The position numbers and the translations under genes are program-made. Below, in pieces: positions 1 to 64,000 of a stretch of 64,000 nucleotides of DNA; position 1 is the first letter of the stretch, and each line of letters starts with the position of its first letter. The stretch lies in contig NZ_JAMTCT010000005.1 of the NCBI RefSeq assembly GCF_024171995.1, forward strand, positions 62,001-126,000, in the 5' to 3' direction. The notes under the pieces are model-generated. The model was not told the DNA's origin. It was given only the letters and a program-made list of their open reading frames with translations, and did not search any database. The stretch is from Promicromonospora umidemergens. GTDB taxonomy: Bacteria > Actinomycetota > Actinomycetes > Actinomycetales > Cellulomonadaceae.

Positions 1-1195
1 CCTCATCGCGCTTGATGAAGGTGAACCGCACGTGGGAGGCGAGCGCCTTCGCCGTCGGAGAGCCGGCGCGGCAGAACGCCGCCGCCGGGATCGCCACCAC
101 GCCGGCGAGCTCGGGCAGCCGGCGGCACAGCTCGACGCCGTCGCGCAGGCCGAGGCGACCGAGCAGGTTCGACGCATCGGCCATCACGAAGTACGTGCCG
201 GCCGGGCGGTTCACCGTGAAACCTGCCGCCTCCAGTCCCGCGCAGAGGAGGTCCCGACGCTCGGTGAGGGTTGCGGCCAGCGCGCGGGGGGTGTCGTCGT
301 CGGCAAGGGCCTGGGCGATGGCAGGCTGGAATGGCGCGCCGGACGTGTACGTGAGGAACTGCTTGACCGTCCGGACGGCCGTGACGAGGTCGGCGGGCCC
401 GTGCAGCCAGCCGATCTTCCAGCCGGTGAACGAGAACGTCTTGCCCGACGACGAGACGGTCAGCGTGCGCTCGGCCATGCCCGGCAGCGTGGCGATCGGG
501 ATGTGCTCGGCGCCGAACGTGAGGTGCTCGTAGACCTCGTCGGTCACGACTATCGCGTCACGCTCCTGTGCCACCGCTGCGACGGCCGCGAGCTCGTCCC
601 GGGTGAGCACCGCCCCGGTCGGGTTGTGCGGGGAGTTGAGCACGATCATCCGCAGGCGAGGGGAGGCGGCCGCCCGGAGCGCCGCGACGTCGAGCCGGAA
701 GCCGTCCGGCCCGGGGACCAGGGGAGCGGTCACATGCGTGGCGCCGGACATGCCGATCGCTGCAGCGTGCGAGTCGTAGAACGGTTCCAGGGTGAGCACC
801 TCGTCGCCCGGACGGGTCAGCGCGAGGACCGAGGCGGTCAGCGCTTCGGTGGCGCCGGTGGTCACCAGCACCTCGGTGTCGGGGTCGACGTCCAGCCCGT
901 AGTGCCGCTTCTGATGGTCCGCGACGGCCCGGCGCAGCTCCGGCACGCCGTCGCCCGGCGCGTACTGGTTGCGCCCCTCCTCGATGGCCCGGATCGCGGC
1001 CTGCTTGACGTACTCGGGGCCGTCGACGTCGGGAAAACCCTGGCCGAGGTTGATCGCACCGGTGCGGGCGGCGAACGCCGACATCTCGGCGAAGATCGTG
1101 ACGGCGACACCGCCGTCGTCGGCGAGGAGACCCGCCGCGCTCGCGGTGTCCTGCCAGCGGTCCCGGCCGCGGCCGGGTGAATGGAGTGAGCTCAT
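1..1195 (-). CDS. Class I/II PLP-dependent aminotransferase (3' end outside window)
   Basis: Fold-type I pyridoxal-phosphate aminotransferase, probably cytosolic. The 398 codons present cover nearly the whole protein, but the stop lies before base 1. Visible family features are an N-terminal INLGQGFPD block, the NNPHNPTG substrate/cofactor segment, TDEVYEHL, and the PLP-lysine region SSSGKTFSFTGWKIGW. This combination matches the branch holding mycobacterial DapC-like (succinyl-DAP) and kynurenine/methionine aminotransferases, and the exact substrate cannot be read from sequence. I chose the ATG at 1195 because a TATCGT -10 hexamer (1203-1208) ends 7 nt before it, giving a leaderless start. 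An in-frame ATG at 1213 is the alternative and has no ribosome binding site. The family call is firm and the substrate is open. Confidence 0.88.
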   Translation of the reverse strand, partial: MSSLHSPGRGRDRWQDTASAAGLLADDGGVAVTIFAEMSAFAARTGAINLGQGFPDVDGPEYVKQAAIRAIEEGRNQYAPGDGVPELRRAVADHQKRHYGLDVDPDTEVLVTTGATEALTASVLALTRPGDEVLTLEPFYDSHAAAIGMSGATHVTAPLVPGPDGFRLDVAALRAAASPRLRMIVLNSPHNPTGAVLTRDELAAVAAVAQERDAIVVTDEVYEHLTFGAEHIPIATLPGMAERTLTVSSSGKTFSFTGWKIGWLHGPADLVTAVRTVKQFLTYTSGAPFQPAIAQALADDDTPRALAATLTERRDLLCAGLEAAGFTVNRPAGTYFVMADASNLLGRLGLRDGVELCRRLPELAGVVAIPAAAFCRAGSPTAKALASHVRFTFIKRDE

Positions 1196-1202
1196 GGGGT
1201 CG

Positions 1203-1208
1203 ACGATA
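1203..1208 (-). promoter_or_regulatory. -10 hexamer of the aminotransferase
   Basis: TATCGT on the minus strand, 7 nt before the ATG at 1195. Confidence 0.45.
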
Positions 1209-1213
1209 GCCAT

Positions 1214-1641
1214 CGCGCGTCTACCGGGAGTTCATCTCTGGCATCCCGGACAACCCTCTTTACCTGCGCGTTTGTGGACAACCCTGTGGATGTGGTGGAT
1301 AACCCCGGTCCTTGGGGAAAGTTATCCACAGGGCGCCCTGCGGAGATGAACACTTGGCCTCATCGTCGAGCGCTTCGGCCTGGAGCGCGACGTCGTCCTC
1401 GCCTGCAAGGGCGTCTACGCCCTCATGACGAGCAACGTCTATAGCACCGACGGCACCGACGGTCGCTTCGCCTGGGTGCTCCGCCATGCTTGCCCGTCCG
1501 GACGTGCAGGCCGCCGCTGCGGCTCTCGCTGCGCACGCAGCGACCCGAGTCGAAGCGGTCTGACATGCAGGTGCAGGCGAGTCGGTATCCGCGACGCCGA
1601 CTCGCGGCCGGACGCGGCCAGTGGCCGCGTGGCCGGCTGGT
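1214..1641. other. 428-bp non-genic stretch with possible decayed coding remnant
   Basis: Beyond the DnaA-box-like cluster, about 1,345-1,565 looks coding but is broken. One + frame gives LIVERFGLERDVVLACKGVY and more, without a start. A second + frame from about 1,488 gives MLARPDVQAAAAALAAHAA and ends at a TGA near 1,563. The two frames would join only with a frameshift. I do not recognise the product. It may be the debris of a lost gene next to the broken ATPase gene. Confidence 0.3.
1273..1330. promoter_or_regulatory. Cluster of DnaA-box-like 9-mers
   Basis: Four 9-mers fall in 58 bp. TTATCCACA (1322-1330) is a perfect consensus DnaA box on the + strand. On the opposite strand 1273-1281 (TGTGGACAA) and 1294-1302 (GGTGGATAA) each differ by one base, and 1285-1293 (TGTGGATGT) by two. 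No origin genes (dnaA, dnaN, gyrB) are near, so this is not oriC. It could titrate DnaA or regulate the adjacent aminotransferase, or be a recurring intergenic sequence of this genome. Confidence 0.45.
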
Positions 1642-2915
1642 TCAGGGGCCGAGTAGTTCCGCAGGTATGACGGCGATCCCGTCGTCACGTCGGTATGCGG
1701 CGGGTCCGGTCGTGACGAGAACGGCGTCGAGCAGGTCGTCGCCCAACTTGTCCTGGAGCCACTTCAGGTGTTTGACGTCATCCCCGCCGGGGATTGCCGT
1801 GAGCTTCACCTCGATGGCCACGATCTTGCCGTCGCCGCGTTCGACGATGAGGTCGACCTCATGTTCGCCGCGTTTTGTCCGTAGGTGGCTGACATGTGCT
1901 CCGTGCGCTTCCGCGTATACCTGGACGGACAGCGTGACCAGGCTCTCGAAGAACGCCCCGATCAGCGAGCCGTTGCGGGGGAGCGGAACGGTACCGGGAT
2001 TCGCACGTTCTAGGAGCGCGTCACTGCTGACGTTCAGGAGTCGTGCCGCCAGTGCGGGATCGCACATCTGGTGCTTCGGCGAGGCGCCAAGTGCCGCCAT
2101 GATGCTGTCGATGCCCGTCCACGCCGGGACCTCTTCGACAAGCCACATGCGTTCCAGGATCTCGCGGTAGGCGACCGTCGTGGTACGCGCCGGCTTGTCG
2201 GCGTCCCCGGGTGTCGCGGCCTCGAGTATCGAGGCGTACGAGGCGGTCGTCGATGTCGCCGCCGCGTATGCCCGCAGCCAGGCACGGAGTGTTCCGGGAC
2301 GGCGTACGACGTGACCGAGTTCCGGGAAGTCGCGATCTACCACGGCCGCCAGGTATCCGTCGAGAGCGTCCTTGCGGAAGCGCTCCGGGAGACGGCGTAT
2401 CCCCGGAAAGCCTGAGGAGATGATCTCCTGGGCATAGTCCTCGAGGCTGGCCGAGGAGTCGCCCGACACCGGCGGGCGCCCTCCTGCGAGCAGTGCACCC
2501 AGCGACACCGAGGGCTCGCCGATCGCTCGCTCTGCGAGCGACATCGGACGCATGCGCAGCTGGACGATGCGGCCAGCGCCGGAGTGCATCGGCTTCTTCG
2601 TCGGGGCCGCCGAGCCGGTCAACAGGAAGTCTCCGGCATTCGCGCCGCGGTCGACGGCTCGCCGAACCGCATCCCAGACAGGCGGATGTACTTGCCATTC
2701 GTCGACGAGGACCGGGCGCTCCGCCTTCGTCAATCGGCCCGGATCATTCTGAATCAGGCTCAGCTCGAATTCGTCGCCCAGGTCCAGGACCGACCGCGCC
2801 CGCCGTGAGACTGTCTCGGTCTTCCCTACTGCCTTGGGGCCGACGATCGCCACGGCGGGAAGCCCTCGAGAAGGTCGTCCAACCGACGGTCGAGGATCCT
2901 CGGGATGTAGTCCAC
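1642..2915 (-). pseudogene. DUF4143-type AAA ATPase, disrupted by a one-base frameshift
   Basis: The product is a P-loop ATPase of the AAA_14/DUF4143 family, whose members bind ATP and carry a C-terminal nuclease-like fold. Visible are the Walker A segment GPKAVGKT, a LVDEWQ Walker B-like motif, LLTGSA, and a C-terminal block EHEVDLIVERGDGKIVAIEVK like PD-(D/E)XK nucleases. The usual N-terminus, YIPRILDRRLDDLLEG, sits just upstream in another frame and begins at a GTG at 2915. The frames join if one C is restored in the run near 2,858-2,864, giving EGLPAVAIVGPKAVGK. This is therefore a recent single-base deletion or a sequencing error. A shortened protein from the GTG at 2853 would start one strand before the Walker A loop. 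Function in this family is poorly known. Confidence 0.8.
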
Positions 2916-3242
2916 GGTCCTAGGCTGCAGATTTGCAGCATCCCACGCTACCGATGTTCGTACTCCTACGAGACGGATCTTCGCGGTCCTACGCTCCCGA
3001 TATGCGGGATGGGCCCCTCGTGCACTCGTTGGCACAACTGCTGCATCGACTGGCGGGCATGGCGCTGGGGCGGAGATCCCGGGACTGTCCGGCATGCTCG
3101 CGCGTGGATGCCGTCGGGCGGGGCAAAAGTTATCCACAGGCATTCCTGCCGTGGCGCGCGGATACGGATAGATCCTTCTAAGGTCGGGGTCGGTGGCGAT
3201 CCGCAGGGGGAGCGCGAGTAGCAAAAGCTCAGGGGGAGAACT
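2916..3242. other. Intergenic region between the broken ATPase and the Tad operon
   Basis: 327 bp without a supported gene. It carries a perfect TTATCCACA 9-mer at 3130-3138, in the same AGTTATCCACAG context as the copy at 1322-1330 on the other side of the ATPase gene. It should also hold the Tad operon promoter, but I see no convincing -35/-10 pair. Confidence 0.4.
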
Positions 3243-4664
3243 ATGTCCGCTGCGGTGGAACGGACGGAACTGCGTCGGCCGGCTCGGCCCGACGTCGGCG
3301 GCGAGCGTGCGGCCGGCTCGGCACGAGCCGACGGGATCGCCCTGCTGGAGGGTGAGGTGCGTGAGCTCGTCCGGCGTCGTGGCGTGGACCCGATGGCCGA
3401 GCCGGGACGGTTCGCCGAGCTGGTGCGCGAAGCGGCTGCGGACTACGCGGACCGTGCTGCGCGGGGTCTTCTCTCCGGGTTGCCCGACATGGAGCGCGTG
3501 GTCCGGGAGGTTTCGGACGCGGTTGGCGGTTTTGGGTCACTGCAGCCCTATCTTGATGATCCTGAAATAGAAGAGGTCTGGCTCAATTCGCCGACCCACG
3601 TGTACGTCGCACGGCGCGGTGTGCCGGAGCTGACCAGCACGGTCCTGACCACGGAGCAGGTCCGCGACCTGGTGGAGCGGATGCTCAAGACCTCTGGCCG
3701 ACGGCTCGACCTGTCCAGCCCGTTCGTCGACGCCCGGTTGCCCGGCGGGGAGCGGCTCCACGTCGTCATCCCCGACATCACGCGCGCGCACTTCGCCGTG
3801 AACATCCGCAAGCACGTGGTGCGGGCGCACTCGCTGGCCGACATGGTCCGGCTCGGGTCGCTGACCGCCCAGGCAGCGACGTTCCTCGACGCCGCGGTGC
3901 GGGCGGGACTGAACGTGCTGGTGTCGGGGCAGACCCAGGCGGGCAAGACGACGATGCTGAACGCCCTCGCAGGGTCGATCCCCGGGTCCGAGCGGGTCAT
4001 CTCGGCCGAGGAGGTCTGGGAGCTGCGGCTCCCCGTGCGCGACCACGTGGCCCTGCAGACGCGTCCGGCGAGCCTCGAGGGCACCGGGGAGGTGCCGCTG
4101 CGGCGCCTGGTCAAGGAGGCGCTGCGGATGCGCCCGGACCGGATAGTGATCGGCGAGGTCCGTGAGGCAGAGGCGTTCGACCTGCTCATCGCGCTGAACA
4201 GCGGCATCCCCGGCATGTGCACGCTGCACGCCAACACGGCACGCGAGGCGGTGGCCAAGATGACGACGCTGCCGCTGCTCGCCGGGGAGAACGTGTCCGA
4301 CCGGTTCGTGATCCCCACCGTCGCCTCTGCGGTGGACCTCGTGGTGCACCTCGGCCTGAGCCGGACAGCGGACGGCGTGGTGCGGCGCCAGGTGCGCGAG
4401 ATCGTGGCGGTGACCGGCCGTGTCGAGGAGGGCCGCATCGAGACGGCCGGGATCTTCGACCGGGACGCCGACGGCGACCTGCGGCGCGGAGACGGGATGC
4501 CGCCCGGCGAGGACCTCTTCGAGCGGGCAGGGTTCGACGTGCGGGCGATGCTCGCGGACCCACGAGCCGTCCCGGTCGGTGTGCGTCCGGGGGTCGGCGC
4601 CGTCGTCGGCCCGTGGGCGGGCGTCGGGACCCGGACGGGCGCCGGCCCCTGGACGGCCCGCTGA
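3243..4664 (+). CDS. cpaF: Tad secretion ATPase CpaF/TadA
   Basis: Hexameric secretion ATPase of the type II/IV superfamily that powers assembly of Flp/Tad pili from the cytosolic face of the membrane. The 473 residues show a long N-terminal helical region, then a RecA-like core with Walker A SGQTQAGKTT near residue 229, the Walker B/Asp-box segment MRPDRIVIGEVRE near residue 300, and the CTLHAN His-box typical of CpaF. The tail from about 440 is Gly/Pro/Arg-rich and unstructured. The start is supported by AGGGGGAG 5 nt upstream. It overlaps the next gene by TGATG, and the four following genes are close-packed, so it leads an operon. The family assignment is secure. Confidence 0.95.
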   Translation: MSAAVERTELRRPARPDVGGERAAGSARADGIALLEGEVRELVRRRGVDPMAEPGRFAELVREAAADYADRAARGLLSGLPDMERVVREVSDAVGGFGSLQPYLDDPEIEEVWLNSPTHVYVARRGVPELTSTVLTTEQVRDLVERMLKTSGRRLDLSSPFVDARLPGGERLHVVIPDITRAHFAVNIRKHVVRAHSLADMVRLGSLTAQAATFLDAAVRAGLNVLVSGQTQAGKTTMLNALAGSIPGSERVISAEEVWELRLPVRDHVALQTRPASLEGTGEVPLRRLVKEALRMRPDRIVIGEVREAEAFDLLIALNSGIPGMCTLHANTAREAVAKMTTLPLLAGENVSDRFVIPTVASAVDLVVHLGLSRTADGVVRRQVREIVAVTGRVEEGRIETAGIFDRDADGDLRRGDGMPPGEDLFERAGFDVRAMLADPRAVPVGVRPGVGAVVGPWAGVGTRTGAGPWTAR

Positions 4665-5521
4665 TGGGCGTGGTGGTGGGCCTGCTCCTGGGCATCGGCG
4701 CCTTCTGCGTCTGGTGGTCGTTCTGGACCCCGATGCCGCGGCAGGCGGGGCGGGTGACCTGGCAGATGCGCACCCGCGACCTGCTGATCCAGGCCGGTGC
4801 GCCCTCCGTCACGCCCGGGATGCTTGTCGGTGCCTGCGCCGCGCTCGGCGTGGTGACCCTGCTGCTCGGGCTCGCGCTGACACGCTCGCCCGCCATCGCG
4901 GCGTGCTTCGCCGTGCTGGTTGCCCCCGGCCCTGTCGTGCTGGTGCGAGCGCGGGCCCGGCACCGCCGTCGGGCGCTGCGGGACGTGTGGCCGGAGGTGG
5001 TGGACCACCTCGCCTCCGGTGTGCGCGCCGGGCTGTCCCTGCCGGAGGCCGTCGCGCAGCTCGGCTACCGCGGCCCGGCGGAGCTGCGTGAGCCGTTCAG
5101 CCGCTTCGCGCACGACTACCGCGCCGGCGGCCGGTTCGGGGACGCGCTCGACGCGCTCAAGGAGCGACTGGCCGACCCCGTGGCCGACCGCATCGTCGAG
5201 GCCCTGCGCCTCACCCGCGAGGTCGGCGGACAGGACCTGGGCCGGTTGCTGCGCACCCTCAGTGGATTTCTGCGGGAGGACGCCGCTACGCGTGGCGAGC
5301 TCGAGGCGCGCCAGAGCTGGACCGTCAACGGCGCCCGCGTCGCGGTGGCCGCCCCATGGGTGGTGCTCGCCCTGCTCTCCACCCGTCCGGAGACGGCGAG
5401 CGCCTACGACTCGCCCGCCGGCATCACGGTCCTGATCACGGGTGGGCTCTGTGCGCTGGTCGCCTACCGGGTGATGCTGAGGATCGGCCGGCTGCCCGCC
5501 GAGCGGAGGGTGCTGCGGTGA
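4664..5521 (+). CDS. tadB: Tad pilus inner-membrane platform protein TadB
   Basis: A 285-aa integral membrane protein of the GspF/TadB type, the platform that partners the CpaF ATPase. Hydrophobic segments lie at about residues 3-20, 55-90 and at the C-terminus (about 230-275), around a cytosolic helical domain with the family-typical WPEVVDHLASGVRAGLSLPEA and EVGGQDLGRLLRTLSGFL stretches. The start is the ATG in the TGATG overlap with cpaF (4664), which implies translational coupling. It ends overlapping the GTG of the TadC gene. Confidence 0.9.
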   Translation: MGVVVGLLLGIGAFCVWWSFWTPMPRQAGRVTWQMRTRDLLIQAGAPSVTPGMLVGACAALGVVTLLLGLALTRSPAIAACFAVLVAPGPVVLVRARARHRRRALRDVWPEVVDHLASGVRAGLSLPEAVAQLGYRGPAELREPFSRFAHDYRAGGRFGDALDALKERLADPVADRIVEALRLTREVGGQDLGRLLRTLSGFLREDAATRGELEARQSWTVNGARVAVAAPWVVLALLSTRPETASAYDSPAGITVLITGGLCALVAYRVMLRIGRLPAERRVLR

Positions 5522-6435
5522 CGGGTTGGGCGGCAGGGGCGCTCGCCGGCCTCGGCGTCGCGCTGGGCCTCCTGATCGTGCTGGCCCGGCTGCGGGCGCG
5601 CGCCGTCACTCTCGACGAGCGGCTCGCGCCGTACCTGCGCCCGCGCGACGCCACGTCGACCCTGCTGCGAGAGGTCAGCCGCACCTCTGCGGTGGTCCGC
5701 CTGCTCGGCCTGCACGACGTCGGCGCGCGCCTCGAACGGTTCGGCTCCCCCCGCGCGGAGGTGCGGCGCAGGCTGGACCGCGCCGGGTCCGCCGAGTCGG
5801 TGGACCACTTCCGGGCCCGGCAGGTCGTGTGGACGGTGACCGGTCTGGCCACGGGCCTCGGCCTCGCGATGCTGCTCTCCGCGACGCGAGGGGCCGCGGT
5901 GATCCCGCTGGCGATGCTGGTCGTCGTCGCGGGCGGCTGCGGGTACGTGGCCTGCGACCAGGCCCTCACGACGCAGGTACGGCGACGCGAGGAGCGGCTG
6001 CTGGCCGAGCTGCCGACCATCGCGGAGCTGCTCGCCCTGGCCGTGGCCGCGGGGGAGAGCCCGCCGGCGGCCCTCGAACGGGTGGCCTCGACGGCGCGCG
6101 GCGAGCTGGCCGGTGAGATCAGGCGGATGGTCGCAGAGGTCCGGGCAGGGGCACCGGTGACCGCCGCGCTCACCGCGCTCGCGGACCGGTCGGGGCTGCC
6201 GCCCCTGTCGAGGTTCGCCGAGGGTGTCGTGGTGGCGCTCGAACGGGGCACCCCGTTGGCCGAAGTACTCCGTGCGCAGGCCGAGGACGTCCGGGAGGCC
6301 GGCCGCAGGTCCCTCCTGGAGGCAGGCGGTCGCAAGGAGATCCTGATGATGGTCCCGGTGGTGTTCCTGGTGCTTCCGGTCACCGTCGTCTTCGCCGTTT
6401 TTCCCAGCCTGGCCACCTTGCGGATCGGGCTCTGA
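5518..6435 (+). CDS. tadC: Tad pilus inner-membrane platform protein TadC
   Basis: The second GspF-domain platform protein, 305 aa, a paralogue of TadB and its usual partner. It has membrane segments near residues 5-20, about 110-145 and 275-300, and the T2SSF-like helices ELPTIAELLALAVAAGESP and LSRFAEGVVVALERGTPLAEVL. The GTG start at 5518 overlaps the TadB stop by 4 bp. Function is by family and operon position. Confidence 0.9.
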   Translation: MTGWAAGALAGLGVALGLLIVLARLRARAVTLDERLAPYLRPRDATSTLLREVSRTSAVVRLLGLHDVGARLERFGSPRAEVRRRLDRAGSAESVDHFRARQVVWTVTGLATGLGLAMLLSATRGAAVIPLAMLVVVAGGCGYVACDQALTTQVRRREERLLAELPTIAELLALAVAAGESPPAALERVASTARGELAGEIRRMVAEVRAGAPVTAALTALADRSGLPPLSRFAEGVVVALERGTPLAEVLRAQAEDVREAGRRSLLEAGGRKEILMMVPVVFLVLPVTVVFAVFPSLATLRIGL

Positions 6436-6475
6436 CATGACTCTGCGAACGGGTCTGCCGACGAAAGGAAGCGCC

Positions 6476-6652
6476 ATGCGCGACAACCACGAGCTCGAGA
6501 GCGCGGACCACCGCGAACGGGGCGACGTACCCGGCTGGGTCCTGGTGACCTTGATGACGGCGGGACTCGTGGTCGCGCTCTGGGCGCTGGCCGGACCCCT
6601 GCTCGAGAACGCGTTCCGGCAGGCGATCAGCAGCGTCACGGGCCAGGGGTGA
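6476..6652 (+). CDS. Small pilin-like membrane protein of the Tad operon
   Basis: 58 aa: a charged N-terminus rich in Glu, Asp and Arg (residues 1-18), a single hydrophobic helix (about 19-42), then an amphipathic tail ending in SSVTGQG. Size and position (after TadC, before the TadE-like genes) match the Flp pilin or DUF4244-like slot of actinobacterial Tad loci. The usual prepilin peptidase site (G-XXXX-EY) is not obvious, though RGDVPG precedes the helix. The ATG at 6476 is preferred over 6437 because AAAGGAA lies 7 nt upstream. It overlaps the next gene by 4 bp. Whether it forms the fibre is inference. Confidence 0.7.
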   Translation: MRDNHELESADHRERGDVPGWVLVTLMTAGLVVALWALAGPLLENAFRQAISSVTGQG

Positions 6653-7032
6653 GGCACGGCGGTCCGGAGCACGGCTCCGCCGCTGCCGAGTTCCTCCTGG
6701 TGTCCGTGCTGGTCCTGGCATTGCTGCTCGGTGTGGTCCAGGTGGCGCTCGCGGTGCACGTACGGTCGCTCGCCACTGACGCGGCGGCCGAGGGCGCACG
6801 CGTGGCGGCCCGTGCGGACCGGGGACCGGCTGACGGCGTCGCGCGTACCCGGGCCCTCCTGACCGACGCGCTGACCGGTGACTACGCCCGCGACGTCACC
6901 GCGGGCCGCGCCACGCTCGACGGCGCCGCGGTGACGGAGGTGACGGTGCGTGCGCCGCTGCCCGTGGTCGGGCTGCTCGGGCCCGGTGGCACGCTGACGG
7001 TCCGGGGGCACGCGCTGGAGGAGGCGCCGTGA
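6649..7032 (+). CDS. TadE-like pseudopilin
   Basis: 127 aa with the TadE N-terminal signature: a short basic lead, then GSAAAEFLLVSVLVLALLLG, where a Glu follows small residues at the start of a long hydrophobic helix, as in prepilins. The rest is a soluble domain that would sit outside the membrane. The GTG start at 6649 overlaps the upstream gene, and the stop overlaps the next GTG by 4 bp. It is a minor pilus component by family. Confidence 0.85.
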   Translation: MRHGGPEHGSAAAEFLLVSVLVLALLLGVVQVALAVHVRSLATDAAAEGARVAARADRGPADGVARTRALLTDALTGDYARDVTAGRATLDGAAVTEVTVRAPLPVVGLLGPGGTLTVRGHALEEAP

Positions 7033-7469
7033 CGCCGGGGGAGCGGGAGCGCGGCTCCGCGATGGTCGAGTTTCTCGGCGCCGCCCTGATCCTGCTGATC
7101 CCTTTGGTCTACCTCGTGGTGACGCTGGGCCGGGTCCAGGCGGGCGCGTTCGCCGCCGAGGGCGCGGCCCGCGAGGCCGTCCGCGCGATGGTCACTGCCG
7201 AGTCGTCGTCGGCCGGGGCGGTCCGCGCGAAGACTGCCGTCGGGATCGCCCTGTCCGACCAGGGCTTCGCCCGTGACCGCGGCGTGCTGTCCCTGGAGTG
7301 CTCCGCCTCCCCATGCCTGACGCCGGGCGCCGCAGTGGGCTCCGTCGTGCGGGTGGAGGTGCCACTGCCCCTGCTGCCCGACGCCGTGCGCGGCTGGGTC
7401 CCGTTGTCCGTCCCGGTCGAGGCGGCTCGCACCGGGACCGTCGACCGGTACTCGGAGGAGCGGCCCTGA
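7029..7469 (+). CDS. Second TadE-like pseudopilin
   Basis: 146 aa. The N-terminus RERGSAMVEFLGAALILLIP again shows the Gly-Ser/Glu prepilin-like signature before a transmembrane helix (about residues 13-35). Two cysteines (ECSASPC, about residues 89-95) could form a disulfide outside the membrane. It is the last gene of the uninterrupted Tad operon, since the TadG-like gene that normally follows is 1.7 kb away beyond the xylanase. Confidence 0.85.
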   Translation: MTPGERERGSAMVEFLGAALILLIPLVYLVVTLGRVQAGAFAAEGAAREAVRAMVTAESSSAGAVRAKTAVGIALSDQGFARDRGVLSLECSASPCLTPGAAVGSVVRVEVPLPLLPDAVRGWVPLSVPVEAARTGTVDRYSEERP

Positions 7470-7491
7470 CCTGCATGGATGACCGGTTGCA

Positions 7492-7526
7492 CCTGCCGCC
7501 TGCCACCTGCCACCTGCCACCTGCCG
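7492..7526. repeat. Five tandem copies of a 7-bp unit
   Basis: CCTGCCG, three CCTGCCA and a final CCTGCCG follow head to tail, just after the TadE-like stop. A 14-bp palindrome (CGACCCGCGGGTCG) follows at 7543-7556. Both lie in the convergent gap between the Tad operon and the xylanase gene. Confidence 0.9.
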
Positions 7527-7642
7527 CCAGTGCGACCGGGGGCGACCCGCGGGTCGGTGGCGCTGCGACGGCCCGCATCTCCTCGGGGAGACGCGGACCG
7601 TCGTCGTGCCTGGCGGGCAGCCCGACTGACCAGCTCAGCCCG

Positions 7643-9050
<1,408 letters not shown>

Positions 9051-9059
9051 GAGCTTCTA

Positions 9060-9088
9060 CTAAACGTTTTCAAAGGTGAAACGTTTAG
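9060..9088. promoter_or_regulatory. Twin LacI-family operator half-palindromes
   Basis: Two copies of the palindrome AAACGTTT (9062-9069 and 9079-9086), centres 17 bp apart, together form the inverted repeat CTAAACGTTT...AAACGTTTAG. A central CG flanked by A/T is typical of LacI-family operators controlling carbohydrate genes. No LacI gene is in the window. The pair could serve the xylanase, the divergent TadG-like gene, or both. Confidence 0.7.
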
Positions 9089-9148
9089 GTTGTGGGAGCC
9101 GCTGGCCGGGCCGCCCGGACCGGCCGTGCGGGAACTCATGGCTCGCCA

Positions 9149-9154
9149 CATAAT
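9149..9154 (+). promoter_or_regulatory. -10 hexamer of the TadG-like gene
   Basis: CATAAT ends 6 nt before the ATG at 9161. It suggests the displaced TadG-like gene has its own promoter. Confidence 0.45.
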
Positions 9155-9160
9155 GAGCGC

Positions 9161-9655
9161 ATGAAGCGCCCTCGCAGGCCAACCGTCTCCAACGCACCAG
9201 CGAGCGGTGTCATCGCGGCCAGGGACTTGGAGAGCGGCCGCATCATGCTGCTCACCTCGGCCTTCGTCGCGTTCGCCCTGATGCTCGTCGCGGTGGTCGC
9301 CTCGACGACCGCGGTCCACCTCGACCGCAAGGCGCTCTACGACGTCGCGGACCTCGCAGCGGCCGACGCCGCGAGCGCGATGTCTCCCGAGGCCTTCTAC
9401 GCCGGTGCCGGGGTGCCTGCCGACGGCGCCCCGCTCACCCTGTCCGACGCCGACGTGCGCGCCGCCGTCGAGCAGTACCTCGCCGAGCACCCACCGGGGA
9501 TCTCCGTGGCGGTGGCCGAGGCCTCGTCGCCGGACGGGCGGTCGGCCCGGGTGGCGCTGGAAGGAGTGTCCCGGCCGCCGCTGCTGCGCTGGTTCACCGA
9601 TGCGTTCGGCGGCGGGATCGGGCTGTCGGCGTCGTCCACGGCGCGCGCGTGGTGA
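9161..9655 (+). CDS. TadG-like pilus assembly protein, separated from its operon
   Basis: 164 aa. After about 18 polar residues, DLESGRIMLLTSAFVAFALML begins a transmembrane helix, followed by HLDRKALYDVADLAAADAAS, the usual start of the TadG/Flp-associated outer domain. Such proteins normally end a Tad operon directly after the TadE-like genes. Here 1.7 kb including the xylanase gene intervenes. No Shine-Dalgarno sequence precedes the ATG, but a -10 does, so a leaderless message is likely. It is short for TadG and lacks a von Willebrand domain. Confidence 0.75.
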   Translation: MKRPRRPTVSNAPASGVIAARDLESGRIMLLTSAFVAFALMLVAVVASTTAVHLDRKALYDVADLAAADAASAMSPEAFYAGAGVPADGAPLTLSDADVRAAVEQYLAEHPPGISVAVAEASSPDGRSARVALEGVSRPPLLRWFTDAFGGGIGLSASSTARAW

Positions 9656-9819
9656 GCTCGGGCGGGTGCTCGTCGGCATGGGCTCGGCGGAGCAGTTCAC
9701 TGATGGCTGCTCGACTGCAGTCGGCGAACCGGGCGGCGACCAAGTCTGCAGTCGACCCCCCGCTTCAGCTGGTCGGCGGAGGGCAGACCTGAAACCTCAC
9801 GCGCCGCCCGGACGACCGC

Positions 9820-9825
9820 TAGATT
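9820..9825 (+). promoter_or_regulatory. -10 hexamer of the ankyrin gene
   Basis: TAGATT ends 6 nt before the ATG at 9832. Confidence 0.45.
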
Positions 9826-9831
9826 GAGGCC

Positions 9832-10248
9832 ATGAACGAGCAGGGCGACGAGCACGGCGCGAACGAGCAGGGCGACGAGCAGGGCGGCACGCGGCTCGAA
9901 CCGCACCAGGTCTTCGACCTCGCCCGGCGGGGCGCTGACGTGCTGCTGGACCTCGTCGACGCGGGCCTGCCGGTGGACCTGGCCGACGAGTCCGACAACA
10001 CACTCGTGATGCTCGCCGCCTACCACGGGCACGCGGAGCTCACGGCAGGCCTCGCAGAGCGGGGCGCCGACGTGAACCGGCTGAACGGCAAGAACCAGGC
10101 ACCGCTCGCCGGGGCGGTCTTCAAGAACGAGACCGACGTGATCCGGGTGCTCGTCGAGCACGGCGCGGACGTCGACGCAGGCACCCCGAGCGCCCGCGCG
10201 ACGGCGCAGATGTTCGGCCGTGAGCTGCCCGAGCCAGGAGCTCGCTGA
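9832..10248 (+). CDS. Small ankyrin-repeat protein
   Basis: 138 aa, predicted cytosolic. The first 20 residues are an acidic, Gln/Gly-rich imperfect duplication (NEQGDEHGA / NEQGDEQGG). From about residue 25 come three to four ankyrin repeats, seen as LLDLVDAGLPVDLADESDNT, LMLAAYHGHAEL, LAERGADVNRLNGKNQAPL and VLVEHGADVDAGTP. Ankyrin stacks bind proteins, and the partner is unknown. It is monocistronic, between the TadG-like gene and prfB. Confidence 0.85.
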   Translation: MNEQGDEHGANEQGDEQGGTRLEPHQVFDLARRGADVLLDLVDAGLPVDLADESDNTLVMLAAYHGHAELTAGLAERGADVNRLNGKNQAPLAGAVFKNETDVIRVLVEHGADVDAGTPSARATAQMFGRELPEPGAR

Positions 10249-10381
10249 GCCGTCGCCAGCCAGTGCCCAGGCAGTGCCGAGCCGGTGCCGGGCCAGTGTC
10301 GAGCCGTCGTCGAGCTATCACCGAGCCATAGCCGTGTCTTCGCCGCCGCGTTTTCCGGCGCCGGACATCACGATGCCCGGG
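10249..10381. repeat. Imperfect short repeats upstream of prfB
   Basis: The gap is built from degenerate units such as GAGCCGTCG, CCAGTGCC and GAGCC(G/A)T, repeated several times. It encodes nothing recognisable. Confidence 0.5.
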
Positions 10382-10387
10382 TAACCT
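10382..10387 (+). promoter_or_regulatory. -10 hexamer of prfB
   Basis: TAACCT ends 8 nt before the GTG at 10396. Confidence 0.45.
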
Positions 10388-10395
10388 TGAACACC

Positions 10396-11505
10396 GTGGC
10401 ATCCAACGACTTTCCCGCAGAGATCAAGGCGCTCCGCGCCACCCTCGAGTCCATCGAGGCCGTGAGCGACCCCACCGCGCTGCAGGCGAAGATCGCCGAG
10501 CTGTCGGAGCAGGCGTCGGCGCCGAACCTGTGGGACGACCCTGAGGAAGGGCAGCGGGTGTCTTCCGCGCTGTCGGCGGCGCAGGCCGAGCTCAGCCGGG
10601 TGGAGAAGCTGGCCGCTCGCATCGACGACACGGAGACGCTCGTCGAGCTCGGCATCGAGATGGACGACGCGGACTCGATCGCCGAGGCTGAGGAAGAGGT
10701 CGTCAAGATCCGCAAGGATCTCGCGGCCCTCGAGGTGCGCACGCTGCTGAACGGTGAGTACGACTCCCGCGAGGCCGTCGTCACGATCCGCTCGGGCGCC
10801 GGCGGCGTCGATGCCGCCGACTTCGCGGAGATGCTGATGCGCATGTACCTGCGCTGGGCCGAGCGCCACGGCTATCCCACCAAGGTGGGCGACACCTCGT
10901 ACGCGGAAGAGGCGGGCCTCAAGTCCGCGACCTTCGAGGTCAACGTGCCGTACGCCTTCGGGAACCTGTCCGTCGAGGCGGGCACCCACCGCCTGGTACG
11001 GATCTCGCCGTTCGACAACCAGGGCCGCAGGCAGACGTCGTTCGCGGCGGTCGAGGTGATCCCGCTCATCGAGCAGACCGACCACATCGAGATCCCGGAC
11101 TCCGAGCTGAAGATCGACGTGTACCGCTCGTCGGGCCCGGGTGGGCAGTCCGTGAACACCACCGACTCCGCGGTGCGCATGACGCACATCCCCACCGGCG
11201 TCGTCGTCGCCATGCAGAACGAGAAGTCGCAGATCCAGAACCGCGCTGCCGCCTACCGGGTGCTCCAGTCGCGCCTGCTGCTCCTGCGCAAGGCGGAGGA
11301 GGCGGCCACGCGGAAGGAGATGGCCGGCGACATCAAGGCCAGCTGGGGCGACCAGATGCGCTCCTACGTGCTGCAGCCGTACCAGATGGTCAAGGACCTG
11401 CGTACGGAGCACGAGTCGGGCAACCCGCAGGCGGTGTTCGACGGCGCGATCGACGACTTCATCGAGGCCGGCATCCGCTGGCGCCGGGGTACCTCGCCGA
11501 GCTGA
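10396..11505 (+). CDS. prfB: Peptide chain release factor 2
   Basis: Cytosolic class I release factor that reads UGA and UAA in the ribosomal A site and triggers peptide release. The 369 aa contain a helical N-terminal domain, the SPFD stop-codon recognition motif (about residue 204) and the catalytic GGQ loop in [10 protein letters not shown] (about residue 249). There is no in-frame UGA early in the gene, so the programmed +1 frameshift known from E. coli prfB is absent. The GTG at 10396 gives the normal length and is preceded by a -10 rather than a ribosome binding site. It leads the prfB-ftsEX-smpB neighbourhood common in actinobacteria. Confidence 0.97.
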
Positions 11506-11638
11506 CCGCCCCGCCGGGCCGCATGCTCCGGGTGAAATGCCAACTGCGGCCGGATTTGCCTGAAATGCTGCCGCGCCTAGGGGCAACCGGGTGAGTGTCG
11601 TCGGCGTGTCTCCCCGACACGCCACCACTTCACCCCCC

Positions 11639-11644
11639 TAGTGT
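11639..11644 (+). promoter_or_regulatory. -10 hexamer of ftsE
   Basis: TAGTGT ends 7 nt before the GTG at 11652. Confidence 0.45.
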
Positions 11645-11651
11645 CGGGCTC

Positions 11652-12428
11652 GTGATCAGGTTCGAGAACGTGTCGAAGGTCTACACGCGCGGCGCACGAC
11701 CTGCCCTCGACCAGGTCTCCGTGGACGTCGAGCGTGGCGAGTTCGTGTTCCTCGTGGGGGCCTCGGGCTCAGGCAAGTCGACGTTTCTGTCGCTGGTGCT
11801 GCGCGAGCAGCGGCCCACGCGCGGCCGCGTCTACGTGGCGGGCAGGGACGTGGCGAACCTCTCCGCCTGGCGCGTGCCGACGCTGCGCCGCCAGCTTGGG
11901 GTGGTGTTCCAGGACTTCCGGCTGCTGCAGAACAAGACGGTCCACGAGAACGTGGCGTTCGCCCTGCAGGTGATCGGCAAGCCCCGCCACGTCATCCGGG
12001 ACACCGTGCCAGAGGTGCTGGACATGGTGGGCCTCGCGGGCAAGGGCAAGCGCATGCCGACGGAGCTGTCGGGCGGTGAGCAGCAGCGCGCCGCGATCGC
12101 CCGCGCCATCGTCAACCGGCCGCAGATCCTCCTGGCCGACGAGCCCACCGGAAACCTCGACCCCACCACCTCGCTGGGGATCATGCGCCTGCTGGACCGC
12201 ATCAACCGCACCGGAACCACGGTGGTCATGGCCACGCACGACGACGAGATAGTCAACGAGATGCGGCGTCGGGTGGTCGAGCTGTCCGACGGCGTCGTCG
12301 TCCGGGACGAGGCGCGCGGCGGCTACGGCGAGCGCGAGGCGATCCTGCCCGACGTCGGCGCGTCGCCGGTGCTCGATGCCCCGGGCAGCGGCACTCGCGC
12401 CCCCGTCCAGACGGTGCGGGGAGGCTGA
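11652..12428 (+). CDS. ftsE: Cell division ATP-binding protein FtsE
   Basis: ABC ATPase of the FtsEX complex, which couples ATP hydrolysis in the cytosol to activation of cell-wall hydrolases at the septum. The 258 aa have Walker [11 protein letters not shown]-loop VFQDF, signature LSGGEQQR, Walker [13 protein letters not shown] and the H-loop ATHD. The C-terminal 35 residues beyond the ATPase fold are poorly conserved. The GTG start fits the family N-terminus [11 protein letters not shown]. ftsX follows after 2 bp, so the two are co-transcribed. Confidence 0.97.
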
Positions 12429-12430
12429 CC

Positions 12431-13342
12431 GTGCGCTTCCAGTTCGTGCTGGGCGAGGTCCTCTCGGGCCTGCGCCGGAACACCACGATGGTCGTGGCCG
12501 TGGTGCTCGTGACCTTCGTGTCGCTGACGTTCGTCGGTGCCGCCGCGCTCCTCCAGGCCCAGATCGGCAAGCTCAAGGACGACTGGTACGACCTCGTCGA
12601 GGTCTCCGTGTTCCTCTGCCCGCAGGGTTCGGTGTCACCGACGTGCGCCACCGGCGAGGCCACCCAGCCCCAGATCGACGCCGTGCGGCAGATCATCGAC
12701 ACCGAGCTGTCCAGCGAGGTCAGCAAGGTGTACTTCGAGTCGAAGGCCCAGGCGTTCGACGCCTTCAGCGAGCGGTACCCCGACGGCTACCAGGGCACCC
12801 AGCTGACGGAGAAGGACATGCAGGCGTCCCTGCGCCTCAAGCTGTCCGACGCCGAGCAGTTCGCCGTCGTCAGCGACGTGCTCTCCGGGCGCGACGGCGT
12901 GGAGATCGTCGAGGACCAGCGTGCCGTCTTCGAACCGCTGTTCCGCACGCTCAACGTGGCGACCCTGCTCGCGGCCGGGCTGGCCGGCGTCATGCTCCTG
13001 GCCGCGGTGCTGCTGATCACCACCACCATCCGGCTCAGTGCCGTCTCGCGGCGCAAGGAGACCGAGATCATGCGCCTGGTAGGCGCGTCCAACCTGTTCA
13101 TCCAGCTGCCCTTCCTGCTGGAGGGTGCGCTGGCCGCCGTGCTGGGCTCGCTGCTGGCCGGAGGTGGGCTGTGGCTCGCCGTGCGGTTCATGGTCAGCGA
13201 CTGGCTCGAACGGTCGGTCGACTGGGTGGCCTACGTGTCGGAGGTCGACGTGCTCCGCGTCGCGCCACTGCTCGTGATCATGGCCGTCGCCCTGGCCGCG
13301 CTCGCGTCCTTCTTCACCCTGAACCGGTACACGAGGATCTGA
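12431..13342 (+). CDS. ftsX: Cell division permease-like protein FtsX
   Basis: Membrane partner of FtsE, 303 aa. A first helix (about residues 18-40) is followed by a large extracellular domain (about 45-165) and three C-terminal helices (about 175-200, 225-250, 275-295) with the FtsX motif RKETEIMRLVGAS between them. The extracellular domain contains two cysteines (CPQGSVSPTC) that may pair. The GTG start is 2 bp after ftsE, and the stop overlaps the start of the M23 peptidase gene (TGATG), so the partner hydrolase is likely made with it. Confidence 0.95.
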   Translation: MRFQFVLGEVLSGLRRNTTMVVAVVLVTFVSLTFVGAAALLQAQIGKLKDDWYDLVEVSVFLCPQGSVSPTCATGEATQPQIDAVRQIIDTELSSEVSKVYFESKAQAFDAFSERYPDGYQGTQLTEKDMQASLRLKLSDAEQFAVVSDVLSGRDGVEIVEDQRAVFEPLFRTLNVATLLAAGLAGVMLLAAVLLITTTIRLSAVSRRKETEIMRLVGASNLFIQLPFLLEGALAAVLGSLLAGGGLWLAVRFMVSDWLERSVDWVAYVSEVDVLRVAPLLVIMAVALAALASFFTLNRYTRI

Positions 13343-14757
13343 TGCTCGCTCCCCGAAACCTTCCCTCGAGAGTCCGTGGCCGCGGGCCGGTCGCCGCCCT
13401 GCTCGCGATCGTCCTCCTGCTGGGCGGCGCGCCCGCCGTCCACGCGGACGACCTCGACGACCGCCGCGCCGCCGCCGAGCGGGAGCAGCAGGCCAAGGAG
13501 GACGAACGTGAGGGCCTCGAGGCCGAGCTGGAGCACACGGACTCCCAGCTGGCCGCCGCGGTGCTCAAGCTGAACGAGGTCGAGGGGCGCCTGCCCGTTG
13601 CCGAGGCGGAGCTGGCCGCCGCGGAGGCCGAGCTGGAGCGCGCGGAGCGGGAGGCGGCGATCCTCGCGCAGCGCCTGGCCGACGCCGAGCTCGAGGAGGC
13701 GAAGGTCACCCAGCAGCTCAAGGACGGCTCCGGCAAGGTCGAGGACGCCCGTGCCGACATCGCGCAGATGGCTCGCGAGGAGTTCCGTGGCTCGGGCGAC
13801 AACTCCACGATCGGGCTCGTGACCGGCGCGCAGAGCACCGAGGAGTTCATCGACGGGTACTCGGTGTCGTCGTCGGCCGCGCGGATCCGGGCGCGGACGC
13901 TCGCCGAGCTGCAGGACGCCGAGGCGACCGCCCGCAATCTGGAGGCGAGGCTGTCCGCCATCCGGGAGATCGTCACGGAGCTCAAGCGCCTGGCTGACGA
14001 GAACGTGCGGGCCAAGGAACGGGCCAAGCAGGCGGCGGTGGAGCGCAAGGCCGAGATCGAGCGGCTCATCGCGGAGCAGGAGCGGCTCAAGGCCCGCATC
14101 GAGCAGCGCAAGCACGTCGCGGTGCGGAACATGCGGGACAACGAGCAGGAGCTCAGCTCGATCGAGGCCGACCTCAAGGGGATCATCCGCGAGCAAGAGG
14201 ACCGGGACCAGCGGCTGGCCCAGGATCGGGCAGAGCGCGAGGCACGGGAGAACGCGCCGGGCGGCGGGTCCGCAGGGGGCGGCTCGTCGGGCGGCGGATC
14301 GTCCGGCGGCGGCAGCGCCGGTGGTGGCGGTGCGGGTGGCGGCAGCGCGGGGACCCTGCCGTTCCTCGGCTACCCGACGGCGAGCCCCGTCGTCACCTCC
14401 TCGTACGGCATGCGGTTCCACCCGGTGCTGCAGTACTCCCGCCTGCACGCGGGCACCGACTTCCGGGCGTACTGCGGCACGCCGATCCTGGCTCCCGCCG
14501 ACGGCACCGTGCTGTACGCGCGCTATCTCGACGGCCTGGGCAACCAGGTGCTGATCAACCACGGCTACTCGTCCGGCGGCAGCAGCGTCATGACGAGCGC
14601 GAACCACCTCACCTCGTTCGCCGTCTCGTCGGGCCAGCAGGTCTCGCGCGGGCAGGTGATCGGCTACTCCGGGACCACCGGAACGTCCACGGCCTGCCAC
14701 CTGCACTTCGAGGTGTACATCGACGGTTCGGCCGTTGACCCGATGACCTGGCTGTAA
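13342..14757 (+). CDS. Secreted coiled-coil M23 peptidase, likely FtsEX partner
   Basis: A predicted cell-wall endopeptidase, 471 aa: signal peptide (cleavage near AVHA-DD, about residue 34), a long Ala/Glu-rich coiled coil (about 36-305), a Gly/Ser linker (about 308-335) and a LytM/M23 domain (about 340-471). The zinc ligands are visible as His369/Asp373 in HAGTD and the HLH at 453-455. This EnvC-like layout and the TGATG coupling to ftsX indicate a hydrolase or activator gated by FtsEX. The ligand set is complete, so unlike E. coli EnvC it should be catalytically active. Mycobacterial FtsEX uses RipC (NlpC/P60) instead, so the partner fold differs here. Confidence 0.9.
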   Translation: MLAPRNLPSRVRGRGPVAALLAIVLLLGGAPAVHADDLDDRRAAAEREQQAKEDEREGLEAELEHTDSQLAAAVLKLNEVEGRLPVAEAELAAAEAELERAEREAAILAQRLADAELEEAKVTQQLKDGSGKVEDARADIAQMAREEFRGSGDNSTIGLVTGAQSTEEFIDGYSVSSSAARIRARTLAELQDAEATARNLEARLSAIREIVTELKRLADENVRAKERAKQAAVERKAEIERLIAEQERLKARIEQRKHVAVRNMRDNEQELSSIEADLKGIIREQEDRDQRLAQDRAEREARENAPGGGSAGGGSSGGGSSGGGSAGGGGAGGGSAGTLPFLGYPTASPVVTSSYGMRFHPVLQYSRLHAGTDFRAYCGTPILAPADGTVLYARYLDGLGNQVLINHGYSSGGSSVMTSANHLTSFAVSSGQQVSRGQVIGYSGTTGTSTACHLHFEVYIDGSAVDPMTWL

Positions 14758-14847
14758 AAGCCTGGTCCACCCAGGCCGGGTGCGTAAACTGGGACGTCGC
14801 GCTGCCCGCACGGGGCACGGCGCACCAGCAGATCCCGGAGGGAGACC

Positions 14848-15324
14848 ATGGCCAAGAAGGACGATCCGCGCAAGATCGTGGCGAACAACAAGAAGGCCCG
14901 TCATGACTACGTGATCGAGGACGTCTTCGAGGCCGGGCTCGTTCTCTCGGGTACCGAGGTCAAAGCCTTGCGGATGGGGCGGGCGTCGCTCACCGACGGC
15001 TACGCCAACATCGACCGTGGCGAGGCGTGGCTCGAGAACGTGCACATCCCCGCGTACTTCCAGGGCACGTGGAACAACCACGCCCCGCGACGCCGGCGCA
15101 AGCTCCTGCTGCACCGGGATGAGATCGATCGGCTGGCGTCGAAGTCACGGGAGAAGGGGCACACCCTCATCCCGCTGTCGCTGTACTTCCTGGACGGTCG
15201 GGCCAAGGTCGAGATCGCCCTGGCGCGCGGCAAGAAGGAGTACGACAAGCGGCACACCCTCCGCGAGCAGCAGGACATGCGCGAGGCGCAGCGTGCGATG
15301 CGGCAGAAGGAGATGCTCCGCTGA
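14848..15324 (+). CDS. smpB: tmRNA-binding protein SmpB
   Basis: Escorts tmRNA into stalled ribosomes in trans-translation. The 158 aa include the hallmark [28 protein letters not shown] and a basic C-terminal tail ([16 protein letters not shown]) that enters the mRNA channel. The ATG at 14848 follows CCGGAGGGAG. Its RNA partner ssrA starts 125 bp downstream on the same strand. Confidence 0.98.
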
Positions 15325-15449
15325 CCGGGTCCGGCTCGTCGCCGTCGGCTGACTGTTATGGAAATAACGTTCCCGTCTGCGGCGTTGTGACCTAGACTGG
15401 AGATGTTCCGCACGAGCCTGGCTCGGGCGGGGCGGTTGACAACAACATA

Positions 15450-15818
15450 GGGGCTGATCGGTTTCGACGGTGGTCGTGCTTCGAGGAGAAGCGGGCCGAG
15501 GATGCAGGCTTATCTCGTAAACGATGTCTGCAAACACATAGTTGCCGATAACTCGCGCAACGAGTTCGCCCTCGCCGCCTGAGCGAGCCCGAACTCCGTC
15601 GGTCTGGGAGCTGCTTCCGTCCCAGTAGCCGGCGTCATCTAGGAAGCCACTGCTCGTAGTCCTCGTCATCGGGGCTGCGGGAACATTTAGATGACTGGGC
15701 CTGTCCGCGAACGTGTCTGCGCGAGTGCGGGGGCCGAGAAAATCCATAGCAGACTGCGCCCGGAGAAGTACTCGAAAAGCGTCACCGGACCCGGGTTCGA
15801 TTCCCGGCAGCTCCACCA
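15450..15818 (+). ncRNA. ssrA: Transfer-messenger RNA
   Basis: One-piece tmRNA of about 369 nt. The 5' end GGGGCTGATCGGTTTCGAC and the 3' end GGTTCGATTCCCGGCAGCTCCACCA form the tRNA-Ala-like part with encoded CCA. The reading frame resumes after TAGTT at GCC (15544) and encodes ADNSRNEFALAA, with stop TGA at 15580-15582. The tag ends in the ALAA degron recognised by ClpXP/ClpA. It sits directly downstream of smpB. Confidence 0.97.
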
Positions 15819-15821
15819 GCC

Positions 15822-16709
15822 CTATGTAGAAGGCCTCGCCGTGACCGGCGGGGCCTTCGTTGTGCTCGTGAAGGCCCCACCCAGCAGCTTGATGGCGTCC
15901 GCAGAGCTCGAGCCTGCCTTCGTGGTGACCACGGTGACGGACTGCTCCGGGGCGCGCGCGAGCTGGAGAATCTGCTGTGTGACCGTGAGCGCGCCGACCA
16001 CAGGATGGCGGAGCTCGTGCTCGTCGGCCTCGCACGGCTTGACCCGGTGGTCCCGCCACAGCGCGACGAACTCCGGGCTCTTCATGGACAGCTCGCCGAC
16101 GAGGGCGGCGAGCAGGGCGTCCTCCGGGTGGCGCCCCGCGACGAGGCGCAGGTTGCCGACGACGGCGCGCGCCTTGCGGTTCCAGTCCACGTAGAGCTCG
16201 CGGGTGTGCCGGTCGAGGAACAGCATCCGGGCCAGGTTCGGCCGGTCAGCGGGACGCTCGGGCGTGGTGCGGTCGACGTGCCCGGCCAGCAGAGCGTGCC
16301 CCGGCCTGTTCCAGGCCAGCACGTCGGTCCTCCGGCCGAGCACCATGGCGGGCGCGTCGCCGAGCGCGCGCAGCAGATCGAGCGTCATGTGGTCGACCCG
16401 CTCGGAGGGCGGCTTCCGCAGCGGCCGGGGCCGCTGGGTCGCGAGCTCGCGCAGGTGGCCACGCTCGGCGTCGTCGAGCTGCAGGGCTCCGGCGAGGGCG
16501 TCGAGGACGGCGTCGGACGCGTTGACCGACTGCCCCTGCTCCAGACGCGTGTAGTACGACACGCTGACTCCCGCGAGCTGTGCAAGCTCCTCGCGCCGCA
16601 GCCCGGTGACACGCCGTCGGTCGGTGTATCGGGGCAGGTCGACGTCCTCTGGGCGTAGGCGGCCGCGGCGGGCACGGAGAAAACCGCCCAGCGTTCCGGA
16701 AGCGCTCAT
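15822..16709 (-). CDS. XRE-family regulator with MmyB-like ligand domain
   Basis: A 295-aa DNA-binding regulator. The N-terminus has an XRE helix-turn-helix (about residues 35-75: LRREELAQLAGVSVSYYTRL, EQGQ) and the rest matches the MmyB-like C-terminal domain (WNRPGHALL, NLARMLFLD, ELYVDWNRKARAVVGNLR, HELRHPVVG). Members often control a divergent oxidoreductase or hydrolase gene, here the MBL-fold gene at 16838. The ATG at 16709 gives the usual start. Its last residues are encoded within the tmRNA terminator, and the stop lies 3 bp from the tmRNA 3' end. Confidence 0.9.
   Translation of the reverse strand: MSASGTLGGFLRARRGRLRPEDVDLPRYTDRRRVTGLRREELAQLAGVSVSYYTRLEQGQSVNASDAVLDALAGALQLDDAERGHLRELATQRPRPLRKPPSERVDHMTLDLLRALGDAPAMVLGRRTDVLAWNRPGHALLAGHVDRTTPERPADRPNLARMLFLDRHTRELYVDWNRKARAVVGNLRLVAGRHPEDALLAALVGELSMKSPEFVALWRDHRVKPCEADEHELRHPVVGALTVTQQILQLARAPEQSVTVVTTKAGSSSADAIKLLGGAFTSTTKAPPVTARPST
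15829..15858. terminator. Hairpin terminator after ssrA
   Basis: A 13-bp stem (15829-15841 with 15846-15858, one G-U pair) with a 4-nt loop, followed by TTGT. It begins 11 nt after the tmRNA CCA and lies inside the 3' coding end of the opposing XRE gene. Confidence 0.75.
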
Positions 16710-16747
16710 GGACCCAGTATGTGCCGCCGCGCCGCCCTCGTGCCTGA

Positions 16748-16758
16748 CCCTGGCAGGG
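16748..16758. promoter_or_regulatory. Palindromic candidate operator in the XRE/MBL divergent gap
   Basis: CCCTGGCAGGG is an 11-bp palindrome directly followed by TATGCA (16760-16765), a possible -10 for the MBL gene. The position suits repression by the divergent XRE protein. Confidence 0.5.
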
Positions 16759-16837
16759 GTATGCAGGACCGGGGCTGGTGGGCACGGCCTCGGCCACCGC
16801 AGGGTGGCCGGGAGCCAATCGAGCACCGGGAGCAGAC

Positions 16838-17740
16838 ATGCACGAGATCGTGCTGGGTGACGTCACGGTCACCCGGGTCATGGAGTACTTCGGTCCGGTG
16901 GGGATGACCCCGGACGCCTTCTTTCCCGAGAGTCCCGACGGGGCGTGGCAGCGGAACGAGTCGTGGCTGACGCCGGACTTCGTCGACCCGGAGACCCACG
17001 TCTGCCAGTCGGCGATCCAGACCTGGCTGCTGCGCAGCGAGGGCAGGACGATCCTGGTCGACACCGGCGTGGGCAACCACAAGGAGCGGCCGTACTCACC
17101 GGTGTGGAGCCGGCTGAACACGGACTTTCTCGGCAATCTCGCCCGGGCCGGGGTGCGGCCCGAGGACGTCGACCTGGTGATCAACACCCACCTGCACGTG
17201 GACCACGTGGGCTGGAACACCTACCTCGACGACAGGGACTGGGTGCCGACGTTCCCCAACGCCACCTACCTGATGCCCCGGCGCGACTTCGACTTCTGGA
17301 ACCCTGCGGGCGGCCATGAGCCCAACCTTGGCCGAGGTAACCAGAACGTCTTCGAGGACAGCGTCGCTCCGGTGCACGCGGCCGGCCAGGCGCTGCTGTG
17401 GGACGACAGCCACCAGATCGACGCGAACCTGCGTCTCGACCTCGCGCCCGGGCACACGCCCGGTTCGTCGGTGGTCACCCTGGAGTCGGGCACGGACCGG
17501 GCGCTCCTTGTCGGCGACCTGCTGCACACGCCGCTGCAGATCGTCGAGCCCGACACCAACAGCTGCTTCTGCGAGCAGCCCGCGCAGGCGAGGGCGACCC
17601 GACGGCGCCTGCTCGGCTGGGCGGCCGACAACAACGCGCTCGTGCTGCCCGCGCACCTCGGCGGCCACGGCGGCGTCCAGGTGGAGCGGGACGGCGGCCG
17701 GTTCGCCATCACGTCCTGGGCACCGTTCGACCGCGTCTGA
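16838..17740 (+). CDS. Metallo-beta-lactamase-fold hydrolase
   Basis: A 300-aa zinc hydrolase of the MBL superfamily, probably cytosolic (no signal peptide). The metal motif NTHLHVDHVG gives HxHxDH near residue 118. Later ligands are in APGHTPGS, the GDLLH Asp and PAHLGG. The family includes lactonases and other esterases, and the substrate is unknown. The ATG at 16838 follows GGGAG. An esterase gene follows after 22 bp in the same direction, so the pair probably acts on related esters or lactones under the divergent XRE regulator. Confidence 0.9.
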   Translation: MHEIVLGDVTVTRVMEYFGPVGMTPDAFFPESPDGAWQRNESWLTPDFVDPETHVCQSAIQTWLLRSEGRTILVDTGVGNHKERPYSPVWSRLNTDFLGNLARAGVRPEDVDLVINTHLHVDHVGWNTYLDDRDWVPTFPNATYLMPRRDFDFWNPAGGHEPNLGRGNQNVFEDSVAPVHAAGQALLWDDSHQIDANLRLDLAPGHTPGSSVVTLESGTDRALLVGDLLHTPLQIVEPDTNSCFCEQPAQARATRRRLLGWAADNNALVLPAHLGGHGGVQVERDGGRFAITSWAPFDRV

Positions 17741-17762
17741 GCTGGAACGACAGGAGAAGAAC

Positions 17763-19184
17763 ATGTCAGATCTGATCGTCACCACGACCGAGGGCCACGT
17801 TCGCGGCCGCGCCGACGCCGGAGCGCACGTCTACCTCGGCATCCCGTACGCGGCGGGTCCGGTGGGTGCTGCCCGGTTCGCCGAGCCGGCCGACCACGCC
17901 CCCTGGACCGACGTGCTGGACGGGACACAGCCCGGCCCGACGGCGCCCCAGCTGCGCCGCGACGGATTCGGCGCCCTGGACATGGCGCCGTTCTTCGGGC
18001 CGGGGTGGATCAAGGGTGAGGACTACCTGACGGCCGACGTGTGGGCCCCGGCCGAGGCCCGGAACAGACCCGTCATGGTGTTCGTGCACGGCGGCGGGTT
18101 CACCGCCGGTTCCAGCAGGACGCCGCTGTACGACGGCCGAGCCTTCGCCCGCGACGGGGTGGTGCTCGTGACGCTCAACTACCGGCTGGGCATAGCCGGC
18201 TTCCTGGACATCCCGGGCGCACCCGCCAACCGGGGGCTGCTCGACGTCGTGGCCGCGCTGCGCTGGGTCCGGCGGAACATCGAGGCCTTCGGCGGCGACC
18301 CGGACGACGTCACGTTGTTCGGCCAGTCCGCCGGCGCGACGATCGTCAGCGGGATCCTGGCGACGCCGAGCGCCGACGGCCTCTTCCGGCGCGCCATCGT
18401 GCAGAGCGGCAACGCGATGGGCGCGTTCAGCACGGAGCAGGCGGCACGGGTCACGGCGGCCGCGGCAGCCGACCTGGGCGTCGAACCGGACGTCGCCGGG
18501 ATCGGTCAGGTGCCGGACGACCGGCTCGTCGAGGCGGCGGGGCGACTCGGCGGGGTCGATCTGCGAACGGACACGCGGTTCGACCCGCTGGTCGGTCTCA
18601 GCCCGTTCAGCCTGGTGCTCGACACCCAGCCGGCCGAGGCCGTCGCGGCGGGCGCGGGCGCCGACGTGACCCTCCTCGTCGGCACCGCTGCTGACGAGGG
18701 CAACCTCTATCTGGTACCGCAAGGCAAGCTGGTCACGTCGACAGAGGACGACCTGCACGACCTCGCGGCCCGGATACACCCTGACCCAGCCGCGGTGGTG
18801 GCGCTCTTCCGCGAACGACGACCGCTGGCCGGGGCCGGGGAGCTTCGCTCAGCGATCCTGGGGGAGGCGCTCTTCGGCGCGGGAAGCCGCGCCCTCGCGG
18901 ACGCGCACGCGGCACAGCGCCGGGCGCCGACCTACACCTACGAGTTCGCCTGGCGGTCCGACGCCGTGGGCGGTCTGCTCGGCGCTGCCCACACCATGGA
19001 GCTGCCGTACGTGTTCGACACCCTGAGCCTGCCGGCCCTGCACGGTGCGGGCAGCCTGCTCGGGACCGGAGAGGCGCCGGCGGCGCTCGCGGCAGAGGTG
19101 CACGGGGCGTGGGTCAGCTTTGCGACGACCGGGGACCCGGGCTGGGCGCGCACGGAGAGGCACCGGTTCACGGGACCGAGGTGA
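17763..19184 (+). CDS. Type B carboxylesterase
   Basis: A 473-aa alpha/beta hydrolase that cleaves carboxylic esters. Visible are the oxyanion-hole segment VFVHGGGF, nucleophile Ser189 in FGQSAGA, a likely acid in TAADEGNLY and the catalytic His in AAHTMELPYVF. There is no signal peptide, so it should be intracellular. The ATG follows AGGAGAAGA. It is co-directional with the MBL gene 22 bp upstream. The natural ester is unknown. Confidence 0.93.
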   Translation: MSDLIVTTTEGHVRGRADAGAHVYLGIPYAAGPVGAARFAEPADHAPWTDVLDGTQPGPTAPQLRRDGFGALDMAPFFGPGWIKGEDYLTADVWAPAEARNRPVMVFVHGGGFTAGSSRTPLYDGRAFARDGVVLVTLNYRLGIAGFLDIPGAPANRGLLDVVAALRWVRRNIEAFGGDPDDVTLFGQSAGATIVSGILATPSADGLFRRAIVQSGNAMGAFSTEQAARVTAAAAADLGVEPDVAGIGQVPDDRLVEAAGRLGGVDLRTDTRFDPLVGLSPFSLVLDTQPAEAVAAGAGADVTLLVGTAADEGNLYLVPQGKLVTSTEDDLHDLAARIHPDPAAVVALFRERRPLAGAGELRSAILGEALFGAGSRALADAHAAQRRAPTYTYEFAWRSDAVGGLLGAAHTMELPYVFDTLSLPALHGAGSLLGTGEAPAALAAEVHGAWVSFATTGDPGWARTERHRFTGPR

Positions 19185-19247
19185 GAACGCCGTTCTGCTC
19201 TTGGCAGAGGACTGAGATCTCGACGAGCGAATCGAACGGGTGTGCCA

Positions 19248-19253
19248 TATGTT
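19248..19253 (+). promoter_or_regulatory. -10 hexamer of the DUF222/HNH gene
   Basis: TATGTT ends 6 nt before the ATG at 19260. Confidence 0.4.
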
Positions 19254-19259
19254 GATGGC

Positions 19260-20881
19260 ATGACGTTCATCGCTGACGCGGCATTGGAAGGCACCGACGA
19301 GTCCCTCTCGTCGGTGCCTTCCGGTGCCGGTCCCGCGGACGGTGCGGCCACGCGCGTCGCCGAGGTCCACGCGGTGCGTGAGCTCATCGCGTCCATGATT
19401 CTGCCGGGTGCCGGTGACACGCCCGGGTCGGTCTCGCAGTTGACCCGGGCCGTGTGGGTGGATCTGCTCGGTGAGCTGGGGGCGGTGAAGAACGCGGTGA
19501 CGGCCACGCAGGCGCGGTTGGCTGTCGCTCTGGAGGAGGCGACCCGGTCCGAGGAGGCCGCGCAGGGCGTCCGGGCGGAGCGGCGGGGTCGTGGTGTGCC
19601 CAACCAGGTGGGTGCGGCGATGCGGTGCAGCCCGCACGCGGGGGCCTCGTTCCTGAGTACGGCCCGGGCGTGGATCACTCAGATGCCGCACACCTTCGAC
19701 GCCCTGCGCGCGGGTGTCCTCTCGCAGTGGCGCGCGACGCTCATGGTGCGGGAGACGTCGCACCTCACGCCGGAGCACCGTGCGCGGATCGATGACGAGA
19801 TCTGCGGGCCCGCGGGTCTGGCGGACCTGGCCCGGATGGGCACCAGGCGACTGATCGCCCGGATCAAGAAGCTGGCAGCAGAGCTGGACGTGCACGCGTG
19901 TGTGAAGCGGAACGCGAAGGCCGTGACGGAGCGGCGGGTCTCGGTACGCCCGGCACCCGACCTGATGGTCTACCTGACCGCGCTCGTGCCGATGCAGCAG
20001 GGCGTGCAGGCCTACGCGCAGCTCAAGGCGCACGCCGACGCCGCCAGGGCCACCGGTGACGAGCGCGGTGCCGGGCAGATCATGGTCGACACCCTGATCG
20101 AACGCGTCACCGGCCGCGAACAGGGGCACGCGGATGATGTGCCGGTGATGATCAATCTGCTGGTCTCCGACCAGGCCCTCTTCGCTGGTGGTGATGAGCC
20201 TGCCGTGGTGCCGGAGGGTATGCCTGCGGGCGCAGGCACCGTCCCGGGCCCGGTGGCACGCAACCTCGTCGCGCACGGGATCGATGCCGGTGCGGCGTGG
20301 TTGCGTGCGATCTACGTCGACCCGCGTGGGCGGTTGCTGGCGACGACGTCGGCGTCCCGGTTCTACCCCAGGGCCTGGCTGCGTTGTTGCGGGCGAGGGG
20401 GCAGGGCGTCTGTGGCACGTCGTGGTGTGACGCGTCGGTGCGGCACCTCGACCACGTCCTTCCGCACGCCGAGGGCGGTCAGACCAGCCTGGACAACGGG
20501 CAGGGGTTGTGTGTCCGGTGCAACCACGCGAAGCAAGCACCGGGGTGGAGGCAGAGGGTCATCGAGGTCGACGGCCGGCACGCGGTGGAGACGGTCACGC
20601 CGACAGGGCACACCCATGTCTCCGTGGCGCCCGCACCACCGGAACCGGTGCGAGAACCGGAACCGGTCGATCGCGAGGTCCGGGACGGCACCGGGCAACC
20701 GCCCCTGGCGTGGACCCGTGCCGTCGGCGTGACCGGCCCCGCGCCCGGGCGCGTCCCCCGCAGCCGGTACAGCAGCGCTTGTCAGGTCGGGTACCCGAGG
20801 GGCGCGATCGCCTACCGGCCCCCGGCGACTCGCCGCCGCCAGAGGCGGTCCGGAGCCGATCTTTCCTGGACCAACACTTAG
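19260..20881 (+). pseudogene. DUF222/HNH endonuclease gene with a one-base frameshift
   Basis: DUF222 proteins with a C-terminal HNH nuclease are abundant in actinobacteria and of unclear role. The DUF222 part is intact from the ATG at 19260 (RELIASMIL, LVPMQQGVQAYAQLKAHADA, GQIMVDTLIERVTG) up to ASRFYP. From there the HNH half continues in the next frame: QGLAALLRARGQGVCGTSWC, HLDHVLPHAEGGQTSLDNGQ, CVRCNHAKQ. The frames join if one C is restored to the C-run at 20366-20369. The HNH residues (HLDH, the N and CVRCNH) are all present, so the loss is recent or an assembly error. The full product would be about 540 aa. Confidence 0.85.
19286..19322. repeat. Perfect 16-bp inverted repeat inside the DUF222 5' coding region
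   Basis: Arms 19286-19301 and 19307-19322 match perfectly around the 5-nt loop TCCCT. It spans codons 9-21 and would form a strong RNA hairpin close to the start codon. Confidence 0.9.
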
Positions 20882-20903
20882 CCCTTGCGCTAAGTGTTGG
20901 TCC
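20868..20903. promoter_or_regulatory. 15-bp inverted repeat: ArsR operator and possible terminator
   Basis: Perfect arms (20868-20882, 20889-20903) built on CAACACTTAGC surround the loop CCTTGC. The left arm contains the TAG stop of the HNH gene. A third half-site, CAATACTTAGCC (20908-20919), overlaps the arsR-type -10. The design fits autorepression by the downstream ArsR protein and could also end the upstream transcript. Confidence 0.7.
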
Positions 20904-20908
20904 CGGTC

Positions 20909-20914
20909 AATACT
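20909..20914 (+). promoter_or_regulatory. -10 hexamer of the ArsR-type gene
   Basis: AATACT ends 7 nt before the ATG at 20922 and lies within the third half-site of the ArsR palindrome. Confidence 0.4.
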
Positions 20915-20921
20915 TAGCCAC

Positions 20922-21257
20922 ATGGCTCAGCATTCGACAGTGCTCGACGGCGTCTTCACCGCTCTCGCCGACCCGACGAGGCGCGCGGTCGTCCGGCGCC
21001 TCGGCGGGGGTCCGGCGAGCGTGGGCGATCTCGCCCGCGAGGCACCCATGACGCTGCCGTCGTTCATGAAGCACGTCCGGGTGCTCGAGTCGAACGGCCT
21101 GATCCGCACCGCCAAGACCGGCCGGGTGCGCACCTGCGAGCTCAACCAGGAGCGGTTCGCGCTCGTGGAGGACTGGCTCGCCGAGCAGCGCAGCCTCTGG
21201 GCCGGTCGCACCGACCGCATGGAGCGGTTCGTCACCCAGTCCAAGGAGAACCAATGA
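20922..21257 (+). CDS. ArsR-family transcriptional regulator
   Basis: 111-aa winged-helix repressor. The recognition helix lies in SVGDLAREAPMTLPSFMKHVRVLE and the wing in IRTAKTGRVRTCELN. The metal-binding ELCVC motif of ArsR/SmtB sensors is absent, so it belongs to the non-metal subgroup usually paired with an AHSA1 protein, as here (4-bp overlap). No ribosome binding site precedes the ATG. Confidence 0.92.
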   Translation: MAQHSTVLDGVFTALADPTRRAVVRRLGGGPASVGDLAREAPMTLPSFMKHVRVLESNGLIRTAKTGRVRTCELNQERFALVEDWLAEQRSLWAGRTDRMERFVTQSKENQ

Positions 21258-21721
21258 ACCCCGATCTCGACCTCCGCATCGAGCGAGTCATCCGCGCACC
21301 GCGCAAGGACGTCTGGGCAGCGTGGATCGACCCCGCGAGCCTCGCCCAGTGGTGGATCCCCGCCCCCACCCGGTGCCGCGTCGACCGGCTCGACGTCCGG
21401 CCCGGCGGTGCCTTCGTCACCCAGATGAGCGACGACGGTACGGAGTTCGTGCCGCACCTCGACGCCTGCTTCCTGGTCGTAGAGGCCCACGAGCGCATCG
21501 TGTTCACCAACGCGATCGACGGCGAGTGGCGCCCCACCAGCCCCGCCCCGGTCCCGATGACGGCAGAGATCCAGCTGCGGGACCACCCGGAGGGCACCGA
21601 CTACCGGATCACCGTCCGCCACGGCGACCCGGCAGCCCGGGCGCGGCACGCGGAGCTGGGCTTCGCCGACGGCTGGGGGACGGTCGTCGGCCAGCTGGCG
21701 CGGCTGGTCGAGAGCGACTGA
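21254..21721 (+). CDS. SRPBCC/AHSA1-domain protein
   Basis: 155 aa of the START-like fold of Aha1-type proteins, with a hydrophobic cavity for a small ligand. Typical segments are RIERVIRAPRKDVWAAWID, LAQWWIPAP, DVRPGGAF, ERIVFTNAID and the C-terminal GWGTVVGQLARLVES. ArsR-AHSA1 pairs are common in actinobacteria, but their ligand is generally unknown. It is translationally coupled to the ArsR gene by a 4-bp overlap. Confidence 0.9.
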   Translation: MNPDLDLRIERVIRAPRKDVWAAWIDPASLAQWWIPAPTRCRVDRLDVRPGGAFVTQMSDDGTEFVPHLDACFLVVEAHERIVFTNAIDGEWRPTSPAPVPMTAEIQLRDHPEGTDYRITVRHGDPAARARHAELGFADGWGTVVGQLARLVESD

Positions 21722-21830
21722 CCCATCCGGCCCGGTCCAGGCCTGCCGCTCGACGCCGGGACCGGGCCGGGGCAGACTGACGACGTCGCGCACACCGGTG
21801 TGCGTGGCGCCGGACGGGAGGGCACACCAC

Positions 21831-23711
21831 ATGGCCGACTACGCGGACGTCTACCGGCGCAGCCTCGCCGACCCCGAGGGGTTCTGGGGTGAGCAGGCGG
21901 CCCTGGTCTCGTGGTTCCGCAAGCCGACCCGCGCGCTCGACGGCGACAGCCCACCGTTCTACCGCTGGTTTCCCGACGGCCGGCTCAACACCTGCTACAA
22001 CGCACTGGACCGGCACGTCATCGCAGGCCGTGGGGACCAGGCCGCGCTGATCTACGACAGCCCGGTGACGGGGTCCACCGCGACGATCACGTACGCGTCG
22101 CTGCTGCAGGACGTCGCCGCGTTCGCCGGCGGCCTGCGCGACCTCGGCGTCGGGCCGGGCGACCGCGTGGTGCTCTACCTGCCGATGGTGCCTGAGGCGG
22201 TCGTCGCGATGCTGGCCTGCGCGCGGCTGGGCGCCGTGCACTCGGTGGTGTTCGGCGGGTTCGCCGCGAACGAGGTGGCCCTCCGGATCGACGACGCCCA
22301 GCCGAAGGTGGTCGTGTCGGCGTCGTGCGGTGTGGAGCCCACGCGGATCGTTGAGTACAAGCCGCTGCTCGACAAGGCGCTCGAGCTGGCCGACCACGAG
22401 CCGGCGTCGTGCGTGGTGCTGCAGCGGCCGCAGGCCGTCGCCACGCTGGTCGAGGGGCGAGACCTGGACTGGGACAGCGTCATGCGCGCCGGGCGGACCA
22501 ACCCCGCGCCGTGCGCCGAGGTCGCGGCGACCGACCCGCTCTACATCCTGTACACGTCGGGCACCACGGGGAAGCCCAAGGGCATCCTGCGCGACAACGG
22601 CGGCCACGCCGTCGCCATGGCGTGGTCGATGCGCAACGTGTACGACGTCGGACCCGGTCAGGTCTGGTGGACGGCGTCCGACGTCGGCTGGGTGGTCGGC
22701 CACTCGTACATCGTCTACGGGCCGCTGATCGCGGGCGCCACCTCCGTGCTGTACGAGGGCAAACCGGTCGGCACGCCGGACGCCGGTGCGTTCTGGCGGG
22801 TGGTCGCCGACCACGGCGTCGAGGCCCTGTTCACCGCACCGACCGCGATCCGCGCGATCAAGAAGGAGGACCCGGAGGGGATCCTCCTGGCCGAGCACGA
22901 CACGTCGTCCCTGCGACACCTGTTCCTCGCGGGGGAGCGGCTCGACCCCGGCACGTACGAGTGGGCGGGACGAGTCCTCAGGGTCCCCGTCATCGACCAC
23001 TGGTGGCAGACCGAGACCGGATGGGCCGTCGTCGCCAACCTGCGTGGGCTGGACCCGATGCCGACCCGGCCCGGTTCGCCGTCGGTCCCGGTGCCGGGCT
23101 TCGACGTACAGGTGCTGCTCCCGGACGGCACGGTCGCCGGGCCGGGGCAGGAGGGCAGCCTCGCGATCCGGCTGCCGCTCCCGCCCGGCACCCTGCAGAC
23201 GCTGTGGCGCGACGACGAGCGGTACGTGTCCTCGTACCTTGCCGCCTACGACGGGTACTACCTCTCCGGCGACGGCGGCTACATCGACGACGACGGGTAC
23301 GTCTACGTCATGGGCCGCACCGACGACGTCATCAACGTCGCCGGGCACCGCCTGTCCACCGGCGCGATCGAAGGTGTGCTCGCGGCGCACCCGGCCGTGG
23401 CGGAGTGCGCGGTGATCGGGGCCGCCGACCCGATCAAGGGGCAGGTGCCGCGCGGGCTCGTGGTGCTCAAGGCCGGCGCCGACCCCAACGGTGTCGCGGC
23501 GGAGCTCGTCGCGGCGGTGCGCGACCAGATCGGTCCGGTCGCGGCGTTCAAGGACGTCCAGGTGGTCGCAGGGCTGCCGAAGACCCGCTCGGGCAAGATC
23601 CTGCGGCGCACCATGCGCCAGCTGGCCGACGGCGAGCACCCGCAGGTGCCGTCCACGATCGAGGACCCGGCAGTGCTGGAGGCGCTGGAGCCCGTGCTGC
23701 GGCGGGAGTGA
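21831..23711 (+). CDS. prpE: Propionyl-CoA synthetase-like acyl-CoA ligase
   Basis: An ATP-dependent acyl-CoA synthetase (AMP-forming) that activates a short acid via an acyl-adenylate. The 626 aa match PrpE length. Motifs: P-loop YTSGTTGKPKGI (about residue 240), WWTASDVGWVVGHSY, WWQTETGW (about 388), YLSGDGG hinge region and the catalytic lysine in TRSGKILRRTM (about 587), which is also the acetylation target in this family. The ATG at 21831 follows GGGAGGG. It stands alone, and no methylcitrate genes are near. Acetate activity is the main alternative. Confidence 0.88.
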   Translation: MADYADVYRRSLADPEGFWGEQAALVSWFRKPTRALDGDSPPFYRWFPDGRLNTCYNALDRHVIAGRGDQAALIYDSPVTGSTATITYASLLQDVAAFAGGLRDLGVGPGDRVVLYLPMVPEAVVAMLACARLGAVHSVVFGGFAANEVALRIDDAQPKVVVSASCGVEPTRIVEYKPLLDKALELADHEPASCVVLQRPQAVATLVEGRDLDWDSVMRAGRTNPAPCAEVAATDPLYILYTSGTTGKPKGILRDNGGHAVAMAWSMRNVYDVGPGQVWWTASDVGWVVGHSYIVYGPLIAGATSVLYEGKPVGTPDAGAFWRVVADHGVEALFTAPTAIRAIKKEDPEGILLAEHDTSSLRHLFLAGERLDPGTYEWAGRVLRVPVIDHWWQTETGWAVVANLRGLDPMPTRPGSPSVPVPGFDVQVLLPDGTVAGPGQEGSLAIRLPLPPGTLQTLWRDDERYVSSYLAAYDGYYLSGDGGYIDDDGYVYVMGRTDDVINVAGHRLSTGAIEGVLAAHPAVAECAVIGAADPIKGQVPRGLVVLKAGADPNGVAAELVAAVRDQIGPVAAFKDVQVVAGLPKTRSGKILRRTMRQLADGEHPQVPSTIEDPAVLEALEPVLRRE

Positions 23712-23801
23712 CATCTGTCATGCACCGACCGTGTGTTTCTCAGCCAGGCTGATGACTTGGTGACACTTACCTGCGCGCATGCGCCGTCGGAGGGTGGGTG
23801 C

Positions 23802-25460
23802 ATGAAGCCAACCCACTTCAGGTCCCCACATCCGATCCCTGCCGACGCGCCGCAGCACGGTGGTGCGTCCGACGGCGCGCAGCATCAGGGCCGATCACGA
23901 CGAGCGCGGCGCCGGGGCGTGGCCCTGCTGACCGTGCTGGGCCTGGCAGGCACGCTCGCGGTGCCCGCAGCGGCCGACGTCCGTCCGGACGGCGCTGAGC
24001 CCGGCGGCGAGCCTGCCGCGCAGGTGGAGTGGGGCGCGTGCCCCGCGGACGTCGCGGCAGGGGCAGTGCCCTACGTCCTGACCTGTGCCAGCGTGCCTGT
24101 GCCGTTGGACTACTCCGATCCGGACGGAGAGCAGATCACGATCGAGATCTCCCGGATGGCCAGCGACAACCCGGCCGAGCGGCGCGGCGTGCTCCTGCTC
24201 AACCCGGGTGGCCCCGGCGGCTCCGGTCTCACGCAGTCGACGCTCTTGGCCTCCCAGGGCCTGCCGGACACCGTGCTGGATGCCTACGACCTGATCGGCA
24301 TGGACACCCGCGGGGTGGGCCACTCGACCCGGGTGGACTGCGAGTTCACCGTCGGCGGCGACTACTTCGGCAACGTCCCGCCGTACGCGGTCGACGACGC
24401 GGCGGTCGTCGAGCGGGCGAAGGTCGTCGAGGCCGCGGCCGAGCAGTGTGCGGCGAACGACGAGAACGGTCTGCTCCGTCACGTGTCGACGGCGAACATG
24501 GCCCGTGACCTGGACAGCATCCGGGCCGCGCTGGGCGAGGAGAAGGCCAGCTTCCTGGGGTACTCCTACGGTTCGTCGCTGGGTGCCGCGTATGCGTCGA
24601 TGTTCCCCGGGACGGCCGACCGGGTGGTGCTCGACAGCATCGTCGGCGACACGCACCTCGACCGGGAGGGCCTGCGCAGGTTCGCCCAGGGGATGGAGCA
24701 GACGTTCCCGGACTTCGCGCGGTGGGCAGCCAAGCGTGACACCGCCTACGGCCTGGGCCGGACTCCGGCGCAGGTGCGCGCCGACTACTTCGAGACCGCC
24801 GAGCAGCTGGACCGTAGTCCCGTCCAGGGTGTCGACGGCACCCTGTTCCGCCAGGTCGTCTTCGTGGGGCTCTACAGCGAGCGGAGCTACGGCAGGACGG
24901 CGCAGGCGTGGCAGTCGCTGCGGGCCGGTGACGGAGCAGCCGCCCGGAGCCTGCTGGAGACGGACCTCTTCGAGGGTGTCCCGTCCAGCGGCACCGTGCC
25001 GAGCAGTGGCGCGTCCAGCGGCGAGGTGTCGCCGATCTCCAACGCTCTGTCGGTGTTCCTTGCCACGACCTGCAACGACGTCGAATGGCCCGAGGACGTC
25101 AACACCTACCGCAAGGCCGTGGCAGAGGACCGCAAGAAGTTCCCGCTGTTCGGCGCGGCGTCGGCCAACATCGTGCCCTGTGCCTACTGGCCCGAGCCGA
25201 TCGAGCCGCCGGTGCAGGTCGCCGAGGCGGGCCGGAGCAACGTGCTGATCCTCCAGAACCGGCGGGACCCCGTCACCCCGCTGGCCGGTGGCAAGCAGCT
25301 GCACGAGAAGTTCGGTGACCGGTCGCGGCTGGTGACCGTCGACGGCAGCGGTCACGGTGTCTACGTGCTCGGGGGCAACGCGTGTGCGCTGAACGTCGCG
25401 ACGACCTATCTGGTCGACGGTGAGATGCCGCGGCGCGACGTGTCCTGCCGGGCGGCCTGA
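23802..25460 (+). CDS. Secreted TAP-like alpha/beta-hydrolase (peptidase S33 type)
   Basis: A 552-aa predicted exported serine peptidase like the Streptomyces tripeptidyl aminopeptidases (SlpD/E, TAP). A long basic N-region leads to a hydrophobic signal segment (GVALLTVLGLAGTLAVPAAA, about residues 38-58). The fold shows LLLNPGGPGGSG (oxyanion region), nucleophile GYSYGS (about residue 251), Asp in LQNRRDPVTP and His in DGSGHGVY, with the TAP C-terminal domain following. The ATG follows GGAGGGTGGGT. It is monocistronic, closed by the hairpin at 25486. Confidence 0.92.
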   Translation: MKPTHFRSPHPIPADAPQHGGASDGAQHQGRSRRARRRGVALLTVLGLAGTLAVPAAADVRPDGAEPGGEPAAQVEWGACPADVAAGAVPYVLTCASVPVPLDYSDPDGEQITIEISRMASDNPAERRGVLLLNPGGPGGSGLTQSTLLASQGLPDTVLDAYDLIGMDTRGVGHSTRVDCEFTVGGDYFGNVPPYAVDDAAVVERAKVVEAAAEQCAANDENGLLRHVSTANMARDLDSIRAALGEEKASFLGYSYGSSLGAAYASMFPGTADRVVLDSIVGDTHLDREGLRRFAQGMEQTFPDFARWAAKRDTAYGLGRTPAQVRADYFETAEQLDRSPVQGVDGTLFRQVVFVGLYSERSYGRTAQAWQSLRAGDGAAARSLLETDLFEGVPSSGTVPSSGASSGEVSPISNALSVFLATTCNDVEWPEDVNTYRKAVAEDRKKFPLFGAASANIVPCAYWPEPIEPPVQVAEAGRSNVLILQNRRDPVTPLAGGKQLHEKFGDRSRLVTVDGSGHGVYVLGGNACALNVATTYLVDGEMPRRDVSCRAA

Positions 25461-25485
25461 CCGATCCGAGATCCGGGACGAGGTG

Positions 25486-25514
25486 GAGCGCGCGGTCCCA
25501 GGGACCGCGCGCTC
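25486..25514. terminator. Hairpin after the TAP-like gene
   Basis: A 14-bp perfect GC-rich stem (25486-25499 with 25501-25514) around a single A. No U-tract follows. It separates the peptidase from the GH20 gene. Confidence 0.7.
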
Positions 25515-25523
25515 TCGCCGCGT

Positions 25524-25529
25524 TAGGGT
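25524..25529 (+). promoter_or_regulatory. -10 hexamer of the GH20 gene
   Basis: TAGGGT ends 6 nt before the GTG at 25536. Confidence 0.5.
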
Positions 25530-25535
25530 GACGCC

Positions 25536-27458
25536 GTGCACTACCCCCGAGACCCTTGCCTCGTCCCAAAGCCTGCGTCGACGCAGGTGCGGGGCGGCTC
25601 GGTGATGATCGAGGACGGCGCGCGGGTCATGAGCGACCCCGCGCTGCGGCCTGCCGCGCGCTGGTGGCGCCGCGTCACGGAGGAGGCTTTCGGCCTTGAC
25701 CTGGTGCCATCGGTCGCCGACGAGGTCGCAGACAAGGGCGCCGACCCTCGGACGGGCTCAGGACAGGGCGTCGTCTTCGCCCTCGCTGCCGACCTGTCGG
25801 TCGGGGGCTACCGGATCGATGTGCGCCCGGCAGCGTCGGACAGCGCGGAGCCCGCCGGCGCGGTGTCGGGCACCGTGCACGTCGAGGCCGCGGACCTCGC
25901 CGGTGCGCATGCCGCCGCGCAGACCCTGCGCCAGCTCGCCGGACCGGTGGCCTACCGCCGCGCGGCCGCGGCCTTCCGCGGCCCGGCGGGCGGTCGGCCC
26001 GGTGCACCGGGGCCTGCCCCGTCAGGTGGCTCGTTCGAGCTCCCGGCAGTGCGCATCGAGGACCACCCCCGCTTCGAGTGGCGCGGCGTGCTGCTCGACG
26101 TCGCACGCCATTTCCTGCCCAAGCACGACGTGCTCCGGTTCATCGACCTCGCAGCCGCCCACCGGCTGAACGTGCTGCAGCTGCACCTCACCGACGACCA
26201 GGGCTGGCGCATGCAGGTCAACCGCTACCCGGAGCTGACCAGGACCGGCGCGTGGCGCCGTGAGTCGACGGTCGGCACTTGGCGCACCGGCTCGCGGGAC
26301 GGCCGCCCGCACGGCGGGTTCTACACGCAGGACGACCTGCGCGAGATCGTGGCCTTCGCCCGCGACCGGGACATCACCGTGGTCCCGGAGATCGACGTCC
26401 CTGGCCACGTCGAGGCGGCCGTCGCCGCCTACCCGGAGCTCGGGACGCGCAAGGACCGCAGCGGGGTCCGCACCACGTGGGGCATCAGCCAGGACGTGCT
26501 CGACCCGTCCGAGGGGTCCCTCGCGTTCTTCCGCCACGTGCTGGACGAGGTCTTCGACGTCTTCGACACGCCATGGATCGGCCTCGGCGGCGACGAGGTG
26601 CCGCCCACCCTGTGGCGCGGGTCGCCCCACATCGTCGAGCGCGCCAGGTCGCTGGGGCTGGTCGGCGCGGACCCCTCGACCCCGGACGTGGCGCAGCTGC
26701 ACGGCTGGTTCGTCGCCCGCCTCGCGGAGCACGTGTCCGACGCCGGCCGCCGTGCCGTGGTCTGGGACGAGGCGATGTCGCCCATGCTGCCGCGCGACGC
26801 GATAGTCACGTCCTGGCGCGGCTACGCCCAGGGTGCGGCCGCGCTCGAGTCCGGGTACGACGTCGTCATGGCACCAGAGCAGGCCGTCTACCTCGACCAC
26901 CGCGCCGGTGAGCATCCGGCGGAGCCGATCCCGGTCGGCTTCCTCCGCACGGTCGAGGACGTCCTGTCCTTCGAGCCCCTCCCGGCCTCGTTGAGTGCTG
27001 GCGACCTGCCGGGTCAGCGGGCCTCGACGCAACGGACAGCCGGCACGCGACGAGGACCCGGGCGTCTGCTCGGCACGCAGGCGCAGGTCTGGACCGAGCA
27101 CCTCGACAGCGCGCGGCGCGTCGACTACGCGACCTTTCCCCGGCTGGCGGCCTTCGCGGAGGTCGCCTGGTCGCAGCAGGCCGACCGGGCACCGGGGTCC
27201 GCGGCATCGAGGGAGTTCCTGGACCGCCTGGAGCGGCAGCACCTGCCGCGCCTCGACGCGTACGGCGTCGAGTACCGGCCGCTCGCCGGGCCGCACCCGT
27301 GGCAGACCCGCCCCGGCGTCGACGGCTACCCCCGAGACCTGGCGGCGGAGACCGCCGTCGGCGGCTGGGCAGGGATCGGCGGCTGGCGCGAGGACGGCGG
27401 CGTCGAGAACCGGCCCACCGAAGCCCCCGACACCGAGACCTCGGAGAGTGACGCATGA
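25536..27458 (+). CDS. GH20 beta-N-acetylhexosaminidase
   Basis: Removes terminal GlcNAc or GalNAc from chitin oligomers or other glycoconjugates. The 640 aa have a GH20b-type N-domain (about 1-165) and the catalytic barrel (about 170-560): WRGVLLDVARHFLP, LQLHLTDDQGWR, VVPEIDVPGH and the catalytic pair Asp353-Glu354 in GLGGDEVP. There is no signal peptide, so the enzyme should be cytosolic and act on imported oligosaccharides. The GTG start has a -10 and no ribosome binding site. It overlaps the deacylase gene by 4 bp. The last 60 residues are acidic and poorly conserved. Confidence 0.94.
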   Translation: MHYPRDPCLVPKPASTQVRGGSVMIEDGARVMSDPALRPAARWWRRVTEEAFGLDLVPSVADEVADKGADPRTGSGQGVVFALAADLSVGGYRIDVRPAASDSAEPAGAVSGTVHVEAADLAGAHAAAQTLRQLAGPVAYRRAAAAFRGPAGGRPGAPGPAPSGGSFELPAVRIEDHPRFEWRGVLLDVARHFLPKHDVLRFIDLAAAHRLNVLQLHLTDDQGWRMQVNRYPELTRTGAWRRESTVGTWRTGSRDGRPHGGFYTQDDLREIVAFARDRDITVVPEIDVPGHVEAAVAAYPELGTRKDRSGVRTTWGISQDVLDPSEGSLAFFRHVLDEVFDVFDTPWIGLGGDEVPPTLWRGSPHIVERARSLGLVGADPSTPDVAQLHGWFVARLAEHVSDAGRRAVVWDEAMSPMLPRDAIVTSWRGYAQGAAALESGYDVVMAPEQAVYLDHRAGEHPAEPIPVGFLRTVEDVLSFEPLPASLSAGDLPGQRASTQRTAGTRRGPGRLLGTQAQVWTEHLDSARRVDYATFPRLAAFAEVAWSQQADRAPGSAASREFLDRLERQHLPRLDAYGVEYRPLAGPHPWQTRPGVDGYPRDLAAETAVGGWAGIGGWREDGGVENRPTEAPDTETSESDA

Positions 27459-29050
27459 CCGGCACGATCCTGATCCGCGGCGCCCGGGTGCCGCAGCCTG
27501 ACGGCACCGTGTCCGAGCCGGTGGACCTGCACGTCGCGCGCGGCAGGCTCGCCGCGATCACCAGCCCGGGTACGCGCCCCGCCGTCGGGCAGGACGTCCT
27601 CGAGCGCGACGTCCGGACGCTCGACGCGCATGGCCGGGTGGCGATGCCAGGGTTCGTGGACGCGCACACGCACGCGGAGGCCGCCGTCTTCGAGCCGGAG
27701 GTGCAGCTCGCCATGCTGCGCCAGGGCATCACCACGGTAGTGACGGGGCAGGACGGCGTCTCGTTCGCCCCGGGCGACCGCGCGACCTACGACTGGGCGA
27801 GCACGTACTTCGCCGCCATCAACGGGGTGCACCCCACGTTCGACGGCGGGTCCGTCGGTGATCTGCTGGGCACGTACCACCGCACCGTCCCGGTGAACGT
27901 CGCGTACCTCGCCCCGCACGGCACCCTGCGCTACCGGGTGCTCGGAGCCGCGCAGCGCCCGGCGTCCGACGACGAGGTGGCCGCGATGGTGGGCCTGCTG
28001 GAGCAGGCCCTGGACGACGGCGCCTGCGGGTTCTCGACCGGTCTCGAGTACGTGCCCGCCGCCTATGCCGACGAGCGCGAGCTCGTGGCGCTCGCGAAGG
28101 TGGCGGCCGCGCGAGGGCTGCCGCACGTGAGCCACATGCGCGGGTACGAGGACCGGGGCGTCGCCGGACTCGACGAGCTGGTGCGGATCGCCCGCGCGTC
28201 CGGCGTCGCGACGCACGTGTCCCACCTGCACGGCCCCGCGGACGAGCTCCTGGAACGCGTCGGGGCGGCGCGCGCCGGGGGGCTCGACGTCACCTACGAC
28301 TCCTACCCGTACCTGCGCGGATGTTCCATCCTGTCGATGGTCGCCCTGCCGACGTGGCTGCCGCTGGCCGACGCCGCCGCGACCGTCGAGGCCCTGCGCG
28401 ACCCCGCGACGGCTGCTCGGCTGGGCGAACACTTCGCCGGCCTGACCGACCTCTGGCCCCGCATCACGTTCGCGTCCGTCCCCGGCCTGGAGTGGGCGGA
28501 GGGCATGACCCTGCCCGACGTCGCCGCGCGGCTCGGGCGCTCGGCCCCCGACACGGTGATCGAGGTGCTCACGACGACCGCGCTGCGTGCGAGCTGCGTG
28601 TTCGCGCAGCCGCCGACGAACTCGGCCGGGTCCGTCCACGCGCTGGCCGGGTACGAGGCGCACCTGGCGGGCTCGGACGCCATCTACTGGGGCGGACGGC
28701 CGCACCCGCGCGGCTGGGGCGCCTTCGCCCGGCTGCTCGACGAGCACGTGCGGCGTGGGTCGTGGACCTGGTGGGACGCGGCCGAGCACCTGTCGGCCCG
28801 TGCCGCGCGCCGGTTCGCCCTGGCGGGCCGCGGGGAGATCGTGCCGGGTGGCGTCGCCGACATCGCGCTCGTCGACCCCGGCCAGGTCCGCTCCGATGCG
28901 ACCTACGAGGAGCCACGCACACCGGCGACGGGCATCGAGGACGTGCTCGTCGGCGGGGTGCCGGTGCTGGCGGCGGGCAGGCTCACCGGTGCGACGCCGG
29001 GCCGGGGCCTGCGGCCGGCGGCACGCCCCGCGCTCTCCTTCGAGACCTAA
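27455..29050 (+). CDS. N-acyl-D-amino-acid deacylase family amidohydrolase
   Basis: A 531-aa zinc amidohydrolase of the D-aminoacylase branch, which releases D-amino acids from N-acyl-D-amino acids. Visible are the metal motif GFVDAHTHAE, GITTVVTGQDG, CGFSTGLEYVP, the HVSHMRGYEDRG and ATHVSHLHG ligand blocks and a C-terminal GEIVPGGVADIALVDP returning to the beta-sandwich. It is coupled to the GH20 gene (ATGA). Its stop codon lies inside the long inverted repeat at 29,039. The exact acyl group and amino acid are open. Confidence 0.88.
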   Translation: MTGTILIRGARVPQPDGTVSEPVDLHVARGRLAAITSPGTRPAVGQDVLERDVRTLDAHGRVAMPGFVDAHTHAEAAVFEPEVQLAMLRQGITTVVTGQDGVSFAPGDRATYDWASTYFAAINGVHPTFDGGSVGDLLGTYHRTVPVNVAYLAPHGTLRYRVLGAAQRPASDDEVAAMVGLLEQALDDGACGFSTGLEYVPAAYADERELVALAKVAAARGLPHVSHMRGYEDRGVAGLDELVRIARASGVATHVSHLHGPADELLERVGAARAGGLDVTYDSYPYLRGCSILSMVALPTWLPLADAAATVEALRDPATAARLGEHFAGLTDLWPRITFASVPGLEWAEGMTLPDVAARLGRSAPDTVIEVLTTTALRASCVFAQPPTNSAGSVHALAGYEAHLAGSDAIYWGGRPHPRGWGAFARLLDEHVRRGSWTWWDAAEHLSARAARRFALAGRGEIVPGGVADIALVDPGQVRSDATYEEPRTPATGIEDVLVGGVPVLAAGRLTGATPGRGLRPAARPALSFET

Positions 29051-29098
29051 GTTTCTTCGCTTTCCGGGGCCGGAAAGCGAAGAAACTTAGGTCTCGAA
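29039..29098. terminator. Perfect 29-bp inverted repeat (terminator or decoupling hairpin)
   Basis: Arms 29039-29067 and 29070-29098 are exact complements around GG. The stem takes in the last codons and TAA of the deacylase gene. No U-tract follows, and genes on both sides run the same way. A stem of this length is unusual for a terminator. Confidence 0.85.
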
Positions 29099-29157
29099 GA
29101 GGAGAGAGCAGCGGGCGACACGTGCGTAGGAGGCCGGGGACACGGCAGGATGTGGGT

Positions 29158-30375
29158 GTGCTGCGCATCGACGACCCCACGTTCACCTGGCCCCTGCTGA
29201 CCCTCGACGAGGCGGCGCTGGACCACAACATCGCGACCGTGGCTCGCGTGCTGGCCGAGGGCGGGGTGGAGCACGCGCCGCACGTGAAGACGCACATGTC
29301 CCGCGAGATCTGGCAGCGGCAGGCCGCTGTCGGGTCGTGGGGCGCCACCGTCGCGACACCCGCGCAGCTCCGCACGATGCTCGGCTGGGGCGTCCCGGGC
29401 GCCGGACGCCGTGCCTTCCTCGCCAACGAGCTGGTCGACCCCCGCGACGTCGCCTGGCTGCGCGCGGCACTCACCGACGGCACCGCCGGCCGGGCCGCCG
29501 ACGAGGTCTGGGTGTATGTGGACTCCGTCCGGGGGATCGACCTGCTCGCCGCGGGTTTCGCCGACGCCGCGCCCGAGGACGCCGCACGGCTGGGCGTGCT
29601 CGTGGAGCTCGGTGTGCCCGGGGGCCGCACCGGGGTGCGCACGGTGCCCGACGCGGTGACCCTCGCGGGCCGGGTGCACGACGCCGGCCTGCGGCTGGTC
29701 GGCGTCGCCGGCTACGAGGGGCCGGTGGCGGGCGGCACCAGCTCCGACGAGCTGGCCGCCGTCGGCCGGTGGTGCGACCAGCTGCGCGAGGTCGCCGCCG
29801 GGATCGCGGGGCTCGTGGCGGGGCCGGTCGTGCTGAGCGCGGGCGGCAGCGCCTTCGCCGACGTCGTCACCCGGCGCCTCGCGGTACCGGTCCAGGACGC
29901 GGCGGGCGAGACCGTGCCGACCCGAGCGGTCGTGCGGTCCGGCGCGTACGTGACCCACGACCACGGGCACTACCTGCGCACCGACCCGTGGACGCGGCTG
30001 GGTGCGCCGGCGCTGCGCCCCGCGATCACGGTCTGGGCCTCCGTGCTGTCCGCGCCGGAGCCCGGGCTCGTCATCTGCGGCATGGGACGCAGGGACGTGT
30101 CGTTCGACATCGACCTGCCGACGCCGCTCGTCGCGCGCGCCGTCGACGCGGCGGGCCGCCTCGGCGAGGCCCGTGAGCTGACCGGCGTGCGCGTGACCGC
30201 GCTCAACGACCAGCACGCCTACCTCGCCGTCGAGCCGGTGAGCGAGGGGGCGCTCCGGCCGGGCGACGTCATCGGGTTCGGCATCTCGCACCCGTGCACC
30301 ACGTTCGACAAGTACCGCACCGCCCTGGTGACCCGCGGCGACGAGGTCGCCGAGCAGGTCACGCTCGACTTCTGA
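29158..30375 (+). CDS. PLP-dependent D-amino-acid enzyme (DSD1/D-threonine-aldolase-like)
   Basis: A 405-aa fold-type III PLP protein of the alanine racemase N-domain/DSD1 group, which includes metal-activated D-serine dehydratases and D-threonine aldolases. The PLP lysine is in HAPHVKTHMS (about residue 45), VRSGAYVTHDHGHY lies in the cofactor/metal region, and the C-terminal metal ligands appear as GFGISHPCTTFD. The GTG at 29158 is chosen because AGGA lies 7 nt upstream. The neighbours, an N-acyl-D-amino-acid deacylase and RidA, support a deaminating or cleaving role on D-amino acids. Confidence 0.85.
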   Translation: MLRIDDPTFTWPLLTLDEAALDHNIATVARVLAEGGVEHAPHVKTHMSREIWQRQAAVGSWGATVATPAQLRTMLGWGVPGAGRRAFLANELVDPRDVAWLRAALTDGTAGRAADEVWVYVDSVRGIDLLAAGFADAAPEDAARLGVLVELGVPGGRTGVRTVPDAVTLAGRVHDAGLRLVGVAGYEGPVAGGTSSDELAAVGRWCDQLREVAAGIAGLVAGPVVLSAGGSAFADVVTRRLAVPVQDAAGETVPTRAVVRSGAYVTHDHGHYLRTDPWTRLGAPALRPAITVWASVLSAPEPGLVICGMGRRDVSFDIDLPTPLVARAVDAAGRLGEARELTGVRVTALNDQHAYLAVEPVSEGALRPGDVIGFGISHPCTTFDKYRTALVTRGDEVAEQVTLDF

Positions 30376-30442
30376 GCCGGCAGACCCACCTGACGTACCC
30401 GACGTACCTGACCCACCGCACGACCCGAGCAAGGAGAACCCG

Positions 30443-30847
30443 ATGACCGCGAAGACCGCCATCTCCACCCCGGACGCCCCGGCGCCCGCGCACACGTTCC
30501 ACCAGGGCGTACGCAAGGGGCCGTTCGTCCAGGTCTCCGGGCAGGGCCCCACGGACCCGGCGACGGGGGAGTACGTGCACCTCGGCGACGTCGCCGCGCA
30601 GACCACGCGCACGCTGGAGAACGTGCGGGCGATCGTCGAGGCCGGCGGCGCGATGTTCGACGACGTCGTGATGCTGCGCGTCTACCTGCTCGAGCGCGAG
30701 GACTTCGCGCCGATGAACGAGGCCTACGGCGAGTTCGTGACGAAGCACTGCCCGAGCGGCGTGCTGCCGAGCCGGACCACCGTGTTCGTGGGTCTGCCGC
30801 GCGAGGAGATGCTGGTCGAGATCGACGCGCTGGCGATCACCGACTGA
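30443..30847 (+). CDS. RidA-family enamine/imine deaminase
   Basis: A 134-aa trimeric Rid protein that hydrolyses reactive 2-aminoacrylate-type enamines released by PLP dehydratases. The conserved core is GPFVQVSGQGPTDPATGEY, AQTTRTLENVRAIVEAGG, VMLRVYLLERED and LPSRTTVFVGLP, with the carboxylate-binding Arg in LPSRTT. The ATG follows AAGGAG. It lies 67 bp after the DSD1-like gene, which would produce such enamines. Confidence 0.92.
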   Translation: MTAKTAISTPDAPAPAHTFHQGVRKGPFVQVSGQGPTDPATGEYVHLGDVAAQTTRTLENVRAIVEAGGAMFDDVVMLRVYLLEREDFAPMNEAYGEFVTKHCPSGVLPSRTTVFVGLPREEMLVEIDALAITD

Positions 30848-30881
30848 GTGCGGCCGGCGGGCTTGACCCCGCCCCTACGTG

Positions 30882-32150
30882 ATGGTTCTGACTGTCTCCA
30901 TGAGGCTCATTCCCGTCGCGTACCTGTCGTCCTACCTGCTCTCGCTGCTGGGGAACTCCATCGCGGGAGTCGCGTTCCCGCTGATCGTCCTCCAGATCAC
31001 CGGGAGCGCCCTTGGCGCCGGCACGGTGGCCGCGGCGACCGCCGTGCCCGCCGTGCTCGCCGGCCTGGTCATGGGCGTCGTGATCGACCGGATCAATCGC
31101 CGCACCTCGTCCGTCGTCACGGACCTGGTGTCGGCGGTCTCGGTGGCCGCGCTGCCCGTCGTCGACATGGTCTCTGGCCTGAGCCTTGGCTGGTTCATCC
31201 TGTTCGGGATCATCGGGTCGCTCGGCGACGTGCCTGGAATGACGGCTCGTGATGCCCTGCTGCCCGCGATCGTGCGCCACGGCGGGATCAGCTCCGAACG
31301 GCTGGTCGGCATCAGGGAGGGGCTCGGTGCGGTCGCGCTGCTGCTGGGTCCGGCGGTGGCCGGAACCCTGATGGTGCTCTTCGACGGCTCGACCGTCCTG
31401 TGGATCACGGCGGCGACCTCGCTGCTCGCTGCCCTGCTGACCCTGTTGATCCCGCACCGGGTGGGAGAGGTCGTCGTCGAACGTGACCTCGTCCCGCCGG
31501 GCAGCGGCTGGGCGCAGCTCCGCGACGGCTGGCAGGTGCTGCTGCGCAGCCCGTTCCTGATCGCCACGACGGCGCTCACCGTGGTCTCGGTGCTGGTCCT
31601 GGCCTCGTTGCAAGGCCTGGTCCTGCCGGTCTGGTTCACCCAGATCGACCAGCCAGGGATGCTGGGCTTCGTCCTGACCGCCCTCGCCGCCGGGATGCTC
31701 GTTGGTGCCGGGGTCTATGCGGGCGCCGGTGCGCGCGGGGCACGCAGGACCTGGTTCCTCACCGGGCTCGTCGGGACGACGGTCGGGTTCGGTGTCGTCG
31801 CCACGCTGTCCTCGGTGTGGGTGGTCCTCGCGGGTGCCTTCGTGGTCGGGCTCTCCAGCGGGCTGTTCGGCAGCCTGATGGGGGTGCTCATGATCGAGCG
31901 CATCCCCGAGCGGATGCGCGGACGGATCATGGGCACGCAGAATGCGGTCATGACTGCCGCTCCGCCGGTCGGGCTGCTTGCCGCCGCCGTGCTGACCGAG
32001 TACATCAGCGTCGAGGTCGCGGCGATCGCGCTGGCCGGCGTCTGGCTGATCGCCGTCGCCGTCGGCCTGTTCGCGCGGTCTCTGCGCCACCTGGAACCGG
32101 AGCCTGCGGCGACGACGGACGACGCGAAGGTGGGGGCGGCACGTGCGTAG
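30882..32150 (+). CDS. MFS transporter
   Basis: A 12-helix major facilitator of 422 aa. The motif between helices 2 and 3, GVVIDRINRRTSSVVTD, matches the MFS loop motif of the drug/siderophore exporter group, and a central cytosolic loop carries PHRVGEVVVERDL. The substrate is unknown. Start choices are GTG 30879, ATG 30882 or ATG 30900, with no clear ribosome binding site. The 3' end overlaps the MerR gene by 8 bp, so the pair forms one unit. Confidence 0.88.
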   Translation: MVLTVSMRLIPVAYLSSYLLSLLGNSIAGVAFPLIVLQITGSALGAGTVAAATAVPAVLAGLVMGVVIDRINRRTSSVVTDLVSAVSVAALPVVDMVSGLSLGWFILFGIIGSLGDVPGMTARDALLPAIVRHGGISSERLVGIREGLGAVALLLGPAVAGTLMVLFDGSTVLWITAATSLLAALLTLLIPHRVGEVVVERDLVPPGSGWAQLRDGWQVLLRSPFLIATTALTVVSVLVLASLQGLVLPVWFTQIDQPGMLGFVLTALAAGMLVGAGVYAGAGARGARRTWFLTGLVGTTVGFGVVATLSSVWVVLAGAFVVGLSSGLFGSLMGVLMIERIPERMRGRIMGTQNAVMTAAPPVGLLAAAVLTEYISVEVAAIALAGVWLIAVAVGLFARSLRHLEPEPAATTDDAKVGAARA

Positions 32151-32889
32151 CGGCGAGCTGGCCCGCCTCGCCGGAGTCACGGTGCGGGCGCTGCGCCACT
32201 ACCACGAGGTGGGGGTGCTCGCCGAGCCCCGGCGAGACAGCAACGACTACCGCGACTACGACCTGCACGACCTCGTCCGGCTCCTGCGCATCAAGCGTCT
32301 CGCGGCCGTCGGCATACCGCTCGAACGGATGCCGGACCTGCTCGACGACGCGCCCGGCGACACAGGGGCTCTCCTGGACGAGCTGGACGCGGAGCTGGCC
32401 GGGCAGATCGACCGGCTGACCAGCCAGCGGGCACTGATCGCCCACCTGCGTGAGCACCGTGTCGCGCCGGACCTCCCGCCGGAGCTGGCACCGTTCGTCG
32501 CCATGTTCGCGGCAGCCGACCTCCCGCCGGAGCTGATGCGGTTCGACCGGGACCAGACAGTGCTCCTGGCCCACCTGGTCGGTGAGGCGGCGATGCCGCA
32601 CCTGACTCGCTTCTACCGACGGATCAGCGATCCCACGATGGTCCCGCTCGTCAGCGCCGTCGTCGGACGGTTCAGCCGGCTGGGCGCTGACAGCACCGAC
32701 CAGGAGATCTCGTCCGTCGTCGACAGCTTCACGACGACGTTCCACGGGCTGGTCACCGAGTTCGCGGAGCAGGACCTGCTCGACCTCGGCAGCTCCGCCG
32801 ATCTCGTCAGCGAGCACACGGCGGACCTGCTCAACGAACAGCAGCTGCAGGCGCTCGCGCAGATCGAGGCCCGGTTCGCCGCTCCGTAG
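32143..32889 (+). CDS. MerR-family regulator
   Basis: 248 aa. The N-terminal winged helix (SGELARLAGVTVRALRHYHE, VLAEPRRDSNDYRDYDLHDL) is followed by a dimer helix and a C-terminal helical domain of about 130 residues, possibly ligand binding. No conserved metal cysteines are present. It is translationally coupled to the MFS gene upstream and most likely controls it, though MerR proteins usually act on a divergent or own promoter. Confidence 0.9.
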   Translation: MRSGELARLAGVTVRALRHYHEVGVLAEPRRDSNDYRDYDLHDLVRLLRIKRLAAVGIPLERMPDLLDDAPGDTGALLDELDAELAGQIDRLTSQRALIAHLREHRVAPDLPPELAPFVAMFAAADLPPELMRFDRDQTVLLAHLVGEAAMPHLTRFYRRISDPTMVPLVSAVVGRFSRLGADSTDQEISSVVDSFTTTFHGLVTEFAEQDLLDLGSSADLVSEHTADLLNEQQLQALAQIEARFAAP

Positions 32890-32922
32890 GACGAAGGGTC
32901 GGTGAGCCGCCCGAGCTCGAGG

Positions 32923-33870
32923 TCAGGGCTCGACGGGCTCCGGCTCGGCGGTGACCGGCGCCGGTCCGTCGGGCTCGCCCTTGGCGAGCTGCCTGCGCAC
33001 GCCGACCACCACGAGCAGCACCAGCCCGCCCAGCGCGAGCCACGGGATGATCGCCCCGAGCACCAGGACTACCACGTTGAACGTCTTGACCAGGGCGCTC
33101 CAGCCCGCGGACAGGCCACCGAGGAAGCCGCCCGGCTGGGCCTGGGCCGCCGGGGTGCCCTCCGCGACGATCTCGACGTTCAGCGTGGACATCGCGACCT
33201 CGTCCGAGAGCCGGCTGCGCTCGGAGACCCGGGAGTCCAGCTCGGCCTGCCGCGTCGCGAGCTCCGCCTCGATCTCGATGAGGTCTGCGGTGCGGTCCGC
33301 GTCCGCCAGGAGCTCGCGCAGCCGGTCGGTCGAGGTACGCAGCGCGGCGATCCGGGCGTCGAGGTCCTGTGCGGTGCCGGTGACGTCCACCGTCTCGACA
33401 TGGCGGTCGCGCACCTCGCCGAGCTTGTCGAGTGCGTCCAGCGTGGCCGAGACCCGGTCGGCGGGGATACGGAGCGTCATCGACGCGCTGCCGGGCTCGT
33501 CGTCGGTCCCGGCCCGCTCGTCGCGCGCCTCCACCCTGCCACCGGCTGTCTCGACGAGGTCCGCGATCTGCTCCGCCGCCTCGAACGGGTCCTCGACGGC
33601 GAGCGTCGCGTCGCCCGTGGTGATGAGCTCCCGGTTGATCGCTTCCTCAGGAGCCTCTGCGAGGCCGACGGCGCCCGCCGCGCCGGTGACCGCGTCCTCG
33701 GCCGAGCCCGGTGCTACCGCCTCGCTGCGCGCGCCGTCGCGGTCGTTGGCCGCCTCCGCCCCGCTGCCGGAATCGCTCGCGCCGCCCCCGGAACAGGCCG
33801 CGAGGGTGACCGCGAGGGTCGCCCCGACGGCCGCTGCCAGGAGATGACGGGCGAGTCGGCGAGCGGGCAT
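32923..33870 (-). CDS. DUF4349-domain lipoprotein
   Basis: A 315-aa membrane-anchored protein. The signal peptide ends in the lipobox LAAC (Cys near residue 27). The DUF4349 region follows (RELITTGDATLAVEDPFEAA, GRVEARDE, SMTLRIPADRV), then a coiled coil (about 175-235) and a C-terminal transmembrane helix (about 265-292) before a short Pro/Glu tail. Function is unknown. I chose the ATG at 33870 because AGGGGGG stands 8 nt upstream, and the in-frame ATG at 33906 has none. Confidence 0.88.
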   Translation of the reverse strand: MPARRLARHLLAAAVGATLAVTLAACSGGGASDSGSGAEAANDRDGARSEAVAPGSAEDAVTGAAGAVGLAEAPEEAINRELITTGDATLAVEDPFEAAEQIADLVETAGGRVEARDERAGTDDEPGSASMTLRIPADRVSATLDALDKLGEVRDRHVETVDVTGTAQDLDARIAALRTSTDRLRELLADADRTADLIEIEAELATRQAELDSRVSERSRLSDEVAMSTLNVEIVAEGTPAAQAQPGGFLGGLSAGWSALVKTFNVVVLVLGAIIPWLALGGLVLLVVVGVRRQLAKGEPDGPAPVTAEPEPVEP

Positions 33871-34213
33871 GCCCACGTCCCCCCTGGCTGACCGGATGCG
33901 CTTCATGGGACGAGCGTATGAGGCCGACAGTGCAGGAACCGACCCCACCTGAGAACTGTGATCCCTTTGTGAACTTGCGGGCCCGGTGACCCGATTTTTC
34001 ATCGGTTTTGCGCTGTTTTTGATCACGCTGCGGTCACGCTGTGCCGATAACGCCAAGGTGGGGCAGTCTCGGGTTCGTCAGGTACGTGAAGTAATCCGAA
34101 GACGGCGGCAGAGCGCGTTCGTCGCCCGGCGCAGCGTGAGCCACGTAACAGTCTTGTTACGGGTCAATCCGGGCGATAGACAGGGACTCTGTTAAGGAGG
34201 TCTACTAACAAAC
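33871..34213. other. Divergent promoter region between the lipoprotein and ROK genes
   Basis: 343 bp with no gene. The right half holds the ROK promoter and palindrome described separately. The left half should hold the lipoprotein promoter, which I could not place. Confidence 0.5.
34144..34182 (+). promoter_or_regulatory. Promoter and overlapping operator of the nag-type operon
   Basis: A -35 TTGTTA (34154-34159) and a -10 TAGACA (34177-34182) stand at the ideal 17-bp spacing. The palindrome CGTAACA-N4-TGTTACG (34144-34161) covers the -35. A second TGTTA/TAACA pair flanks the ribosome binding site. The layout indicates autorepression, most simply by the ROK protein it precedes. Confidence 0.7.
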
Positions 34214-35368
34214 ATGGCGACGACGACAGAGCGGAACGGCACCGGGCGAGGGCTCGGCGCACGCCTGCGCGCGACGTCCAAGGTGCTCCCCGAGCACGCC
34301 AGGGCACACAACCGGTCCCTCGTGCTGCAGCACCTCTTCCACGAGGGGCCCACCTCCCGGGCCGATCTCGCCCGAGCGACCTCCCTCACCCGCGTCACCA
34401 TCTCGGACCTGGTCTCGGTGCTCATCACCGAGGGCCTGGTGGAGGAGCTCGGTACCCGGCCCGGTCAGCGCGTCGGCAAGCCCGCGATCCTGGTGGGCCT
34501 GCGGACCGACGCCTACCAGATCGTGGCCGTCGACCTCACCGAGTACGGCCGCATGCGCGGTGCCGTCCTCAGCCTCACCGGCGAGATCGTGGTGCGTCGT
34601 CAGCTCGACATCGACGGCCGCACGGGCGACGAGCTGGTCGACCTGCTCACGCGCTTCATCCGTCGGCTCGTGGCCGCCGCGAACCACCCGGTGATCGGCG
34701 TCGGCGTCGGTTCGCCCGGCATCGTCGGGCTGGACGGGCGCGTGGTCGAGGCCCCCAACCGCGGGTGGTACGACGTCCCCCTCGCCGAGATCCTTGGCGA
34801 GCGCACGGGTCTGCCCGTCCACGTCGCGAACGACGCCAACACGGCGGCGCTCGGCGAGTTCACCTACGGCGGCGGTAGCTCCGGCATGCTCGTGGTCACG
34901 GTCGGCGCGGGCGTCGGCGCCGGCGTGGTGGTCGACGGCGTGCGCGTGCACGGGCAGGGCGACGCCGCCGGCGAGATCGGCCACGTCACCGTGGTGGACG
35001 ACGGGGACGAGTGCGCCTGCGGCCGGACCGGCTGCCTCGAGACCGTCCTGTCCGTGCCGGCGCTGCGGCGCGCGGTCGCGAACAAGAACAAAGAAGATTC
35101 CGACGCCGCTCTGGCGTCGGCTGGCCGGGTGCTTGGCGTGACCCTCGCCCCGGTCGTCAGCGCGCTCAACCTCTCGGAGGTGTTGCTGAGCGGTCCCCGC
35201 GGACTGCTCGACGGCGCCCTGCGCGAGGCCGCGCTGGACACCATCCGTCAGCGCACGATGCCGGCCATCAACTCTGGCCTGCAGCTGCGGATGGCCGCAC
35301 TCGACGAGGACGTGGTGCTGGCGGGCGCCGCCGTCCTCGTGCTTTCCGCCCAGCTGGGGGTCTCGTGA
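34214..35368 (+). CDS. ROK-family transcriptional repressor (NagC/XylR type)
   Basis: 384 aa: an N-terminal winged helix (about 35-85: SLVLQHLFHEGPTSRADLAR, ATSLTRVTISDLVSVLI) and a ROK sugar-binding domain (about 95-384) with VGVGSPGIVG, NDANTAALGE, GEIGHVTV and the zinc motif CACGRTGCLE. The AAGGAGG at 34194 supports the ATG at 34214. It heads a cluster for amino-sugar uptake and is the likely sensor that releases the operator when its sugar appears. The DNA-binding domain separates it from the ROK kinase at 38695. Confidence 0.93.
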   Translation: MATTTERNGTGRGLGARLRATSKVLPEHARAHNRSLVLQHLFHEGPTSRADLARATSLTRVTISDLVSVLITEGLVEELGTRPGQRVGKPAILVGLRTDAYQIVAVDLTEYGRMRGAVLSLTGEIVVRRQLDIDGRTGDELVDLLTRFIRRLVAAANHPVIGVGVGSPGIVGLDGRVVEAPNRGWYDVPLAEILGERTGLPVHVANDANTAALGEFTYGGGSSGMLVVTVGAGVGAGVVVDGVRVHGQGDAAGEIGHVTVVDDGDECACGRTGCLETVLSVPALRRAVANKNKEDSDAALASAGRVLGVTLAPVVSALNLSEVLLSGPRGLLDGALREAALDTIRQRTMPAINSGLQLRMAALDEDVVLAGAAVLVLSAQLGVS

Positions 35369-35470
35369 GCATCCGTGCGCACGTGTCGGCGGCAGGCGTC
35401 TCATCGAGCTTCCACTCGAGTCATCACCACGCACCGCGACACAAAGTCGTATCCCGGGAGGAACACAAAC

Positions 35471-36763
35471 GTGAACAGAAACCGTCTCGTCGGCGCTGCG
35501 GCGTCGGCGATCACCCTGACCCTCGCGCTCAGCGCCTGCGGTAACGCGGGCGGCGCAGCGACCGCCGAAGAGACCGGCCCCGGCGAGGTCCGGGTCTGGC
35601 TCGTCGGCACCGACACGCCGCCAGAGGCGCGCGACTACCTGAAGAAGACCTTCGAGGAGCAGAACGAGGGCAGCACCCTCGTCATCGAGGAGCAGGCCTG
35701 GGACGGCCTGGTCGACAAGTACACGACGGCGCTGGCCGGCTCGGACGCTCCCGACGTGGTCGAGATCGGCAACACCCAGGCCGCCGCGTTCACCGAGGCG
35801 GGCTACTTCCGCGAGATCACCGGGGACGAGTTCGAGTCCCTGGGCGGCGACGACCTGCTGCCCGGCTTCGTCGAGGCCGGTGACTGGGAGGGCAAGCACT
35901 ACGCTCTGCCGTACTACTCGGGCTCGCGCGTCGTCTTCTACTCCGAGCAGGTCCTCGGCGACACCGAGGTGCCGACCACGCTCGACGAGTACGTCGAGAC
36001 CGCCGTCGACCTGAAGACCGACGACCTGTCCGGCGTCTACTGGCCCGGCCAGGACTGGTACAACGCCCTGCCCTTCATCTGGGAGAACGGCGGCTACGTC
36101 GCCGAGCAGGCAGAGGACGGCACCTGGGACGCCGGATTCTCCTCCGAGGGTGGGCTCGCAGGCCTGGAGCAGATCCAGACCATCATGACCGAGGGCAACA
36201 ACGCCCCGGCCGACGCGCAGGAGACGGACCTGCAGGTGCCGTTCTGCGAGGGCAAGGTCGCCTTCCTCTCGGCGCCGAGCTGGATCCAGTGGTCCATCAA
36301 CGCTCCGGAGGAGCCGGAGGAGCCGGAGGGCGTGCCGGGCTGTGCTTCCACGTACGGCAAGGACCTCGAGGGCATGGCACTGCCGGGCAAGGACGGCGGC
36401 GCCGCGCAGGTGTTCGCCGGCGGTTCGAACATCGCCATCGCGCAGAAGTCGGCCCGTCCGGACCTCGCGATGAGCGCCTACGAGATCCTGCTCAGCGACG
36501 AGTACCAGACGATCCTCGCGGGCAACGGGCTGATCCCGGCCAAGACCTCGCTCTTCGAGCAGGTCGACCAGGAGACGTCGATCGGCAAGGCCGCCGTCGA
36601 GGCGGCCGCCAACGCGAAGCTCACGCCGGCCTCCCCCAAGTGGGCCGACGTCGAGTCGAAGATGCTCCTGCAGAGCGCCTTCACGAAGATCGCCTCCGGT
36701 GACGACGTCAAGGCAGTGGCCGAGCAGCTCGACGCGGACATCGAGGAGATCCTCAACAGCTGA
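35471..36763 (+). CDS. ABC sugar-binding lipoprotein
   Basis: An extracellular solute-binding protein of family 1, 430 aa, tethered by lipidation of the Cys in LSACG (about residue 23). VRVWLVGTDTPPEARDYLKK, DAPDVVEIGNTQAAAF and LPYYSGSRVVFYSEQV are typical of oligosaccharide binders such as NgcE/CebE. A Glu-Glu-Pro run (PEEPEEPEG) near residue 280 is a low-complexity insertion. The GTG at 35471 follows GGGAGGAA. NagB and a ROK kinase downstream suggest GlcNAc or chitobiose as ligand, which is inference. Confidence 0.9.
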   Translation: MNRNRLVGAAASAITLTLALSACGNAGGAATAEETGPGEVRVWLVGTDTPPEARDYLKKTFEEQNEGSTLVIEEQAWDGLVDKYTTALAGSDAPDVVEIGNTQAAAFTEAGYFREITGDEFESLGGDDLLPGFVEAGDWEGKHYALPYYSGSRVVFYSEQVLGDTEVPTTLDEYVETAVDLKTDDLSGVYWPGQDWYNALPFIWENGGYVAEQAEDGTWDAGFSSEGGLAGLEQIQTIMTEGNNAPADAQETDLQVPFCEGKVAFLSAPSWIQWSINAPEEPEEPEGVPGCASTYGKDLEGMALPGKDGGAAQVFAGGSNIAIAQKSARPDLAMSAYEILLSDEYQTILAGNGLIPAKTSLFEQVDQETSIGKAAVEAAANAKLTPASPKWADVESKMLLQSAFTKIASGDDVKAVAEQLDADIEEILNS

Positions 36764-36780
36764 CCTCGGTCAGCACGACT

Positions 36781-36825
36781 TCCCGCCCCGCCCGGTGCGA
36801 CCCCAGAAGCCCGGGCGGGGCGGGA
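36781..36825 (+). terminator. Intercistronic hairpin after the binding-protein gene
   Basis: A 15-bp GC-only-type stem (36781-36795 with 36811-36825) and 15-nt loop in the 136-bp gap before the permeases. Such hairpins commonly stabilise or partly terminate the message so that binding protein exceeds permease. Confidence 0.7.
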
Positions 36826-36899
36826 CACCACTGCCCGCCTGATGCTCGCGGCCGCTCTTCCAGGGAGAGGCTGCCGGCCGCTTCCGAGGAAGACAGGAC

Positions 36900-37847
36900 A
36901 TGAGCTCGACACTTCTCGATCCACCGGCGCCACCTCGCCAGCTGATCCGGCAGAAACGCCGGCGGTCCTACCTGCCCTGGCTACTGCTCTCCGCCACCAT
37001 GGTCATCCTCGGGGTGATGACGGGGTACCCCGTCGTCCGGCTGCTCGTCATGTCGTTCCAGGAGTACGAGCGCGCTCAGCTCATGGGCGTCCCTGCCGAG
37101 TGGGTCGGGTTCGACAACTACGCGGCGGTGCTGACCGACGTCGAGGGCTTCTGGACCGTGTTCGCGCGCAGCTTCGCGCTCATGATCGTCCTCGTCGTCA
37201 TCACGATGGTGCTCGGCATGCTCGTGGCGCTGCTCATGATCCGCGTCGGCAAGCGCATGCGGCTCCTGATGTCCGTGGGCCTGCTGCTGGCCTGGGCCAT
37301 GCCGACGCTGGCCGCGACCACCGTGTGGGGCTGGGTGTTCGACACGCAGTACGGCGTGGTGAACAACCTGCTCACCGCCATCACCGGCGACCGATGGTTC
37401 GGCTACTCCTGGCTGATCAACCCTTTGTCGTTCTTCGTGATCCTGACCTGCATCGTCGTCTGGGGCGCGGTCCCGTTCGTCGCGTTCACGCTGTACGCGG
37501 GGCTCACGCAGGTCCCCGAGGAGGTCATGGAGGCCGCGCAGCTCGACGGCGCGAGCGCGTTCCAGCGCTTCCGGCTCATCCAGGTGCCCTACGTGCGCGG
37601 CATCATCACCGTGCTCGTGGTGCTGTCGATGATCTGGGACCTGAAGGTCTTCACGCAGGTGTTCGTGCTGCAGGACATCGGCGGCGACCGCGAGCTGACC
37701 AACACCATCGGCGTCTACATCTATCAGACGGGCATGGCACAGGGGCACTACGGGATGGCGAGCGCGATCGGCGTCATCTTCGTGGTCGTCATGCTGACCA
37801 TCGCCTACCCCTATGTGCGGCGCACGCTGCGGGAGGACGAGCAGTGA
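36900..37847 (+). CDS. ABC sugar permease, MalF type
   Basis: A 315-aa inner-membrane permease with six predicted helices (first at about residues 24-45). The EAA loop, EVMEAAQLDGASAFQRFRLI near residue 220, docks the ATPase. No ATPase gene is present here, so a shared MsiK-like ATPase encoded elsewhere is probable, as in Streptomyces sugar systems. It overlaps the next permease gene by 4 bp. Confidence 0.93.
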   Translation: MSSTLLDPPAPPRQLIRQKRRRSYLPWLLLSATMVILGVMTGYPVVRLLVMSFQEYERAQLMGVPAEWVGFDNYAAVLTDVEGFWTVFARSFALMIVLVVITMVLGMLVALLMIRVGKRMRLLMSVGLLLAWAMPTLAATTVWGWVFDTQYGVVNNLLTAITGDRWFGYSWLINPLSFFVILTCIVVWGAVPFVAFTLYAGLTQVPEEVMEAAQLDGASAFQRFRLIQVPYVRGIITVLVVLSMIWDLKVFTQVFVLQDIGGDRELTNTIGVYIYQTGMAQGHYGMASAIGVIFVVVMLTIAYPYVRRTLREDEQ

Positions 37848-38695
37848 TCAAGATCCGCAAGCGCCTCGCCGACACCGGCTTCGGTGTCCTCGCCCTGGTC
37901 GTCTTCGCCGTCGCGGCCTTCCCTGTGTACTGGATGGTCAGCACGTCGTTCCTGCCGAACAACCGGATCCGCGGGGAGAACCTGGCGTTCTTCCCGACCC
38001 CGGACGTGTTCACGCTGGACAACTACCGCACGGCGATGTTCAACGCGCGGGCGCCGTTCCCGCCTGCCGTGCTGAACTCGATCAGCGTCACGTTCCTGAC
38101 CCTGGTCATCGCCCTGGTCGTGGGCTTCGTCGCGGCGCTCGCCCTCACGCGGTTCCAGTTCAAGGGCCGACGCACCTTCATCGTGCTGATCCTGGTCGTC
38201 CAGATGATCCCAGGAGAGGCGATGATCATCTCGATGTACCGGATCATCGACGGCTGGCAGCTGCTCAACACGATCATCGGCTTGACGCTCGTGTACGCGG
38301 CCGGCGTGCTGCCGTTCACCATCTGGACGTTGCGCGGATTCGTCAACGGTGTACCCAAGGAGCTGGAGGAGGCGGCGATGATCGACGGGTGTTCCCCTGC
38401 CGGTGCCTTCTGGCGGGTCACGTTCCCGCTGCTCGCCCCCGGCCTGGTGGCAACGGGTGTGTTCGCGTTCATCCAGGCGTGGAACGAGTTCGTCACTGCG
38501 CTGGTGATCATGCAACGGCCCGATGCGATGACACTGACCCTGTGGCTGCGTACGTTCCTGCAGGCCACGCAGGCCACCAACTGGGGAGCGGTCATGGCAG
38601 GGTCGGTGCTCATCGCGATCCCCGCTGTCGTCTTCTTCCTGATCGTCCAGGGTCGGATGACCGGTGGTCTGGTGTCCGGCGCGGTGAAGGGCTGA
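37844..38695 (+). CDS. ABC sugar permease, MalG type
   Basis: 283 aa, six predicted helices, partner of the preceding permease. The EAA loop is ELEEAAMIDGCSPAGAFWRV near residue 185, followed by FIQAWNEFVTALVIM. The GTG start at 37844 overlaps the MalF-type stop, and its own stop overlaps the ROK kinase ATG (TGATG). Confidence 0.93.
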   Translation: MIKIRKRLADTGFGVLALVVFAVAAFPVYWMVSTSFLPNNRIRGENLAFFPTPDVFTLDNYRTAMFNARAPFPPAVLNSISVTFLTLVIALVVGFVAALALTRFQFKGRRTFIVLILVVQMIPGEAMIISMYRIIDGWQLLNTIIGLTLVYAAGVLPFTIWTLRGFVNGVPKELEEAAMIDGCSPAGAFWRVTFPLLAPGLVATGVFAFIQAWNEFVTALVIMQRPDAMTLTLWLRTFLQATQATNWGAVMAGSVLIAIPAVVFFLIVQGRMTGGLVSGAVKG

Positions 38696-39747
38696 TGGAC
38701 AGCAAGTCCGGTTCGGGCACGTCCGACCAGGGCGAACCCAGCAAGCGAGAGGTCGGGATGGGAAAGGTCGGCAAGCGGAAGGGGAGCGCCCGGTCCGAGA
38801 CGGGGCGGGAGCCCGCGTACACGGTCGGCCTCGACATCGGCGGGACGAAGATCCTCGGCGCGCTCCTCGACCCGGAGGGCGAGGTGGTCGGCACGGTGCG
38901 CCGGTCCACGGTGCACGGCGCGGACGGGCTGGTGGCGGGCGCGGTGCAGGCGGTGCGAGACGTCGTCGCGTCGGTCGGGGTGGACCTCGCGGACCTGGCC
39001 GGCGTCGGGCTGGGTATACCCGGCATCGTCGACCACCGCTGCGGCACCGTGAAGCATGCGGTCAACCTGGGTGTGCACGACGACGAGCTCCCGCTCGCCG
39101 AGCTGCTGTCCGCCGAGCTGGGCGGGGTGCCGGTGGTGGTCGAGAACGACCTCAACGTGGCCGCCGTCGGCGCGGCGCACGTGCTGGAGCGTGCGGGTGG
39201 GGAACGGGACCACGAGGACCTGGCGTTCCTGGCGCTCGGCACCGGGCTCGCGTCCGGTCTGGTGCTCGACGGGCAGCTGCGCCGCGGCGTGAGCGGTGCG
39301 GCGGGCGAGATCGGGCACATCCCCGTGGACCCGCTGGGCCCGGAGTGCACGTGCGGGCAGCGCGGCTGCCTGGAGCGGTTCGCGTCGGGCAAGGCGCTGG
39401 AGGCGGCGTGGCCGTCCCGGCACGGGAAGCCGTCGCCTGTGGAGCTGTTCGAGGCGGCGCGCGCAGGCGACCAGGAGGCGATAGTGGTCAAGGACCGGTT
39501 CGCCGATGCCACGGCCTCGGCGGTTCGCCTGCTCGTGCTGACCACCGACGTGCGGCACGTGGTGCTCGGCGGCGGTGTGGCACAGCTCGGGACGGAGCTC
39601 CTGGATGCCGTGCAGGACGCGCTCCGGAAGCAGGCGAAGGCATCGCCGTTCCTCGGGTCGCTCAAGCTGGCGGAGCGGGTGCGGCTCGCGCCGACCCACG
39701 TGCCGGTCGCGGCGGTCGGCGCCGCGGTCCTGGGAAGGAGAAGCTGA
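38695..39747 (+). CDS. ROK-family sugar kinase (likely N-acetylglucosamine kinase)
   Basis: A cytosolic ATP-dependent kinase that phosphorylates an imported hexose or N-acetylhexosamine. The 350 aa include the ATP motif GLDIGGTKILGALLD (about residue 44), GLGIPGIVD, ENDLNVAAVGAA, GEIGHIPV and zinc ligands in CTCGQRGCLE. No helix-turn-helix is present. The ATG at 38695 is coupled to the permease gene by TGATG. An internal ATG at 38758 would remove a 21-residue basic lead that the family usually lacks. nagB overlaps its 3' end. Confidence 0.88.
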   Translation: MDSKSGSGTSDQGEPSKREVGMGKVGKRKGSARSETGREPAYTVGLDIGGTKILGALLDPEGEVVGTVRRSTVHGADGLVAGAVQAVRDVVASVGVDLADLAGVGLGIPGIVDHRCGTVKHAVNLGVHDDELPLAELLSAELGGVPVVVENDLNVAAVGAAHVLERAGGERDHEDLAFLALGTGLASGLVLDGQLRRGVSGAAGEIGHIPVDPLGPECTCGQRGCLERFASGKALEAAWPSRHGKPSPVELFEAARAGDQEAIVVKDRFADATASAVRLLVLTTDVRHVVLGGGVAQLGTELLDAVQDALRKQAKASPFLGSLKLAERVRLAPTHVPVAAVGAAVLGRRS

Positions 39748-40529
39748 TGGAGGTCGTGATCGCGCCGGCGGGTGAGCTCGCGCGGCTGGCGGCGGACGCG
39801 GTGCAGGGGCTGTTGACGGCGCGGCCCGGTGTGGTGCTGGGGCTGGCGACCGGCTCCTCACCGCTCGCGGTGTACGACGAGCTGGCTCGCCGTCATGCCG
39901 AGGAGGGGCTGTCGTTCGCGCGGGCGCGGGCGTTCATGCTCGACGAGTACGTCGGCCTGGCCGCGGACCATCCGCAGCGGTACCGCAACGTGATCGACAA
40001 GGAGTTCGCCGCCCGGGTCGACCTCGCCCCGGGCGCGGTGCGGGGCCCGGACGGTCTGGCCGAGGACCTGCCCGCGGCGTGCGCCGCCTACGAGGCGGAC
40101 ATCGCGCAGGCCGGGGGTGTGGACCTGCAGCTCCTCGGGATCGGGACGGACGGGCACATCGCGTTCAACGAGCCCGGTTCCTCGCTCGCGTCCCGCACCC
40201 GGATCAAGACCCTGACCCGGCAGACCCGGGAGGACAACGCGCGGTTCTTCGGCGGGTCCGTCGAGCAGGTGCCGCGGCACTGCCTGACCCAGGGCCTTGC
40301 CACGATCATGTCCGCGCGGCACCTGGTGCTCCTGGCCTCGGGGCGGGCCAAGGCCGAGGCGGTCCACCAGCTGGTCGAGGGACCGATCTCGGCGATGTGG
40401 CCCGCCACCATCATGCAGACCCACCCGCACGCCACGGTCCTGGTCGACGACGCAGCGGCCTCCCGCCTCCAGCTCGCCGACTACTACCGCCAGACCTACG
40501 CCGGCAAACCCGACTGGCAAGGGCTGTAG
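39747..40529 (+). CDS. nagB: Glucosamine-6-phosphate deaminase
   Basis: Converts glucosamine-6-phosphate to fructose-6-phosphate and ammonia, the last committed step of amino-sugar catabolism. The 260 aa carry LGLATGSSPLAVYDEL, FMLDEYVGL and the hallmark LGIGTDGHIAFNEPGSSLAS. The TGATG overlap with the kinase gene and the nearby AAGGAG support the ATG at 39747. No nagA deacetylase is in the window, so the pathway needs one encoded elsewhere. Confidence 0.96.
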   Translation: MEVVIAPAGELARLAADAVQGLLTARPGVVLGLATGSSPLAVYDELARRHAEEGLSFARARAFMLDEYVGLAADHPQRYRNVIDKEFAARVDLAPGAVRGPDGLAEDLPAACAAYEADIAQAGGVDLQLLGIGTDGHIAFNEPGSSLASRTRIKTLTRQTREDNARFFGGSVEQVPRHCLTQGLATIMSARHLVLLASGRAKAEAVHQLVEGPISAMWPATIMQTHPHATVLVDDAAASRLQLADYYRQTYAGKPDWQGL

Positions 40530-40533
40530 CGGA

Positions 40534-41976
40534 TCAGAGGTAGTTGCCGGCCACCGGTGCGGACTTCCACCGGCCGGACGTCGCCACGTCGGTGACCCGG
40601 TCGGTCGTCAGCCCGTCGGGGCCGTGCTCCAGGATCGAGCGGCGGGCGACCTCGCGCAGGTCCGCACCCGTGGCGCCGTCCAGGTAGGAGGCCACCAGGG
40701 CGACGTCGACAGCGGAGTCCGGGGGCAGGAACAGACGCAGGATCTCCGTGCGCCCCGGCTGGTCCGGTGGCGGCACCTCGATGATGGTGTCGAAGCGGCC
40801 GGGCCGCTTCACGGCCGGGTCGAGGGACTCGGGGTCGTTCGTGGTGGCGACGGTCAGCACGTCGTCCGAGCTGCGGGTGCCGTCGAGGGCGTCGAGGAAC
40901 TCGGCGAACGAGGTCTCGCCGCGCGAGCCCTTCGACGCCACCGAGTCGATCTCCTCCAGCACGACCAGGCAGGGGCCAAGGCCCCGGATCTCCTCGTACA
41001 GCTCGGTCATCCAGCCGCGCAGCACCTCCGCCGTGACCAGCACGACCGTGAGCGGTCCCGCGAGCTCCGTGGCGATCACCCTGGTGAGCTTCGTCTTGCC
41101 GACGCCAGGCTTGCCGGCGAGCAGCAGGCCGCGCGACGTCGTGTGGCCCAGCGCGCGCAGGGCGGCGCGGCGCGTGGTGACGCTGGAGCAGAACAGGTCG
41201 ACCTCGTGCCACAGGTCGGCGGGCAGCACGACGTCGCCGCGCACCTGCACGGTGTGCTTGACCGGCGTCAGCTCGACGGAGCCGCTCGGCGCCCGCACGG
41301 ACAGGACGCCGCCGCGGTACGGGTGGTCGACCTCCAGCGTGCGGGTCAGGTCCGCGAGGACCTGCTCGGCGAGCGCCAGGCCCCCTGGCGGGGCGAAGGC
41401 GGTGACCGTGGGCGTGCCGTAGCGGTAGGCCACCTCGACGGCCACCGGCGTCTCGTACGCGGAACCGGCGGGGAAGAGGACGGTCGCCACGGCCGGCACG
41501 CTCACGGAGGTGCCGTTGCCCAGGTCGAGTGCCGCGCGCTGCGGCGCTCCGCCCGGACCGAACACGGCGACGTCGTCCGGGTGCCGTTCGACCCAGCGCT
41601 GGAGGGCGTAGGCGTGCAGCCGCTGCAGGGTGCGCGACATGTCGCGCGAGACGTTGACCAGCGCGCTCTCGTCGACGTCCCACTGGCGGGCGAGCCACTC
41701 GCTCGACGAGCGGGGGTCCTTTGGACGCTCCGGGACGGGACGGCCGAGCATCGCGGCCACGGCGGCCACCGCGCGGCGTGCGGCCTCGTCGTGGTCGCCG
41801 AAGTCGGGCCAGACGGGCTCGGGCAGGCCGTCCGACAGCTCGCGGGCCAGATCGTCGGCCAGGTCATCGGCCAGACCGGTGGGGAGAGTCGTGGACAGGG
41901 AGTCGGCGAGGTCGGCAGGGGAGGCGGCGCCGTCGTCGGGCAGGGTGAGGCTCCTCTCGGGGTGGGGATGTGACAT
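40534..41976 (-). CDS. AAA+ ATPase of the Cdc48/FtsH-like type, role unknown
   Basis: 480 aa. The first 60 residues are acidic with a repeated ADDLADDLA pattern. A middle beta-rich domain (about 120-255) precedes one AAA module with Walker A GKPGVGKTKL (about residue 288), Walker B LVVLEEIDS, sensor TVATTND and an RPGRFD arginine finger. Walker B has Glu-Glu where most have Asp-Glu. One module with an N-domain suggests an unfoldase or remodeller, and the client is unknown. It is convergent with nagB and divergent from DUF3039. Confidence 0.85.
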   Translation of the reverse strand: MSHPHPERSLTLPDDGAASPADLADSLSTTLPTGLADDLADDLARELSDGLPEPVWPDFGDHDEAARRAVAAVAAMLGRPVPERPKDPRSSSEWLARQWDVDESALVNVSRDMSRTLQRLHAYALQRWVERHPDDVAVFGPGGAPQRAALDLGNGTSVSVPAVATVLFPAGSAYETPVAVEVAYRYGTPTVTAFAPPGGLALAEQVLADLTRTLEVDHPYRGGVLSVRAPSGSVELTPVKHTVQVRGDVVLPADLWHEVDLFCSSVTTRRAALRALGHTTSRGLLLAGKPGVGKTKLTRVIATELAGPLTVVLVTAEVLRGWMTELYEEIRGLGPCLVVLEEIDSVASKGSRGETSFAEFLDALDGTRSSDDVLTVATTNDPESLDPAVKRPGRFDTIIEVPPPDQPGRTEILRLFLPPDSAVDVALVASYLDGATGADLREVARRSILEHGPDGLTTDRVTDVATSGRWKSAPVAGNYL

Positions 41977-42121
41977 GCGTCAGTTATATCTGTGGTCACC
42001 GACACCACCGCAAGCAATTCCGCGCCCCGATTCCCCGCACAGGCCACCCGAACGGCCCCGGACCTGCCCCGGGACGGATCCCAGGGTGTGTTCCGCAGAA
42101 GTTGCTGTCGGTGGTCCCGCG

Positions 42122-42127
42122 TAGACT
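42122..42127 (+). promoter_or_regulatory. -10 hexamer of the DUF3039 gene
   Basis: TAGACT ends 7 nt before the ATG at 42135. Confidence 0.5.
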
Positions 42128-42134
42128 TCTCGCC

Positions 42135-42437
42135 ATGACCGAACCACTCTCGAACCCGCAGGACGAGCCCAGTACGCAGGGCGGTACGAGCGTCCTCGAG
42201 CGCGAGGAGACCCGGGAGGAGACAGAACCCGGGGACCACGAACGCTTTGCGCACTATGTGCGCAAGGAGAAGATCATGAAGTCCGCCATGAGCGGCAAGC
42301 CCGTGATCGCGCTCTGCGGCAAGGTGTGGGTCCCGGGCCGGGACCCGAAGAAGTTCCCGGTGTGCCCCCGGTGCAAGGAGATCTACGACGGTCTCCGCGA
42401 ACCTGAGGACGGCGGCGAGGGCGACTCCTCGAAGTGA
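42135..42437 (+). CDS. DUF3039-domain protein
   Basis: A 100-aa soluble protein common in actinobacteria and without known function. The first 35 residues are acidic and polar. The conserved part reads HERFAHYVRKEKIMKSAMSG, PVIALCGKVWVPGRDPKKFP and VCPRCKEIYDGL, where Cys (ALCGK) and CPRC may bind zinc. It overlaps the helicase gene by 4 bp, so the pair is probably functionally linked. Confidence 0.9.
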   Translation: MTEPLSNPQDEPSTQGGTSVLEREETREETEPGDHERFAHYVRKEKIMKSAMSGKPVIALCGKVWVPGRDPKKFPVCPRCKEIYDGLREPEDGGEGDSSK

Positions 42438-44239
42438 CGAGCCAGCCGCAGCAGCTGCCCCACACACCGTCGTCTGCGGCCGCATCGTCGCTCAGCCCTG
42501 CCTTTCCACGCCGCGCCCCCTGGGGCACGGCGTCGAGCCTGCGCGCCTGGCAGGCGGAGGCCCTGGAGCTCTACCGCGAGAAGAACCCGCGGGACTTCCT
42601 GGCCGTCGCCACCCCTGGCGCGGGCAAGACGACGTTCGCGCTCCGCATCGCCACCGAGCTCCTCGAGCAGGGCGTGGTCCGACGGGTCACGGTCGTGGCA
42701 CCCACCGAGCACCTGAAGACCCAGTGGGCCGACGCCGCAGCGCGCGTCGGTATCCGCATCGACCCGCACTTCAAGAACTCGCAGGGCCGGCACGGCTCGC
42801 ACTACGACGGCGTCGCGGTCACCTACGCGCAGGTCGCCGCCAAGCCTGCGCTGCACCGCGCCCGCACCGAGGCAGCGCGCACCCTGGTGATCCTTGACGA
42901 GGTCCACCACGGTGGTGACGCCCTGAGCTGGGGCGACGCCGTCCGCGAGGCCTTCGAGGTGGCGGACCGCCGCCTCGCGCTGACCGGCACCCCGTTCCGC
43001 AGCGACACGTCAGCGATCCCGTTCGTGGAGTACGAGGCCGACGCTGAGGGCATCCGCCGCTCGAAGGCCGACTACACCTACGGCTACGGCGAGGCGCTGC
43101 GCGACCACGTGGTCCGCCCCGTCCTGTTCATGTCCTACGCGGGCGACATGCGCTGGCGCACCAAGATGGGCGACGAGGTCAGCGCCCGCCTCGGCGAGGC
43201 GATGACCAAGGACATGACCGGGCAGGCGTGGCGCACGGCCCTGGACCCGGAGGGCCAGTGGATCCCGTCGGTGCTCTCGGCCGCGGACAAGCGCCTCGCC
43301 GAGGTGCGCCGCACCGTCCCGGACGCGGGCGGCCTGGTCATCGCGACCGACCAGGACAACGCACGGGCCTACGCCACGCACCTGCAGGAGATCACGGGCA
43401 AGCGCCCCGTCGTCGTCCTGTCCGACGACGAGGGCGCGTCCGGGCGCATCGAGGAGTACGCGCAGGGCGAGGACCGCTGGATGGTCGCGGTGCGCATGGT
43501 GTCGGAGGGCGTGGACGTGCCGCGCCTCGCCGTCGGCGTGTACGCAACGAGCGCCTCCACGCCGCTGTACTTCGCGCAGGCGATCGGCCGGTTCGTGCGG
43601 GCCCGGAAGCGGGGCGAGACGGCGTCGATCTTCCTGCCCAGCGTCGCGCCGCTGCTGAACCTGGCGGGCTCCATGGAGCAGGAGCGCGACCACGCGCTCG
43701 ACCGGCCGCGCACGGCCGAGGAGCAGGGCATCGAGTACGACCCGGAGGCCGCGCTCGTCGCGGAGGCCAACAAGGAGGAGAAGGCGTCGAGCGAGCTGCT
43801 GGGCTCGTTCCAGGCGCTGGAGGCCCAGGCCTCGTTCGACCGGGTCCTGTTCGACGGCGGCGAGTTCGGCACGAGCGCCGACCTCGGCTCCGCGGAGGAG
43901 CAGGACTTTCTCGGGCTGCCCGGTCTGTTGGAGCCGGACCAGGTGGCGACGCTGCTGCGGCAGCGCCAGGCGGACCACCTCAAGGCCCGCGGGGGAGCAC
44001 CCACGTCCCGCGAGGTGGAGAACGAGCGGTCGGAGCAGGAGCACCGCCGCGCGGCCGAGCTGCGCAAGGAGCTCTCCAAGCTCGTCTCCGCGTGGGCCAA
44101 GCGCAGCGGGCAGCCGCACGGCATGGTCCACACCGAGCTGCGCCGCACGTGCGGGGGGCCCGAGGTGCCGCTCGCGACCGCCGACCAGCTCGCGGCGCGC
44201 GTGGCCCAGGTCCGTCGTTGGTTCGTCGGGCAGAAATAG
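42434..44239 (+). CDS. Superfamily 2 DEAD/DEAH-type helicase
   Basis: A 601-aa ATP-dependent nucleic-acid translocase. The RecA1 domain shows RAWQAEALELY (Q-like), Walker A VATPGAGKTTF (about residue 62) and motif II ILDEVHHGG, with LTGTPFRSD as motif III. RecA2 shows VRMVSEGVDVPRL and QAIGRFVRARKRG (motifs V-VI). A C-terminal extension of about 190 residues is helical and charged. The VSEGVD/IGRFVR style resembles restriction-type and XPB-like helicases. GTG 42434 overlaps DUF3039. Confidence 0.92.
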   Translation: MTSQPQQLPHTPSSAAASSLSPAFPRRAPWGTASSLRAWQAEALELYREKNPRDFLAVATPGAGKTTFALRIATELLEQGVVRRVTVVAPTEHLKTQWADAAARVGIRIDPHFKNSQGRHGSHYDGVAVTYAQVAAKPALHRARTEAARTLVILDEVHHGGDALSWGDAVREAFEVADRRLALTGTPFRSDTSAIPFVEYEADAEGIRRSKADYTYGYGEALRDHVVRPVLFMSYAGDMRWRTKMGDEVSARLGEAMTKDMTGQAWRTALDPEGQWIPSVLSAADKRLAEVRRTVPDAGGLVIATDQDNARAYATHLQEITGKRPVVVLSDDEGASGRIEEYAQGEDRWMVAVRMVSEGVDVPRLAVGVYATSASTPLYFAQAIGRFVRARKRGETASIFLPSVAPLLNLAGSMEQERDHALDRPRTAEEQGIEYDPEAALVAEANKEEKASSELLGSFQALEAQASFDRVLFDGGEFGTSADLGSAEEQDFLGLPGLLEPDQVATLLRQRQADHLKARGGAPTSREVENERSEQEHRRAAELRKELSKLVSAWAKRSGQPHGMVHTELRRTCGGPEVPLATADQLAARVAQVRRWFVGQK

Positions 44240-44335
44240 CCCGGACCGAGGAAATGTCAGGAGCACGACGATCCGCATGCTGAGACAAGAGGCCACCATG
44301 ACCCTTTTCACGCCACCCAGGTGGCCGCACTGGCC

Positions 44336-44341
44336 TACCGT
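44336..44341 (+). promoter_or_regulatory. -10 hexamer of pncB
   Basis: TACCGT ends 6 nt before the ATG at 44348. Confidence 0.4.
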
Positions 44342-44347
44342 GAGTGC

Positions 44348-45796
44348 ATGACCGACGAGCTTCGGGGCATCGGCGCCTCGCTCACAGACTCGTGGCCTGC
44401 GTTCGACAACGGTGTCGAAGAACCGCAGCCGCTCCCTGCAGCACCTCTGCCGGCGGTACGCCCGTCGGTCGCACTCCTGACCGACCGCTATGAGCTGACC
44501 ATGCTCCAGGCGGCGCTCGCGGACGGTACGGCGCACCGGCACTGCGTGTTCGAGGTGTTCACCCGGCGCCTACCACCGGGCCGCCGCTACGGCGTCCTGG
44601 CGGGGACCGGCCGTGTGCTGGAAGCGCTGCCACACTTCGTGTTCGAGGACGCCGAGCTGGCGTATCTCGAGCAGAACGGCATAGTGGACCGCCGGACTCT
44701 CGACTATCTCGCGAGCTACCGGTTCACGGGCACGATCCAGGGCTACGCCGAGGGCGAGGTGTTCTTCCCCGGCTCGCCCGTGCTGCAGGTCGAGGGCACG
44801 TTCGCAGAGGCCGTCCTCCTGGAGACCCTGATCCTGTCGATCCTGAACTACGACTCGGCGGTGGCCTCGGCCGCGTCGCGCATGACGAGCGCGGCGGGCG
44901 GACGTCCCGTGCTGGAGATGGGTTCGCGCAGGGCGAGCGAGCAGGCCGCCGTCGCGGCGGCACGGGCCGCCGTGATCGGTGGCTTCGCCGGCACCTCCAA
45001 CCTCGAGGCAGGGATGCGGTACGGGCTGGACACCATCGGGACCGCCGCGCACTCCTTCACGCTGCTGCACGACACCGAGCGGGACGCCTTCGCCTCGCAG
45101 GTCGCCTCCATGGGCTCCGGCGCCACCCTGCTGGTGGACACGTACGACGTGAAGCACGGCGTGGCGACCGCCGTCGAGGTGGCGGGGACCGGGCTGGGCG
45201 CCGTGCGTCTCGACTCGGGCGACCTCGGCGGCCTGGCGCAGGAGGTGCGCAGGCAGCTCGACGACCTCGGCGCCAGGGAAACGAAGATCGTGGTCACGTC
45301 CGACCTCGACGAGTACGCGATAGCGTCTCTTGCCGCCGCGCCGGTGGACGTGTACGGCGTCGGGACGTCGGTCGTGACCGGGTCGGGCGCGCCGACCTGC
45401 GGCATGGTCTACAAGCTGGTCGCGCGAGCCGACTCGTCGGGTGTGCTGCAGCCGGTGGCGAAGGCGTCGGCCAACAAGGCGTCGGTCGGCGGGCGCAAGG
45501 CCGCGGCGCGACGGTACGGCCGCGACGGGCACGCCGTCGAGGAGCTCATGGTGACGGGTCCGGACGCGGCGGTGGCCGAGTGGACGCCGCAGAGCGACGA
45601 CCTGCGCCCGCTGCTCGCGCCGATGGTCGTCGACGGCGCCGTCGACTCGCGCTGGGTGGGCCCCTACGGGGTGGCGAACGCGGCGATCAACCATGGCATG
45701 GTGCGCGCGGAGCTCCCGCGTGGCGCGCGGCGGCTGTCCGACGGCGACCCGGCGATCCCGACGGTGGACCTCCGCCTGGACGACCTGCTGGACTGA
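44348..45796 (+). CDS. pncB: Nicotinate phosphoribosyltransferase
   Basis: Makes nicotinate mononucleotide from nicotinate and PRPP in NAD salvage (Preiss-Handler pathway). The 482 aa show LTDRYELTMLQAAL, FEVFTRRLPPGRRYGVLAG, LEMGSRRASEQAAVAAARAA, GTAAHSF and a VRLDSGDLGGLAQEVR PRPP-binding region. A 40-residue Pro-rich N-terminal extension precedes the fold. The ATG at 44348 has a -10 but no ribosome binding site. Next to clpS, as in mycobacteria. Confidence 0.95.
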   Translation: MTDELRGIGASLTDSWPAFDNGVEEPQPLPAAPLPAVRPSVALLTDRYELTMLQAALADGTAHRHCVFEVFTRRLPPGRRYGVLAGTGRVLEALPHFVFEDAELAYLEQNGIVDRRTLDYLASYRFTGTIQGYAEGEVFFPGSPVLQVEGTFAEAVLLETLILSILNYDSAVASAASRMTSAAGGRPVLEMGSRRASEQAAVAAARAAVIGGFAGTSNLEAGMRYGLDTIGTAAHSFTLLHDTERDAFASQVASMGSGATLLVDTYDVKHGVATAVEVAGTGLGAVRLDSGDLGGLAQEVRRQLDDLGARETKIVVTSDLDEYAIASLAAAPVDVYGVGTSVVTGSGAPTCGMVYKLVARADSSGVLQPVAKASANKASVGGRKAAARRYGRDGHAVEELMVTGPDAAVAEWTPQSDDLRPLLAPMVVDGAVDSRWVGPYGVANAAINHGMVRAELPRGARRLSDGDPAIPTVDLRLDDLLD

Positions 45797-45876
45797 GTCG
45801 ACGCGGCAGGTCACAGCCCGGCGACAACTTCGGGAAAATTGCAGACAAGGGTGTCCAGGGAAGGGACCAAACCGCC

Positions 45877-45882
45877 TAGAGT
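45877..45882 (+). promoter_or_regulatory. -10 hexamer of clpS
   Basis: TAGAGT ends 7 nt before the GTG at 45890. Confidence 0.5.
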
Positions 45883-45889
45883 GAGACTT

Positions 45890-46231
45890 GTGACTTCTTC
45901 CCCACCGCCGCTGCTCAAGACCATGGGGTCAGCCGGGACGGCCGTCGAGGAGGACACCGAGGTGGACATCGCCTCGGGGGTCGCCGACCCGTGGGTGACG
46001 ATCGTCTGGAACGACCCGGTGAACCTGATGTCGTACTTGTCGTACGTCTTCGAGAGCTACTTCGGGTACCCGCGGGCCAAGGCGGAGCAGCTCATGACTC
46101 AGGTGCACAAGAACGGTCGCGCGGTCGTGTCCACCGGGGGACGCGAACGCATGGAGGTGGATGTGCAGGCGATGCACGGGTTCGGTCTGTGGGCGACGCT
46201 GCAGGAGTCGGGCGCGCGAGGAGCCGCATGA
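45890..46231 (+). CDS. clpS: ATP-dependent Clp protease adaptor ClpS
   Basis: Delivers N-degron proteins to the ClpC or ClpA unfoldase. The 113 aa have a flexible N-terminal tail of about 30 residues and the ClpS core: [15 protein letters not shown] (the Asn-Asp N-degron pocket), [24 protein letters not shown]. The GTG at 45890 is set by the -10. The GTG three codons earlier would overlap it. The stop overlaps the DUF2017 ATG by 4 bp. Confidence 0.95.
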
Positions 46232-46998
46232 CGCCGTTCCGCGCCATGCGGCGGGGCTACGAGGCCAGGTTCGAGCCGGTGGAACGGGTCGTCCTGGCCC
46301 GGGTGGCCCGCGACGTCGCGGAGATGCTGCGCGACGAGGCCGGCCTCGACCTCTTCCCCGACGGCGGCGAGCTCGGCTTCTCGACGCACCCCGCCCCCGG
46401 CAAGGGGCAGGCGTGGGCCAACGGTCTGCTCGCGCCGGACGAGCTGACCGACGCCGACCTGGCGCGGCTCACGGGCGTCACCGGTGTGGGGCGCGTCCCG
46501 ACGGACCCCGCGGCGAGGCGGCTCCTGCCGGACGCGAGCAAGGACGACGCGGAGGTGGCCGACGAGTTCCGCCGGCTCACGCAGAACGACGTGGCGAGTG
46601 CGAAGGTGGACCGGCTGGAGGCGTTCGCCGCGCTGCTGGACCTGCCGACGGGAGAGGACGCGCCCTCGCCGCTGGGCCGGCACGGTGCTCCGCCGCCGGT
46701 GCGGGTACCGCGAGAGGACGCCGAGCAGTTCGCGGGGGCGCTCACCGACGTGCGGCTCGTGATCGCGGAGCGGCTCGGCCTGAAGTCGGACGACCAGGTC
46801 ATGCAGCTCACCGACGAGATCATGTGGGACCGGCAGGCAGGCCGCGAGATCCCCGTGGCGACCGACGGGCGCGCGGCCCGGCGCTTCTGGTCCGGGGTGT
46901 TCGTCGCTGCGGGGTACGCGCAGGAGACCCTGATGGACGTGATGCTCGGGGAGCTGCGGGGGCGGCGTCCGCCAGACGCGGCCGCTGCATCCGAGTGA
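46228..46998 (+). CDS. DUF2017-domain protein
   Basis: 256 aa, soluble and acidic, of a family that follows clpS in most actinobacteria (Rv1332-like). Conserved stretches are [53 protein letters not shown] and [20 protein letters not shown]. Its function is unknown. The 4-bp overlap with clpS suggests a role with that adaptor, which is inference only. Confidence 0.9.
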
Positions 46999-47086
46999 CT
47001 CCGGTCGAGGCGCTGACCTGCCCGAACGTGTCGCGCGTCACGCGTGGCACGGCTCACGAGCACGGGTGACAGTACGTGGTCGTCGC

Positions 47087-47092
47087 TAGGCT
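47087..47092 (+). promoter_or_regulatory. -10 hexamer of murI
   Basis: TAGGCT ends 7 nt before the GTG at 47100. Confidence 0.5.
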
Positions 47093-47099
47093 TCACCCC

Positions 47100-47903
47100 G
47101 TGAACGACGCGCCCATCGGGATCTTCGACTCCGGCCTCGGCGGCCTCACGGTGGCGCGGGCCATCCTGGACCAGCTGCCCAACGAGCAGGTCAGGTACCT
47201 CGGCGACACCGTCAACAGCCCTTACGGACCCAAGCCGATCGCCGCAGTGCGCGCCATGGCGCTCGACGCCATGGACCGGCTCGTGGCCGACGGCGTGAAG
47301 ATGCTGGTCATCGCCTGCAACACGGCGTCGTCGGCGATGATGCGCGACGCCCGCGAGCGGTACACGCAGCGGCACGGCATCCCCGTGGTCGAGGTCATCC
47401 TGCCGGCGGCGCGCGCCGCGGTGACCGCCACCCGGTCGGGCCGGATCGGCGTCATCGGCACGCGCACGACCGTGCAGTCGCGGGCCTACGACGACGCCTT
47501 CCACGTGACGCCCGGCCTGACGATCACGAGCCAGGCCTGCCCGGAGTTCGTGCGCTTCGTCGAGGAGGGCAGGACGTCGGGCCCGGAGGTGCAGAAGTTC
47601 GCGCACGAGTACCTCGACCCGGTCAAGGCGGCCGGTGTCGACACGCTCGTCCTTGGTTGCACGCACTATCCGCTGCTCGCCGGCGCCATCTCCTACGTCA
47701 TGGGCGAGGAGGTCACGCTGGTCTCCAGTGCCGACGAGACCGCGAAGGACGTGTACCGCACCCTGGTGGCCCACGACCTGGAGCGCGCGCCCGACGCGGG
47801 TGCCCCGGTGCACCGGTTCCTGACCACCGGCGACCCCGCACCGTTCGGGCAGCTCGCCGGCCGGTTCCTCGGCCCCGAGGTGTCCCTCGTGGAGGCCGTC
47901 TGA
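47100..47903 (+). CDS. murI: Glutamate racemase
   Basis: Interconverts L- and D-glutamate for peptidoglycan. The 267 aa show the N-terminal [15 protein letters not shown], the catalytic cysteines in VIACNTAS (about residue 75) and LGCTHYP (about residue 187), and GDTVNSPYG. The GTG at 47100 is 7 nt after a -10 and gives the family N-terminus. The stop overlaps the next ATG by 1 bp. Confidence 0.97.
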
Positions 47904-48730
47904 TGCGCCTGATCCCGATCGGTGTCTCCGGTTCGTTCCCGGGGCCCGCGACGCCCGCGTCGTCGTACGTGGTGCGGGTCCCGGCCGCGGAAGCCGCCGC
48001 CGCCGGCCACGAGGCGCGCGACTGGAACATCCTGCTCGACCTCGGCAACGGTGCGTTCGGGGCGCTGCAGCGGTTCATGGACCCCATGGAGCTCGACGCC
48101 GTGTCGATCTCGCACCTGCACCCCGACCACTGCGCCGACCTCTCGGGGCTGTACGTGTACCTGCGGTACCACCCCGAGCGCGGCTCGCTGCGGACGGGCC
48201 CCCGGGACACCCCCCTGCCGGTCTACGGTCCGTCGACGGCGGAGCGGCACGTCGCGCTGTCCTACGGGCTGAGCGAGGGGGAGTCCATGGACAACGACTT
48301 CGACTTCCGGTCGTGGGCGGAGTATCCGTCGGTCCAGGTGGGGCCGCTGACCATCGAGCCGCACCGGGTCTTCCACCCCGTCGAGACGTACGGAGTGCGG
48401 GTGACGGGCCCGTCGGCGTCCGGCGGTACGACGACCCTGGCGTACACGGGCGACACCGACGCGTGCCCGTCCGTGGTGGAGCTGGCGCGCGACGTGGACC
48501 TGCTGCTCAGCGAGGCCGCCTTTCTCGAGGGCCGCGACGACGGCGTCGAGCCCGGCATCCACCTCACCGGCCGACGCGCGGGGCAGGTGGCGACCGACGC
48601 GGGCGCCCGCCGTCTGCTGCTCACGCACCTGCCCGTGTGGAACGACCCCGCGGACTCCCTGGCGGAGGCGCGCGGCTCGTTCGCGGGCCCGGTGGACGTC
48701 GCGGAGCCGGGCACGGTCTACGAGCTCTGA
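47903..48730 (+). CDS. MBL-fold hydrolase, Rv1339-like
   Basis: A 275-aa metallo-beta-lactamase fold protein, RNase Z/phosphodiesterase branch. Metal motif SISHLHPDHCADL gives HxHxDH near residue 72, with TLAYTGDTDAC and the terminal LLTHLPVWND supplying later ligands. The position after murI and before rph is that of mycobacterial Rv1339, reported as an atypical cyclic-AMP phosphodiesterase, so that activity is a fair hypothesis. It is coupled to murI by TGATG. Confidence 0.9.
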   Translation: MRLIPIGVSGSFPGPATPASSYVVRVPAAEAAAAGHEARDWNILLDLGNGAFGALQRFMDPMELDAVSISHLHPDHCADLSGLYVYLRYHPERGSLRTGPRDTPLPVYGPSTAERHVALSYGLSEGESMDNDFDFRSWAEYPSVQVGPLTIEPHRVFHPVETYGVRVTGPSASGGTTTLAYTGDTDACPSVVELARDVDLLLSEAAFLEGRDDGVEPGIHLTGRRAGQVATDAGARRLLLTHLPVWNDPADSLAEARGSFAGPVDVAEPGTVYEL

Positions 48731-48736
48731 CGGCGG

Positions 48737-49015
48737 CTAGAAGCCGGCCCACGGCAGCAACCGACCGGTGAACAGCACCATCGTCCCGGACCAGACGGAC
48801 AGCACGATCGCGACGGCCGCCACCCAGGGCCGCCGTCGTGCGACCACCAGCGAGACGAGCGTGCCGACCAGGCACAGACCTGCCGCGAACTGGCCGAGTA
48901 CGGCGAGGCTGCCCAGGACCGCGAGCCACAGTGGCGGAAACGGGCCGCCGGTCCAGGAAGACGCGGCGGCGGTGCTCGTGGCCGCATGAGTCTCGGCGGG
49001 TGTGGTGTCAGTCAT
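48737..49015 (-). CDS. Small two-helix membrane protein, unknown
   Basis: 92 aa: a Thr/Ala-rich N-terminus, then two predicted helices (about residues 28-55 and 62-85) with RRRPW between them. The family is not recognised. GGAGGA 8 nt upstream supports the ATG at 49015. It opposes the genes on both sides in the murI-rph run and is absent from the conserved order, so it may be a local insertion. Confidence 0.65.
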   Translation of the reverse strand: MTDTTPAETHAATSTAAASSWTGGPFPPLWLAVLGSLAVLGQFAAGLCLVGTLVSLVVARRRPWVAAVAIVLSVWSGTMVLFTGRLLPWAGF

Positions 49016-49142
49016 CGTGCACCGTCCTCCGTGTCGCTCTGACCGAGCGGTATGCCCGGCGTGTGAACCTACCGCGGCGCGCGAACGGCGCACAGCATCG
49101 ACGCGGGTGACAGAGCAGGGTTCGGGAAGGCACACCCATCGT

Positions 49143-49148
49143 TAGGGT
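49143..49148 (+). promoter_or_regulatory. -10 hexamer of rph
   Basis: TAGGGT ends 6 nt before the ATG at 49155. Confidence 0.5.
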
Positions 49149-49154
49149 GGGTGC

Positions 49155-49910
49155 ATGACCTCCAGCATCAACACGACCGTCCGCGCCGACGGGCGCGCCA
49201 CCGACCAGCTCCGCCCCGTGCAGATCACCCGGGGGTGGCTCGACGAGGCCGAGGGATCGGTCCTCGTGGAGTTCGGGCGCACGCGCGTGCTGTGCGTCGC
49301 GTCGTTCACCGAGGGTGTGCCGCGCTGGCGCAAGGGCTCCGGCGAGGGCTGGGTCACCGCCGAGTACGCGATGCTGCCGCGCGCCACCAACGAGCGCAGC
49401 CCGCGCGAGTCCGTGAAGGGCAAGATCGGCGGCCGCACGCACGAGATCTCGCGGCTCATCGGCCGGTCGCTGCGCGCCGTCGTCGACATGAGCGCGCTCG
49501 GCGAGAACTCCATCGTGCTGGACTGCGACGTGCTCCAGGCCGACGGCGGGACGCGCACCGCCGCGATCACCGGTGCGTACGTGGCTCTCGTCGACGCGAT
49601 CGCGTGGGGGCGCCGGCACGGGCACATCAAGGGCGGCAAGCAGGTGCTCGCAGACTCCGTGTCCGCCGTGTCCGTCGGCATCATCGACGGCACCCCGATG
49701 CTCGACCTGCCCTACGTCGAGGACGTGCGCGCGGACACCGACATGAACGTGGTGGTCACGGGCGCCGGCAAGTTCGTCGAGGTGCAGGGCACCGCCGAGC
49801 ACGCGCCCTTCGACCGTGCGGAGCTCGACTCGCTGCTCGACCTCGCCGTCGGCGGCACGGCCGAGCTCGCCAAGATCCAGCAGGAAGCCCTCGCGCGGGA
49901 GCTCGCGTGA
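49155..49910 (+). CDS. rph: Ribonuclease PH
   Basis: A phosphate-dependent 3'-5' exoribonuclease that trims tRNA 3' ends. The 251 aa show [36 protein letters not shown], the [19 protein letters not shown]/phosphate region and [20 protein letters not shown] with the catalytic Asp residues. It has a -10 but no ribosome binding site, and overlaps rdgB by 4 bp. Confidence 0.97.
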
Positions 49911-50548
49911 CGGCCCGGATCGTCCTCGCGACGCACAACGCCAAGAAGGTCGGTGAGCTGCGGGCCATCCTCGCCGCGGCCGGTCTGGAGCTGCCCGACG
50001 GCGGCCTGGTCACCTCAGGTGATCTGGGCGCGCCCGAGCCGGTCGAGGACGGCGTGACGTTCGCCGAGAACGCGCTCATCAAGGCACGGGCGGTGTGCGC
50101 GGCGACCGGGCTGCCCGCCGTCGCCGACGACTCAGGGCTGGCCGTTGACGTGCTGGGCGGCGCCCCCGGGATCTTCTCGGCGCGCTGGGCCGGCAAGCAC
50201 GGGGACGACCAGGCGAACCTCGACCTGCTGCTCGGGCAGCTCGGGGACGTGCGCCCAGAGCACCGCCAGGCGGGATTCGTGTGCGCCGCCGCCCTCGTCA
50301 CGCCCGACGGACGCGAGGAGGTGCGCCTCGGCGAGATGCGGGGCGTGCTGACGACGGCGCCGCGGGGGCTCAACGGGTTCGGCTACGACCCGATCCTGGT
50401 CCCGGACGAGACGGCGCCCGGTGCCGACGGCGGCGGCCGTCGGACGGCCGCGGAGCTCGACCCCGAGGAGAAGAACGCGATCTCGCACCGGGGCAAGGCG
50501 TTCCGCGCCCTGGCCCCGCTGATCCTCGAGGTGCTGGCCTCTCGCTGA
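49907..50548 (+). CDS. rdgB: dITP/XTP pyrophosphatase RdgB/HAM1
   Basis: Hydrolyses non-canonical purine triphosphates (ITP, dITP, XTP) to monophosphates, cleaning the nucleotide pool. The 213 aa include [52 protein letters not shown] and GFGYDPI. A short Gly/Arg-rich insertion (PGADGGGRR) precedes [15 protein letters not shown]. The GTG start overlaps rph. Confidence 0.96.
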
Positions 50549-50612
50549 GATCGGTCCGATGGGATGAGATCGGTCGGTCAACCGACCGGTCTCATCCCCT
50601 CCGACCGATCTC
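50547..50612. terminator. Bidirectional hairpin terminator between rdgB and DUF3054
   Basis: An inner 18-bp stem (50561-50578 with 50581-50598, one G-U) is extended by an outer stem GAGATCGGTC/GACCGATCTC (50547-50556, 50603-50612). It fills the convergent gap and overlaps the rdgB stop. Confidence 0.85.
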
Positions 50613-50614
50613 GC

Positions 50615-50989
50615 TCAGCTCGGTCCCTTGGCGCGGCGCACGGCCGCCACCACGCCGCGCCAGCCGAGCATCGTCAGCGCCAGGAACAGTGTTGTCACCA
50701 GTACGAACGTCCAGGCCAGGCCCTGTCCGGAGATGCCGCGCAGCGCCAGCCCGCCGAGCACGGTCATGAACCAGATCAGCACGCCCGTCGGCCAGACGCG
50801 GGCCGGGTCGTGCCAGGCGCGCGTCAGGACCCAGCCGAGCGCGGCGGCCAGCGCGAACGGCCACACCACACGGCCGAGGGCGGCCACCATCGACCCGTCG
50901 TGCGACGCGATGCCGGTGACCGCGAAGACGAGGACACAGGCGGCATCGGCCACGACGGCGGGCCAGACCAGGACACGGGTAGTACTCAT
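50615..50989 (-). CDS. DUF3054 membrane protein
   Basis: 124 aa with four predicted helices (about 7-27, 38-58, 66-86, 93-115), matching the actinobacterial DUF3054 family of unknown function. Typical segments are VWPAVVADAACVLVFA and FALAAALGWVLTRAW. The ATG at 50989 has a -10 (TAAGAT) 6 nt upstream. Confidence 0.88.
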   Translation of the reverse strand: MSTTRVLVWPAVVADAACVLVFAVTGIASHDGSMVAALGRVVWPFALAAALGWVLTRAWHDPARVWPTGVLIWFMTVLGGLALRGISGQGLAWTFVLVTTLFLALTMLGWRGVVAAVRRAKGPS

Positions 50990-50995
50990 CAGCGC

Positions 50996-51001
50996 ATCTT
51001 A
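50996..51001 (-). promoter_or_regulatory. -10 hexamer of the DUF3054 gene
   Basis: TAAGAT on the minus strand ends 6 nt before the ATG at 50989. It sits just beyond the sulfotransferase stop (50999). Confidence 0.4.
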
Positions 51002-52210
51002 AGCACCGTGCGGCAGGGCAGGGAGCAGCTCCACGTAGTCGGCGAACGCCGCCTGTACCTCGTCCGGCTCCAGCCCGTACCGCTCCAGGGAGTACCGGTG
51101 CGGCGCCCGCTGCCGCGGCGCCTCGCGGGCAGCCGCCAGGTTCGCCTGGTCCTCGGCTCCCCAGCGAGCACCGAGCCGCCCGAACAGCTCCGGCAGCGCC
51201 GTGCCCGGGTCGCCGGTGAGCCGCTCGTACGGCAGGTCGAGCACGACGTCGGAGCCCAGCTCGGCGCGCTGGGCCAGGGCCCGCGACACCCCGCTGGACA
51301 TGATCGCCAGCCACTGCCGGCCGGTCTCCGCCAGGTCGACCGCCTCCGGGCGCCGGTGCAGCCGCTCCGTGGCCTCGGCCAGCGAGCACAGGGACGCCAG
51401 TGCCACCTCGGGGTCCCGGTGGGTCCACACGAAGCGGGCGTCGGGGAACACGTCGCGGATCGCGGACATGTGGAAGAGGTTCGCCGGGTGCTTCAGCACC
51501 CACCGGCGGGCCGGGCGCTCGTAGGAGAGCACCTGGAGCGCGTCGCGCAGGAACCGGTAGTCCGGCCGGTGGTCGAAGGTCCGCAGGCGTTCGACGTAGC
51601 CGGGCACGGGCACGGCTGAGGCGTGCAGCTCCGAGTGGGTCCTGATGAAGGTGTCCTCCTCCTCGGCCTCCGCGTAGAGCGGGTGGATGGTGTCCCACCT
51701 GGGGCTGAGCCGCGAAACCATGGCGTACTTCTTCCGGGTGCGCCGGATCAGTGCTGCCTCGGTTGTGCTGTCGACGGCGAGGCCCAGGTGGGTCATCTCC
51801 CAGAGCTTGGGCCCGCGGTGGGCCGGCGACCGGGACAGGAGGTTGTACGTGAGGGTGGTGCCGGTCCTTGGCATGCCCACCACGAACACCGGCGCTTCCA
51901 CCGGCTCGTCCGCGATCTCGGGGAACCGGGCGTGCAGGTCGCCCACCACCGCGTGGTTCTGGACGCGCGACTCCACCAGCGCCTGCCCCGCCATCCAGCC
52001 GAGCGGACTCAGGCCAGGAAAGCCGGCGAAGGCGCGGAGGACGAGCCGGAGGTGGTCGAGGTCGGCCGTGTACTCGGCGTTCAGTGGTACGCGGCCCCGG
52101 GTGGCGCGCGCGACCAGGCGGTCGAAGACGGCGTCGGGGTCCTTGCGGGTGCGGGTGCCGGAGGTGAGGAGCAGGTTGGTGAGGCGAAGGGCAGGCGTGG
52201 TCTGGGACAC
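50999..52210 (-). CDS. Sulfotransferase family protein
   Basis: A 403-aa cytosolic enzyme predicted to transfer sulfate from PAPS to a small acceptor. The 5'-phosphosulfate loop is VVGMPRTGTTLTYNLL (about residue 109), the 3'-phosphate region is FVWTHRDPEVALAS (about 263), and WVLKHPANL lies between. The N-terminal helical part matches mycobacterial Stf-like proteins. The GTG at 52210 follows GGAGAAGA. The acceptor is unknown, and no PAPS synthesis genes are nearby. Confidence 0.9.
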   Translation of the reverse strand: MSQTTPALRLTNLLLTSGTRTRKDPDAVFDRLVARATRGRVPLNAEYTADLDHLRLVLRAFAGFPGLSPLGWMAGQALVESRVQNHAVVGDLHARFPEIADEPVEAPVFVVGMPRTGTTLTYNLLSRSPAHRGPKLWEMTHLGLAVDSTTEAALIRRTRKKYAMVSRLSPRWDTIHPLYAEAEEEDTFIRTHSELHASAVPVPGYVERLRTFDHRPDYRFLRDALQVLSYERPARRWVLKHPANLFHMSAIRDVFPDARFVWTHRDPEVALASLCSLAEATERLHRRPEAVDLAETGRQWLAIMSSGVSRALAQRAELGSDVVLDLPYERLTGDPGTALPELFGRLGARWGAEDQANLAAAREAPRQRAPHRYSLERYGLEPDEVQAAFADYVELLPALPHGA

Positions 52211-52317
52211 GTCTTCTCCAGGGTCGGGCGCGCCGGCAGGCGGGACGATTCCGCATATCGTCTCGTACGGGGCATTTCGGGTAAAGGAAAGTGGTCCGAC
52301 CCGCCCGAGACCTGCGG

Positions 52318-53133
52318 TCAGACGCCCAGGCGCCGACGCAGCTCGCGGGCCTGCCGGCGGGACACCTCTACCCGGCTGCGCTGCCGGTCGTTCATGACCA
52401 CCACGAGAGCACCCTTGAAGTCCGGGACCAGCTCGCGCACGTGGTTCAGGTTCACCAGGTACGACCGGTGCGACCGGAAGAAGTGCCCGTGCAGCCGCCG
52501 CTCCAGCTCGTTCAGCGAGAACGTGACCAGCAGCCGCTCGTCGGCCAGCTTGAGGTACGAGTAGCCACGCGCCGCGCTCGCGTACACGATCGCCGACTGG
52601 TCCACCAGCACCGTGCGGCCGTCACGCTGCACGGGGACCCGGGCGAGCGGCTCCGGACCCGGCGACTCGTCGCCGCGCCGTCCCGCGGACCCACCGTTCG
52701 ACGAGCTGCCCGACCCCGCACCGGCAGGGCTCCCCGGTCCGGGCAGACCCTCCTGCGCGTCGTCGGTGCCGGAATGCTCGAGCGCGCGCGCGACCGCACG
52801 GCACAGGCGGTCGGAGTCGAACGGCTTGACCAGGTAGTCCGCCGCGGCGAGGTCGAAGGCCTCGACGGCATGGTCCGGGTAGGCGGTGGTGAAGATGACC
52901 TTGGGCGGATGCGGCAGGTCGCGCAGCGCGGCAGCGACCTCGAGGCCGCTGCCGCCGGGCATCCTGATGTCCAGCAGCACGAGGTCGTAGGGAAGGGACC
53001 GCAGGAGGAGGAGTGCCTCCTCACCGTTCGCGGCCTCACCGACCACCTGGACCTGCCCGAGCTCCTCCAGCAGATAGCGCAGCTCGGTACGGGCCGGGGC
53101 CTCATCGTCGACGATCAGGGCGCGGGGGCGCAT
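52318..53133 (-). CDS. LytTR-family response regulator
   Basis: 271 aa: a receiver domain (about 1-122) with acidic pocket VDDE, phospho-acceptor Asp in LVLLDIRMPGG (near residue 55) and Lys in YLVKPF, then a Ser/Gly linker (about 125-165) and a LytTR DNA-binding domain (about 168-271: GYSYLKLADERLLV, RSHRSYLVNLNHV). LytTR proteins bind paired 9-bp direct repeats about 21 bp apart, and such arrays occur at 57,077-57,195. It lies 4 bp after the kinase gene, in one operon. Confidence 0.95.
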   Translation of the reverse strand: MRPRALIVDDEAPARTELRYLLEELGQVQVVGEAANGEEALLLLRSLPYDLVLLDIRMPGGSGLEVAAALRDLPHPPKVIFTTAYPDHAVEAFDLAAADYLVKPFDSDRLCRAVARALEHSGTDDAQEGLPGPGSPAGAGSGSSSNGGSAGRRGDESPGPEPLARVPVQRDGRTVLVDQSAIVYASAARGYSYLKLADERLLVTFSLNELERRLHGHFFRSHRSYLVNLNHVRELVPDFKGALVVVMNDRQRSRVEVSRRQARELRRRLGV

Positions 53134-53137
53134 GCCG

Positions 53138-54517
53138 TCAGCGTAGCGGGACCCGCACCTCTACCACCGTTCCCCCGCCCGCCGTCGACTGGATGTCCAG
53201 GGTGAACCGCTCGCCGAACAGCGTCGTCAGGCGCTCGGAGATGTTCTGCAGGCCCACGCCGCCGCGTGCGCCCTCCTCGCCCAGGGCACCCTCGGTGCCC
53301 CGCGCCGCGCCGGCGCCGGTCCCGAGCCCGTCGAGCACGTCAGCGGCCATGCCGACGCCGTCGTCGGTCACCCGGATCGACGTCGTGCGGGTCAAGGGGT
53401 CCACCCGGGCCCTCAGCGTGACCGTGCCGCCCTCTACCTTGTTCGCCAGGCCGTGCTTCACGGCATTCTCGACCAGCGGCTGGATGACCAGCACGGGCAC
53501 GTGCGCCGTGAGGACCTGCGGGTCGATGTCGTACCGCACGCGCAAGCGGTCCCCGAACCTGGCCTGCTCCAGAGACAGGTACGTGCGCACGAAGAAGTAC
53601 TCCTGCGCGAACTCCGCGAGCTGCCCCTCCTGCCGCACGGCATACCGGAAGAAGTCCGACAGGCGCAGCAGCAGCTGGCGCGCCTCGTCCGGATCCGTCC
53701 GCGACTTCGACGCGATCGTGTTCAGGACGTTGAACAGGAAGTGCGGGTTGATCTGGGCCCGCAGGGCGTCGAGCCGGGCGTCCGAGGCCAGCTTGCGCTC
53801 GCGGTCCGCCTCCGCCAGCTCGAGGTGCAGCGACAGGATGCTCGCCATGTCCTCGACCTGGTCCCGTGGCGTGGGCTCGTCGTGCGTGCGGAACACGCCG
53901 ATGGTGCCCACCACACGAGCGCCAACGACGAGCGGCACGACGACGCCGCTGCGCAGCGGGCAGTCCGGGTCGTCGCAACCCATGCTCGACGCCCGGCGGG
54001 ACACCACGGTGCGGCCCTTGGCGATGGCGCTCCGCACGGTGGTGGCGCGCACCGGACCACCCGCCTCGTGGTGGTCGGAGCCAGGCCCGACGAAGGCCAG
54101 GTTCAGCTCCCGGTCGGTGATCACCACGGCGTCGCCGCCCAGCAGCGGGCGCAGCAGCTCGGCGGTGCGGCGCGCGGCGTCGGCGGTCAGGCCGGAGCGG
54201 AGCGGCATGCGGCGTCCGCCCGCCACGATCCGACGTCGGGAACGCTCGACGCCGCGGCCCTCGAGGCCGCGCTCCTCGGGCCCCGGCCGGGCGTCCGACC
54301 CGCCCCGCCGCCGGGACCAGCGCCACAGGGTCCCGGCAGCGCGCGGCCCGCGCAGCGCGGAGGGATAACCGAACACGAGCAGCACGGACGCCACGGTCCC
54401 CGCCGCCACGGTGGTGCCCACCCCGAGCGGCGGCGACACGAACACCTGGGTCACCAGGTACACCGCCGCCCAGGTGAGGCCGATCGTCCCGGCCAGGAGC
54501 GCGCTACCGGTCCGCAT
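53138..54517 (-). CDS. LytS/YehU-type sensor histidine kinase
   Basis: 459 aa. Two N-terminal membrane helices (about 5-25, 30-50) are followed by a GAF-like domain (about 105-230) containing a cysteine pair, GCDDPDCPLRSG, then a His_kinase domain with the phospho-acceptor in INPHFLFNVLNTIASK (about residue 269) and an ATPase domain (IQPLVENAVKHG, VTDDGVGM, GVGLQNISERL). The few membrane helices differ from the multi-helix LytS sensor, so the GAF domain may be the sensor. GGAGGA supports the ATG at 54517. The start overlaps the upstream symporter gene by 14 bp, which links sensing to transport. Confidence 0.93.
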   Translation of the reverse strand: MRTGSALLAGTIGLTWAAVYLVTQVFVSPPLGVGTTVAAGTVASVLLVFGYPSALRGPRAAGTLWRWSRRRGGSDARPGPEERGLEGRGVERSRRRIVAGGRRMPLRSGLTADAARRTAELLRPLLGGDAVVITDRELNLAFVGPGSDHHEAGGPVRATTVRSAIAKGRTVVSRRASSMGCDDPDCPLRSGVVVPLVVGARVVGTIGVFRTHDEPTPRDQVEDMASILSLHLELAEADRERKLASDARLDALRAQINPHFLFNVLNTIASKSRTDPDEARQLLLRLSDFFRYAVRQEGQLAEFAQEYFFVRTYLSLEQARFGDRLRVRYDIDPQVLTAHVPVLVIQPLVENAVKHGLANKVEGGTVTLRARVDPLTRTTSIRVTDDGVGMAADVLDGLGTGAGAARGTEGALGEEGARGGVGLQNISERLTTLFGERFTLDIQSTAGGGTVVEVRVPLR

Positions 54518-56240
54518 CGCGTTCCTCCTCCCGCCGGGCCGCACGGCCGCGGCCGCGCCTGCGTTGCGTCGGCTCGGCGCTCGCGATGGTGAGCCGCGCC
54601 AGCCGTTCGGCATGCCGGTCCGCGGCGGTGCCGTGCAGCACCAGCCACTGCCGTTCGACGTCGTCCGGCGGGGTCGTCGACCGCGACACGAGCCACGTGA
54701 CCAGGCCGGCCAGCGGCGCGGCCACGAGGGTGGGGGTCATGAGCATCTCCCCGAGGCCCGGGCCGATCGGCAGGGCACCCACCACGAACATGGTCACCGA
54801 CACCAGGCCGCCGACGACCATGCCTGCCGTAGCCCCGGCCGCGGTCGTGCCGCGCCACCAGATGGCGAGCACGAACACAGGCGTCAGGGCCGACCCTGCG
54901 ATAGCGAACGACCAGGTCACCATGGCGGCCACGATCGAGGGGACGCCCGGCGTGATGTCCTCCGGCTGCATGGCGATGGCGAGCGCGCCGGCCGCGAGAG
55001 CCGCGACCACGGTGCTCGTGCGGCCGGCCCAGACTGCCTGGCGCTGGGTCGCGCGCGGGTTGATGTGCCGCTCGTAGACGTCGTGCCCCCAGGACGCGGC
55101 GGCGGCGAGCAGGAGCCCCGCGATCGTCGACATCACGGCGACCAGGGCGCCAGCGGCGACGACGGCGAGGCCGGAGTCGCCGCCGTAGATGCGGCCCAGC
55201 ACGGGCAGGGCGTGCTCGGGCACGCGCAGCACGCCGTCGACGGTGAGCTCCTCGAGCCAGGGATGGCCCTCGACGGCCGCGGCGATCTGCTGCCGGGCGG
55301 CCGTGCCGAGCATGACGGCGAGCGCGTAGAACAGCCCGGCCAGGCCGAGCACCCACACCGTCGTCATGCGGGCCGCTGTGCCGGTGGGGCTGGTGAAGTA
55401 CCGGTTCATGACGTGCGGCAGGCCGGCGGTGCCCATGACGAGCGTGAGGATGAGGGCGAACTGGGCCAGCGGTCCGTACGCGGCGCCGGGCTGGCCGAAG
55501 GTCGCCGGCTCGGTCGGGTCGAGCTGGTTGGTCTCGGGCTGCAGGTGCCAGCCAGCCTCGTCGTGCACCGGGTTGGCCAGCGGTTCGGCGGACAGGTCCG
55601 CGACGGCCCCGGAGTAGTGGAACCCCGACCCCGCGACGGCGACCGCGAGCCAGACGAGGGCGCCGAGCAGCAGGAGGAACTGGATGGCCTGGGTCCACGT
55701 GGTGCCGCGCATGCCGCCGAACGCGACGAGCGCAGCCACCACCGCCGTCGAGAGCAACACGCCCGTGGCGTACGCGGAGAGGCCGGGTAGCCCGTGCCCC
55801 ACCAGGAGCTGCCACGTGATGCCGCTGCCCACCGCCTGCGGCACCAGGTAGGACAGGATGACGATCTGGACGACGCCGACGGCGACCAGCCGCACGCGCT
55901 CGGAGGCCAGACGCCGCCCCAGGAAGTCGGGGATGGAGAACTCGCCGAACCGGCGCAGCGGCGCGGCGACGAACAGCAGCACGGGCACGAACCCGGCGGC
56001 GAACCCGACCGCGTACCAGACGCCGTCGAGGCCCGAGACGTAGACCGCCGCCGCGACCCCGAGGAACGACGCGGCGGAGAAGTAGTCCCCGCAGATGGCC
56101 AGGGCGTTCGTGGCGACGCCGACCCGCTGCCCGGCGAGGTAGAAGTCCACGGTGGACACGCCGCGCGGCCGCATGACCAGCGTGACCAGGGCTACGGCGG
56201 CGAGGAGGATCGCCAGCGTGCCCGCGCTCGTGACGGTCAC
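54504..56240 (-). CDS. Sodium:solute symporter, ActP-like
   Basis: A 578-aa SSS-family carrier with about 13 helices. VDFYLAGQRVGVATNALAIC, GDYFSAASFLGVAA and MGTAGLPHVMNRYF are typical of cation/acetate and pyruvate symporters. The C-terminal tail after the last helix is Arg/Glu-rich. The GTG start overlaps the DUF485-like gene by 4 bp, and its 3' end overlaps the histidine kinase gene. A DUF485 partner is the E. coli actP-yjcH arrangement. A short carboxylate substrate is inferred. Confidence 0.92.
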   Translation of the reverse strand: MTVTSAGTLAILLAAVALVTLVMRPRGVSTVDFYLAGQRVGVATNALAICGDYFSAASFLGVAAAVYVSGLDGVWYAVGFAAGFVPVLLFVAAPLRRFGEFSIPDFLGRRLASERVRLVAVGVVQIVILSYLVPQAVGSGITWQLLVGHGLPGLSAYATGVLLSTAVVAALVAFGGMRGTTWTQAIQFLLLLGALVWLAVAVAGSGFHYSGAVADLSAEPLANPVHDEAGWHLQPETNQLDPTEPATFGQPGAAYGPLAQFALILTLVMGTAGLPHVMNRYFTSPTGTAARMTTVWVLGLAGLFYALAVMLGTAARQQIAAAVEGHPWLEELTVDGVLRVPEHALPVLGRIYGGDSGLAVVAAGALVAVMSTIAGLLLAAAASWGHDVYERHINPRATQRQAVWAGRTSTVVAALAAGALAIAMQPEDITPGVPSIVAAMVTWSFAIAGSALTPVFVLAIWWRGTTAAGATAGMVVGGLVSVTMFVVGALPIGPGLGEMLMTPTLVAAPLAGLVTWLVSRSTTPPDDVERQWLVLHGTAADRHAERLARLTIASAEPTQRRRGRGRAARREEERDADR

Positions 56241-56584
56241 GGGAGCTCGCCGTCGGCCGGGTAGTCGTCATCGTCGTTCCGGCCGCCCAGCATGCGGGCC
56301 TCGACCGCCGACGAGAGCGTGGCCGCCGCCAGCCCGATCACCAGGAAGAACGCGTACAGCCCGAACGCCGCCATGGCGAAGCCAGGGCTCATCCCGCCGG
56401 CCAGGCGCCCGCCCGACCACCAGTCGAGCGTGAGCGACAGGGCGGGGACGCCCATCACCGCGGCGAGGAACAGCACGAAATGGGTGATCGCGACGCGCCG
56501 CAGCGTACGGAACGCCGCGTCGACCTCGGCCGGGGTGTCGTGCTCGTCGTCGTCGTCGTCGTCGTGCTCCATGGGACGATCCAT
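56237..56584 (-). CDS. DUF485-like small membrane protein
   Basis: 115 aa with two helices (about 32-55 and 66-92). An acidic N-terminus contains seven Asp/Glu in a row (from a GTC repeat) and the C-terminus has NDDDDY. DUF485 proteins accompany ActP-type symporters and probably form a small subunit. Starts at 56584 or 56572 are possible. It overlaps the symporter gene by 4 bp. Confidence 0.8.
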   Translation of the reverse strand: MDRPMEHDDDDDDEHDTPAEVDAAFRTLRRVAITHFVLFLAAVMGVPALSLTLDWWSGGRLAGGMSPGFAMAAFGLYAFFLVIGLAAATLSSAVEARMLGGRNDDDDYPADGELP

Positions 56585-56593
56585 GGAACGAGG

Positions 56594-57019
56594 CTATGCG
56601 TCGGATGCCCGGCGCAGGCGCCAGGCGGTGCGCAGCATGATCACCGCGCCGCCGGCGACCATGACGAGGCCCATGCCGGGCCACATCTTGCCCCAGGAGT
56701 CGGTGCTCGAGCTGACCTGGACCATCTGCACGATGCTCCACACGACGGCGACCGCGCCGGGTACGGCGACGACGAGGCAGTGGCCGATGGCTACCCGCCG
56801 GAACGGCAGCACCGCGCCGGCGAACGCGAGGGGCGCCACGGCCAGCGTCGCCCAGCCGAGGTAGCTCGCGTGGCCAGGGATGTGCCCCAGCGGCGTGCTG
56901 ATCCAGGGCAGCACCGACCCGATCATGACGCACAGCCCTCCGATGACCATCGCCAGGCTGCCGGGGTGGAACGCGCGGCGGCGCACGGCGGTACCGGAAG
57001 TGCTCGACGTCGAGGACAT
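56594..57019 (-). CDS. Four-helix membrane protein of unknown function
   Basis: 141 aa: a Ser/Thr-rich start, then predicted helices at about 20-40, 53-72, 78-105 and 112-130, with WISTPLGHIPG in the first outer loop. The family is not recognised. It is the first gene of the symporter-kinase-regulator operon (9 bp before the DUF485-like gene) and would be the first gene downstream of the minus-strand LytTR array. A -10 (TACGAT) lies 6 nt upstream of the ATG at 57019. Confidence 0.75.
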   Translation of the reverse strand: MSSTSSTSGTAVRRRAFHPGSLAMVIGGLCVMIGSVLPWISTPLGHIPGHASYLGWATLAVAPLAFAGAVLPFRRVAIGHCLVVAVPGAVAVVWSIVQMVQVSSSTDSWGKMWPGMGLVMVAGGAVIMLRTAWRLRRASDA

Positions 57020-57025
57020 AGGGCG

Positions 57026-57031
57026 ATCGTA
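57026..57031 (-). promoter_or_regulatory. -10 hexamer of the symporter-kinase operon
   Basis: TACGAT on the minus strand ends 6 nt before the ATG at 57019. The LytTR-like repeats begin about 46 bp further upstream. Confidence 0.45.
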
Positions 57032-57076
57032 GGGCTGGCGGGGTCGTCCAGGGACCCCCGCAAGGGCACCGCACTG

Positions 57077-57127
57077 CCGAACGGCAGGTCGAGCTCCGCG
57101 AACGGTCAAGAATGCCCCCCGAACGGT
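57077..57127 (-). promoter_or_regulatory. LytTR-type operator array, minus-strand sites
   Basis: On the minus strand the 9-mers ACCGTTCGG (57119-57127), ACCGTTCGC (57098-57106) and GCCGTTCGG (57077-57085) stand exactly 21 bp apart. The first fits the published LytTR consensus [TA][AC][CA]GTTN[AG][TG], and the others differ by one base. They point toward the membrane-protein/ActP/kinase operon. Confidence 0.75.
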
Positions 57128-57145
57128 CGGGTGAAGATGTCCGGC

Positions 57146-57195
57146 ACCGTTCGCCGCCCAGAGCGACCGCTCGCGGGGTCGCGGCGACCGTCCGG
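57146..57195 (+). promoter_or_regulatory. LytTR-type operator array, plus-strand sites
   Basis: On the + strand ACCGTTCGC (57146-57154), ACCGCTCGC (57166-57174) and ACCGTCCGG (57187-57195) stand 20 and 21 bp apart. Two differ from the LytTR consensus at one base of the GTT core or last position, and the middle one at two. They point toward the DUF4212-symporter operon. Confidence 0.65.
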
Positions 57196-57339
57196 CCGGT
57201 CGGCTCTTGCGCCGCGGGGGCGTCTGCCCCTTGGCTCAGGCTCGGGGGCAGTTGTGATCCGCACCACAGTGCGTCCCGGCACCGGCAGGCCGCAGAGGCC
57301 GCAGGGGTCGCACCACGACACGCAAAGGAGCGTCGAGAC

Positions 57340-57687
57340 ATGACCGACACGAACGAGAGCCCCCCCGGTGGGGCACCGCCGCCGGGCGGCGGCGGTGGCG
57401 CCGCGCTGCCGGACAACGGCTGGCGCAAGGAGTACTGGAAGAAGAACCTCCGCCTGATGGTGGTGCTGCTCGTCGTCTGGTTCGTGGTCTCGTTCGGCGC
57501 AGGAATCCTGTTCGTCGAGCAGCTCAACGAGATCGTGATCGGCGGCTTCCCCCTGGGCTTCTGGTTCGCGCAGCAGGGCTCGATCTACACCTTCATCCTG
57601 CTGATCCTCATCTACGCCCTGCGCATGGACAAGCTTGACGACCACTACGGCGTCAGCGAGCGCAACGACGACGGGAGCCGGTCATGA
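57340..57687 (+). CDS. DUF4212 symporter small subunit
   Basis: 115 aa. After a Pro/Gly-rich lead (about 1-24) comes the family core RKEYWKKNLRLMVVLL with two helices (about 38-60 and 77-97) and GGFPLGFWFAQQGSIYTF between them, ending in RMDKLDDHY. DUF4212 proteins pair with a dedicated SSS carrier, which here overlaps by 4 bp. AAAGGAG 9 nt upstream sets the ATG at 57340. Confidence 0.93.
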   Translation: MTDTNESPPGGAPPPGGGGGAALPDNGWRKEYWKKNLRLMVVLLVVWFVVSFGAGILFVEQLNEIVIGGFPLGFWFAQQGSIYTFILLILIYALRMDKLDDHYGVSERNDDGSRS

Positions 57688-59354
57688 GTGACATCCAGAC
57701 CTGGGCGCTCATCTTCGTCGCGGCGTCGTTCGCGCTGTACATCGGGATCGCCTGGCGCAGCCGGGTGAAGGAGACCAAGGGCTTCTTCGTCGCGGAGCAG
57801 AACATCCCCGCCGTCGCGAACGGTGCCGCCGTCGCCGCGGACTGGATGTCCGCTGCGTCCTTCATCTCGATGGCCGGCCTCATCGCCTTCCTCGGGTCGG
57901 ACGGCTCCATCTACCTGATGGGCTGGACGGGCGGCTTCGTGCTGCTCGCCCTGCTGCTCGCGCCGTACCTGCGCAAGTGGGGCAAGTTCACGGTTCCCGA
58001 GTTCGTCGGTGACCGGTTCTCCGAGACGGTGCGGTCGGTGGCCGCCGTCGTCGCCATCATCGTGTCGTTCACCTACGTGGTGGGGCAGATGGCGGGCGGC
58101 GGCATCGTCTTCTCCCGGTTCCTTGGGGTGGAGCAGGCGGCCGGTGTGGCGATCGCGGCGGCGGTCATCTTCGCCTACGCGGTGTTCGGCGGCATGAAGG
58201 GCATCACCTGGACCCAGGTGGCCCAGTACACGGTGCTGATCGTCGCCTACCTGATCCCGGCCTGGGCCGTTGCGCACACGATGACCGGGTTCCCGGTGCC
58301 GCAGATCTCGTTCGGCGAGATCCTGGCCGAGCTGAACCGGATCGGCGCCGAGTTCGGGCTGCCGGTCTACACCGAGGCGTTCACCGCCCGGCCGCAGATC
58401 GACGTCTTCCTGGTGACCCTGTCGCTCATGATCGGCACCGCCGGCCTGCCGCACGTGATCATCCGGTTCTACACGACCAAGACGGTCCGCGGGGCGCGCT
58501 ACTCGGCCCTGTGGGCGCTGGTCTTCATCGGCCTGCTCTACACGACGGCCCCGGCCGTGGGTGCGTTCACCAAGCTCAACCTGCTCTCGGGCGTGCAGGG
58601 CGCCGCCGTCGACGCCTTGCCGTCCTGGGTGCAGAACTGGATGGCGACCGGACTGGTCACCGTGGGTGACGGCGTCGACACGATCGGTACGGTCAGCAAC
58701 GACCCGACCTCTGGTGCCGACCTGATCATCAACAACGACATCCTGGTGCTCGCCAGCCCCGAGATCGCGGGCCTCCCGGCGCCGATCGTCGGGCTCGTCG
58801 CGGCGGGTGGCCTCGCGGCCGCCATGTCGACGGCGGCCGGCCTGCTGCTGGTCATCTCGTCGTCGGCGTCCCACGACCTGTACTTCCGGTACCTGGACAA
58901 GAACGCCTCGGAGAGTCGCCGCCTCCTCGTCAGCCGGATCGCCATGGGAGTGGCCGTCCTGGTCTCGATCTACTTCGGCATCAACCCGCCGGCGTTCGTG
59001 GCCCAGGTGGTCGCCTTCGCCTTCGGGCTCGCCGCGTCCACCTTCTTCCCGATCCTGCTGCTCGGGATCTTCTGGAAGAGGACCAACGCGGCGGGCGCCG
59101 TCTCCGGCATGCTCGCGGGTCTCGCCTTCACCTCGACCTACATGATCTACACGCTCGAGGTGTTCGGTACGCAGGCCAACGACCACATCCTGGGTGTGAG
59201 CCCCGAGGGCATCGGCGCCATCGGCGCGGTCGTGAACCTGGTGGTCACGGTCATCGTGTCGCTGGCGACCAAGCCTCCGTCGCACGAGATCCAGGAGATG
59301 GTCGAGAACATCAGGTACCCCGCGACCACCCGTCGGACGGAGACCGCTGCCTGA
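57684..59354 (+). CDS. Sodium:solute symporter (DUF4212-linked)
   Basis: A 556-aa SSS carrier with about 13 helices. Landmarks are TKGFFVAEQNIPAVANG, AADWMSAASFISMAGL, VFGGMKGITWTQVAQY, IGTAGLPHVIIRFYT and AAAMSTAAGLLLVISSS. It belongs to the acetate/pyruvate/propionate-type group and is related to, but distinct from, the ActP-like carrier at 54504. The ATG is coupled to DUF4212. A hairpin terminator follows at 59424. Confidence 0.94.
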   Translation: MSDIQTWALIFVAASFALYIGIAWRSRVKETKGFFVAEQNIPAVANGAAVAADWMSAASFISMAGLIAFLGSDGSIYLMGWTGGFVLLALLLAPYLRKWGKFTVPEFVGDRFSETVRSVAAVVAIIVSFTYVVGQMAGGGIVFSRFLGVEQAAGVAIAAAVIFAYAVFGGMKGITWTQVAQYTVLIVAYLIPAWAVAHTMTGFPVPQISFGEILAELNRIGAEFGLPVYTEAFTARPQIDVFLVTLSLMIGTAGLPHVIIRFYTTKTVRGARYSALWALVFIGLLYTTAPAVGAFTKLNLLSGVQGAAVDALPSWVQNWMATGLVTVGDGVDTIGTVSNDPTSGADLIINNDILVLASPEIAGLPAPIVGLVAAGGLAAAMSTAAGLLLVISSSASHDLYFRYLDKNASESRRLLVSRIAMGVAVLVSIYFGINPPAFVAQVVAFAFGLAASTFFPILLLGIFWKRTNAAGAVSGMLAGLAFTSTYMIYTLEVFGTQANDHILGVSPEGIGAIGAVVNLVVTVIVSLATKPPSHEIQEMVENIRYPATTRRTETAA

Positions 59355-59423
59355 TCATCTCGCTGTGGGTACGTGGTACATCCGCCCCTGGATCCCCCCG
59401 CTGCGTAGCCACAGCGTCCCTGC

Positions 59424-59460
59424 GGTGCCCGACGCCACCCCGCGTCGGGCACCGTCTTTC
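59424..59460 (+). terminator. Rho-independent terminator after the symporter
   Basis: A perfect 12-bp stem (59424-59435 with 59442-59453), 6-nt loop, followed by GTCTTTC. Confidence 0.85.
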
Positions 59461-59487
59461 CTCGACCGCTCAGCCCTGAACGGCCCG

Positions 59488-59493
59488 TAGGCT
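59488..59493 (+). promoter_or_regulatory. -10 hexamer of the ABC-F gene
   Basis: TAGGCT ends 6 nt before the ATG at 59500. Confidence 0.5.
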
Positions 59494-59499
59494 TGGCGG

Positions 59500-61131
59500 A
59501 TGCACCTCGTCGCCCAGGAACTGGCCTTCGCGTACCCGGGGCGGGACGTGCTGGCAGGCGTGAGCGTCACCGTGAACGACGGCACGCGGCTCGGCGTCGT
59601 GGGGGAGAACGGGTCCGGCAAGTCCACCTTCCTGCACCTCCTCTCGGGCGACCTGCAGCCGCGGTCGGGCGCGGTACGCAGGCAGGGCACCGTCGCCCTC
59701 GTCGAGCAGGAGCTGCACCCGACGCCGGGCCAGACCGTCGGCGACGTCGTCGCGGCGACCCTCGACGGTCTGCGGACGGCGGCCGCCGAGCTGGAGGCCG
59801 CTGCCGCCGCGTTCGACCACGGGTCGGGCGACCTCGCGGTGCTGGAGCGCACCCTCTCGCTCGCCGAGCACCTCGCGGTCTGGGACGCCGACCGGCGGGT
59901 CGAGATGGCGCTCACCCGGCTCGGCGCGCCGCGCGACCCCGCCCGGCGGCTCGACCAGCTCAGCGTGGGGGAGCGGTTCCGGGTCCGCCTCGCGTGCCGC
60001 CTGGCGGAGCGGTCGGACCTGCTCCTGCTCGACGAGCCCACCAACCACCTGGACGACTCCGCCATCGAGTTCCTCACGGGTGAGCTCGTCGCGTGGCGGG
60101 GCGGCGTCGTGCTCGTCACCCACGACCGCGAGCTGCTGGACGACGTCGCCACCGCGATCCTGGACCTCGATCCCTCCTGGGACGGCAAGCCCGTGCTGTA
60201 CGGACAGCCGGGCTACCTGGCCTACCGGTTCGCGAAGAACCAGACGCTGCACCGCTGGCGGCAGCGCTACCGGGCCGAGCGCAAGCGGGCCGCCGCGCTC
60301 GCCGAGCGGCTGGACGAGTCGTACGAGGGGCTGTCCGACGAGTGGCGCCCCGAGAAGGGCTCGCAGAAACATCGCCGTGCCACCCACGCCCGTATCCACG
60401 TCAAGGCTGCCGACCGGCTCGTCCAGAAGCTCGAGGCGGAGGCCATCGAGGTGCCGGTGCCGCCGGTGGAGCTCGGGTTCCCGGACCTGCCGGCGATGTC
60501 TCCGGGCTGGGACCCCAGCAACCCGGTCGTGGAGGTCCGCTCGCCACGAGTCGGGGACGACGGCGGCGCCCGCGTGGATCTCGCGGGCACGCGGATAGCG
60601 ATCCCGCCGTCGGGCAGGCTGCTCATCGTGGGGCCGAACGGTACGGGCAAGTCGACGCTGCTCGGGGCGCTGGCCGGCACCCTTGAGCTGGACCGGGGGA
60701 GCCGGTCGCTCGCGCCGGGCGCCCGGATCGGCGTCGTGGGGCAGGAGAGCCTGCCCATCACCGGCAAGGCGCGCCTGCGGACGGGTTTCGAGACGTACGC
60801 CGACGAGGCGCTCCGGCTGCTCGCCTCCGGCGAGCTGGACCCGGACCACGTGGTGCCCGTCGCGGGTCTCGGCCTGCTCAGCGAGGAGGACCTGGACCGG
60901 CCGCTCGCCGAGCTGTCCGCTGGGCAGCGGCGCCGGTTCGAGCTGGCCCGCGCGCTGCTGCACGCACCGCACCTGCTGCTCCTGGACGAGCCGACGAACC
61001 ACCTGTCGATCGACCTCGTCGACGAGCTGACCCGTGCCCTGCAGGTCACGCCGTGCGCCGTGGTGGTGGCCACCCACGACCGCCGCATGCGGTCGGACCT
61101 GGAGGACTGGCCGGTGCTGGACCTGACGTGA
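59500..61131 (+). CDS. ABC-F family ATPase
   Basis: A 543-aa soluble protein with two ABC domains and no membrane part. ABC-F proteins bind the ribosomal E site and rescue translation or protect from antibiotics. Domain 1: Walker A GENGSGKST, signature LSVGERFR, Walker B LLLLDEPTNHLDD. Domain 2: GPNGTGKST, LSAGQRRRFE, LLLLDEPTNHLSI. The interdomain linker (about 235-340) is Arg/Lys-rich. The layout resembles the actinobacterial TlrC/OleB-like resistance group, but no antibiotic gene is near. Resistance cannot be claimed from sequence alone. Confidence 0.92.
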   Translation: MHLVAQELAFAYPGRDVLAGVSVTVNDGTRLGVVGENGSGKSTFLHLLSGDLQPRSGAVRRQGTVALVEQELHPTPGQTVGDVVAATLDGLRTAAAELEAAAAAFDHGSGDLAVLERTLSLAEHLAVWDADRRVEMALTRLGAPRDPARRLDQLSVGERFRVRLACRLAERSDLLLLDEPTNHLDDSAIEFLTGELVAWRGGVVLVTHDRELLDDVATAILDLDPSWDGKPVLYGQPGYLAYRFAKNQTLHRWRQRYRAERKRAAALAERLDESYEGLSDEWRPEKGSQKHRRATHARIHVKAADRLVQKLEAEAIEVPVPPVELGFPDLPAMSPGWDPSNPVVEVRSPRVGDDGGARVDLAGTRIAIPPSGRLLIVGPNGTGKSTLLGALAGTLELDRGSRSLAPGARIGVVGQESLPITGKARLRTGFETYADEALRLLASGELDPDHVVPVAGLGLLSEEDLDRPLAELSAGQRRRFELARALLHAPHLLLLDEPTNHLSIDLVDELTRALQVTPCAVVVATHDRRMRSDLEDWPVLDLT

Positions 61132-61138
61132 TCGAGGG

Positions 61139-61711
61139 CTAAGGAAGTCGGCCCACGTGCCCCATCGCCTGCTTGATCAGCATGCCCTGGCCGTTCATCA
61201 TCTCGGCCTGCACGTCGTCGGCGCACGCCTCCTCCGGCGTCAGCCAGGCGAGGTCCAGGGCATTCTGCTGCGGGCGGCAGTCGCCCGTGACGGGAACGAC
61301 GTACGCGAGGGAGACCGCGTGCTGGCGCGGATCGTGGAACGGCGTGATGCCCGGTGTCGGGAAGTACTCGGCAACTGTGAACGGCTGTGGGGACGGCGGG
61401 ACCTGCGGCAGCGCGACCGGGCCGAGGTCCTTCTCGATGTGGCGCAGCAGCGCGTCCCGGATCCGCTCGTGGTACATGACGCGCCCCGAGACGAGGGCGC
61501 GCGTCATCGTGCCCTGGGTGTTCGCCCGCAGGAGCAGTCCGACGGCGACCACGTCGCCCGAGTCGTCGACCCGGACCGGGACGGCGTCGACGTACACGAG
61601 CGGAAGCTGTGCCCGTACGACCGCGAGGTCCTCGTCGGTCAGCCATCCCGAGACCTGGGAGGGATCGCGGTAGAAGTCGTCGTCGGATGGGTAGTCGGCA
61701 GTGTCCGTCAC
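61139..61711 (-). CDS. DUF4916 NUDIX-like protein
   Basis: 190 aa of the NUDIX-fold DUF4916 family: SGWLTDEDLAVVRAQLPLVY, VDAVPVRVDDSGDVVAVGLL, RALVSGRVMYHERIRDALLR and HAVSLAYVVPVTGDC. The canonical Nudix box (GX5EX7REUXEEXGU) is not complete, so hydrolase activity is uncertain. The GTG at 61711 is placed by a -10 7 nt upstream. It converges on the ABC-F gene with only 7 bp between stops. Confidence 0.85.
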   Translation of the reverse strand: MTDTADYPSDDDFYRDPSQVSGWLTDEDLAVVRAQLPLVYVDAVPVRVDDSGDVVAVGLLLRANTQGTMTRALVSGRVMYHERIRDALLRHIEKDLGPVALPQVPPSPQPFTVAEYFPTPGITPFHDPRQHAVSLAYVVPVTGDCRPQQNALDLAWLTPEEACADDVQAEMMNGQGMLIKQAMGHVGRLP

Positions 61712-61718
61712 GGGGTCC

Positions 61719-61724
61719 GTTCTA
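61719..61724 (-). promoter_or_regulatory. -10 hexamer of the DUF4916 gene
   Basis: TAGAAC on the minus strand ends 7 nt before the GTG at 61711. Confidence 0.45.
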
Positions 61725-61825
61725 CCAGGTCGTGCCGAGCGGTGCCGCACCCCGCGCCGCGCGTGGAATAGCCGAGGGCGCCGCTGTGCTGCACAAGGGA
61801 GACGTCCAACGAGAGGAAACGCGAC

Positions 61826-62188
61826 ATGGCCACCGTCGACATTACCGACGCCACGTTCGAGAAGACCGTCAGCGACAGCGAGATAGTCCTCGTCGACTTC
61901 TGGGCCACCTGGTGCCCGCCGTGCAAGATGTTTGGTCCCGTCTTCGAGGCGTCCTCGGACAAGAACACCGACATCGTGCACGCCAAGGTCGACACGGACG
62001 CCAACCCGGGCATCTCCTCGGCCGCGCAGGTCACGTCGATCCCCACGCTCATGGCTTTCCGTGACGGCGTGCTGGTCTTCCGCCAGGCAGGCGCACTGCC
62101 CGCCAAGGGCCTCGCCGAGGTCGTCGAGGCCGTGCGCGGTCTCGACATGGAGGTCGTGAAGAAGGACCTCGCAGCGCAGCAGAACTGA
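61826..62188 (+). CDS. Thioredoxin with a CPPC active site
   Basis: A 120-aa cytosolic disulfide reductase. The thioredoxin fold shows VLVDFWATWCPPCKMFGPVF (active site about residues 32-35), the cis-Pro segment SIPTLMAF, and AKVDTDANP. The active site is CPPC rather than the classic CGPC, and the Asp of the buried DFWA is kept. A charged tail (MEVVKKDLAAQQN) extends past the fold. GAGAGGAAA stands upstream of the ATG. Confidence 0.95.
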   Translation: MATVDITDATFEKTVSDSEIVLVDFWATWCPPCKMFGPVFEASSDKNTDIVHAKVDTDANPGISSAAQVTSIPTLMAFRDGVLVFRQAGALPAKGLAEVVEAVRGLDMEVVKKDLAAQQN

Positions 62189-62194
62189 CGCAGT

Positions 62195-62248
62195 CCGGGC
62201 CGGCACTGTCCCCGCTGACGCTGTCCCTGCAGGCACTGTCCCTGAGCG
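62195..62248. repeat. Short imperfect repeats after thioredoxin
   Basis: GGCACTGTCCC, GCTGTCCCTGCA and GGCACTGTCCCTG follow one another, a degenerate unit around CTGTCCC. Confidence 0.6.
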
Positions 62249-62250
62249 GG

Positions 62251-62290
62251 CCGCGGCGGCTCATCCGGTTCATGGGGTGAGCCGCCGCGG
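62251..62290. terminator. Hairpin between thioredoxin and the convergent membrane gene
   Basis: A perfect 13-bp stem (62251-62263 with 62278-62290) with a 14-nt loop in the convergent gap. No clear U-tract. Confidence 0.7.
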
Positions 62291-62350
62291 CGTCGTCCGC
62301 CCGAGTGAGGCACGCACCGCTGGGGCCGTGGGGCTGCACGGCGGAACCGC

Positions 62351-63361
62351 CTACCGTCGGATCGGGCGGAGCTCCGCCAGGAGGACTGCTCCCGCGACCG
62401 CTGTCGCCGTACCGGCGACGACCTGGACGAGGTCCACGAAGGGAACCACACCCGCCGTCGGCACGGACGCGGCGGGCCCTGCGAGCCTCGTGAGGAGCAG
62501 CACCAGCGAGTACGCCCCGCTCGACAGCGTGGCCCCGCCGCCGACCCAGGCGAGCACGACCGGCACCCAGGCGCGTTCTCGACCGGGTCGCCGCCGGACC
62601 AGCATGAGAAGACCCATGACCGCCCCGATCGCGAAGAGCGCCGACGTCGCATCGGCGAGCCGTTCGACCGCTCCGCGGCTCTCGACCAGCTGCGGTGTGA
62701 GCCCCCAGGTCGCGCCGAGACTCCAGAGCAGGCGCGATGCCGACACCACGGTGAGCAGAGCGACGATCCCCCAGGTGACTGGCAGGAGAGCCGGTCGAGA
62801 CGGGCCGCTCGGACGGTCCGAGAGGCGTCCGGTGAGCTCGCGTCCCCAACGAGCGCGCGCATAGAGGACGAACGAGATGGTGATCCCGACTGCCTGCGCG
62901 CCGAAACCGAGATACACCAAGGGGCCGACCCACGGCGCGAGCGACCCGTCGCCCACGGACGATGGCTCCGTCGTGACGAATACCGCGACCACGGGCCCCG
63001 TGATGAGGAACGGTGCCAGCAGCCCCATCCCGATCCAGGTCGGAACGAGTACCAGCCATGCCGGTGCACGCAGACCCCAGCTGTGGGTGAAGGCGAGGAT
63101 GATCGCGACCGCGAACAGCTCCATCGCCACCGTCACGAGGTTGCCGCCCTGAACCACCGCGGCGTCCAAGGGGGAGGTCTCGGCGATACCCACCGTCGAG
63201 CCGGAGATCCACATCAGCTTGAGGACCAGGTAGGGCAGGACCGCCGCTACGGCGAGATACCCGACGACGAATCTGGCTCGGCCGTCGCGTCGTGCTGTCG
63301 ACGGTGAGCCCGCCCCACCACGGGGCGCCGTTGTGGAGGACGTCTTGGTTGGAGTGCTCAT
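62351..63361 (-). CDS. Polytopic membrane protein of unknown function
   Basis: 336 aa with about eight predicted helices, starting at about residues 32-52 and ending at about 310-330. A Ser/Thr/Ala-rich cytosolic lead precedes them. Charged loops (ARARWGRELTGRLSDRPSGP, RRRPGRERAW) fit an inner-membrane topology. No family motif was recognised. GGAGG 8-9 nt upstream supports the ATG at 63361 over the in-frame start at 63391. Confidence 0.7.
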   Translation of the reverse strand: MSTPTKTSSTTAPRGGAGSPSTARRDGRARFVVGYLAVAAVLPYLVLKLMWISGSTVGIAETSPLDAAVVQGGNLVTVAMELFAVAIILAFTHSWGLRAPAWLVLVPTWIGMGLLAPFLITGPVVAVFVTTEPSSVGDGSLAPWVGPLVYLGFGAQAVGITISFVLYARARWGRELTGRLSDRPSGPSRPALLPVTWGIVALLTVVSASRLLWSLGATWGLTPQLVESRGAVERLADATSALFAIGAVMGLLMLVRRRPGRERAWVPVVLAWVGGGATLSSGAYSLVLLLTRLAGPAASVPTAGVVPFVDLVQVVAGTATAVAGAVLLAELRPIRR

Positions 63362-63506
63362 CTCTTGAGCCTCCACGTCCACCGTCGCCACTGCCTCACC
63401 CTCGCGGGTGAACCGGCCTGCCCCGTGCGGGTGAGCGTCACCCCGATCGGAAGCCGTCGATCCGCCGTGGCGGTGCCGTGTTCCGGCCGTGCCTGAATCT
63501 ATGAGG

Positions 63507-63588
63507 TGCGCGAGGCGGGACTCGAACCCGCACGTCCGAAGACACCAGGACCTAAACCTGGCGCGGCTGCCAATTACGCCACTCGCGC
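63507..63588 (-). tRNA. tRNA-Leu (anticodon UAG)
   Basis: 82 nt on the minus strand. The acceptor GCGCGAG pairs with CTCGCGC plus discriminator A. The anticodon stem CCAGG/CCTGG closes the loop TTTAGGT with anticodon TAG. A long variable arm (TGTCTTCGGACGT) and T-loop GGTTCGAGTCC are present. CCA is not encoded. Confidence 0.95.
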
Positions 63589-63619
63589 GCGGCGGTCAGT
63601 CTACGGGTTTGCGGGCAGG

Positions 63620-64000
63620 TCAGCGGAATGCGGCGAGCCCCGTGATGTGCCGGCCCAGCACCAGCGTGTGCACCTCGTCCGTGCCCTCGTAGGTGCGCAC
63701 GGACTCCAGGTTGTTCGCGTGCCGCATGGGCGAGTGGTCCAGCGTGACGCCGTTGCCGCCCAGTACGGTGCGAGCTTCCCGGCAGACCTCGATGGCGATG
63801 CGCGCGTTGTTCAGCTTGCCCGCAGAGATCATGTGCCCCTCCAGGCGCCCGGCGTCCTTGAGGCGGCCGAGGCGCAGCGCCATGAGCTGTGCCTTGGTGA
63901 TCTCCAGCGCCATGTCGACGAGCTTGGCCTGCGTGAGCTGGAAGCCCGCGATCGGCGTGCCGAACTGCTCGCGCCCCTTGGCATAGGCCAGTGCTGACTC
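63620..64000 (-). CDS. Acyl-CoA dehydrogenase, glutaryl-CoA dehydrogenase-like (5' end outside window)
   Basis: The last 126 codons of a FAD-dependent acyl-CoA dehydrogenase. Seen are the start of the C-terminal helical domain (ALAYAKGREQFGTPIAGFQL), CREARTVLGGNGVTLDHSPM and the catalytic-Glu region NLESVRTYEGTDEVHTLVLG. The TYEGTDEVH wording and the HITGLAAFR ending are those of glutaryl-CoA dehydrogenase-type enzymes (lysine/tryptophan breakdown). The start lies beyond base 64,000. Confidence 0.88.
   Translation of the reverse strand, partial: ESALAYAKGREQFGTPIAGFQLTQAKLVDMALEITKAQLMALRLGRLKDAGRLEGHMISAGKLNNARIAIEVCREARTVLGGNGVTLDHSPMRHANNLESVRTYEGTDEVHTLVLGRHITGLAAFR

Follow-up and report, generated by a model that had tools for sequence, protein, structure and literature searches.

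Two triple-repeat arrays between divergent symporter operons of Promicromonospora umidemergens as predicted operators of a LytTR regulator

In a window of 64,000 nucleotides from Promicromonospora umidemergens (contig NZ_JAMTCT010000005.1, positions 62,001 to 126,000), the 320-bp intergenic region between a leftward and a rightward symporter operon (57020-57339) holds two arrays of three 9-bp direct repeats. Both arrays are predicted to be operators of the response regulator encoded at 52318-53133, and jointly to form one bidirectional switch through which the regulator would activate both importers and its own genes; the probability of this reading is put at about 80%. It rests on the arrays themselves (presence, conservation, spacing and phasing with the promoters), on the genes that occur together, and on the recurrence of the pair in front of transporter genes at other LytTR loci.

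Results

Genes of the divergent operons

The features of the locus are listed in Table 1. The LytTR regulator and kinase that the original prediction had placed in the leftward operon were recovered as a LytS/LytTR two-component system, with four domains (PF06580, HATPase_c, receiver and LytTR) all over cut-off. D9, D10, D55, T83 and K103 of the regulator are invariant in 16 aligned sequences, and its scores with the BtsR and LytR equivalogs NF008677 (149.6 vs 246) and NF010684 (140.9 vs 375) are far below the cut-offs. No other LytTR gene is present in the genome, so that any LytTR-type sites there are by far most likely used by this regulator. In the GAF region of the kinase, HH and C-N4-C are conserved (kinase residues 181-182, 213 and 218), possibly as a metal or redox site; of 32 aligned kinases, 28 have C in both cysteine columns, the cysteines being lost in L064, L066, L067 and L068.

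The DUF4212/SSS transporter named earlier for the rightward operon was confirmed by TIGR03647 (123 vs cut-off 26.05) for the small subunit and TIGR03648 (733 bits vs cut-off 320.75) for SSSb. TIGR03648 is also the best model for the leftward symporter SSSa, at 279.5 below the same cut-off. An assignment of SSSa as the cation/acetate symporter ActP finds no backing in TIGR02711, where it scores 173.5, below the cut-off of 1099.25. The DUF485 label given to the gene at 56237-56584 had to be dropped, as PF04341 was not matched, nor was any other Pfam family at E<=10.

Table 1. Features of the divergent locus (positions in the window)
Feature	Position	Strand	Remarks
TM4, first gene of leftward operon	56594..57019	minus	141-aa small membrane-type protein, no Pfam family over cut-off
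Small protein beside SSSa	56237..56584	minus	115 aa, no Pfam match at E<=10
SSSa sodium:solute symporter	54504..56240	minus	PF00474
LytS-type histidine kinase	53138..54613	minus	GAF, PF06580, HATPase_c; uncertain start codon, the listed frame overlaps SSSa
Response regulator	52318..53133	minus	receiver and LytTR domain; only LytTR gene of the genome
DUF4212 symporter small subunit	57340..57687	plus	PF13937, TIGR03647
SSSb, VC_2705-family sodium/solute symporter	57684..59354	plus	TIGR03648 over cut-off
Left array site 3 (distal)	57120..57128	minus	GACCGTTCG, read directly
Left array site 2	57099..57107	minus	GACCGTTCG, read directly
Left array site 1 (proximal)	57078..57086	minus	TGCCGTTCG, read directly
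Right array site 1 (distal)	57145..57153	plus	CACCGTTCG, read directly
Right array site 2	57165..57173	plus	GACCGCTCG, read directly
Right array site 3 (proximal)	57186..57194	plus	GACCGTCCG, read directly
-10-like hexamer TACGAT	57026..57031	minus	6 nt before ATG of TM4; invariant in 6 congeners
Putative core promoter TTGCGC-N18-TTGGCT	57207..57236	plus	pattern conserved in 12/18 loci
TGTGA-N6-CCACA element TGTGATCCGCACCACA	57253-57268		downstream of right putative promoter; in 9/18 regions; 14/16 positions invariant in six congeners

Two arrays of direct repeats

The three minus-strand 9-mers (57120, 57099, 57078) and the three plus-strand ones (57145, 57165, 57186) had been described correctly. 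Their start-to-start steps are 21/21 bp on the left and 20/21 bp on the right, with spacers of 12/12 and 11/12 bp. Tandem-repeat LytTR operators with 11-13-bp spacers, and LytS/LytTR systems acting on transporter genes, have been described (in the accessible parts of PMC4847170 and PMC5552118), and both arrays have this form of 9-bp direct repeats with 11-13-bp spacers. The term "near-identical" suits the left array best, the right-hand sites each being one base off GACCGTTCG. Three sites per side were indeed found, but "unusual" holds only with a reservation: published LytTR operators of RcoM1 and CoxC have three repeats, which rules out that three sites are unprecedented.

Pairs were defined as two sites spaced 20-22 bp with at most two total mismatches to ACCGTTCG. 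The intergenic region has four; over 20,000 dinucleotide shuffles the mean was 0.0015, and no shuffle had more than one. SRCCGTTCG-N12-SRCCGTTCG has a single perfect match in the whole genome of 6.6 Mb, at 57099-57128. With one mismatch the pattern occurs at seven places, one of which is the overlapping pair of the left array; around the remaining six the DNA shows codon-phase GC bias, a bias that the array locus does not have. Chance or base composition as the origin of the arrays was rejected, since both the shuffles and the genome scan argue against it.

Conservation of the arrays

Conservation of the repeats in relatives had been named beforehand as the test that could refute the prediction. 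It was followed in 18 orthologous intergenic regions, comprising the window, 11 relatives and six contigs listed by taxon (Isoptericola, Myceligenerans, two Pseudonocardiaceae MAGs, an Actinophytocola MAG and a Euzebyaceae MAG); L074 was excluded, because its contig ends within the kinase gene next to the regulator. Strict pairs are present in 13 of the 18 regions (absent in L055, L059, L069, L071 and L072), and pair spacings pooled over the 18 regions peak sharply at 21 bp, with 24 pairs at this distance, five at 20 and nine at 42.

Triples were searched with a matrix made from the six sites of the window only, with 200 shuffles per locus-strand. By this matrix search the arrays are found along with the gene set in all 18 regions, with a best triple on each strand, and the prediction was thus not refuted by its own test. 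The triple scores above all 200 shuffles in 31 of 36 locus-strands (14/18 on the plus strand), and in the other five it was reached by 1-4 of 200. A spacing of 21/21 is seen in 17/18 left and 9/18 right triples, while the rest deviate to 20 or 22 in one step or in both. In the window, the left array scores 38.2 and the right array, the weaker one, 32.6. Among six congeners, invariant columns number 42/54 within the sites, 29/63 in the spacers and 113/203 outside.

Promoter geometry

On the left side, TANNNT lies 6-8 nt before the in-frame ATG of TM4 in 18/18 regions, and a leaderless left mRNA is therefore predicted. No clear -35 was found on this side. The distance between the left array, which was picked without reference to the hexamer, and the -10-like hexamer varies in helical-turn steps: it is 34-36 bp in eight loci, 46 in seven and 56 in three, which accounts for all 18. 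These distances cluster at a 10.5-bp period (R=0.92, Rayleigh p ~4e-5, taking one value per lineage for 12 lineages, with p not corrected for relatedness). Two genomes within one genus (g21) differ by one helical turn, 35 vs 46 bp.

On the right side, the pattern of the putative core promoter is missing in four of the 18 loci (L069, L071-L073). Among 12 loci that could be anchored automatically, the right array ends 10-11 bp upstream of CTTG in 11. The exception, L062, has a different best triple, and an in-register triple is readable there by eye. With L055 and L056 added, the same distance holds in 13 of the 14 loci measured. This agrees with published LytTR regulatory systems, in which, according to the part of PMC6193735 available, the repeats are located ~10 bp upstream of the -35. 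Both core promoters look weak, as activator-dependent promoters would be expected to: the left one has no clear -35, and the right one has TTGGCT for a -10.

The element TGTGATCCGCACCACA, downstream of the right putative promoter, is presumably Crp/GlxR-like; through it, control by carbon status may be added. ACACGCAAAGGAGCGTCG (57318-57335), immediately upstream of the DUF4212 start, is invariant at 18/18 positions in six congeners, a conservation greater than a plain ribosome-binding site needs.

Co-occurrence of regulator, transporter and arrays

Orthologs of the regulator occur in 11 of 98 other genomes, and all 11 carry the complete divergent gene set. DUF4212 scores over cut-off in 14 of 99 genomes, namely the 12 bearing the regulator (own genome included) and G043 and G061. 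The 13 genomes of the genus divide into six with both regulator and DUF4212 and seven with neither of the two and no LytTR domain at all, one of the seven (G009) being 83% complete. In G043 and G061 (loci L178 and L179), TM4 and DUF4212-SSSb are kept and the LytTR regulator is not linked. The divergent position of TM4 to DUF4212-SSSb even without a linked regulator hints at a joint function of TM4 and the DUF4212 transporter. Triple scores in the upstream 400 bp are 4.3 and 1.7 in G043, and 2.6 and 13.6 in G061. G061 is not a clean negative control, because two sites 21 bp apart are retained before DUF4212 and a LytTR gene is present elsewhere, beside another SSS symporter.

The profile R1 and the alignment A3 were made from 18 of the 26 arrays with 21/21 spacing (left out were L057+, L059+, L075+, L069-, L071-, L071+, L072+ and L073-). 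The array locus is the best R1 match in 12/12 regulator-bearing genomes (E 3e-12 to 9e-6), a circular result since R1 was built from these arrays, so that only absence elsewhere informs. In the seven congeners without the regulator, the best R1 match reaches only E 0.004-0.06. A wide regulon was rejected for the own genome: there is no second R1 place better than E 0.009, in a scan that scored 150 of 19,736 candidates and that a two-site target could escape, and the six near-perfect pairs elsewhere are all in codon-phased DNA. In the relative G025, a second target may exist at L210 (G025:C1:4406279-4406324), an off-locus R1 match with E 3.4e-4 where the DNA shows no codon phase.

The repeat pair at other LytTR loci

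At 79 loci with distant LytTR-type regulators, 11 pairs were counted at 21 bp and at most three at any other spacing from 10 to 33; in a permuted-motif control, 6 of 40 permutations reached the real pair count. Seven of the 11 pairs were placed relative to genes: four are ~100-105 bp upstream of cstA and face it (PF02554 for one), two stand before DUF485 and SSS genes, in Thermomonospora and Galactobacter, and one (L087) is before a more remote CstA match. Two genomes of another family with a LytTR gene, G077 and G093, have a perfect GACCGTTCG-N12-GACCGTTCG pair (L176:934-963 and L177:1501-1530) that lies 121 and 120 bp, respectively, upstream of an MFS gene of 454 aa. One of the two MFS genes was scanned and scored 351.5 with the L-lactate MFS transporter model (cut-off 320). 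Pairs of the degenerate pattern are also seen in codon-phased DNA of G038, G045 and G009, genomes without LytTR. Since the 21-bp pair recurs at non-orthologous LytTR loci, motif and spacing are tied to LytTR genes and transporters independently of descent of the array locus; the outcome of the permuted-motif control and the pairs in genomes without LytTR weigh against this link.

Discussion

The reading that one LytTR regulator serves both operons is largely supported by the conservation of the arrays, the sole LytTR gene and the same pair elsewhere; the part that fell away is the DUF485 label. Points that count against it are the five regions without a strict pair, the five triples that some shuffles reached, the four loci lacking the right promoter pattern, the absence of a clear -35 on the left, and G061, whose pair before DUF4212 is kept while its LytTR gene is elsewhere. 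We propose that the GAF/LytS-type kinase would phosphorylate the regulator on a signal, most likely a small monocarboxylate, and that the regulator would fill the three direct repeats of each side, one every two helical turns. Binding may be cooperative. YpdB binds tandem repeats as monomers, cooperatively in its phosphomimetic form (PMC4847170); a row of three on each side could therefore make the response steeper. From the left array the regulator would activate the leaderless five-gene operon of TM4, small protein, SSSa, kinase and regulator, which would amount to positive autoregulation. The right array, ending 11 bp before the CTTG of the putative -35, would activate DUF4212-SSSb.

Alternatively, the left array could serve only or mainly autoregulation and SSSa, with DUF4212-SSSb driven chiefly by a Crp/GlxR-type factor at TGTGATCCGCACCACA. 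The lower matrix score of the right array in the window would fit this, as would the presumably Crp/GlxR-like TGTGA-N6-CCACA element, with its 14 invariant positions of 16 in six congeners. But that element is present in nine of the 18 regions and missing in the other nine, whereas the right array is conserved too, both in its triples above all shuffles and in its position before the conserved CTTG, which makes this course of events unlikely. Repression of both operons, released by the signal, is very unlikely, even though CoxC is a LytTR repressor with three repeats: the CoxC repeats overlap the -35, while both arrays here are upstream of putative, weak-looking core promoters, and most upstream-binding LytTR regulators activate (these points on CoxC and other LytTR regulators being from the accessible part of PMC11347149).

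Hardly any weight is given to another, unlinked factor that binds the repeats, with the LytTR regulator as a bystander. In G061 a pair does persist before DUF4212 although no regulator gene is linked to it. Against this, the repeats agree with published LytTR operators in length, sequence and spacing, neither DUF4212 nor a comparable array is present in the seven congeners that lack a LytTR domain, and the same pair is present at other LytTR loci.

The arrangement recalls the pyruvate-responsive systems YpdAB-yhjX and BtsSR-btsT of E. coli, in which a LytS-type kinase and a LytTR regulator act on a transporter gene through tandem repeats. Those systems have two repeats and other transporter folds; here each side has three repeats, the promoter region is divergent between two SSS operons, and the target operon itself encodes kinase and regulator. 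The regulators of CrbS/R and RpuS/R are not known to be of the LytTR type. These are likewise two-component systems that control symporters and the use of acetate or pyruvate, with kinases that are SLC5/STAC fusions, unlike here. In RcoM1 (Paraburkholderia xenovorans) and CoxC (Afipia carboxidovorans), the LytTR operator likewise consists of three direct repeats about two helical turns apart; the motif is TTCNNGCA or TTNNNGCN, the CO sensor is in the same protein, the targets are cox genes and CoxC represses (PMC11347149, in the part available). By contrast, the present locus has a two-component regulator, a different motif and two arrays back to back. HdrRM and BrsRM of Streptococcus mutans and their kin share direct repeats mostly 12 bp apart, ~10 bp upstream of the -35, and positive autoregulation as proposed here, and differ in that the regulator's partner is an inhibitory membrane protein, not a kinase, and in having two repeats and one operon (PMC6193735).

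Direct-repeat LytTR operators with ~12-bp spacers, autoregulation, transporter targets and triple repeats (RcoM1, CoxC) are thus already known. In the literature searched, which covers subscription journals thinly, we found no description of a homologous actinobacterial system, no mention of DUF4212, and no paper on LytTR with DUF485 and acetate, or with a symporter and Actinobacteria. The same literature gave no report of back-to-back triple arrays in a divergent promoter, of the helical-turn steps, or of one operator code for three transporter folds.

The most familiar LytTR systems are virulence regulators and those of enterobacterial pyruvate sensing. The locus offers a precise, conserved putative operator for an actinobacterial LytTR system that would govern two symporter operons, one of them DUF4212/SSS. 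On a wider reading the evidence leaves us evenly divided: in many Actinobacteria, one LytTR operator code (GACCGTTCG-like, every 21 bp) would be a shared address of monocarboxylate import, set before SSS, CstA and lactate-type MFS transporters of unrelated folds, and here it would have turned into a bidirectional switch, dedicated and confined to one locus, that is made up of two triple arrays, with the distance to the left promoter changing by whole helical turns only. The steps of 34-36, 46 and 56 bp are a natural spacing experiment for LytTR activation, and a common operator code would predict transporter targets in other genomes.
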